Under the pieces are notes generated by a model. The model worked only from the letters and a program-made list of their open reading frames with translations. It had not been told where the DNA came from and did no database searches. Both the position numbers and the translations under genes were made by a program. This document shows positions 1 through 34,951 of a stretch of 34,951 nucleotides of DNA, piece after piece (position 1 is the stretch's first letter; the number at the start of each line of letters is the position of its first letter). The stretch comes from Chloroflexi bacterium ADurb.Bin180. GTDB taxonomy: Bacteria; Chloroflexota; Anaerolineae; UBA2200. The stretch spans positions 1 to 34,951 of the forward strand of contig MWCV01000002.1 in the NCBI GenBank assembly GCA_002070215.1, written 5' to 3'.

Positions 1-96
1 GCGCATCAGGAAATGGTCGCGCGGTATCACACGGTCGTACACCATCTTTCCGAAAAACGAGTCCTTGCCCAATCGTTTGAATCGCTCTTGACCCAT
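1..96 (-). CDS. Transposase, IS1182-type, 5' fragment cut by window edge
   Basis: Reading the minus strand from an ATG at 94-96 gives 32 uninterrupted codons before the window edge. The peptide starts MGQERFKRLGKDSFFG and contains YDRVIPRDHFLMR. The pattern YD-x-V-[IV]-P-x-D-HF-L is the usual N-terminus of IS1182/IS5-like DDE transposases, which cut and reinsert their own element. A strong ribosome binding site (GGGGAGG on the minus strand, around 103-109) lies about 7 nt upstream of the ATG, which fixes the start. The catalytic DDE residues would lie outside the window, so intactness cannot be judged. The family is assigned from this short motif only. Confidence 0.62.
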   Translation of the reverse strand, partial: MGQERFKRLGKDSFFGKMVYDRVIPRDHFLMR

Positions 97-181
97 CGTC
101 TGCCTCCCCATCCATGTCTGACGCGCCGTGGCACCATACCCAGTGTACCGGATTCACCGCCTGCACACAAAACGCCAGGTC

Positions 182-197
182 GTTTTTCAACACTCTC
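182..197. mobile_element. Possible end of the insertion sequence (terminal repeat-like)
   Basis: GTTTTTCAACACTCTC lies 86 nt upstream of the transposase start. Ends of IS1182-type and related elements often carry a GTTGAAAAAC-like core, and this stretch contains its complement. The element would then span from about 197 leftwards past the window edge. The matching inverted repeat at the other end is not in the window, so this is inference. Confidence 0.3.
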
Positions 198-209
198 AGC
201 GGCGGTTAT

Positions 210-238
210 TTGACAGGGTCCTTTGCCTGTAGTATCAT
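210..238 (+). promoter_or_regulatory. Sigma70-type promoter for the triple-LysM lipoprotein
   Basis: A perfect -35 TTGACA (210-215) is followed after 17 nt by TATCAT (233-238). Transcription would start near 245, leaving a leader of about 90 nt before the ATG at 333. It lies only about 12 nt outside the proposed insertion-sequence end. Confidence 0.7.
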
Positions 239-332
239 CGGATGCTCAGCCGAGTTGCCGTCAGCTACAGGCTTGTTGGGCGTCCGACTCGGCCGCACGC
301 CGGCGCGCGATCTCCGGAAAGGAGAGCAGACC

Positions 333-1100
333 ATGAGAAAGCTGGCCATGGTGTTGTGCACCGTCACGGTTGTGAGCGCTTTGCTCAGCCTGGGAACGGT
401 GGGGTGCACGCGTGGCAAGAAAGAATCCCCGACTCCGACAGTCCCGGTCCAGGCAGCAACTCCGACCCGGGACGTCGCGGCGACTGCCGGTGCGACCACC
501 ATCGGGCCGAGCACGGGTACCACTCCTGAAGCGGGTCCCACCACGGTCACGGCCGGCGATACGACTGCAACTCCTGAGGTAGTGGTGACCGTAGTTCCGG
601 CCCCCACGACGGTGCCGCAGCAAATAGAGTACACCGTTCAGTGGGGCGACACCCTGACCTCGATCGCGGCCAGCTATGGCACGACACCCGAGGCCATCAT
701 GGCACTCAACGGCATGTCAAACGCCAACCTGCTGAGCGTCGGCCAGGTGCTCCGGATTCCGGGCCAGAGCTCGGCACCGGCAGGCCCCAACGAATACATT
801 GTCGTTGCCGGAGACACTCTCTTCTCCATCGCGCGGCGATTTGGCACCACCGTTGAGGCGCTCCAGGGTGCCAACGGCATCGCCAATCCAGCCCTCATCC
901 GCGTGGGCCAGAGGCTGACCATCCCGCAGAGCGGCAGCCAGCCATCCCCCTCTACTCCGGGAACCTATGTGGTCAGAGCCGGTGATACGCTCTATGGAAT
1001 TGCCACCGCCCTGGGCAAGAACGTTCAGGACATTATCGCAGCCAACCACCTCGCAGAACCGTATGTGATCGTTCCGGGACAGGTCCTGACCATTCCCTGA
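333..1100 (+). CDS. Lipoprotein with three LysM domains
   Basis: The 255-residue protein starts at the ATG at 333, preceded by GGAAAGGAG. The longer reading frame back to 114 crosses the promoter and has no supporting start. Residues 1-25 form a signal peptide ending in VGC, so Cys25 is a plausible lipidation site. Residues 30-95 are a Thr/Pro/Ala-rich linker, typical of an exposed spacer. Three LysM repeats follow at about 98-143, 153-198 and 210-255, each with a GDTL core and a GQ-x-L-x-IP ending. LysM binds N-acetylglucosamine-containing glycans, so the protein probably sits on the outer face of the membrane and grips the wall or an extracellular polysaccharide. No catalytic domain is visible. 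Confidence 0.85.
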   Translation: MRKLAMVLCTVTVVSALLSLGTVGCTRGKKESPTPTVPVQAATPTRDVAATAGATTIGPSTGTTPEAGPTTVTAGDTTATPEVVVTVVPAPTTVPQQIEYTVQWGDTLTSIAASYGTTPEAIMALNGMSNANLLSVGQVLRIPGQSSAPAGPNEYIVVAGDTLFSIARRFGTTVEALQGANGIANPALIRVGQRLTIPQSGSQPSPSTPGTYVVRAGDTLYGIATALGKNVQDIIAANHLAEPYVIVPGQVLTIP

Positions 1101-1195
1101 GCAAGTTCGGGGCAATTGAGGGGCAAAACGGTGAACCTTTTGGGGTGCACGCTGTGTATCATACATAGAGTGCCCAAGCGGCGAGGCTTGTGACG

Positions 1196-1792
1196 ATGGG
1201 CGAGTCTGAGCACGAGGACATCGGCCTGGTCACGCGAATCCGCAGTGGCGACATGGCCGCGTTTGAGCGCCTGTACAACAAGTACAAGCGCCCCTTGTAC
1301 CAGACGGCCCTGGCCATCACCGGGGATCGCGGTGCGGCGGAAGAGGTCATGCAGGACTGCTTTGTCCGCGCTCATCGCGCTATGAGCAGAGTGGTAGCAT
1401 CAGGGTCGCTTTCGCCGTGGCTACACCGCATCGCGGTCAATCTGGCCTGCAACTGGGCCAATCGCCATCGCCGCTGGCTATCGGCGCTTGACGTGTGGCT
1501 GGAGCACCTGAGCGCACCGGGGCTGGCGCCGGAGCAGGCCGCCGAACAGGTTGAAGTTGGTGAGGTAGTTCGGCAGGCGCTGGGCAGCCTTAACTCGACA
1601 CAGCGAGCGGTAATCGTACTTTTCTACGTACACGGGTTCACTCTGGCGGAATTGGCCTACATCATGGATTGCCCTGTAGGCACGGTCAAGTCGCGGCTGC
1701 ACTATGCCTGCAAGGCATTCCGCGAGCGATTGCGCCAAGACGCACGACTGCCAGGCGAGATCATCTATGGCACAGAACTGGGAAAAGCATAA
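1196..1792 (+). CDS. ECF-type RNA polymerase sigma factor (sigma-70 family)
   Basis: A protein of about 198 residues. Region 2 covers about residues 10-80 (core-binding helices with DRGAAEEVMQDCFVRAH, then SPWLHRIAVNLACNW). Region 4 covers about 125-180 (LNSTQRAVIVLFYVHGFTLAELA, then CPVGTVKSRLHYA, the helix-turn-helix that reads the -35 element). There is no region 1 or 3, as in ECF factors. It redirects RNA polymerase to a small stress or envelope regulon. The ATG at 1196 is preferred because GGCGAGG lies about 9 nt upstream; a GTG at 1190 is the alternative. The next gene starts inside its 3' end, a typical sigma/anti-sigma arrangement. Confidence 0.88.
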   Translation: MGESEHEDIGLVTRIRSGDMAAFERLYNKYKRPLYQTALAITGDRGAAEEVMQDCFVRAHRAMSRVVASGSLSPWLHRIAVNLACNWANRHRRWLSALDVWLEHLSAPGLAPEQAAEQVEVGEVVRQALGSLNSTQRAVIVLFYVHGFTLAELAYIMDCPVGTVKSRLHYACKAFRERLRQDARLPGEIIYGTELGKA

Positions 1793-2198
1793 CGATCAGG
1801 ATCAGGTGGACAACGACCTCGGCAGCCTGATCCGTTGGAGCCTTGAGGATTCCCTGGCACGGGAGACTCCGCCGGACGACCTGTGGCAAAGGGTCCGCGC
1901 CAGGATCGAGGCCAGCTCACCGCAAGCGGAGCGAGCTCTCCTTGGTCGGAAGCGGCATGGCCTGTCCCTGGCTCCGCTGATTCAGACCGTTGTTGCCAGC
2001 TCGCTGGTGCTGGCCTTTGCCCTGGGAGTGAATCACGGTGACACACCACAATCCAGGACCCGGGCCAGCCGTCCTACGGTACAGCGCACAGCGGTCGTCG
2101 AGTCCGCCCGGCCGCAGGACATTCCCAGGCTGCGCACTGCATCGCGTCCCGAACCGGAGCCCGTGGTTCATCAGCGTATCGGGGGAGTCGCCGAGTAG
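1767..2198 (+). CDS. Single-pass membrane protein, probable anti-sigma partner
   Basis: The 143-residue protein starts at the ATG at 1767, 26 nt inside the sigma gene, with AGGCGAG just upstream. The first ~65 residues are charged and presumably cytoplasmic (EDSLARETPPDDLWQRVRAR). A single hydrophobic segment lies at about 68-88, and an Arg/Pro-rich tail of about 55 residues follows. There is no HxxxCxxC zinc motif, so it is not a standard ZAS-domain anti-sigma. Position, overlap and topology argue that it holds the upstream sigma factor at the membrane, but sequence alone does not prove this. Nothing in the tail is recognisable. Confidence 0.6.
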   Translation: MAQNWEKHNDQDQVDNDLGSLIRWSLEDSLARETPPDDLWQRVRARIEASSPQAERALLGRKRHGLSLAPLIQTVVASSLVLAFALGVNHGDTPQSRTRASRPTVQRTAVVESARPQDIPRLRTASRPEPEPVVHQRIGGVAE

Positions 2199-2357
2199 TC
2201 GGCTGACAACCCGATTGGCGGCCATCTGGCCACCGCTGACAGTCCCAGCGTGGTTGCCCGAGAAACACAACTCGAAGGGGGGTGGGAGCACCGACAATCC
2301 GAGACTGATTCCCAAATGTCGCAACAAGATCCACAATTCTTAGGAGGAGATTCAGAA

Positions 2358-4001
2358 ATGGGTAAGAAGTTGTCTCTGGCGCTCGTACTGCTCATGGTTC
2401 TGGCCATGGTGCTGAGCTCCTGCAAGCCAGCTGAGAAGCTAGTCAACAAGATCAACCTGAACTGGAACACCGAGCCGCCGACGATGGACCCCGGTCTGGC
2501 TACCGACACGACCTCGGTCGACTGCGTCAACATGCTCTTTATGGGTCTGACCAGACTCGACATCGAGACCGTCGAGACCAAGCCTTACCTGGCCACTGAG
2601 TGGTCAGTCAGCGCTGATGGTCTGGTCTGGACCTTCAAGATGCGCAAGGACGTCTACTGGATCCACTGGGATCCCAAGACCCAGAAGGCGGAGAAGAAGC
2701 GCCCCGTCGTTGCTGGTGATATCGTCTACGCCGTCAGGCGTGTTGCCAATCCCGAGACGGCTTCCGACTATGCCTACGTCGACTATATCATCAAGGGCGC
2801 CGAGGATGTCAACACCGGCAAGAGCACCGACCTCAATTCCATTGGGGTGCGCGCGGTGGATGACTACACCGTCGAGTTCACCCTCACCCAGCCCGCTGGC
2901 TACTTCCCCGCCATCGCCGGCATGTGGACCAATACCGCAGTACCGCACGAGGTCATCGAGCAGTACGGCGACAAGTGGACTGAGCCAGGCAATATCTGGA
3001 CCTGTGGCCCGGCCGTGCTGGACGTATGGGAGCATGAGAACAGGGTCGTCTTCAAGAAGAGCGCGAATTTCTTCAACGCCAAGAACGTCTTTATCGAGAC
3101 CTACAACGTCGTGTTGGTGAACGATGACGCAACAGCTATGGCCATGTACGAGAATGGCGAGCTGGACGTTCAGGCTCCGCCACTGTCCGACATGGACCGC
3201 ATCCAGGCCGATGCCACTCTGAGCAAGGAACTGTACATTGGCCCCGGCACCTGCACCTACTACTATGGCTTTAACACCAGCAAGCCGCCGCTGGACAATG
3301 TCAAGGTTCGCCAGGCTCTGTCCTATGGTATCGACCGCCAGAAGCTGATCGACACCGTCCTCAAGGGCGGCCAGAGACCAGCCAAGTCCTTTGCTTGCCC
3401 GGGCGTCTTTGGCAACGTAGCCGATGATCCCAACTTTAAGGGCATCGTCTTTGACCCGGCCAAGGGCAAGGCACTGCTCGCCGAGGCTGGCTACCCCGAC
3501 GGCAAGGGCCTGCCCGAGATCACCCTCATGATCAACACCAGCGCTGGCCACCAGCGAATCGCCGAGTTCATTCAGCGCAGTTGGAAAGAGAACCTGGGCA
3601 TCGACGTCAAACTGGCCAACCAGGAATGGGCCATCTACCTGAAAACGGTTAACACCGATGCGCCCCAGGTCTACCGCATGGGTTGGTGTCTGGACTATCC
3701 GGATGAGAACAACTGGGTGTTGGAGAACTTCCACACCACCAAGAGCTTGAACAACCCGAAGTGGTCTGGCCCCAAGGCCGCCGAGTTCGACAAGCTGTGT
3801 GAGGATGCAGCCGCGTCTGCCGACCCGGCCAAGCGCAAAGAACTCTACTTCAAGGCCGAGGAACTGCTCACCGTCACCGAGGCCGTCATCGCCCCCATCT
3901 ACTACTACACCACGGTCGTCCTGACCAAGCCGTACGTGGAGCGGACCTACTCCAAGGCCGGACATCAGGAATTCTGGTATTGGAAGGTTAAGGTTCACTA
4001 G
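2358..4001 (+). CDS. Peptide-type ABC transporter substrate-binding lipoprotein (SBP family 5), first copy
   Basis: The 547-residue protein starts at the ATG at 2358, with AGGAGGAG 8 nt upstream. The signal peptide ends in LSSC, so Cys22 is lipidated and the protein is anchored outside the membrane. Family 5 hallmarks are present: EPPTMDPGLATD near the N-terminus, the AYVDYIIKGAEDV region, VRQALSYGIDRQKLID around residue 320, and DYPDENNW near 450. Proteins of this family bind oligopeptides, dipeptides, nickel or some sugars and hand them to a permease pair. The ligand cannot be read from sequence. It is the first gene of the transporter cluster but is followed by its own terminator, so it is likely expressed above the other subunits, as is common for binding proteins. 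Confidence 0.9.
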   Translation: MGKKLSLALVLLMVLAMVLSSCKPAEKLVNKINLNWNTEPPTMDPGLATDTTSVDCVNMLFMGLTRLDIETVETKPYLATEWSVSADGLVWTFKMRKDVYWIHWDPKTQKAEKKRPVVAGDIVYAVRRVANPETASDYAYVDYIIKGAEDVNTGKSTDLNSIGVRAVDDYTVEFTLTQPAGYFPAIAGMWTNTAVPHEVIEQYGDKWTEPGNIWTCGPAVLDVWEHENRVVFKKSANFFNAKNVFIETYNVVLVNDDATAMAMYENGELDVQAPPLSDMDRIQADATLSKELYIGPGTCTYYYGFNTSKPPLDNVKVRQALSYGIDRQKLIDTVLKGGQRPAKSFACPGVFGNVADDPNFKGIVFDPAKGKALLAEAGYPDGKGLPEITLMINTSAGHQRIAEFIQRSWKENLGIDVKLANQEWAIYLKTVNTDAPQVYRMGWCLDYPDENNWVLENFHTTKSLNNPKWSGPKAAEFDKLCEDAAASADPAKRKELYFKAEELLTVTEAVIAPIYYYTTVVLTKPYVERTYSKAGHQEFWYWKVKVH

Positions 4002-4010
4002 TTTGTCTCG

Positions 4011-4049
4011 AACAACTACGCAGCCCGAGGGCTGCGTAGTTGTTCTTTT
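4011..4049 (+). terminator. Strong intrinsic terminator after the first binding-protein gene
   Basis: A perfect 15-bp stem (4011-4025 with 4030-4044) has a CGAG loop and is followed by CTTTT. It begins 10 nt after the stop codon of the binding-protein gene. It would end most transcripts there and separate SBP1 from the permease genes. Confidence 0.9.
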
Positions 4050-4080
4050 GGGGACCTGTGGCGGCCTTTTTGAACCCGAT

Positions 4081-4109
4081 TTGACCCCCGTTGGTTTTGG
4101 ATATAGAAT
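4081..4109 (+). promoter_or_regulatory. Promoter for the permease/ATPase part of the transporter
   Basis: TTGACC (4081-4086), a 17-nt spacer, then TAGAAT (4104-4109). It sits between the terminator and the first permease gene at 4158, with a leader of about 42 nt. It explains how permease and ATPase genes can be transcribed despite the upstream terminator. Confidence 0.7.
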
Positions 4110-4157
4110 GGCTGGCCAAGGGGTAAGCTGCCACACCATATCCCATAGGAGGTGCTT

Positions 4158-5078
4158 ATGGGTCGTTATGTCATACGCCGCCTGCTGTTGCTGATCCCGG
4201 TGCTTTTCTTCATCTCGATCATTACCTTCTCGCTGGCCCACGCCGTGCCGGGCGGGCCTTTTGACCGCGAGAAGGCACTCCCTCCGGAGGTCAAGGCCAA
4301 CCTCGAGAAATACTATGGGCTGGACCAGCCCGTCTGGAAGCAGTATGTCGACTATGTGACCGATGTCATTTTCCGCTTCGATTTTGGCCCCTCCTACCGC
4401 TCTCGCGGTCGCGGTGTCAATGACATCTTTAAGGACCACCTGCCCGTCTCGGCTCAGTTGGGTCTCGCGGCGATGGCTATCGCTCTGGCGATCGGCCTCC
4501 CGCTGGGCATTCTTGCGGCATTGAAACAGAACACCATTTGGGACTATCTCGGCATGGGGCTGGCCATCTTTGGGGTTTCTGTGCCAGCCATTGTGTTAGG
4601 GCCCATGCTGATACTCATCTTTGCCTTGAGCCTGCATCTGTTGCCAGTAGCCGGTTGGGGCACGCCTGCCAAGATGATCATGCCTGCTCTCGCCCTGGGT
4701 CTGCGCGAGTCAGCGATCATCGCGCGTCTCACCCGTGCTTCCATGCTGCAGGTCATTCGCGAGGACTATATCCGCACCGCCCGCGCCAAGGGTCTGACCG
4801 AGCGAGTGGTGATGGTCCGCCACGCACTCAAGAACGCCTTCATTCCCGTAGCCACAATTCTGGGACCGATGTTCGCGGCTCTGGTTACAGGGACCTTTAT
4901 CGTCGAGCAGATCTTTGCCATTCCGGGAATGGGCAAGTACTTTATCACCTCTATCACCAACCGTGATTACCCGGTGGTGATGGGCACCATTCTGCTGTAT
5001 GCGGTCTTTTTGGTGCTGGCCAACCTGGCGGTCGATCTGACTTACGCCTTCCTCGACCCACGCATTCGGTACACCTAG
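4158..5078 (+). CDS. oppB: Peptide-type ABC transporter permease, DppB/OppB family
   Basis: A 306-residue inner-membrane protein. The ATG at 4158 has AGGAGG 5 nt upstream; an in-frame GTG at 4152 overlaps that site and is unlikely. The N-terminal segment RRLLLLIPVLFFISIITFSL is followed by an outside loop with PGGPFDREKALPPEV, then five further hydrophobic segments. The EAA coupling loop is clear at about residues 200-225 (YIRTARAKGLTERVVMVRHA), the contact point for the ATPases. The ending FAIPGMGKYF...DYPVVMG...DPRIRY is typical of DppB. It forms the channel with the next gene, 13 nt downstream, and belongs to the importer spanning 2358-9847. Confidence 0.92.
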   Translation: MGRYVIRRLLLLIPVLFFISIITFSLAHAVPGGPFDREKALPPEVKANLEKYYGLDQPVWKQYVDYVTDVIFRFDFGPSYRSRGRGVNDIFKDHLPVSAQLGLAAMAIALAIGLPLGILAALKQNTIWDYLGMGLAIFGVSVPAIVLGPMLILIFALSLHLLPVAGWGTPAKMIMPALALGLRESAIIARLTRASMLQVIREDYIRTARAKGLTERVVMVRHALKNAFIPVATILGPMFAALVTGTFIVEQIFAIPGMGKYFITSITNRDYPVVMGTILLYAVFLVLANLAVDLTYAFLDPRIRYT

Positions 5079-5091
5079 AAGGCAGATGAAC

Positions 5092-6147
5092 ATGACTACC
5101 TCTGAAATGACAGCACAGCAAAAGGCGGCGCAGCGCCTGTCCGAACGGATGGGCAAGCCGGCCAACCTCTGGCTGGACGCTTGGCACCGCCTCATCCGCA
5201 ACAGAGCTGCCCTGATTGGCGGCATATTGCTCGTCCTGCTTCTGCTGACATCCGTCTTGGCTCCGCTGCTCGCTCCCTTCTCTTATTCCGGCGGTGACTC
5301 CCTTGAGGCCTACACTGTTCCCCGTTGGCTGATCAAGCTGCTACCAAGCAGTGTCAGCACCTACGCCAAGGTTTCGGACAAGTTCCTCTTCGGGTCTGAC
5401 TATCTGGGCCGTGACGTCTTGAGTCGCCTCATCTGGGGCACGCGCGTTTCGCTGCCAGTTGGATTCGTCGGAGCGTTTACCGCCCTGTTGATCGGTCTCG
5501 TCTATGGCTGCATCTCCGGCTACTACGGGGGGCGAGTGGACAACCTGATGATGCGCATTGTGGACATCATGTACGCCTTTCCCACCATGCTGCTCATCAT
5601 CCTGATGATGGCCTTTTTCAAATCGACCTTTGCCGACGTGAAACCAGGCTCGGTCGCAGCAACGTTCAACGCGGTGAACAAGGTCGTCGATTCAATCATG
5701 GGGCTGCCGGGTGGTGGTATGCTCTTTATTTTTATGGGCATCGGCATCACCGCCTGGATGGGCATGGCGAGACTGGCACGCGGCCAGATCCTTTCACTGA
5801 AAGAGAAAGAGTTCATCGAGGCAGCGCACATGATCGGGGCTGGCGATATGCGCATCCTGATCCGCCACATCCTGCCCAATATCATCGGCCCGTGCATCGT
5901 CTCCGAGACGCTGGCCATTCCAGGTTACATCAGCACGGAGGTGTTTCTAAGCTTCATCGGCCTCGGAGTCGACCCGCCCACGCCGAGCTGGGGCTCCATG
6001 ATCTCTGACGGCGCTGCCATGCTGCGCACCTATCCGCACATGGTTATCTTCCCGGCTCTGGCGCTGGCAGTCACAATGTTCGCCTTCAACTTTCTGGGAG
6101 ACGGCCTGCGCGATGCGCTCGACCCCAAGATGAAGGGTACCAGCTAG
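5092..6147 (+). CDS. oppC: Peptide-type ABC transporter permease, DppC/OppC family
   Basis: A protein of about 351 residues, the second channel subunit. It has the DppC layout: a cytoplasmic N-terminus, an RNRAALIGGILLVLLLL first membrane segment, a long outside loop with FGSDYLGRDVLSRLIWGTR, then the transport domain. The EAA loop is ARGQILSLKEKEFIEAAHMI near residue 235. Between two membrane segments, at about residues 175-210, there is an extra hydrophilic stretch (FADVKPGSVAATFNAVNK) that makes it longer than many homologues. The ATG at 5092 has AGAAGG 9 nt upstream; an ATG at 5086 is possible but too close. It is co-transcribed with the preceding permease. Confidence 0.92.
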   Translation: MTTSEMTAQQKAAQRLSERMGKPANLWLDAWHRLIRNRAALIGGILLVLLLLTSVLAPLLAPFSYSGGDSLEAYTVPRWLIKLLPSSVSTYAKVSDKFLFGSDYLGRDVLSRLIWGTRVSLPVGFVGAFTALLIGLVYGCISGYYGGRVDNLMMRIVDIMYAFPTMLLIILMMAFFKSTFADVKPGSVAATFNAVNKVVDSIMGLPGGGMLFIFMGIGITAWMGMARLARGQILSLKEKEFIEAAHMIGAGDMRILIRHILPNIIGPCIVSETLAIPGYISTEVFLSFIGLGVDPPTPSWGSMISDGAAMLRTYPHMVIFPALALAVTMFAFNFLGDGLRDALDPKMKGTS

Positions 6148-6230
6148 AGCTCACTGCAGCTCGTTGGTTCTCGGGGCCTGTGGCCGCTTGAACCAGACAG
6201 CAGTGTTGCAGCCCGTTTCCTGGAAGTAGG

Positions 6231-7844
6231 ATGCAGAAAAGTCGCTGGCCGATTGCCGTTCTGCTTGTCCTGTTGCTGTGCGTTCTGGCAGCGCTTTGCC
6301 TGGCGTGCGGAGCAGCGGCCTGGTTTTGGCTCTCCAGACAGACTGGAGACGGAGTACAGCCTCCACTCACCTCCGGTACCGGGGCAGCACTGCGACTGGC
6401 CGGTGGCGAGCCGGATACCCTGGATCCGGCGTTGGTCACGGACTCGACCTCGGCCGAGTACGTGGTGCACATCTTTAGCGGACTGGTGACCCTCGATTCC
6501 AGCCTGTCGGTGGTGCCGGACCTGGCCGAGCGATGGGAGATCAGCCCGGACGGCAAGACCTATACGTTTTACTTGCGCAGCGGAACTCGCTTTCAGGACG
6601 GCAAGGAGCTTGCCGCGGCCGATGTGGTGTACTCACTCGAAAGAGCCTGCGATCCGCGAACTGGCTCTCCTGTGGCCGCGGTCTACCTGGGTGACATTGT
6701 CGGAGCGAATGAAAAGCTGTCCGGCCAGGCAACCACGATCAGTGGTCTCAAGGCGGTTGACCAGCGTACCATAAGAATCACGATCCTGGAGCCGGCGGCG
6801 ACCTTTCTGGCCAAGTTGACCTATTCGACTGCTTTTGTGCTGGACCGCACCAATGTTGAGAGCGGCAATTGGTTGTCTCGCCCCAACGGGAGCGGCCCGT
6901 TCCGCCTGAAAGAGTTCAGCAGTGAGGAAATCGTGCTCCAGCGCAATGAACACTACTACCGCGATCCGCCCAGGCTGGAGGAAGTAGTGTACCATCTCAG
7001 CGGCGGCTCGCCGATGAGTATGTACGAAAATGGCGAGCTCGACATGGTGTACGTAGGGCCCGCTGACGTTGAGCGTGTACGCGACCCGGCCAACGTGCTC
7101 AATGCCGAGCTGACCACGGTGCCACAACTTGATATTCAGTACCTGGGGCTGAATGTGAACCGGCCGCCGTTTGACGATGTCAAGGTAAGACGGGCGTTTT
7201 CCCTGGCCATTGACCGGGCCAAGCTCACCACCGTGGTCTGGAAGGATATGCGCGCCCCTGCGGAGGGCATCGTCCCTCCGGGGCTGCCTGGCTTTCAGCG
7301 TGCGCAGCCGCTATTGGCCTTTGACCCGCAGCGCGCCCGCCAATTGCTGGCCGAATCGCGCTACGGAGGGCCGTCCGGACTGCCTCCGGTGACGCTGAGC
7401 ATCGGCACGCTGGACACGGAGCTGCCTCCCGTGATCCAGGCGCTGGTGGGAATGTACCGGGACAATCTCGGGGTGGACATCGCGGTAGAGGGCAGCTCTG
7501 ATGTGCTGGCCGGCGACCCGCAGTTCTATTCCATCGGCTGGATCGCGGACTATCCGGATCCGGAGAACTTTTTGGATCTCTTGTTTCACAGCGGCAGCGG
7601 TCTCAATCATATGAACTACTCCAATCCGCAGGTGGATCGGCTTCTGGAGAGCGCCAGGGTCGAGACAAACCGCCAGCAGCGGCAGAATCTTTTCCTGGAA
7701 GCCGAACGGCTGATCGTATCGGATGCTCCCTGGGTACCACTCTGGCACAGCGTGGATTATGTGCTGACCAAACCCTACGTAAAGGGTGTTGTGCACAGCG
7801 CAGCCATTTTCCCGTGGCTGACCAACGTTTCGATTGAACGCTAG
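6231..7844 (+). CDS. Second substrate-binding protein (SBP family 5) of the same transporter
   Basis: A 537-residue paralogue of the binding protein at 2358. Shared landmarks include EPDTLDPALVTDSTS, PDGKTYTFYLRSGTRF, VRRAFSLAIDRAKL and WIADYPDPENFLDLLF. Its N-terminus is unusual. A hydrophobic run from about residue 8 to 35 contains Cys26 in LAC but continues through GAAAWFWL, so it may be a membrane anchor rather than a cleaved lipoprotein signal. The ATG at 6231 has a weak GGAAG site 4 nt away, suggesting lower translation than SBP1. It lies between the permease and ATPase genes. Two binding proteins sharing one permease would widen the ligand range; this role is inferred. Confidence 0.88.
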   Translation: MQKSRWPIAVLLVLLLCVLAALCLACGAAAWFWLSRQTGDGVQPPLTSGTGAALRLAGGEPDTLDPALVTDSTSAEYVVHIFSGLVTLDSSLSVVPDLAERWEISPDGKTYTFYLRSGTRFQDGKELAAADVVYSLERACDPRTGSPVAAVYLGDIVGANEKLSGQATTISGLKAVDQRTIRITILEPAATFLAKLTYSTAFVLDRTNVESGNWLSRPNGSGPFRLKEFSSEEIVLQRNEHYYRDPPRLEEVVYHLSGGSPMSMYENGELDMVYVGPADVERVRDPANVLNAELTTVPQLDIQYLGLNVNRPPFDDVKVRRAFSLAIDRAKLTTVVWKDMRAPAEGIVPPGLPGFQRAQPLLAFDPQRARQLLAESRYGGPSGLPPVTLSIGTLDTELPPVIQALVGMYRDNLGVDIAVEGSSDVLAGDPQFYSIGWIADYPDPENFLDLLFHSGSGLNHMNYSNPQVDRLLESARVETNRQQRQNLFLEAERLIVSDAPWVPLWHSVDYVLTKPYVKGVVHSAAIFPWLTNVSIER

Positions 7845-7875
7845 CACTTATTCGTCTGAAGGGAGGACATTGTAG

Positions 7876-8859
7876 ATGGCTACACTGCTGCAAGTGAAGG
7901 GGCTCAAAACCCAGTTCTTCACGCAAGATGGTGTGGTCAACGCCGTCAACGCGATTGACTTTGATCTGAACGAAGGTGAGACCCTCGGCATCGTGGGCGA
8001 AAGCGGCTGCGGCAAGAGCGTCAGCGTGCTCTCGCTGATGCGATTGATTCCCACTCCGCCCGGCCGGGTCGTAGGCGGAGAGGCCTGGTTCCAGGGCCGC
8101 GACCTGATCAAGATGGACAATGAAGAGATTCGGTCAGTGCGCGGCAACAAGATCGCCATGATCTTCCAGGATCCGATGACCTCACTCAACCCCGTTCTCA
8201 CCATCAACCAGCAGGTGAGCGAGGCCCTCGAGCTGCACCTGGGAATGGACAAACGGCAGGCGCGCCGACGGACCGTCGAACTGCTTGACCTGGTCCGCAT
8301 CCCCGATGCCGCCAATCGTATTGATGACTATCCTCACCAGTTCTCGGGCGGAATGCGCCAGAGGGTGATGATCGCCATGGGCCTGTCCTGTAACCCGCAG
8401 CTCCTCATTGCTGACGAGCCAACCACCGCGCTCGACGTGACCATTCAGGCCCAGATCACGGATCTCGTGCGGCAGCTCAAGAACGAAATCGGCATGGCCG
8501 TAATCTGGATCACTCACGACCTGGGCATCGTGGCCGGCCTGGCCGACCGAGTTAACGTGATGTACGCGGGATACATCATCGAATCGGCTGACGTCAAGGA
8601 CCTCTATGCTGACCCGCGACACCCCTACACTCTCGGCCTCCTGGGTTCCATCCCCCGCCTTGACGCGGAACGCAAGACCAGGTTGACGCCCATTGAAGGC
8701 CTGCCGCCAGACCTGATCGACATGCCGCCCGGTTGCCCATTCGCTCCGCGCTGCCGCTATGCGCTGGACAAGTGCCTCACTGAGAACCCCGTCCTGGAGA
8801 CAGTTGCCCGGAGGCATACTGTCGCCTGTTGGGTGGACGTCAAGGGAGGGAGTAGATAG
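7876..8859 (+). CDS. oppD: Peptide-type ABC transporter ATPase, OppD/DppD family
   Basis: A 327-residue cytoplasmic ATPase. Walker A is GESGCGKS at residues 41-48, the Q-loop lies in [12 protein letters not shown], the ABC signature FSGGMRQR begins at 156, and Walker [13 protein letters not shown] is at about 176-187 with an H-loop in ITHDLG. The C-terminal oligopeptide/dipeptide extension, with a Cys-containing [15 protein letters not shown] segment, is typical of OppD and OppF and often holds an iron-sulfur cluster in relatives. The start ATG has GAAGGGAGGA upstream. The stop codon is 1 nt before the next ATPase gene. It powers the importer as a heterodimer with OppF. Confidence 0.94.
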
Positions 8860-8860
8860 C

Positions 8861-9847
8861 ATGGCTGAGAAGGAAATCCTGCTGCAGGTCGAGGACCTCA
8901 AGATGTGGTTCCCGATTACCCAGGGAATCATCATCCAGCACCACGTAGGCGACATCAAGGCCGTCGACGGACTGAGCTTTTTCATCCGCCGCGGCGAAAC
9001 GCTCGGCCTCGTGGGCGAAAGCGGCTGCGGCAAGTCGACCACCGGCCGCGCCATTTTGCAGCTCTACCGGCCCACCGGCGGAGACGTGTATTTCCAGGGT
9101 CACAACCTGACCCAGCTAAAGGGCGAGCCCCTGCGCCGCATGCGCCGTCAGATGCAGATGATCTTCCAGGACCCCTACGCCTCGCTGAACCCGCGTATGA
9201 CTGTCGGCGACATCGTCGGCGAGCCCCTCGAGGTCCACAACATTGCCAAGGGGCGCGAGTTGCGCGAACGCGTAATGGACTTGCTCGAAGACGTGGGTCT
9301 CAACCGCTACTTCATCAACCGCTACCCGCACGAGTTCTCTGGCGGCCAGAGACAGAGAATCGGCGTCGCCCGCGCCCTCGCGGTCGGCCCCGAGTTCATC
9401 GTCTGCGACGAACCCATCTCCGCCCTGGACGTTTCGATTCAGGCCCAGATCATCAACTTGCTGGAAGAGATGCAGCAAAAGTACCATCTGACCTATCTCT
9501 TCATCGCTCACGACCTTTCCGTTGTCCGCCACATCAGCGACCGCGTGGCCGTGATGTACCTGGGCAAGATCGTCGAGCTCACCACCAGAGATCAGCTCTA
9601 TTACGACGGGCGCCATCCTTATACCAAGGCCTTGCTGTCCGCGGTTCCGATCCCTGACCCGGCGGTGGAAGAAAAGCGACAGCGTACCATCCTCACCGGT
9701 GATGTGCCCAGCCCGGCAAACCCGCCCAAGGGTTGCCATTTCCATACCCGCTGTCCGGTCAAGATCGCTGGCACCTGCGACGTGATAGAGCCCGAGTTCA
9801 AGGACATTGGGAACGATCACTGGGTGGCCTGCCACAGGGTGTCGTAG
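8861..9847 (+). CDS. oppF: Peptide-type ABC transporter ATPase, OppF/DppF family
   Basis: A 328-residue partner of the preceding ATPase. The ATG at 8861 follows GGGAGGGAG; the open frame further upstream lies inside oppD and is not used. Walker A is GESGCGKS at 52-59, the signature FSGGQRQR starts at 159, Walker B has Asp183-Glu184 ([10 protein letters not shown]), and the H-loop is FIAHDLS. The insertion after Walker A ([17 protein letters not shown] just before it, [13 protein letters not shown] after it) and the C-terminal GCHFHTRCP segment match OppF. It is the last gene of the transporter operon and is followed by a hairpin. Confidence 0.94.
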
Positions 9848-9898
9848 CGGCTTGATCCGCTCAGTCCCAAAAATGCGGACTTGAGTCCCAACGCTGTG

Positions 9899-9925
9899 AG
9901 AGAGGCCAGTCCGCTGGCCTCTCTT
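9899..9925 (+). terminator. Terminator after the ABC transporter operon
   Basis: An 11-bp perfect stem (9899-9909 with 9914-9924) with a TCCG loop sits 50 nt after oppF. The T-tract is short and interrupted (TTCATTC), so termination may be partial. Confidence 0.65.
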
Positions 9926-10007
9926 CATTCCCGGACCCGCTTACCGGCCGACAGGGGCCCATCCAGATACTGCATTGACAGGCACTACCTTCGACAGGGG
10001 GTGCACG

Positions 10008-12320
10008 ATGTCGAGTCAGGAAGTCTATGTCCACGACGAGCTCGTTCTTGTACCAGCCACCGGCTGGGTTCGCTTTTTGAGGCATGGCCGGGTCCTCCTT
10101 GATCACGCCTCGGCAGCGGTCGCGTTCACCACTCACAACGGCGAGCATAGAACGCTGGCGATGGCTGGACACAGGGTGTCTTACGGTCTAGCCCGCGACA
10201 GTGTCAGCATCAGCTTTGCTGATGCGCAGCTTGAACTCACCTGGCACATTGCCGTCGGCGATGAGGTGCGCCTGCGCCTCGAGGCTACCAACGTCGGCAG
10301 CAACCCGGTCTTGGTGGACCAGATGCACGTGCTCGACCTCTCGACCGCCCACGGCGGCAGCCTCGGTCTGACCAGCGCCCCCAAGAACTGGCGCTTTTAC
10401 CAGAACGGCTGGCAGTCCTGGAGTCCCGCCTATGCCAGAAGTGTGGCCGATGGCGTCTGGGTTGATCCCAACACTGAGGACTATGCTACCAAGCACCTGC
10501 CCCACCCGCTGAGTGAGAACCCCAAGGTCTACAGCAGTGAGTGGTTCACCGTGCTGGCGCCCAACGAACAGCCGGGAACACTGCGTTCCGACCCTTCGGT
10601 TCTGCTCGGCTTTGTCACCACGGCCAATCAGTTGGCCGAGATTCGCCTTGAGCTGACCACCAATCGCCGCTTTCACGCCCTGAGAGCCATCGCCTATGCC
10701 GATGGTTACCCGCTGGCTCCGGGCGAAAGGCTGACCTCAGAGACGCTGCTGCTGGCCACGCGCACCGATCCGCTCGCGCTGCTCGAACGATATGCGACGC
10801 GGCTGGGCGAAACAATGCACGCCCGCTCGTCAGCGGCAGACTGGAGCGGCTGGTGTACCTGGTATCACTACTACGGCGAAGACACCTCCGACGAGGTGCA
10901 GAAGAATCTCAGCGTAATGAACAACGAGCACCTCCCGCTGGATCTCGTGCTCATCGATGATGGGTACGAGACCGCCATCGGCGACTGGCGCGACGTCGAC
11001 GCCGCCAAGTACCCTCTGGGCATGAAGAACATGGCTGACCGCATCCGCGCGAGCGAGCGTCACCCGGGCATTTGGACAGCTCCATTCTGCGCCAGCTCCG
11101 AATCCAGGCTGTTTGCGGAGCATCCGGACTGGGTGCTCCGCAACGAGGCTGCCGAACCAGTGGTGGCCTTTCAGCATTGGGGCAAGGATATCTACGGGTT
11201 GGACCTGTCCATCCCGGCTGTCTGCGACTGGCTTGGTGCACTTTTTCGCACCCTCAGCAACGAGTGGGGCTACAGCTTTTTCAAGGTCGATTTTCTGTAT
11301 TCAGCCGCCCTGGCTCAGGGCAGGCGCCAGGATCCTCACCTCACCCGCGCGGCCGCAGTACGGAAAGGCCTCGAGATCATCCGCGAAGCGGTCGGAGACA
11401 AGTTCGTGCTCGGCTGTGGAGCGCCTCTCGGTCCGGCAGTAGGTCTCGTGGATGGCATGCGTATCGGCGCCGACGTCCATGTTGAGTGGCAGCCATTCTG
11501 GCCGGACCTATCGGCGCCCTCTGTGTCGAATGCCATGCTCAACTCTGTCACCCGTTCCTTCATGCACCGCCGCCTGTGGCTGAACGACCCGGACTGCCTG
11601 CTGCTTCGACCACGCGGTCCCAATGCCAACCTCTCTCCCACTGAGACGCGCTTTCTGGCAACAGTGGCCAGCATCTCCGGCAGCCTGGTCATCGACAGCG
11701 ACGACCTTGCCGAGCTGACGCCCGAACGCCTGGACTACCTCCGGTGCGTACTTCCTCCCTATGAGAAAAGCGCCGTCGCCGCTGACCTCTTTCGAAACGA
11801 GCGCCCGCGGACCCTCGTCTTGCCCATAGAAACCAATTGGGACACGTGGACTATCGTTGCCTTGCTCAACTGGGATAACGATCCGCGGGTCACAGAGCTG
11901 GAACTGGCCCAGGTCGGCCTGGCGCCGGGAACCTACCACGTCTACAACTACTGGCATCAGCAGTACCTGGGCGCGGTGCGGGACCGCGTCACCATCGAAA
12001 AGCACCTGGCCCACGAAGCGGTCTTGCTGTTGCTCAAGCGCGTCTCTGACCGGCCACAGTTGCTCACCTCCACGTTCCACATCTTGCAGGGGGCGGTCGA
12101 GGTCAAGGCCGTGAGGGTCGAGAACAAACACATGTCGGTCGAGCTGCAAAAGCGGGGGCAGCAATCGGGGCGCCTGCTGTTTGCCCTGCCAGAAGGGCAG
12201 GAGATCGCCAGACTGCTGGTGAACGGCCGTCAGCGCAGGCCAGCGCCCGTGGCGCCGGGCGTGTGGCAAACGAACATCGACCTCACCGACAAGGCAGGCG
12301 CCGAGCTGTTATTCAGCTAA
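10008..12320 (+). CDS. Alpha-galactosidase, glycoside hydrolase family 36
   Basis: A 770-residue enzyme that releases terminal alpha-galactose from melibiose/raffinose-type sugars or glycolipids. The ATG at 10008 follows AGGGGGTG; a TTG at 9975 has no such site. The N-terminal beta-sandwich (about 1-270) contains the NGWQSWSP motif found in GH36. The catalytic barrel starts near GWCTWYHYY. Asp428 in FFKVDFLY matches the nucleophile position, and Asp489 in GMRIGADV matches the acid/base. A C-terminal beta domain follows. No signal peptide is present, so the enzyme is probably cytoplasmic. No sugar transporter is adjacent. Relatives in this family act on alpha-N-acetylgalactosamine, so the exact sugar is not certain. 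Confidence 0.9.
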   Translation: MSSQEVYVHDELVLVPATGWVRFLRHGRVLLDHASAAVAFTTHNGEHRTLAMAGHRVSYGLARDSVSISFADAQLELTWHIAVGDEVRLRLEATNVGSNPVLVDQMHVLDLSTAHGGSLGLTSAPKNWRFYQNGWQSWSPAYARSVADGVWVDPNTEDYATKHLPHPLSENPKVYSSEWFTVLAPNEQPGTLRSDPSVLLGFVTTANQLAEIRLELTTNRRFHALRAIAYADGYPLAPGERLTSETLLLATRTDPLALLERYATRLGETMHARSSAADWSGWCTWYHYYGEDTSDEVQKNLSVMNNEHLPLDLVLIDDGYETAIGDWRDVDAAKYPLGMKNMADRIRASERHPGIWTAPFCASSESRLFAEHPDWVLRNEAAEPVVAFQHWGKDIYGLDLSIPAVCDWLGALFRTLSNEWGYSFFKVDFLYSAALAQGRRQDPHLTRAAAVRKGLEIIREAVGDKFVLGCGAPLGPAVGLVDGMRIGADVHVEWQPFWPDLSAPSVSNAMLNSVTRSFMHRRLWLNDPDCLLLRPRGPNANLSPTETRFLATVASISGSLVIDSDDLAELTPERLDYLRCVLPPYEKSAVAADLFRNERPRTLVLPIETNWDTWTIVALLNWDNDPRVTELELAQVGLAPGTYHVYNYWHQQYLGAVRDRVTIEKHLAHEAVLLLLKRVSDRPQLLTSTFHILQGAVEVKAVRVENKHMSVELQKRGQQSGRLLFALPEGQEIARLLVNGRQRRPAPVAPGVWQTNIDLTDKAGAELLFS

Positions 12321-13171
12321 CCCTCGCCAGTACCTGACCCGACGCGGACAGTCGGCTCACTTGCCCAAGGGCCGCGCAGCCGCTCAGGCACCAGCCTCGC
12401 AATGGTTCCCATCACTTGATCGGCTACCTGGCGATCCGTCTCCGTGTGTGCAGCGCTGTCCTCCACCGCAGGCACAAAGGGCGGCCCAAAGCGGGCCGTG
12501 AGTCGGCCATTCTCCTCAAAGACACCCACCGGAACAAAGCCAAGGCCGCGCCTGGTCAGGTGGGCGATGAACCGCCCCACCCCCGCCGGCGGGAGGACCA
12601 GCCTGCCATCGGGACTATCGCCGCCTTCGGGTGCCAGCCCGAGGATCACCGGTGACTCCTCCGTGGCACTTGCTGCCACGGTCAGTGTCCGTCGAATCGC
12701 CTGCACCGCCTCGGCTGCCCACTCCGGATGGGGGGGCATAGGTGGCATCGAGATAAAGCCATACATCCTCGCCAGCCGGCGGAATACAATCAGGCTCAGC
12801 GGAGTAACAACGTGCTGGCGCAGCCGATCAGGATAGGTCCAGCGGTTAGCGACGATCCACGTCACCTCCGTCGGCGACCCCCTGGACCGCGAAATCGCTT
12901 CGCCAATAGTGGCCATCCCCCACCACATGTTGTAGCCCGGCCGATAGTAGTGATTGGTCACTACTACGAACGAGCCCCGGGGAGGGATGAAGTGGGTGTC
13001 TTCGACCGCCGGCTCGGGCCGTACAAAGGAGCGCAGGTGCCGCGAGTCGGCGGCAAAGCTGCGCTGCCTGCCAAGAAGGAGAGAAGAGAGGAAAGCCGCG
13101 ACCCATCGCGGCTCCATACGGAACTGGGCCACAGGGCCAGGCTGCTCACCAACCCAACGCCGACAGGCCAT
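12317..13171 (-). CDS. Divergent PlsC-like acyltransferase family protein
   Basis: A 284-residue protein resembling the 1-acylglycerol-3-phosphate acyltransferase fold. Residues about 66-80 (GSFVVVTNHYYRPG) occupy the place of the NHxxxxD block, and LAPEGGDSPDGRL near 175 occupies the place of the PEGTRS block. His74 is present but the Asp expected five residues later is Gly79, so normal acyltransfer chemistry is doubtful. It is the last gene of a minus-strand unit with the radical SAM enzyme (63 nt gap). Its stop overlaps that of the alpha-galactosidase by 4 nt. The start ATG at 13171 has a GGCAGGATGGCGG stretch upstream, which is only a fair ribosome site; an in-frame ATG at residue 19 is an alternative. 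Confidence 0.65.
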   Translation of the reverse strand: MACRRWVGEQPGPVAQFRMEPRWVAAFLSSLLLGRQRSFAADSRHLRSFVRPEPAVEDTHFIPPRGSFVVVTNHYYRPGYNMWWGMATIGEAISRSRGSPTEVTWIVANRWTYPDRLRQHVVTPLSLIVFRRLARMYGFISMPPMPPHPEWAAEAVQAIRRTLTVAASATEESPVILGLAPEGGDSPDGRLVLPPAGVGRFIAHLTRRGLGFVPVGVFEENGRLTARFGPPFVPAVEDSAAHTETDRQVADQVMGTIARLVPERLRGPWASEPTVRVGSGTGEG

Positions 13172-13234
13172 CAGGCCGCCATCCTGCCGCTCACCCGACC
13201 GGCCAGGCTCGACACAGGCCTTTCATCGCGGGGC

Positions 13235-14260
13235 CTAGGGGCGGGCCAGACCCACGCCGTCGATAGCGGCGCCACAGTAGGGACAGCAAGAATCGCGGCC
13301 TACCAGATTCTCTACGATGGAGAACCCAAAGCGGTGAATCAACCGGCGATGACAGCTATAGCAGTAGGTATTCTCGCCATTGCTGCCCGGCACGTTGCCC
13401 TCATACACATAGCGTAGACCCGCCTCCAGCCCTATCTCCTTCGCCCGGTCAAGGGTCTCTGGAGGAGTCGCCTGGGCGTCCATCATTTCGTACTCGGGGT
13501 GGAAGCGGCTGATATGCCACGGTGTCTCGACGCCCACCTCCTTGGCCAGGAATTCGGTCAGCCCGCGCAACTCCCCTTCCGAGTCATTCTGGCCAGGAAC
13601 CACCAGTGTCGTCACCTCTAGCCAGATGCCGCGCCTTTTCATCGCCTTGAGGGTATCCAGGACCGGTTGTAGCCTGGCGCCGCAGGTTTTGACGTAGAAC
13701 TCGTCACGAAACGACTTGAGGTCAACGTTGGCGGCGTGTAGATAGGGGCCAAAGGCGTCGAGCATCTCTTCAGTCATGTAGCCATTGGTCACATAGATGC
13801 TCTTGATGCCGGAGCGGCTGGCGATCACCGCCGTGTCGTAGGCATACTCAAAAAAGATGGTTGGTTCGGTGTAGGTGTAGGCGATGGAGCGGCAGCCATA
13901 GTGACGGGCCGCCGCGGCGAGATGTTCTGGTGTAGCCTCGTGCCCATCCACCATCCCCTCGGCACGAGCAGCTTGAGAGATCTGCCAGTTCTGACAGAAA
14001 GAGCAGCGGAAATTGCAGCCCACGGTGGCGAACGAAAAGGCGCTCGACCCCGGATAAAAGTGAAACAGGGGCTTCTTCTCGACCGGATCGATGGCCTGGG
14101 AGATGGACAGCCCATAGACCAGGCTGTAGAGCGTGCCCTTGCGGTTCTCACGCACCTGACAGATACCTCTCTTGCCGTCAGCAATCGTACAACGGTGTGC
14201 GCAGAGATGGCATTTGACCTTGTTGTCGGCAAGCTTGGTGTAGAGTCGTGCTTCAATCAT
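13235..14260 (-). CDS. amrS: AmmeMemoRadiSam-system radical SAM enzyme
   Basis: A 341-residue radical SAM protein. The iron-sulfur motif CNFRCSFC has Cys82, Cys86 and Cys89, which bind the [4Fe-4S] cluster that cleaves S-adenosylmethionine. An N-terminal Cys-rich stretch (Cys17, 20, 24, 34) and the phrase PGSSAFSFATVGCNF are typical of the AmmeMemoRadiSam radical SAM family (related to pyruvate formate-lyase activating enzymes). A C-terminal YCYSC...CCPYCG pair could hold a second metal. The usual partners, Memo and AMMECR1, are not in this window. The ATG at 14260 lies inside the end of the carbonic anhydrase gene (8 nt overlap) with GGAGGTGGGCG before it, so the two are translationally coupled. 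The chemical substrate of the family is poorly defined. Confidence 0.88.
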   Translation of the reverse strand: MIEARLYTKLADNKVKCHLCAHRCTIADGKRGICQVRENRKGTLYSLVYGLSISQAIDPVEKKPLFHFYPGSSAFSFATVGCNFRCSFCQNWQISQAARAEGMVDGHEATPEHLAAAARHYGCRSIAYTYTEPTIFFEYAYDTAVIASRSGIKSIYVTNGYMTEEMLDAFGPYLHAANVDLKSFRDEFYVKTCGARLQPVLDTLKAMKRRGIWLEVTTLVVPGQNDSEGELRGLTEFLAKEVGVETPWHISRFHPEYEMMDAQATPPETLDRAKEIGLEAGLRYVYEGNVPGSNGENTYCYSCHRRLIHRFGFSIVENLVGRDSCCPYCGAAIDGVGLARP

Positions 14261-14786
14261 CGCCCACCTCCACCAGGCCCTGCGGGTAACGCCGGGCCAG
14301 GTCCTGGTACGTCCGCTTAAAGGCCAGCCACTCGGCCTTGTACTCTTCTTCCACCGACTTGTCGAGCAGCTTGGCCGGAACGCCGACGGCGATCTGCCCC
14401 GGCGGGACCTGCTGGCGCTGCCGAACCACTGCTCCCTCACCAACCACCGACCACTCGCCCACTTCCGCCCAGTCGCTGACCACCGATCCCATGCCGATCA
14501 CGGCATAGTCGTGAATGGTACAGTTGTGGAGTACACTGCCATGACCCACGGTGACGTGGTTGCCGATGTGGGTAGCCTGGTCGGGCCGAGCGTGGATCAC
14601 GCAGTTCTCCTCGATGCTGGTACCGTTGCCGATAATAATCGACCCATAGTCACCGCGCAGCCTGGCCCCTGGTCCGATCCAGCACCCATCGCCAACGGTG
14701 ACAGCACCGATGACGTCTGCTGAGGGGTGCACGTAAGTACCCTTGCCCAGGATTGGTTTGCGCCCTTCAAACTCGTAGATGGCCAT
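14253..14786 (-). CDS. Gamma-class carbonic anhydrase-like hexapeptide-repeat protein
   Basis: A 177-residue left-handed beta-helix protein. Hexapeptide repeats run from about residue 20 to 145 (VIGAVT, VGDGCW, IIGNGT, THIGNH, VIGMGS). Zinc-binding histidines are at positions expected for gamma-carbonic anhydrases: His65 in CVIHARP, and His82 and His87 in GHGSVLH. The enzyme would interconvert CO2 and bicarbonate. Many relatives in this subgroup (YrdA/PaaY type) have low or no such activity, so the catalytic role is likely but not certain. The ATG at 14786 has GAAGGAG about 7 nt upstream; the open frame further up starts inside the promoter and is rejected. First gene of a three-gene minus-strand unit. 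Confidence 0.87.
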   Translation of the reverse strand: MAIYEFEGRKPILGKGTYVHPSADVIGAVTVGDGCWIGPGARLRGDYGSIIIGNGTSIEENCVIHARPDQATHIGNHVTVGHGSVLHNCTIHDYAVIGMGSVVSDWAEVGEWSVVGEGAVVRQRQQVPPGQIAVGVPAKLLDKSVEEEYKAEWLAFKRTYQDLARRYPQGLVEVGDD

Positions 14787-14816
14787 GGTCTCGCTCCTTC
14801 CGTTTCGACTGGCTCG

Positions 14817-14845
14817 ATTGTAGCTCAGCCTCGGTGCAGAGACAA
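14817..14845 (-). promoter_or_regulatory. Promoter for the carbonic anhydrase / radical SAM unit
   Basis: On the minus strand, TTGTCT (plus 14840-14845), a 17-nt spacer, then TACAAT (plus 14817-14822). The -10 ends 30 nt before the ATG at 14786. Confidence 0.65.
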
Positions 14846-14896
14846 CCGCCAACGCGGCCGTGAAACCGGTGAATCCTATGCAAAGCCGGCGAGTTG

Positions 14897-14905
14897 TGGT
14901 ATGAT
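14897..14905 (+). promoter_or_regulatory. Extended -10 promoter candidate for lon
   Basis: TGGTATGAT combines the TGn extension with a near-consensus TATGAT (14900-14905), 33 nt before the lon start. No good -35 is visible, which is common for extended -10 promoters. No CIRCE or other heat-shock operator was recognised. Confidence 0.45.
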
Positions 14906-14938
14906 GAAACCAAGCTTTGTGGAGGTTCTTGCGTCAGA

Positions 14939-17392
14939 ATGATGGAAGATTTCGACCCCGGCATCTTCGTCGGGGAAACGGTGCTCGACCAGAGCACCGA
15001 AGCAATTGAGCTCCCCCTTCTGCCAGTCCGGGACACGATTCTGTTCCCGCGAGTGGCCGCACCCCTGTTCGTCAGCCGCGACAAGGCGATCAAGGCTGTT
15101 GAAGCGGCGATGGCCGCCAACCAGCGCATCGCCGTGTTTGCGCAGAAACCAACCACCTCTCAGGAGCCGGGCATAGAGGACCTGTTCGAACTGGGGACGG
15201 AGGCCGCCGTTGGGCGGATCTGGCGCATGCCGGATCAGACAACCTCCGTGTTTGTCCAGGGCCGCCGGCGTTTGCGCCTGCTCAGGATCACCCGGACCGA
15301 ACCTTACCTCGTGGCACACGTGCTTCCCGTGCTGGACGCGGTGGAGAACACTCTCTCCACTGAAGCACTGATGCGGGCAGTGCTGACACTGTTCGAGAAG
15401 GTCGTTCGCCTCAGCCGCAACATCCCTGACGACGCCTTTGTCACCGCAATGAACGTCAACAGTCCGAGCTGGCTGGCCGACCTGGTAGCCTCCAACCTGA
15501 ATCTGGACTTGAAGCAGAAGCAGGAAGTACTGGAGATCATCGACCCGATCGCCCGCCTTGAGAAGATCAGCGTGCTCCTGGCCAAGGAGCTCGACGTGCT
15601 CGAGCTGGAGAGCCGCATTCACTCGCAGGTACAGCAGGAAGTAGACAAAGGCCAGCGCGAGTACTTTCTGCGCGAACAGATGCGGGTCATTCAGTCCGAG
15701 CTCGGCGAAGGCGACCCCACGACTCGCGAGGTAGCCGAACTGCGACAAAAGATCATCGCCGCACAGCTACCTGACGAGGTACGCGAGCGAGCGGAAAAGG
15801 AACTGAGCCGGCTGGCCAGCATGCCTCCGGCCGCTCCCGAGATCAGCGTCATTCGCACCTACATTGAATGGTTCCTGGACCTGCCCTGGGCCAAGAGCAC
15901 TCAGGACAATCTGGATATCGCGCACGCGGCCGATGTTCTGGCCCAGAACCATTACGGACTGAACAAAGCCAAAGAGCGCATCCTGGAGTACATTGCCGTT
16001 CACAAACTGGCACCAGACAAGGTGCGCAGCACCATTCTCTGCTTCGCCGGCCCCCCGGGGACAGGCAAGACGTCACTCGGCAAGTCGATTGCTACGGCAC
16101 TCGGCCGCAACTTTGTCCGCGTCAGTCTGGGTGGCATTCGCGATGAGGCCGAGATCCGTGGCCATCGCCGCACTTATGTGGGCGCCCTTCCCGGCCGCAT
16201 CCTCCAGACGATGAAGCGCGCCGCAAGTGTGAATCCGATCTTTATGCTCGATGAGATCGACAAGATCGGCATGGACTTTCGCGGTGACCCGTCGTCGGCG
16301 CTGCTGGAGGTGCTCGACCCGGAGCAGAACAACGCCTTCTCGGACCACTATCTCGAGGTGCCCTACGACCTCTCCAAGGTGATGTTCATCACCACTGCCA
16401 ATGTGCTCGACCCGATACCCCCCGCCCTGCGCGACAGGCTCGAGGTTATCGAGTTCCCCGGTTACATTGAGGAAGAAAAGATCGAGATCGCGCGGCAGTT
16501 CCTCATACCGCGGCAGCTCGAGCAGCACGGCCTGACCAGGCTGAGTTTCCCCACCGACACGCTGCGCCATATCATCCGCGAGCACACCTTCGAGGCTGGC
16601 GTACGCAACCTCGAACGAAGCATTGCCACCATCTGCCGCAAGGCAGCGCGCCGTGTGGCAGAAGGCAAGCCAGCACCGCGCTACGTCCGCACACAGAGCC
16701 TCATCAAGCACCTGGGTCCGCCCGACTTTCAGTACGGCAAGATGGAGAAGAAGGACGAAGTCGGCGTGGCAATGGGACTGTCGTGGACCGAGTGTGGGGG
16801 CGACACCCTGCCCATTGAAGCTACGGTGATGGCCGGCAAGGGCAGCCTGTTGCTGACCGGGCAACTCGGTGACGTGATGCAAGAGTCCGCCCAGGCTGCG
16901 CTGAGCTATGCGCGTTCACACAGCAAAGAGCTGGGCATCAACGATGTCAACTATGAGAAGATCGACATCCACGTGCATGTACCAGAAGGCGCAATTCCCA
17001 AGGACGGCCCGTCGGCCGGTATCACCATCGCCACGGCCATGATCTCGGTCCTCAACCATACCCCCGTGCAGCGGCAGGTGGCGATGACCGGCGAGATCAC
17101 GCTGCGCGGCCATGTGCTTCCCATCGGCGGCCTGAGAGAAAAAGTGCTGGCGGCTTACCGCGCCGGATTCCGTACGGTGATTGTGCCCAAAGACAACCAG
17201 AAGGACCTGGTCGACATCCCCCACAAGGTGCTGCGGTGCATCAAGTTCGTCTACGTTGAGGCGATGGATGAAGTGCTCAAGGCTGCTTTTGTTCCCACGC
17301 AGCGAGAGCGACCGGCGGCCGACCCTGCACCCCACAGAAAGCGGAGCGTGCGCAAGAATGAGCAAGCACCTGTGGCGATCCACACTGTCTAG
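14939..17392 (+). CDS. lon: ATP-dependent protease Lon (LonA type)
   Basis: An 817-residue cytoplasmic AAA+ serine protease that removes misfolded and regulatory proteins. Layout: N-terminal substrate-binding domain with [19 protein letters not shown] near residue 25, a coiled-coil linker around 190-270 ([20 protein letters not shown]), an AAA module with Walker A GPPGTGKT (Lys377) and Walker [10 protein letters not shown], then the protease domain. The catalytic pair is Ser692 in KDGPSAG and Lys735 in LREKVLAA. Their 43-residue spacing equals that of the E. coli enzyme. GTGGAGG lies 12 nt upstream of the ATG at 14939; a second ATG follows directly at 14942. The last 35 nt overlap the next gene. 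Confidence 0.97.
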
Positions 17393-18434
17393 GAATCTCC
17401 TCCGTCGGCTGGCGTTGTGCCTTGTCCTGATCGGCTTCCTGGCGGCCTGCCGCCAGGAGACACCAGCAGAACCCCGCACTGAGATGGTCAGTTTTCGCAG
17501 CGATATGAACCTCGGCAAAGAGATCCTGGCGGTACGGCGAGAGGACACCGACAGCGACGGGGCTGACGAATGGCTCGTATTCTACCGCTTTGACCAGGTA
17601 GGAACGGGCGGGCCGGTAGCGGCCATCATCTATGACGCAGCAGTCGATACTGCGCTGCAGCTCCCCGTGCTTTATCCGTTCAAGCTGCGCATACCTGACC
17701 AAAGCTATCTCGCCACAGAGGTGCCCGGCGTCACTCTGGTCAACATCCTCACCGAGGGCAGCGGCAAAGCGCTGAACGAACTGGTGTTTAGCACCGAGCA
17801 TGAGCTGGCCATCTTCCGCCTCAGCCGCGATCCGGCGATGCCGCCCACCGACAACCCGCCGCTGTACCGCTGCGTGGGCTTTTTCCGCAGCGATCGGGTG
17901 TCCTTCGACCCGGTCTCGTTCCAGGTGGTGGTGACCAGCTTTGCCGGCTTTGAGCGCAGCCAACTCGTGACCAAGCGCTACTACAAACCTGACAACTCGG
18001 CCAGTGCTGATGGCTACTTTGTCGCCGGCACCACGGCGTTGCTCAGCCCCTACGATTATGAGGTGGACTTTCGGGAGCCAGTGAACGAAAAGATCCTAGA
18101 CACGCCCTTTCCCGAAAAGATCCTTCTGGCCTTTTATCAGAGTCTGGGGCAGGCTGATGCGAAACCGCCCGCTGCGGACTATCTGAGCACCCAGGCGGCG
18201 GGGGAATTCAGGGCGGGACGACTGCGCTTTGGCTCGCCTTTCGGCCAGGAGCAGATCAAGCGAGCCACGGTCAAGCGCATCAGCTACTTTCCCACCCAGG
18301 AGTCCGATACTACTGCGCGAGTGATTGCCGAGGTGGTGTTCACGTCGCGGGCCGGGCAGCAGAGCAATCCGATTGAGGTGACCTGGGATCTGCAGAGGGT
18401 TGAGAACCACTGGAAACTGCACGCCCTGGAGTAG
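17358..18434 (+). CDS. Lipoprotein of unknown function, overlapping lon
   Basis: The 358-residue protein starts at the ATG at 17358, inside the 3' end of lon. Residues 1-31 form a lipoprotein signal ([10 protein letters not shown], Cys31). After it, residues about 45-80 ([26 protein letters not shown]) resemble an FG-GAP-like or calcium-loop start ([10 protein letters not shown]). The C-terminal ~90 residues ([19 protein letters not shown], ending [18 protein letters not shown]) look like an NTF2-like or immunoglobulin-like fold ending in a W-x-L-x-x-L motif. I cannot name a function. Overlap with lon suggests coupled translation, so its level may rise with protein stress. The 3' end overlaps the opposing rsmD reading frame by 95 nt. 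Confidence 0.75.
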
Positions 18435-19005
18435 CAGTCACTGACTGAGGCCCGGGCGGACGCGCCTCATAAAAGCAGAGCATTGTACTGCCGTACTTGC
18501 GCTGATCAGACAGTTCGAGTTGCGACAGGTCGACCGCTTCATACTCCCGCGGATGGATCTGCGCCACAACCAGCCCACCCTCCGCCACCACTGACGATCC
18601 ATCCAGCAACTGCAGCGTACGCCGCCACAGTCCCTTGTACTGCGGGGGCGCGACATAGACAATATCGAACGCCTCCCCCTGATAGCTCTCGAGGAACCTG
18701 AAGACGTCGCGCCGCACAACCTGAGCGACAGAACCGAGTCTGGTCAGCTCGAGATTGCGACGAATCGTGGCCAGAGCACGCTCGTTGCGCTCGACGAATA
18801 CCGCCAGTGCAGCCCCACGGCTCAGCGCTTCGATGCCTATTCCCCCTGTGCCGGCAAAGAGATCCAGGAACCTGGCCTCGGCCACGCTGTCGCCCAGAAT
18901 GTTGAACAGCGAAACCTTGACCCGGTCGGTCACGGGCCGTGTCGAGTCGCCGGGAACAGCGTACAGCCTGCGCCCCTTGGCCTGACCGGTGACTACTCGC
19001 ATCAT
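18340..19005 (-). CDS. rsmD: 16S rRNA (guanine966-N2)-methyltransferase RsmD, divergent
   Basis: A 221-residue Rossmann-fold methyltransferase. Family marks: RVVTGQAKGRRL at the N-terminus, RPVTDRVKVSLFNIL near 23-37, and the S-adenosylmethionine loop FLDLFAGTGGIGIEA at 46-60. The amino-methyltransferase motif, normally D-P-P-[FY], reads APPQY at 119-123. The recognisable fold ends near residue 182. About 35 residues of Pro/Ser/Ala-rich sequence follow, of which the last ~31 are encoded within the opposing lipoprotein gene. The start codon overlaps the stop of the acyltransferase gene as ATGA, so translation is coupled. Confidence 0.86.
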   Translation of the reverse strand: MMRVVTGQAKGRRLYAVPGDSTRPVTDRVKVSLFNILGDSVAEARFLDLFAGTGGIGIEALSRGAALAVFVERNERALATIRRNLELTRLGSVAQVVRRDVFRFLESYQGEAFDIVYVAPPQYKGLWRRTLQLLDGSSVVAEGGLVVAQIHPREYEAVDLSQLELSDQRKYGSTMLCFYEARPPGPQSVTATPGRAVSSGSQPSADPRSPQSDCSAARPAT

Positions 19006-19706
19006 CCACCGGCCCCGGTCACGCCTGGTTCAGGACAGGAGACGGTGTAGTCCTCTACGATGGGCATGCCGGCATAGCATCCGTGGTACACCGCCGGCAG
19101 CAGGCTGGCAATGCGCAGCATCATCTCGTCACTGATGGCCTGCCTGACCTCATGGGTCATTCGCCCCGTGATCGGTCTCAGGCAGAAAGGCGTGCCCACC
19201 ACCATAGTGACCTTTGTCCGGCGCAAACGCTTGAGATTCGGCAGCAGTTTCTCCTGACCATAGACCGCGATCGGCACCACCACTGTCTGGGGGACTTTGG
19301 ACAGCACCAGGGCCACTCCTGGTCTGGCGCGCAGCAGGCGGCCGTGGTGGCTGCGCGTGCCCTCAGGCGCGACACCCAGCGCTCCCCCATCTCGCAACAC
19401 CCCAACAGCCAACTTGATGGCATTCAAGTCCATCTCGCCGCGGTGCAGCGGGATCGTGCCCCAGGCCTCAGCAATCAGTCGGGTGATCAGATGGTCCCAC
19501 AGTTCCACTTTGCCCAGGGCGGAGATTGGGCGCGGCAGAGTGATATAGAGCAGGAAGGGATCGACAAAGCTGATGTGGTTGATGACCACCAGCACCGGGC
19601 CCTTGCGGGGCACACGCTCCACCCCGCTGATGTCCGTCCGCAGTATTACCTTCCCGATGAGTTTGATTACCTGTTTGGCTGTCCAGCCAACGATTCTCAA
19701 TAGCAC
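19002..19706 (-). CDS. 1-acyl-sn-glycerol-3-phosphate acyltransferase (PlsC-type)
   Basis: A 234-residue membrane-associated enzyme that adds the second acyl chain to make phosphatidic acid. The catalytic block NHISFVD (His44, Asp49) and the phosphate-binding block PEGTRS (Glu115-Ser119) are intact, in contrast to the acyltransferase-like gene at 12317. Start: the reading frame extends up to 19907, but that part lies inside the glycosyltransferase gene and has a Cys/Gly-rich nonsense-like composition. A GTG at 19706 with AGAGG 6 nt upstream is preferred. It lies 34 nt after the glycosyltransferase stop, and its own stop overlaps the RsmD start, so the three genes form one unit. Confidence 0.87.
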   Translation of the reverse strand: MLLRIVGWTAKQVIKLIGKVILRTDISGVERVPRKGPVLVVINHISFVDPFLLYITLPRPISALGKVELWDHLITRLIAEAWGTIPLHRGEMDLNAIKLAVGVLRDGGALGVAPEGTRSHHGRLLRARPGVALVLSKVPQTVVVPIAVYGQEKLLPNLKRLRRTKVTMVVGTPFCLRPITGRMTHEVRQAISDEMMLRIASLLPAVYHGCYAGMPIVEDYTVSCPEPGVTGAGG

Positions 19707-19740
19707 TGCTTGCCTCTGTCCAGAGCCTCGAACGAGTCCT

Positions 19741-20646
19741 CTACTTGGTGCTATTGACCCGTTGCCACAATGTCGCAAAGGACCGCTTGCGCAGCCTGAC
19801 ATCCCACCACACGCGCAGCCACACGTGCAGTCGGGCAGCGAAAAGCAGTAAGGTCCACCACAGCTCTCTGGGCCCGCGGGCGAACTCGAGCGCGGCCATC
19901 GTGCCATCCAGCGCCTCGCGCCTCAGAGACCTCATTCCGCGCGCGGCGTGAACATAGTTCTGCGCATAGCCGCCCACTGAGCGAATCTTCTGTTTCATCC
20001 AATCGCTGTAGGTTGACGGATACTTGACATAGACCACCGCATCAGGCGCGTAGGCAGTGCGCAAACCCTGCTCCGCTATGCGGTGCGAGATCAGGCCGTC
20101 CTCGGCCAGTGAATCCTCGGGTATGTCGCTGACCAGACTGCGGCGGAAAGCGTAAAGGTATCCCGAGCTCTCAAAGAACTCGCCACTGGCCGAACGCAGG
20201 CTGCGCTGCCGATGCGCCCCCGCCTCAACCAGCAGGTGCGACCAGTAGCCGAGCATGGTATCGCGCGGGCTGATCGATACCGGCCGGCCACTGGCGATGC
20301 CGACCGCAGGATCTGCAAACGGCGTGAGCAGAGCGGGTACAGCTCCATCGCCCACGTACACGTCCCCGTCCGTCAAGACCAACAGACCGCCTCTGGCTTC
20401 TTTGAAGGCCAGGTTGAGCGCCGCGGGTTTGCCCCGACCTTCATCGCGAAGGCAGCGCACTGCCGGGCACTCAGCTTGCACGGCGGCAGCCACAGCCGCC
20501 GTGGCGTCGTCAGGGCAGACCACCAGCAGCTCCCAATCATCGGGCAGCGGCTGCCCGATCAGGGCGTTGATAGCTCGCCCCACGGTATTCTCTTCGCGGA
20601 AGGCCGTAACGACGATCGTTAGCACTCTGGAGAGTTTAGCACACAT
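19741..20646 (-). CDS. Glycosyltransferase family 2
   Basis: A protein of about 301 residues. The N-terminal GT-A fold shows TIVVTAFREENTVGRAINAL (residues 10-29), a DEGRGKPAALNLA segment near 68, the metal-binding DGD at 93-95, and an ED pair in SLAEDGL further on. The C-terminus is rich in Trp and hydrophobic residues (ELWWTLLLFAARLHVWLRVWW), suggesting attachment to the membrane. Such enzymes transfer sugars to lipid carriers or glycans for envelope polysaccharide or glycolipid synthesis. The ATG at 20646 is chosen because the frame further upstream runs through a terminator hairpin; it has only a weak ribosome site. Next to a PlsC enzyme, a role in glycolipid synthesis is plausible. Confidence 0.82.
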   Translation of the reverse strand: MCAKLSRVLTIVVTAFREENTVGRAINALIGQPLPDDWELLVVCPDDATAAVAAAVQAECPAVRCLRDEGRGKPAALNLAFKEARGGLLVLTDGDVYVGDGAVPALLTPFADPAVGIASGRPVSISPRDTMLGYWSHLLVEAGAHRQRSLRSASGEFFESSGYLYAFRRSLVSDIPEDSLAEDGLISHRIAEQGLRTAYAPDAVVYVKYPSTYSDWMKQKIRSVGGYAQNYVHAARGMRSLRREALDGTMAALEFARGPRELWWTLLLFAARLHVWLRVWWDVRLRKRSFATLWQRVNSTK

Positions 20647-20707
20647 CAAGAGGCGCACCAACCTGCCTGGCCACAGCGTTCGTTCAATCCGCCGAAGCCA
20701 ATAACGC

Positions 20708-20743
20708 CAAGAGCCCCCGGGCCTGGCGGCGCGGGGGCTCTTG
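20708..20743 (-). terminator. Hairpin terminator after the deoxynucleoside kinase pair
   Basis: A perfect 12-bp GC-rich stem (20708-20719 with 20732-20743) with a 12-nt loop lies 14 nt after the second kinase stop on the minus strand. The following bases (GCGTTATTGG on the minus strand) hold only a few T residues, so it may act as a partial terminator before the glycosyltransferase gene. Confidence 0.6.
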
Positions 20744-20756
20744 CTCCAGAACACCC

Positions 20757-21392
20757 TTAGTCGAAGACGACTACTTCCTTTCCCGACAGCTTGTCGACAA
20801 TCTTGGCTGCGATCAGCTCCATATGCGAGTTGTACTGAACAAAGTCCAGATTGTCAGCAGGGACGGTAAGAACTGGGCAGAGCGAGAAACGGTCGATCCA
20901 CTCCTCGTAGAGTTGGTTTAACTGTCCCAGGTATTCGGCCGACACCTGGCGTTCAAAATCCCGGCCACGTTTGCGAATGCGCTTGATGAGCACCGGTACT
21001 GAGGCCCGCAGATACACCACCAGGTCAGGTGGCGGCAAGAATAACCTCATAGCAGTGTAGAGCTCACGATAGGTGCGGTAGTCTCGCTCGGACATGTTGC
21101 CCTGGCGAAAGAGGTTCTCCGCAAAGACCTCCGCATCCTCGTAGACACTGCGGTCCTGTACCACCGTCCCCGGTCGATCTAGTATCTGGCGATGGTGCCT
21201 CAGCCGACGAGAGAGAAAGAACACCTGAGAGTGAAAACTCCACTGCTGCATATTCGCGTAAAAGTCGGCCAGGTATGGATTGTCATCCACTGCCTCGTAG
21301 AAAGGCTCCCAGGCCAGCTTCTCAGCCAGCATGGCCGTCAGGGTGGACTTGCCAACGCCGATGTTGCCGGCGACAGCTATGAACTTTTTCAC
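20757..21392 (-). CDS. Deoxynucleoside kinase, deoxyadenosine/deoxycytidine-kinase type
   Basis: A 211-residue salvage enzyme that phosphorylates deoxynucleosides at the 5' position. The P-loop GNIGVGKST is near the N-terminus. The substrate motif is DRSVYEDAEVFAENL. A lid with RKRGRDFE lies near 155, and QQWSFHSQVFFLSRRL near 55 is family-typical. The DRS-YED form resembles the Bacillus dAdo/dCyd kinase rather than the deoxyguanosine kinase. The GTG start at 21392 overlaps the upstream kinase stop as GTGA. The site AAGGGGGAGG lies within the end of the upstream gene. Tandem, coupled kinases of this type form heterodimers in some Firmicutes. Confidence 0.88.
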   Translation of the reverse strand: MKKFIAVAGNIGVGKSTLTAMLAEKLAWEPFYEAVDDNPYLADFYANMQQWSFHSQVFFLSRRLRHHRQILDRPGTVVQDRSVYEDAEVFAENLFRQGNMSERDYRTYRELYTAMRLFLPPPDLVVYLRASVPVLIKRIRKRGRDFERQVSAEYLGQLNQLYEEWIDRFSLCPVLTVPADNLDFVQYNSHMELIAAKIVDKLSGKEVVVFD

Positions 21393-22426
21393 GCCTCCCC
21401 CTTCTCGGATTCGACTCCACAATCTTCTCGAATCCGCGCCAGGTAGGCATCCTCCAGACTGATGCCCATGCCGTTGGCCAGCCTGAGGAGGCCGGCCAGC
21501 GAGCCAGCCAGATGACCTTTCAGCACTGTGGCCCGATCCTGAAGGGCGCGGGTCTGCGCCTCGTTGCGATTGCCCACTTGCTGCACCAGTCGGTCTTCAA
21601 CTTCCCAGGCTTTGCCCAGCTCGGTAGCCAGAGCGCCAAGCTGCGCCTGCAGAGACAGGAACTGGTGGTACACGTCCCTTTCCTCGCCCTCGTCCTTATC
21701 CGCGGCACGGCGCCAGGACTGCAGGTCGCTCAGCCGGCGCCTTCGGCCCTCGAGAATGGCCCGGCCACGCTCCTTCGCCGGAGTCTCCACCTCCAGCAGC
21801 GGTCGCTGGTAAGTCCCCGTACCCAGCGCCGACCGAATGCGTTCGATCACCGATGCAAGGTCGGCCGCATTGCGCACGATATTCAGCTCGGAAGTGTCGA
21901 TGGTCAGAATGGGGGTCTGGGTGTAGGTGGAGAAGAACTTGTCGTAAGCGGCGGCAAGGTCCGCCAGATAGCCGCGCGACATGGCCCGCTCGTAAGTGCG
22001 GTCGCGAATGGCGATCCTTTCGAGCAGCACGTCGAGGTTAGCCCGCAGGTACACAACCAGGTCGGGCAGAGGGATCTTTTCAGCCAGGACGGAGTGCAGC
22101 GTGGTGTAGACGGCCAGCTCGTCCTTGGCCAGGTTCAGCCGTGCAAAGAGCTCATCTTTGGCAAAGGTATAGTCGCTCACCAGCGAGCAGTGCTGCAAGA
22201 CGCGCGCAATCACCTCATGTTGCTGGCGGTAGCGGCTCAAGAGGAAAAAGATCTGCGTCTGAAAAGCGTACTTGGCCCGGTCGGCATAAAAGTCACTCAG
22301 GAAGGGGTTCTCCTCAAAGACCTCTAGCAGCAGCTCTGCGCCGAGTTCCTTGTGCAGGATTCGGGCGAGAGTGGTCTTGCCCACGCCAATGGGACCTTCA
22401 ACGGCGACATAGTACCTTTCGGGCAC
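21389..22426 (-). CDS. Deoxynucleoside kinase (deoxyguanosine-kinase type) with C-terminal MazG-like extension
   Basis: A 345-residue protein, much longer than the usual ~210. Residues 1-205 are a complete kinase: P-loop GPIGVGKTT (11-19), FEENPFLSDFY, AFQTQIFFLLSRYRQ, DYTFAKDE (85-92, the form seen in deoxyguanosine kinases instead of DRS) and a lid with RDRTYERA. A charged linker (about 212-250) leads to a helical part (252-335). Its end, LLRLANGMGISLEDAYLARI, closely resembles the last helices of MazG-like nucleotide pyrophosphohydrolases. The acidic metal ligands expected before that helix are not evident (GHLAGS instead). The GTG start at 22426 follows GGAGGAGGG. First gene of its operon. 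Confidence 0.84.
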   Translation of the reverse strand: MPERYYVAVEGPIGVGKTTLARILHKELGAELLLEVFEENPFLSDFYADRAKYAFQTQIFFLLSRYRQQHEVIARVLQHCSLVSDYTFAKDELFARLNLAKDELAVYTTLHSVLAEKIPLPDLVVYLRANLDVLLERIAIRDRTYERAMSRGYLADLAAAYDKFFSTYTQTPILTIDTSELNIVRNAADLASVIERIRSALGTGTYQRPLLEVETPAKERGRAILEGRRRRLSDLQSWRRAADKDEGEERDVYHQFLSLQAQLGALATELGKAWEVEDRLVQQVGNRNEAQTRALQDRATVLKGHLAGSLAGLLRLANGMGISLEDAYLARIREDCGVESEKGEA

Positions 22427-22503
22427 AGGACCCTCCTCCGATGAGCGGTGAGAAGTACTGAGAAAAGCGTGGCAGGCGTCTGTGAGTCGAGAGCTCTGCC
22501 TCC

Positions 22504-22532
22504 AGAATAGTGCTCGACTCGCCAGTTGTCAA
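22504..22532 (-). promoter_or_regulatory. Promoter for the deoxynucleoside kinase operon
   Basis: On the minus strand, a perfect TTGACA (plus 22527-22532), a 17-nt spacer, then TATTCT (plus 22504-22509). It is 77 nt upstream of the GTG start. The 244-nt gap to the divergent sigma gene contains this and the opposing promoter and no other feature that I can see. Confidence 0.75.
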
Positions 22533-22635
22533 GACATGTAGGCCAAACATTAAGGCTTCTCCGTGTGAACTGGACGACCACCAGCAGAGTATTGTGCATT
22601 GCTTGCCTGGCATCACCGCGAGCAACTTTATTCCC

Positions 22636-22641
22636 TATAAT
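22636..22641 (+). promoter_or_regulatory. -10 box (TATAAT) for the sigma/anti-sigma operon
   Basis: A perfect TATAAT lies 29 nt before the ATG at 22671. No convincing -35 is found at 16-18 nt upstream, so an activator or another sigma factor may be involved. Confidence 0.5.
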
Positions 22642-22670
22642 GCGTATTCACAGTAGACAGGAGTCGGTGC

Positions 22671-23282
22671 ATGGAGCAGGAAGGACAGTGGGTCCAGGCG
22701 GCGCTGGAAGGTGACCAGCACGCCTTTGGCCGACTGGTGGATGCATACAAAGGACCTGTGTACAACATCTGTTTCCGTATGCTGGGGAACCAGGCTGATG
22801 CCGAGGATGCAGCTCAAGAGACCTTTGTCCGCATCTACACTCGGCTCAGATCCTATGACCCTCAGCAGAGGCTGTCTTCGTGGATCCTGGCTGTCGCCTC
22901 GCACTATTGCATTGACCGACTACGACGCCAGCGCATCAAGTGGTTTTCTCTCGACGACCTGCTTCCGGTCCAGGAGCTGCAGGATGAGGCAGACCAGCCC
23001 GAGACGGTGTTGCTGCAAAGCGAGCGCACCAGCGAGGTACAGTCATTGCTTCAGTCTCTGCCTCCCGAATATCGCCTGGTGATCGCTCTGCGGTACTGGC
23101 ACGACCTTTCCTATGAGGAAATTGCCAAGACGGTCGGCGCGACCGAGAGTGCGGTCAAGTCCAGGCTGCATCGCGCCAGAGAGATGCTGGCCCAGCAGGC
23201 TATGGCCAGGAGACTGCCAGTAGTCCGGCAGGATAGCGCTCGCTGCAACGGAGAGAGGGTGATAACCAATGTCGTGCTCTAG
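22671..23282 (+). CDS. ECF-type RNA polymerase sigma factor (SigW/RpoE-like)
   Basis: A 203-residue sigma factor. Region 2 is at about 8-90 (FGRLVDAYKGPVYNICFRML, then DAEDAAQETFVRIYTRL, then SSWILAVASHYCIDRLRR). Region 4 is at about 125-180 (LPPEYRLVIALRYWHDLSYEEIA, then TESAVKSRLHRAREML). It has the typical two-domain ECF layout. AGGAG lies 7 nt before the ATG. The anti-sigma gene starts 14 nt before its stop, and a membrane protein follows, so the three genes form one operon for envelope sensing. It is a different lineage from the sigma factor at 1196: the region 4 sequences share only general features. Confidence 0.92.
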   Translation: MEQEGQWVQAALEGDQHAFGRLVDAYKGPVYNICFRMLGNQADAEDAAQETFVRIYTRLRSYDPQQRLSSWILAVASHYCIDRLRRQRIKWFSLDDLLPVQELQDEADQPETVLLQSERTSEVQSLLQSLPPEYRLVIALRYWHDLSYEEIAKTVGATESAVKSRLHRAREMLAQQAMARRLPVVRQDSARCNGERVITNVVL

Positions 23283-23823
23283 ATGGAGCGAATGGATGTC
23301 GCTGCGGCTGGACGGGCTGCTGACTCAGGAGGAGGAGCTGGCTCTCCAGACTCACCTGGGGTCCTGTCAGGCATGCCAGGAGCAGTGGGAGGCCATGCTA
23401 TGGACATCTTCTCTTCTGGCGACGGAGCTCGCCGCCGTACCGCCGAGCACCTTTGCCGCCAGGGTGCAACACCTACTCCAGCAGCGAAAGCTTGGCCGTC
23501 AGCGCGCCATTGGAGTTCTCAAGGTATGTTTGGGTTCGGTTGGCGCGTGGAGCGCTGCCGCGGTCGTTGCAGTGGTAACGGTGGCCGCCCTGTGGACTCC
23601 GGCGCGGATCCTGGCCGTTGACCTCGGAGTTCCGCTTCTCGCCGACGCACTTGCGTTCACCACAATGTTCGCCCGGGCAGGACTGTCCGGACTGAGGGCT
23701 CTCTGCACCACTTCTACCGCGGTGACCCTGTTTGGCTACACCGGTCTGGCCATTGCCCTGACGGCCAGTTGGGTGATTGTTGTGGCGCGATTTCGCCACA
23801 GTATGGCTACGGATTCGGACTAG
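23269..23823 (+). CDS. Anti-sigma factor with zinc-finger (ZAS/zf-HC2) domain
   Basis: A 184-residue membrane protein. The N-terminal cytoplasmic domain has the zinc motif H29-x3-C33-x2-C36 (HLGSCQAC) after a helix with EEELALQ, the standard fold that clamps ECF sigma factors. Two hydrophobic segments follow, at about 90-110 and 150-173, so the region between them (about 111-149) would face outside or be re-entrant. The start overlaps the sigma gene by 14 nt, giving stoichiometric production. In this family, cleavage of the membrane part or redox loss of zinc releases the sigma factor; which applies here is not visible. Confidence 0.87.
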   Translation: MSCSRWSEWMSLRLDGLLTQEEELALQTHLGSCQACQEQWEAMLWTSSLLATELAAVPPSTFAARVQHLLQQRKLGRQRAIGVLKVCLGSVGAWSAAAVVAVVTVAALWTPARILAVDLGVPLLADALAFTTMFARAGLSGLRALCTTSTAVTLFGYTGLAIALTASWVIVVARFRHSMATDSD

Positions 23824-23832
23824 GAGACTGGA

Positions 23833-24840
23833 ATGAGAAAGCCACTGGTACTGCTTCTTGCCGTCGTTTTGTTTGCTGCCTCGGGCATCACCGTTTGGGC
23901 CGACGATGGTGATGGTCAGGCCGTGCTTCCCGGTCAGAATGTAGTTGTCAGACCGGGGGAAGTGATGCGCGGCGACCTGGCCGTCATCGGCGGCGACCTG
24001 GAGCTGCAGCAGGGTGGGCGAGTGAACGGCGACGTAGTTGTGCTTGGTGGCGGCGCCGTCATCGATGGCGAGATCGATGGGAACCTGGCCGTGCTCGGTG
24101 GGACGGTCGACCTGCGCTCTCACGCCCGGGTGGGCGGCGACCTGTTCACCCTGGGGGCTACGGTCACGCGCGATCCTGCTGCCATTATCGAAGGCCAGAC
24201 GGTCGAGTCCTTCCGCGGCCGCTTGCCCCGGCTGCCCGAGATTCCTGAGAATCCCGACTGGCAGCCGACAGGGCCCCTGCCACGCAGCTACTGGGAGCCG
24301 GCCGATATCCTTGGCCGTTTCATTGGCTTTGTGCTCAGTACGATGGCCATGATCGCTCTGGGAATACTGCTGGTGATGCTGCTCCCCAGACCAACTGAGA
24401 CGGTCGAGGCTGCTGTGGCCGGAGCCTTCATACCCAGCCTCGCCCTGGGCGTTCTGACCTTTCTTGTCCTGATCGTCCTGGTGCCGCTGCTCATTCTGAT
24501 CTGCATCGGCATTCCGGTCGCGGTATTGTTGGTAATGGCCGCTGTCGCCGCTGCCGCCTTCGGTTGGTCTGCTGCCGGCATCTGGCTCGGGCGGCGCCTG
24601 CTCACCCAACTAAAGGGCCAACCTCAGCCTGTCATCGCGGCTGTCATCGGCATCACCGTGCTCACGGCCCTATCGCAGCTTCCCTGCCTGGGCTGGATGC
24701 TGGGCGCGGTGACCGGCGCTGCCGGACTGGGCGCAGTTGTCCTGACCCGCTTCGGCACAGCACCATACCCGCGACCTACCGCTCCGGTCACACCTCTCGA
24801 ACCGCCACCCCCCGTGCCCGGTGAGTCAACGGGTCTCTAG
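23833..24840 (+). CDS. Membrane protein with bactofilin-like polymer-forming domain
   Basis: A 335-residue protein. A signal peptide (1-23, ending VWA) is followed by a beta-helix of short GD-[LV]-x-V-x-GG repeats at about 40-115 (GDLAVIGGDLEL, GDVVVLGGGAVIDG, GNLAVLGGTVDL, GDLFTLGATV), as in polymer-forming cytoskeletal proteins (bactofilin type). A Pro-rich linker (130-155) leads to four or more membrane helices from 161 to 304 and a Pro-rich tail. Here the repeat domain would lie outside the membrane, unlike true bactofilins. The ATG follows TAGGAG, which overlaps the anti-sigma stop. Its place in the operon suggests it is a target or sensor of the sigma system. Precise function unknown. 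Confidence 0.78.
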   Translation: MRKPLVLLLAVVLFAASGITVWADDGDGQAVLPGQNVVVRPGEVMRGDLAVIGGDLELQQGGRVNGDVVVLGGGAVIDGEIDGNLAVLGGTVDLRSHARVGGDLFTLGATVTRDPAAIIEGQTVESFRGRLPRLPEIPENPDWQPTGPLPRSYWEPADILGRFIGFVLSTMAMIALGILLVMLLPRPTETVEAAVAGAFIPSLALGVLTFLVLIVLVPLLILICIGIPVAVLLVMAAVAAAAFGWSAAGIWLGRRLLTQLKGQPQPVIAAVIGITVLTALSQLPCLGWMLGAVTGAAGLGAVVLTRFGTAPYPRPTAPVTPLEPPPPVPGESTGL

Positions 24841-24854
24841 CTGCGATAACCGCC

Positions 24855-24886
24855 AAGGGGCTGGCCGTGGTTGGCCAGCCCCTTTT
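24855..24886 (+). terminator. Intrinsic terminator of the sigma operon
   Basis: A 12-bp stem (24855-24866 with 24873-24884) with a GTGGTT loop, running into TTTT. It begins 14 nt after the stop of the bactofilin-like gene. Confidence 0.88.
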
Positions 24887-24899
24887 GCATCCTGGCGGG

Positions 24900-24927
24900 T
24901 TGACCTGGTTCGGCCACATCATATAAT
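24900..24927 (+). promoter_or_regulatory. Promoter for the SCP2 / Fe-ADH / AOR operon
   Basis: TTGACC (24900-24905), a 16-nt spacer, then a perfect TATAAT (24922-24927). The start codon at 24970 is 42 nt downstream. It lies directly after the preceding terminator, so this operon is independently transcribed. Confidence 0.78.
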
Positions 24928-24969
24928 CACCACAGGTAGAGTAGGAATCTCGTTCGCCAGGAGGGTGAG

Positions 24970-25377
24970 ATGTTCAAGTTTGCCTCTGATGAATGGGTCC
25001 AGGCGCTCAAGCAAGCCATCAACTCCAGCCCTGCCTATGCCGAGGCAGCCAAGACGTGGGAAGGCGATTTCTACTTCATCGTTGAGCCAAGCGGTCCCGT
25101 CGTCCAGGAACTGGTGATGTACATGGACCTCTGGCACGGCGAGTGCCGCGAGGCCCAGACGTACCCCGACCGCAGCGCGAAACAACCCGCCTTTGTGATC
25201 AGCGCCCCGTTGCCGGTCTGGCGCAAGGTCATCGACAAAAAGCTGGACCCCATCCAGGGAATGATGACTCGTCAGATCAAGCTGCAGGGCGACATGGTCA
25301 AGATCATGAAAGCGGTAAAAGCGGCCAAGGAACTCGTGGAGTGTACCACCCGTGTGCCCACGCAGTTTCCCGAGTAG
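24970..25377 (+). CDS. Small SCP2-like (sterol carrier protein 2 fold) protein
   Basis: A 135-residue soluble protein without signal peptide. The pattern [34 protein letters not shown], then [40 protein letters not shown], matches the SCP2 fold seen as a stand-alone domain in many bacteria: beta strands, then a G-x-L-x-x-x-G helix-forming end around LQGDM. Such domains bind hydrophobic ligands such as fatty acyl chains. AGGAGGGTGAG precedes the ATG. The alcohol dehydrogenase gene starts 16 nt downstream, so it is the first gene of a three-gene operon. A role in presenting a lipophilic alcohol or aldehyde to the two enzymes is a guess. Confidence 0.7.
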
Positions 25378-25393
25378 CCGGTAGGGGCTGGCG

Positions 25394-26554
25394 ATGTGGT
25401 ACTTTAACAGTCCCCTGGTCGTTTTTGGCGAAGATGCCCTGAACGAACTGGTAGCCATCCAGGGTCATCGCGCCTTTGTGGTCACCGATTCGACGCTCCT
25501 CAAGCTCGGTCATGTGGACCGGGTCACTGCCAGGCTCAAAGAGGCGGGGCTAGAGGTGCGCGTCTTTGCGGAAGTGGAGCCCGATCCGTCGCTCGAGACA
25601 GTGAAGCGTGGCGCCGCGCAGATGGCCGACTTTGGTCCGGACTGGATAGTCGGGCTGGGCGGCGGCTCCTGCATGGATGCCGCCAAGGCGATGTGGGTGC
25701 TCTATGAGCATCCGGAGATGGTCCCTGAAGAGATCAACCCGGTGGTTCCTCTGGTTCTGCGCCAGAAGGCCCGGTTGATCACCATTCCAACCACCAGCGG
25801 CACCGGGGCCGAAGCCACCTGGGCCATCATTCTCACGGACACAGCAGAAAACCGCAAGCTCGCTCTGGGCTCACGAGAGAACATGGCTGACATCGCCATC
25901 GTTGATCCGGTATTCGTCGCCGCCTTGCCACCGCAGGTGACCGCCGATACCGGCATGGACGTCCTCACCCACGCGGTCGAAGGCTACACCACGAGCTGGC
26001 ACAACGATTTCTGCGATGGCCTGTGCCTCAAAGCAATTCAACTGGTCATGGATTACCTTCCCCGGGCCGTTCTGGTCGGCACCGATCCGGAGGCCCGCGA
26101 ACGAATGCACAACGCCGCCACCATCGCCGGGTTGGGCTTTGGCAACGCGCTCGCAGCAATGGCACATGCGATGGGCCATTCGCTCGGAGCGGTTTTTCAC
26201 ACCCCCCACGGCCGGGCTGTTGGGCTGGTGCTGCCCTACACCGTCGAGTTCACCGGGCTGACAGCGCCAGACCGCTACGCGGACATTGTACGGTTTCTCG
26301 GGCTCGGCGGCTCGGTCGCTGATGCGCCACGGCTGCTGGCCGAGCGCATACGGTCCCTGGCGCGCGAGATTCGGCAACCGCTGTCGCTCCAGGATGCGGG
26401 CATCACGAGAACCCAGTTTGAGGCTGCCCTGCCGAAACTGGTGCAGAACGCCGAGAACGACGCCACCCTCGTGGCCAGCGCTCGTATCCCGGACAGTGGC
26501 GAGCTGTCGCGACTCTACGCTTGTGTGATGGAAGGGCGGGCAGTGGATTTTTAG
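25394..26554 (+). CDS. Iron-containing alcohol dehydrogenase (group III)
   Basis: A 386-residue NAD(P)-dependent enzyme that interconverts alcohols and aldehydes. The cofactor loop [14 protein letters not shown] spans residues 88-101, and [13 protein letters not shown] (130-142) is a family block. The likely iron ligands are Asp189, His193, His258 and His272 ([14 protein letters not shown] and [18 protein letters not shown]). Their spacing agrees with lactaldehyde reductase FucO. TAGGGG lies about 7 nt before the ATG. It lies 29 nt upstream of the aldehyde ferredoxin oxidoreductase, which suggests an alcohol-aldehyde-acid route with ferredoxin and NAD as partners. The alcohol itself cannot be deduced. 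Confidence 0.92.
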
Positions 26555-26583
26555 CCCGCTGAGGGCGACAAAGGAGGTCCGGT

Positions 26584-28398
26584 ATGTACGGGTTCATGGG
26601 CAAGCTGTTGCTCGTCAACCTTTCGACAGGCGAGATCTCCGCTGAGCCGCTCGATGAGTCAATGCTCCGACAGTTTGTGGGCGGTGCCGGGTTTGGCGCT
26701 CGCTATCTATTCGACCGAATGGAGCAGACGACCGAACCCCTGAGCCCCGCCAACCCGCTGCTGTTCATGACCGGTCCGCTGGTCGGCACGGCAGCTCCCC
26801 TGTGCGGACGGTACGAGGTGTGCGCCCGTTCGCCCCAGACCGGTCTGTGGGGCGAGTCCAACTCGGGTGGTCGGTTTGGGCCGTACTTGAGGTTCTCCGG
26901 CTACGACGGGATCCTTTTTACCGGCCGTTCGGCCACGCCCGTGTACCTCTCCATCCGCGACGGCCGCGCCGAACTGCACGACGCCAGACACCTCTGGGGT
27001 CAAGACACCTATGAGACCCAGGCTCACATCCAGAAGGAGCTGGGCGACTCGGCGCTGAGCGTTGCCTGCATTGGCATCGCCGGCGAGAACCTGGTCAAGT
27101 ATGCGGCGATTGTCAACGATTGGGGGCGCGCCGCCGGCCGAACGGGCATGGGCGCAGTGATGGGCAGCAAGAACCTCAAGGGCATCGCCGTGGGCGGGCA
27201 CGCTCAGGTGCCGCTCGCTGATCCTGATGGCTTTGCCGCGGCAGTACAGGCCGCCATCAGCTCGGTGAAGGAGGACGTCAAGGGGCAGTTCTTGTCGGCT
27301 GGCGGCACGGCTTCGGCAGTCGATACTACGATGTGGATGGGCGACATACCCAACAAGTACTACAGCATGGCCCTCTGGGAACCAGTGGCCAAACTGGGTG
27401 GCGGCACAATGGCCGAGTCCATCCTCAAGGGGAAGAAGGCCTGCTACCGCTGCGTCATCGGCTGCGGCCGCGTAACCAAGACCACCGGTCGCTACGCGGT
27501 GGACAACATCGACGGCCCGGAGTACGAGACTGCTGCTGTCTATGGTTCGCTGATCCTCAACGACGACCTCGAGAGCGTCGCCTACGCTGACCACCTGTGC
27601 AACTGCCTGGGACTAGACTCAATCAGCGCCGGTTCGACCATTGCCTTCGCCTATCAGCTCTACGAACGGGGCATCATCACCAGCGAGGACACTGGCGGTC
27701 TGGATCTCATCTGGGGCACGGTCGATCCGGCCATCCAGCTCACCGAGCAGATCGCGCGACGTCAAGGCTTTGGCGACTTGCTTGCCGAGGGAGCACGAGC
27801 TCTGGGGCGGCACTATGGAGTGGAAGAGCTGGCCGTCCAGGTTAACGGCCTCGAGGTCCCAATGCACGATCCTCGTGCCTTCGTCGGGATGGGATTGGTG
27901 TATGCTACCTCACCGCGCGGGGCGTGTCACAATCAGGGCGACATGTTTCTGGTGGATCTGGGAGCACCGGTGCCGGAACTCGACATTCAACTGGGCGACC
28001 GACTGGAGAGTTCGGAAGAAAAGGCCCTGATGACGTCGCGGGTGATGGACTGGCGGACTCTGTACAACTCGCTGGTGATGTGCGTCTTCTGCAATCCGCC
28101 GGCGGCGCTGGTGCGCGATTTGTTGAACGGGGCCACGGGCTGGCAGGTCGGCCTGGAGGAGCTGCTGCCTCTGGGTGAACGAGCATTCCAACTCAAACGG
28201 CTGCTCAACGGCAAGCTCGGCCTCACGCCGCAGAACGACCGCCTGCCTGCTCCCCTGCTCCAGCCGCTGTCCGATCCGACGGTCGAAACCCGACCGCCCG
28301 ATATGAGCGTGCTTCTGCCCGCCTACTACCGCGTCCGCGATTGGGATCCGGTCACGGGAATGCCCTCCGAGCAAAGGCAAGCCAGACTGGGGCTGTAG
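26584..28398 (+). CDS. Aldehyde ferredoxin oxidoreductase (tungsten-pterin enzyme)
   Basis: A 604-residue enzyme that oxidises aldehydes to acids (or the reverse) using ferredoxin. The N-terminal pterin-binding domain (about 1-205) has GGAGFGARYLF and RYEVCARSPQTGLWGESNSGG. The [4Fe-4S] cluster cysteines are Cys287-x2-Cys290-x3-Cys294 plus a distal Cys500 (SLVMCVFC). The pattern and spacing match the Pyrococcus enzyme. The DxxGL-type pterin motif appears as CLGLDSIS. AAAGGAGGT precedes the ATG. Tungsten cofactor genes are not in the window. The enzyme is oxygen-sensitive in known members, which points to an anaerobic lifestyle. Subfamilies differ in aldehyde preference; this one is not assignable by eye. 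Confidence 0.93.
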   Translation: MYGFMGKLLLVNLSTGEISAEPLDESMLRQFVGGAGFGARYLFDRMEQTTEPLSPANPLLFMTGPLVGTAAPLCGRYEVCARSPQTGLWGESNSGGRFGPYLRFSGYDGILFTGRSATPVYLSIRDGRAELHDARHLWGQDTYETQAHIQKELGDSALSVACIGIAGENLVKYAAIVNDWGRAAGRTGMGAVMGSKNLKGIAVGGHAQVPLADPDGFAAAVQAAISSVKEDVKGQFLSAGGTASAVDTTMWMGDIPNKYYSMALWEPVAKLGGGTMAESILKGKKACYRCVIGCGRVTKTTGRYAVDNIDGPEYETAAVYGSLILNDDLESVAYADHLCNCLGLDSISAGSTIAFAYQLYERGIITSEDTGGLDLIWGTVDPAIQLTEQIARRQGFGDLLAEGARALGRHYGVEELAVQVNGLEVPMHDPRAFVGMGLVYATSPRGACHNQGDMFLVDLGAPVPELDIQLGDRLESSEEKALMTSRVMDWRTLYNSLVMCVFCNPPAALVRDLLNGATGWQVGLEELLPLGERAFQLKRLLNGKLGLTPQNDRLPAPLLQPLSDPTVETRPPDMSVLLPAYYRVRDWDPVTGMPSEQRQARLGL

Positions 28399-28407
28399 GA
28401 GCGGCCG

Positions 28408-29781
28408 CTAGTAGGCGCAGGAAACCTCACGTCGGACGAATTGCCCCTGGCCCCGGCGGCCAACGAACTGGCCGTTCTCGACGATCACCTCGCCTCGAAG
28501 CAGCACCACGGACGGATACCCGACCACTTCGCGCCCTTCGTAAGGGCAATAGTCCACCCGTTGATGCAGGTTGGCCTGGCTGAGCGTGACTCGCCGCTGT
28601 GGATCGTAGATGACCAGGTCGGCGTCAGCGCCAACTGCGATGACTCCTTTGCGCGGATACAGGCCAAAGATCCTGGCTGGAGACGTCGCGCACACCTCCA
28701 CGAAGCGTTGCAGGGACAGCCGGCCTTTGCCCACGCCCTCGCTGAACAGCAATGGGATACGGGTCTCGATGCCTGGCGCCCCGTTCGGGATCGCATTGAA
28801 CGCATGGCGGCCAAGGGCTTTTTGCGTCGCATAGTTCCAGGGGCAGTGGTCGGTGGAGACAACCTGCAGGGCGTCCTCGGCCAGGGCCTCCCAGAGCAGC
28901 GGCCAGTTGGCCTGGTCACGCAGAGGGGGTGACAGAACGTACTTGGCGCCCTCGAAACCTGGCCGGTCATACTCGTCGGTCGAAAGCAGGAGGTACTGGG
29001 GACAGGTCTCGGCGAACACGCGCTGGCCGCGCTGGCGCGCCGACTGAACCCGCTCCAGCGTCTCCGCGCAGGTGAGGTGGGCGATGTAGAGGGGAGCGTT
29101 CACCAGCCCAGCCAGAATGGCTACCCGATTGGCCGCCTCTGCCTCGACAAGGGGCGGTCGACTGTCGGCGTGGTACTTGGGCGCAACGAGTCCCTGCGCC
29201 AGCAGGCGCCTGGTCAGGAAGGCGATGGCATGGTCGTTCTCCGTGTGCACCATCGGCAGCACCTGCGCGTCGCGCACCGCTGTCAGCAGTTCTAGGAAAT
29301 CACGGTCCGAAAGCCTCACGCCGTCATAGGTCGTGTAGAGCTTGGCGCTGCGATAGCCCTGCTCGCTCAATCGGCGCAGCGCGGCCAGCGTACTCGGGGA
29401 TGAGTCCGCCAGCTGGAGATGCAGCGCATAGTCCACCGCCACGCGCCCGTCTGCTTGAGCCCGGCGTCTGGTTACCCAGGATTCCAGGTCGTCGCCGCGG
29501 CGGTTTTCGGTAAAGTCGATGATGGTCGTGGTGCCGCCGCAGGCGGCGGCAACGGTTCCGCTGGCCAGGTCGTCGCTGGTCAGATTGCCACCGACGTTCA
29601 TCTCGAGGTGAACGTGGGGATCAACAAAGCCGGGAAAGACGTAGCAGCCCTGCGCGTCGATCTTGTTGGGCCCCTCGAGCCCAACCCTTAGTTCGGCTAT
29701 TCTCCCGCCATGAATCCCAACGTCAAGCCGTTCCAGCCCGCTCGCTGTGACAACCTGACCATTTGTGACGACACTGTCCAT
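28408..29781 (-). CDS. hydA: Dihydropyrimidinase / D-hydantoinase
   Basis: A 457-residue metal-dependent amidohydrolase that opens cyclic ureides such as dihydrouracil or hydantoin. The binuclear metal site is visible: His56 and His58 (DPHVH), Lys147 in SAKLYTTYDG (the lysine that is carbamylated), His179, His235 and Asp311 (STDHCPW). The C-terminal GADADLVIYDP block is typical of the superfamily. GGAGGGCAGCAGG precedes the ATG at 29781. The gene is convergent with the AOR gene (9 nt between stops, no terminator seen) and lies 97 nt downstream of a LysM gene, after a terminator. Hydantoinase and phenylhydantoinase subtypes cannot be separated by eye. Confidence 0.9.
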   Translation of the reverse strand: MDSVVTNGQVVTASGLERLDVGIHGGRIAELRVGLEGPNKIDAQGCYVFPGFVDPHVHLEMNVGGNLTSDDLASGTVAAACGGTTTIIDFTENRRGDDLESWVTRRRAQADGRVAVDYALHLQLADSSPSTLAALRRLSEQGYRSAKLYTTYDGVRLSDRDFLELLTAVRDAQVLPMVHTENDHAIAFLTRRLLAQGLVAPKYHADSRPPLVEAEAANRVAILAGLVNAPLYIAHLTCAETLERVQSARQRGQRVFAETCPQYLLLSTDEYDRPGFEGAKYVLSPPLRDQANWPLLWEALAEDALQVVSTDHCPWNYATQKALGRHAFNAIPNGAPGIETRIPLLFSEGVGKGRLSLQRFVEVCATSPARIFGLYPRKGVIAVGADADLVIYDPQRRVTLSQANLHQRVDYCPYEGREVVGYPSVVLLRGEVIVENGQFVGRRGQGQFVRREVSCAY

Positions 29782-29803
29782 CCTGCTGCCCTCCAGGGCT
29801 GAG

Positions 29804-29842
29804 AAAAAGTGAGGGTACCGAGGTCGGCACTCCTCGATACCC
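29804..29842 (-). terminator. Intrinsic terminator after the LysM pair
   Basis: On the minus strand an 11-bp stem with one G-U pair (plus 29813-29823 with 29832-29842) and an 8-nt loop is followed by TCACTTTTT. It ends the LysM transcript 22 nt before the hydantoinase ATG, so that gene relies on readthrough or on a promoter inside this stretch, which I did not find. Confidence 0.75.
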
Positions 29843-29878
29843 TTGAACTCCGGGCCGGGCTCGCGCCGCCCGCACCCA

Positions 29879-30289
29879 CTATTGTCGATACCACCACCAG
29901 TAGTAGTTGGGGCAACCGTACGCTTGGCAGTACCAGTAATTGAAATACTCGTACCGCGAATACGCCGGCTGTGGCGGATAGTAGGGATAGTGGGGATACT
30001 GAGCGGGCGGAGGCGGAGGCCGAGGCGCAGGAGGTCGTGGGGCTTGCCAGCCGGACGATGACGGGATGTACAGCCTCTGGCCGACCCAGATGAGATCTGG
30101 ATTGGCCAGGTTGTTGACAGACGCGATCGTGTACGGGTTCACCCCGTACCGCCTGCCAATCGCGTACAGAGTCTCGCCGGCTGAGACAATGTGGTAGCCG
30201 TCAGCCAGCACCGTCGTTGCTCCGGCGACCAGAAGCAGGGTCAGCACCAGAACAGCGAGGAGCAGACTCCTTCGCAGCAGCTTTGCCAT
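29879..30289 (-). CDS. Secreted LysM protein with Pro/Tyr/Trp-rich tail
   Basis: A 136-residue exported protein: a signal peptide (1-29, ending VLA), one LysM domain at 32-76 (YHIVSAGETLYAIGRRYG to GQRLYIP), then a linker with runs of Pro (82-96) and an extraordinary tail (97-136). In that tail about 20 of 40 residues are Tyr, Trp or Phe, ending NYYWWWYRQ and containing two Cys (121, 126). AAGGAGGTAGAG precedes the ATG. There is no separate promoter between it and the LysM gene upstream, so they are probably co-transcribed. The LysM domain would bind glycans. The aromatic tail could stick to polysaccharide or to other proteins, but I know no named family for it. Confidence 0.8.
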   Translation of the reverse strand: MAKLLRRSLLLAVLVLTLLLVAGATTVLADGYHIVSAGETLYAIGRRYGVNPYTIASVNNLANPDLIWVGQRLYIPSSSGWQAPRPPAPRPPPPPAQYPHYPYYPPQPAYSRYEYFNYWYCQAYGCPNYYWWWYRQ

Positions 30290-30358
30290 CTCTACCTCCT
30301 TGACGATCCCGCAGAGCCCCTGCCCGATCAGGGCAGTCGCTCCTCCGGGCCCACCTCA

Positions 30359-30775
30359 CTACGGGATCACCAGTCTCTGCCCCACGTAGATGAGGTTGGG
30401 ATTCCAGATGCCATTGGCCCGCGTAATGACCCACACTGTAGTGCCGAACCGCCAGGCAATCCCCGAAAGGGTATCACCAGGCCGCACAATGTAGATCCTG
30501 GGCACAGGCACCGGGGGCGGCGCGGGAACAGGGATCAGCAGTACCTGACCAGATCTAATGAGGTTGACGTTCACAATGCCGTTGGCCTGGGCGATGCTCC
30601 ACAGCGACACGCCATAGCGCAGGCCGATACGGTAGAGGTTCTCGCCTGGCTGAACCACATGGTAGACAGCACCAGCCGGCGAAGGCGGAGCAGCCAGGGA
30701 GGCCGGGGCCGCCCCGGCCAGGATCAGACACGCGGCAAGGACAACGAACACACTCTGAGAAAACCACCTTCTCAT
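30359..30775 (-). CDS. Secreted protein with two LysM domains
   Basis: A 138-residue exported protein. The ATG at 30775 follows AGGAGG at 8-9 nt; an earlier in-frame start at 30835 gives a charged N-terminus before the signal peptide and is rejected. A signal peptide (about 1-29, ending SLAA) is followed by LysM domains at 38-82 ([18 protein letters not shown]) and 94-138 ([17 protein letters not shown]), joined by a Pro/Val linker. It ends exactly at the last LysM strand. It lies 141 nt downstream of the vWA gene and 69 nt upstream of the aromatic-tail LysM gene on the same strand, suggesting a joint role at the cell surface. Confidence 0.85.
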
Positions 30776-30916
30776 CGCAAAGAACCTCCTTTCCCACTCT
30801 ATAGACGTAACAGACGCCCCAATGGAATCGCTCAATTCTGGAGAGATGGTGAAACGATCCCCGGGGCAATGAGCGTGCTCCGGGAGGAGCCGGTCCGACT
30901 CGCGTCCCGGAGAGGA

Positions 30917-33178
30917 TCAGAGCCGACCCGTAACCTTGAGGAACCAGCGCCAGAACTGCTCCCACGGGCTGGAAGGCTCAAGCACCGGCTGGCTGGGTGC
31001 GTGAACGCTCTCTTCCTGGTCTGGGCCAATCCGATAGGCCGTACCGTCCAGCACTACCACCAGCCTGTTGCTGACGGACAGGTAGCGTCCCCACTCCGGG
31101 TGCTCGGAGAGCAGCCGGTAGTACGTTGCGCTGCCAAAGCGGAGACCCTCCGGTCGCATTGCATCGGGGTTGTACAGAGTGTCTGTCCAGACGCCATCGC
31201 GCAGCACAAAGGCTTTGGCCCCAACCTGCTTGATCTCGGTTGTTTGCCCTCTGTCGGCACGCTCGGCTTCAGCGAGTTGCGTCTGGTTCTGGCTGTCGGC
31301 CACAGCCTGCGAACCAACCTGAGGCATCAGCGTCGGCGCCCAGCTCTTGGCGGCCAGTTCCTGCCGTCCGGTTACGGTGAGGATATCCTGGCTTTCATCC
31401 ACCAGGAAGGACGTGTAGGGGGTCATAATCCCATAGCGCACGCTCAGCGCCACGATGCTGTCGACGAGCTCCTTGTTCTCTCCGTGCAGGCGTATCTCTT
31501 TCAGCAACTGGCCAATCTTGCGGGTGGCCCAGAGCCTGGGGATCGACTCATCACCGCCCCTGGAACTGAACGCGATGTCGTCATAGGTGTAGGTGCGGGC
31601 CTTTCCATTGACCTGGCCGGTGAGGGTAACGTCAGACTTGCCTCCCTCGCGGTAGCGGCCCACCAGCACCAGTTGGGTGCCGGCAAAAAGGTCCGGCATC
31701 GGGTCTGGCAGCAGGTTGTCCACCTTGATCTGACCTACGGCCAGCCTGACATCTGACAGAAGCGGCGAACTGATCTTGGAATAGAAGGATGCCACTTCCT
31801 CCTCAATGTTCTCGCCTGGCTCGACATAGGCGCTGGCTCCGCGGTGATCCTGGCTCAGGGTATCCAGCAGCATTGTATTCACATCGTAACCAACCCCGAA
31901 AGTGAACATCCGCACGTCGCTGGTCGACCGCTCTGCAACGTCGGCGATGATACGCGCAATATCCGTTACGCCTACGGTCGGCAGACCGTCGGTCAGAAAG
32001 ACCACAAACTGCGGTCTGCCCCGGCCGAGCATCGCCAGCGCCTCAACGAGCGCCCGCTGGATGTTCGTGCCGCCTCCGGCCGAGATTCGCTGCACAAAGT
32101 CTTTGGCGCCGGCACGTTCCGACGCGGGACTGAGGTCGGCAGAAAAAGTGCGCACTGCCGTATCGAAGGCAACGAGTCCGAAACGGTCACCGTCGTTCAG
32201 ATGGTCAAGAACGAACCTCGCTGCCTCTTTGGCCTGGTTCAGTTTCTGGCCTTCCATACTGCCCGAGGTGTCGAGCACGAGGATGACGTCCTTGTCGACT
32301 ATCTCGCGGGCCTCGGTCTGCCACGGCGGTGCGACCAGCAGCAGAAAAAAGCCGTCCTCCCCGGCCTCCTTGTACGAGAGTACGTTGAGTCCAAGATCAA
32401 CTTCGGACATGCTGTAGACAAGCTGGAAATCCGTATCGGGCCGAACGTTGTTGGCTTCATAGCTGATCAAAGCGCTGGTCGGACTGGTCCGCTCACTTGA
32501 GATCTCATGACTGGGCGAGTAGAGGGTTTTGATCGGAGCCCCCGCGTCAAGCTTGACACTGATGGTAACCTCTTCCAAAGGGCGGCTCGAAAAGCGTTCT
32601 GTGTTGAGGGGATAGGAATAACGTACCAGTCCACGGTCCGAGGCCAGCACCTGAGTGTAGCTGAGCTGGACGCGCTTTTCGCCGTGGGCAGGGATGGGGT
32701 AGACGCTGGCCTGAAAGGCGTTGCGGCCGACGTATTCGAGCAGTGCCGGATCCCGCCGGCGATTGACGATGCTTTCATAGATCCGGCGGGCCTCGTCGCG
32801 GCTCAGCATCTTGCCGGCCAGCCTCTCGCCATCGACAAACATGGCAAAATCGCTGATGGCAGCGTCCTCGGGCAGGGGGAAGATGTACGTGCCTTCCAGC
32901 TCATAGGGCGAGTCATTCACAAAGACCTGATCGATCTCGGTGCGTGCGAGCTGGCCCTTGATGGTCACCTGCACGCGGTGATACTTGACGGCCAGGTCAG
33001 GCACCTCGATGACACGGGGTGGAGGCACAGGGATGATGAACCCATCGGCGCGGGCAGATGTCGCTCCCGCCAGGAGAAGCAGCGTGCCGAGCACCAGGGC
33101 AGCGATGACTCCTCGGCTGCGTCCGAACAGTCTCCTGTGCCCAGCCCGGGCGATCTCAGAACAGCCACCGGTTCTCAT
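30917..33178 (-). CDS. Secreted VIT and von Willebrand factor A domain protein
   Basis: A 753-residue exported protein. The ATG at 33178 has GAGGAGG 5 nt upstream; an adjacent ATG at 33181 is possible. A longer frame to 33439 crosses the divergent regulator gene and is rejected. The signal peptide (about 1-44) ends ATSARA. A VIT domain spans about 50-185 (VTIKGQLARTEIDQVFVN, GTYIFPLPEDAAISDF). A vWA domain starts near 297 with an intact MIDAS: D303-TSGSM, GGGTNIQ and LTDGLPT. The C-terminal ~250 residues, with SVRYGIMTPYTSFLVDE, match the VIT-vWA family (inter-alpha-trypsin inhibitor type). No sortase motif or C-terminal membrane helix was seen, so it is probably released or held through partners. 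MIDAS domains bind protein ligands through a metal ion. Confidence 0.87.
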   Translation of the reverse strand: MRTGGCSEIARAGHRRLFGRSRGVIAALVLGTLLLLAGATSARADGFIIPVPPPRVIEVPDLAVKYHRVQVTIKGQLARTEIDQVFVNDSPYELEGTYIFPLPEDAAISDFAMFVDGERLAGKMLSRDEARRIYESIVNRRRDPALLEYVGRNAFQASVYPIPAHGEKRVQLSYTQVLASDRGLVRYSYPLNTERFSSRPLEEVTISVKLDAGAPIKTLYSPSHEISSERTSPTSALISYEANNVRPDTDFQLVYSMSEVDLGLNVLSYKEAGEDGFFLLLVAPPWQTEAREIVDKDVILVLDTSGSMEGQKLNQAKEAARFVLDHLNDGDRFGLVAFDTAVRTFSADLSPASERAGAKDFVQRISAGGGTNIQRALVEALAMLGRGRPQFVVFLTDGLPTVGVTDIARIIADVAERSTSDVRMFTFGVGYDVNTMLLDTLSQDHRGASAYVEPGENIEEEVASFYSKISSPLLSDVRLAVGQIKVDNLLPDPMPDLFAGTQLVLVGRYREGGKSDVTLTGQVNGKARTYTYDDIAFSSRGGDESIPRLWATRKIGQLLKEIRLHGENKELVDSIVALSVRYGIMTPYTSFLVDESQDILTVTGRQELAAKSWAPTLMPQVGSQAVADSQNQTQLAEAERADRGQTTEIKQVGAKAFVLRDGVWTDTLYNPDAMRPEGLRFGSATYYRLLSEHPEWGRYLSVSNRLVVVLDGTAYRIGPDQEESVHAPSQPVLEPSSPWEQFWRWFLKVTGRL

Positions 33179-33260
33179 CATGACCTCCTCGCCAACCAAG
33201 GTCCTGCACACCTCCAGGACGTCGGCGGCAGGGTGGATGTTCCTGAGCGGCGTGCCTGCA

Positions 33261-33288
33261 TTGCCTGGGCGATGGTTCTGACTATAAT
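33261..33288 (+). promoter_or_regulatory. Promoter for the double-HTH regulator
   Basis: TTGCCT (33261-33266), a 16-nt spacer, then a perfect TATAAT (33283-33288), 35 nt before the ATG at 33324. It lies in the 145-nt divergent region shared with the vWA gene, where a matching minus-strand promoter was not recognised. Confidence 0.65.
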
Positions 33289-33323
33289 GACAATACGGAC
33301 GGATTTGCGCCGGGGGTAGAGCG

Positions 33324-33821
33324 ATGGACCACCCTGATAGTTCGGCTGTGCGCCAAAAGATCATGGGAGTGCTGCTGCGACACGTGCGACAGGCGGCAGC
33401 CCGCAGCCAGGCTGAGCTCGCTGCCTCTCTCCATATCACTACCGCGCGCTATGCCCAGTACGAGCACGGGCAGCGCGAGATCACCCTGCCGGAGCTCGAG
33501 GTCATCGCCGAGCTCTGCGATGTCCCTCTGGGATTCTTCTTTGACCACGAGGCCTCGGTAGACGATGAGCGAGCCAACGCGCCAGACCCGGCCATTCCAC
33601 GACTGCAGCGCAAGCTCATTGGCCTCCAGCTACGACAGGCCCGCCAGTGCGCCGGCAAGTCGCTCAAAGAGCTGGCCGAAGCACTGGGAGTGCCCTCCCG
33701 GCACATTTCGGATTATGAGAACGGTGAACGAGATATCCCCTCAGAGCTGCGCCCTACTCTTGCCGCTCTCCTCAACCTGGCACCGGTCCAGCTAGAGTCA
33801 GTGGACCAGACGCAAGGCTGA
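33324..33821 (+). CDS. XRE-family regulator with two helix-turn-helix domains
   Basis: A 165-residue DNA-binding protein. It contains two Cro/C1-type HTH domains in tandem: about 17-73 (RSQAELAASLHITTARYAQYE, then GQREITLPELEVIAELCDV) and about 98-156 (KSLKELAEALGVPSRHISDYE, then GERDIPSELRPTLAALLNL). The linker around 74-97 is acidic. Two HTH units in one chain would let a monomer or dimer read a longer or repeated operator. It has no sensor domain. It is divergent from the vWA/LysM unit, so control of that unit, or of itself, is the simplest guess. A weak GGGGGTAGAG site precedes the ATG. Confidence 0.87.
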   Translation: MDHPDSSAVRQKIMGVLLRHVRQAAARSQAELAASLHITTARYAQYEHGQREITLPELEVIAELCDVPLGFFFDHEASVDDERANAPDPAIPRLQRKLIGLQLRQARQCAGKSLKELAEALGVPSRHISDYENGERDIPSELRPTLAALLNLAPVQLESVDQTQG

Positions 33822-33842
33822 TCCTTCGCCCCATCTCACAAC

Positions 33843-33876
33843 AAAAGCGGCCGCTGCCAGATGGCAGCGGCCGTTT
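33843..33876. terminator. Bidirectional terminator between the regulator and the EF-G-like gene
   Basis: A perfect stem (33848-33858 with 33863-33873) with an AGAT loop. AAAA precedes it and TTT follows, so it can stop transcription of the plus-strand regulator and the minus-strand EF-G-like gene alike. Confidence 0.8.
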
Positions 33877-33899
33877 CGTTCCAGTCAAAGCTGCTGTTC

Positions 33900-34951
33900 C
33901 TACTCTTCCTTAGGCTTGGCAGCCTGGTCGATGATCGTCTGTGCGATGTGCGTCGGCACCGGATCCATATGGGCAAAGTCCATGCGGAAGTAGCCACGCC
34001 CCTGGGTCATCGAGCGCAGGTCGGCCGCATAGCGCTGCATCTCTGCCAGCGGGGCCTCGGCGTTGATAACGCTGTTGCCACGCAGTTGATCCATTCCCAG
34101 CACTTTGGCGCGCTTGGTGTTGAGGTCGCCCAGCACATCGCCCATGAACTGCTCCGGCACGACGATGGTCACCTTCATCACCGGTTCCAGCAAGATGGCG
34201 CCGCCCTCTTCCATGCCCTTCTTGAAGGCCAAGTGAGCAGCAAGCTTGAAGGCGATTTCGGAAGAGTCCACCGGGTGAGACGAACCATCGTACAGAGCCG
34301 CGCGCAGGTCCGTCGCCGGGTAACCAGCCAAACCGCCCTTTTCAATGGCCTCGCGCATGCCTTTCTCCACCGCGGGAATAAAGTTGCGCGGAACGTGGCC
34401 GCCAAACACCTCATCCACGAACTCGAACCCGCTTCCGCGAGGCAGGGGTTCGAAACGCACCCAGATATCGCCGAACTGTCCACGACCACCGGTCTGCTTT
34501 TTGTGGCGCCCCTGCACAGACACGGTCTTGGTGATGGTTTCCTTGTAGGGCACCTTGGGGGTGGACGTTACCACATCAACGCCGAACTTGGCCGACAGGC
34601 GCTTGACGGCAATGTCGATGTGCGAATCGCCCATTCCAGAGACAACGGTTTCGTTCGTGTCTGCATCACGCTGCACGGTCAGCGTCGGATCTTCTTCGAC
34701 CAGGCGAGCCAGTGCGGCACCCATCTTGTCCAGGTCGGCCTTGGTCTTGGGGCTGATCGCCGCAAACGCTACCGGATGCGGAAAGACGATGCCCGGAAGA
34801 ACCAGCGGGTGGTCCTTGTCGCACAGTGTGTCCGTTGTTGTGGTCTGCTGCAGCTTGGCGACGGCGCCGATGTCACCAGCGATCACTTCCTTGGTAGGCG
34901 TTTGCTCTTTGCCCGTCAGGTAGAATAGCTGTCCGACGCGTTCTTCTTCAT
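33900..34951 (-). CDS. Elongation factor G-like GTPase, C-terminal part (runs off right edge)
   Basis: About 349 codons are open to the window edge: the frame continues upstream of 34886 as EEERVGQLFYLTGKEQ. The region covers domain II's end, then domains III, IV and V of EF-G. Family marks are VSGMGDSHIDIAVKRL (domain III), GRHKKQTGGRGQFGD (start of domain IV), VFGGHVPRNFIPAVEKGMREA and VPEQFMGDVLGDLNTKRAKVLGM (domain V). The HKKQ-GG-GQFGD form and the GVDVVTSTPKVPYKETI segment look more like the EF-G2 / EF-G-like paralogues than the main translocase FusA. The GTP-binding domain is outside the window. The main EF-G role is ribosome translocation; the role of such paralogues is less certain. 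Confidence 0.87.
   Translation of the reverse strand, partial: EEERVGQLFYLTGKEQTPTKEVIAGDIGAVAKLQQTTTTDTLCDKDHPLVLPGIVFPHPVAFAAISPKTKADLDKMGAALARLVEEDPTLTVQRDADTNETVVSGMGDSHIDIAVKRLSAKFGVDVVTSTPKVPYKETITKTVSVQGRHKKQTGGRGQFGDIWVRFEPLPRGSGFEFVDEVFGGHVPRNFIPAVEKGMREAIEKGGLAGYPATDLRAALYDGSSHPVDSSEIAFKLAAHLAFKKGMEEGGAILLEPVMKVTIVVPEQFMGDVLGDLNTKRAKVLGMDQLRGNSVINAEAPLAEMQRYAADLRSMTQGRGYFRMDFAHMDPVPTHIAQTIIDQAAKPKEE

Follow-up and report, generated by a model that had tools for sequence, protein, structure and literature searches.

The C-terminal extension of a deoxynucleoside kinase from Chloroflexi bacterium ADurb.Bin180 is most plausibly a maintained pseudo-enzyme of MazG type that serves assembly, a reading to which we give a probability of roughly 0.6; the ancestor would have been bifunctional, and the kinase here would still be active. 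The domain now probably holds the enzyme together instead of cutting nucleotides. We infer a regulatory or assembly role for this tail from the purifying selection that acts on a degenerate domain. The window, i.e., the whole stretch of 34,951 nucleotides that was analysed, comprises positions 1 to 34,951 of the forward strand of MWCV01000002.1 (GCA_002070215.1), and the features of the kinase genes within it are listed in Table 1.

Table 1. Positions in the window of the two kinase genes, the domains of the fusion protein and its former metal-ligand positions.
Feature	Position	Strand	Basis
Fusion gene: deoxynucleoside kinase and degenerate MazG-like domain, 345 aa, GTG start	21389..22426	-	
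Kinase domain, residues 1-204	21815..22426	-	PF01712 1.8e-39, invariant columns, alignment to solved kinases
Linker, residues 205-231	21734..21814	-	low model confidence except short helix 217-225
Degenerate MazG-like helical bundle, residues 232-335	21422..21733	-	profile E=1e-26, pLDDT about 95, VIA matches
Q262, metal ligand 1 position (Glu35 of SSO3215)	21641..21643	-	profile alignment
A265, metal ligand 2 position (Glu38 of SSO3215)	21632..21634	-	profile alignment
H305, metal ligand 3 position (Glu54 of SSO3215)	21512..21514	-	profile alignment
G308, metal ligand 4 position (Asp57 of SSO3215)	21503..21505	-	profile alignment
Second deoxynucleoside kinase, 211 aa, GTG start	20757..21392	-	PF01712 7.3e-56

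The kinase domain and the second kinase

The first-pass annotation had described the first gene of the pair as a kinase fused to a MazG-like domain and about 135 residues longer than its family. The reading frame given there is exact, and both statements agree with our results. PF01712 (dNK) matches residues 8-199 of the fusion protein with E=1.8e-39 (136 bits, against a cut-off of 27), and about 140 extra residues lie C-terminal to the kinase domain of this 345-aa protein, while kinase 2 totals 211 aa. The P-loop GPIGVGKTT (G11-T19), the catalytic E35 and the LID arginines R141, R143 and R147 are conserved among 69 aligned relatives. The DRS-type motif, a common trait that lies outside the definition of the PF01712 profile, is absent; kinase 1 has S84-D85-Y86 instead, with D85 and Y86 invariant among relatives (residues 84-87 with D-Y instead of D-R-S, window 22166-22177, minus strand). 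The deoxyguanosine kinase of Bacillus subtilis likewise has A-D-Y, and the D-Y motif may be a deoxyguanosine-kinase-like subfamily trait. The nearest solved relatives by sequence are the deoxyadenosine kinases (dAK) of Giardia (8puu) and Mycoplasma (2jas/2jaq), and the same proteins are nearest by fold. Foldseek matches listed for the whole-protein model were kinases alone, with Giardia dAK 8puu as the best structural match, and the tail was therefore predicted and searched separately.

The stop of the fusion gene and the GTG start of kinase 2 share four nucleotides (GTGA), and a Shine-Dalgarno-like stretch, GGGGGAGG, lies immediately upstream of the kinase 2 start, so that the two kinases are very likely translated together. 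A second kinase also follows closely behind the fusion gene in many relatives; it is not adjacent in one large clade, whose fusions are mostly intact (L024, L086, L095, L105 and others). No consistent pattern between ligand loss and a missing adjacent second kinase was seen when the two were compared by eye.

Three consecutive genes run divergently from the kinases at 22671-24840 (plus strand) and encode an ECF sigma factor, a zf-HC2 anti-sigma-like protein and a protein that is probably exported and matches bactofilin weakly; an SCP-2 sterol-transfer-like protein and an iron-containing alcohol dehydrogenase follow at 24970-26554 (plus strand). Downstream of the kinases and on the same strand (18340-20754, minus) are genes for an RsmD-like methyltransferase (PF03602), an acyltransferase and a family 2 glycosyltransferase.

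The tail is a MazG-superfamily domain

The resemblance to MazG had been noted from LLRLANGMGISLEDAYLARI, residues 313-332 of the fusion protein. In direct searches, the window tail alone gave no significant Pfam, NCBIfam or PDB sequence match, because it is degenerate. The link is instead provided by intermediate sequences. A profile built from 61 fusion tails with intact metal sites, and with no sequence from the window's family, matches the window tail with E=1.1e-26, and none of 993 shuffled tails matched this profile at E<=10. The tails of relatives read LTEEVGELA...EELADVLAYLLKLANYAGIDLEAAYLEKM..N..R.W, and 41 of 46 match PF03819 (MazG), the best with E=1.5e-8; an HMM search of the tail, as the first-pass annotation had proposed, thus fails in Pfam directly and succeeds through the intact relatives. 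Compared with solved proteins, the profile of these relatives' tails matches SSO3215 (1vmg, 1.2e-10) and a Bacillus MazG protein (5ie9, 4.3e-9), followed by YpjD (2gta, 2.1e-8) and dCTPase (4.7e-8). A weak match to the sigma-D family PRK11718 (E=0.027) was taken as chance. An in-frame tail uninterrupted by stops is present in the order mate and throughout the six-member family of the window; together with the profile match and the shuffled controls, this argues that the tail is neither a chance sequence nor read-through.

The predicted fold supports the MazG assignment without proving it; the proof lies in the chain of sequences. AlphaFold models the tail as a helical bundle with pLDDT around 95, both in the whole protein and alone, and its placement relative to the kinase is not confident (pTM 0.67). 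In VIA comparisons of the tail model, MazG-type proteins rank first (5ie9, Z 10.6; YpjD 2gta, Z 10.5; 1vmg, Z 9.8 with rmsd 1.8 over 82 residues), although a Z near 10 is not decisive, as helical bundles reach such scores by chance more easily. A chance resemblance to MazG, with the tail in fact a linker or a helical bundle of other descent, is very improbable. The silence of the direct searches and the weak Foldseek E-values for the tail model (best 0.04) would suit such an origin, but the intermediate sequences tie the tail to MazG decisively, and the top structural matches are MazG-type proteins. The two observations that could have overturned the MazG proposal, a structure unlike the MazG bundle or a non-conserved linker among homologues, were not made: the predicted tail is MazG-like and its sequence is conserved.

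Loss of the metal site

The metal ligands of SSO3215 are Glu35, Glu38, Glu54 and Asp57 (PMC2954211), and alanine at each of the equivalent residues of Mycobacterium tuberculosis MazG (Glu119, Glu122, Glu138 and Asp141) strongly lowers activity, while single ligand mutants retain some of it (PMC10014863). In the window protein these four positions (E, E, E, D) read Q262, A265, H305 and G308, i.e., four of four are lost. The earlier suspicion that the ligands were missing had named GHLAGS (residues 304-309) only, which replaces the ExxD region; the other acidic motif is gone as well, with EExxE replaced by AQLGA at 261-265. Given the absence of the EExxE...ExxD ligands, we do not class the window tail as an active MazG enzyme. 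The equivalents of further residues that are near-invariant in intact tails (H239, K246, N255, E261, K315, D323, K331, N335 and R338) are all changed too.

Among 84 distinct Anaerolineae fusions, pooled from both searches described below, EEED is kept in 61 and at least one ligand is lost in 23. Two or three ligands remain in 7 of these 23, and these seven may still be active, since the M. tuberculosis single mutants are partly so. The same partial activity could be invoked for a window tail that still acts as a pyrophosphohydrolase through other residues, but with all four ligands gone together we regard this as highly improbable. Degeneration affects every one of the six proteins in the window's family, and the order mate too. 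The ligands that remain vary between these proteins, which looks like stepwise decay. In the window's family, pyrophosphohydrolase activity should therefore be gone, and the kinase should still be active.

The polar losses also bear on whether the bundle could sense a ligand, binding a nucleotide without hydrolysis and tuning the kinase allosterically. Feedback control is well known for deoxynucleoside kinases, and here a nucleotide-binding fold is joined to a nucleotide-salvage kinase. However, replacement of the metal ligands and of the other near-invariant polar residues makes triphosphate binding in the ancestral pocket unlikely, and we consider ligand sensing improbable.

Selection on the degenerate tail

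Between the window and a relative of the same genus, dN/dS is 0.079 for the tail and 0.069 for the kinase, and the corresponding values for the pair L003/L004 are 0.058 and 0.032. As dS is 1.0-1.4 in these key pairs and thus near saturation, the exact ratios are rough, but neutrality (a ratio of 1) is still far off. The segments L-DLQ-W, LLRLAN and LE-AYL of the tail are invariant across the six family proteins. Low dN/dS and invariant segments together indicate a constrained pseudo-enzyme, and, judged from these sequences, the degenerate tail is maintained by purifying selection. Of the positions conserved in intact tails, 13 of 20 nonpolar and 6 of 19 polar ones are kept, a borderline difference in this unbiased comparison (p=0.056). 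Another contrast between core and pocket was set aside as partly circular, as its core had been picked from residues unchanged in the window.

Even though the tail is constrained, degenerate lineages evolve faster in this domain than intact ones, with a median tail/kinase dN ratio of 2.1 compared with 1.3. Shortened remnant MazG tails occur on the same kinase in L028 (a 284-aa kinase ORF on the minus strand) and L113 (1129-2382, plus strand), apparently as intermediates between a degenerate tail and none. On the maximum-likelihood tree of the kinase domain, tailless kinases are nested among tailed ones, with about 8 changes between the two states. Faster evolution together with shortened or absent tails fits gradual dispensability and speaks against the assembly reading: the domain might be an evolutionary relict, a former enzyme that is being lost and has no specific role beyond stabilizing the folded chain. 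Against this stand the dN/dS of 0.06-0.08 in degenerate tails, a frame that is open in every family member and the invariance of LLRLAN and LE-AYL, and we consider a relict unlikely, if less so than ligand sensing.

Distribution and evolutionary history

Of 60 relatives searched, 23 gave a full-length match, among them the order mate and every one of the six members of the window's family, and the order-level search gave the full-length fusion in 7 of 7. Among 251 genomes sampled across the phylum Chloroflexota, full-length matches are limited to the class Anaerolineae; two matches in other Chloroflexota classes end at the kinase or the linker, and no full-length match was found in phages. Where the first-pass annotation had suggested looking for the fusion in other Chloroflexota, it is thus present across Anaerolineae, with intact ligands included. 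Intact and lost metal sites, mapped on the same kinase tree, require about 13 changes; strongly supported branches make 6-7 of them unavoidable. As the intact site is the state of the superfamily, these changes were taken as losses. No stand-alone gene matching the fused-tail profile lies near the kinase in any locus examined, so the unfused versions are seemingly not split genes.

Apart from the fusion, the window's genome has another MazG gene, which matches PF03819 strongly, and a loss of activity in the fusion need therefore not harm house-cleaning. Compensation by other MazG genes shows no clear pattern; nearly all relatives have a separate one, whether their fusion is degenerate or not. 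Tentatively, and at somewhat less than even odds, the bifunctional kinase-MazG enzyme is an invention of the Anaerolineae whose cleaving half has repeatedly and independently turned non-catalytic while still controlling the kinase pair.

A proposed path from bifunctional enzyme to assembly domain

The ancestral form, which is still the commonest one in Anaerolineae, was probably a bifunctional enzyme. In its intact members deoxynucleosides would be phosphorylated to dNMP by the kinase, and some (d)NTP would be split into dNMP and PPi by the MazG domain. Loss of the four ligands and of most other conserved polar residues in the window's family would have left the pyrophosphohydrolase dead and the kinase live. 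The helical bundle would be retained through self-association, as in MazG folds, and may join dimers of kinase 1, perhaps with the co-translated kinase 2 as well, into a larger assembly that would set the affinity or stability of the kinase. MazG-type proteins are dimers or tetramers, and the catalytic pocket of MazZ is situated at the interface of two chains. Giardia dAK is a tetramer due to its N- and C-terminal extensions, above all the C-terminus, and removal of both raises KM about 50-fold (PMC11662666). We prefer kinase assembly as the role of the tail based on the helical core that is left, the multimers of MazG proteins and this precedent.

Making dNMP by salvage and removing dNTPs by pyrophosphohydrolysis are opposite steps of dNTP metabolism, and the intact fusion would join them in one polypeptide. 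Both parts belong to known families; for the fusion and its repeated decay we found no report in the open-access literature, although the architecture may be listed in protein databases. Within the single class Anaerolineae the domain occurs in states that run from intact through partial and full ligand loss to a shortened or missing tail, and this natural series lends itself to studying the timing and causes of the change from enzyme domain to scaffold. The same series is suited to a test of assembly as the means by which additional C-terminal domains adjust deoxynucleoside kinases, as has been reported for Giardia.

Comparison with known systems

With the non-TK1-like deoxynucleoside kinases (PF01712; M. 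mycoides dAK, Giardia dAK) the window protein has the kinase domain, P-loop, catalytic Glu and LID arginines in common, but it adds a MazG-derived domain and carries an invariant D-Y where solved members such as the M. mycoides relative have D-R. With the all-alpha NTP pyrophosphohydrolases of the MazG/YpjD/SSO3215/dCTPase (DCTPP1) branch, the tail has in common the sequence profile, the predicted helical bundle, the positions of both acidic motifs and the LLxLAN-x-GIDLExAYxxKM segment. It differs from that branch in that the fusions place the domain behind a deoxynucleoside kinase, and in that ligands are replaced in the window's family, with none of the four left in the window's genus, and the C-terminal N..R residues of this family are lost. 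The tetrameric deoxyadenosine kinase of Giardia intestinalis (8puu) is a precedent for terminal extensions that alter oligomer state and substrate affinity, although the Giardia protein is eukaryotic and its extensions are short tails with no MazG fold.
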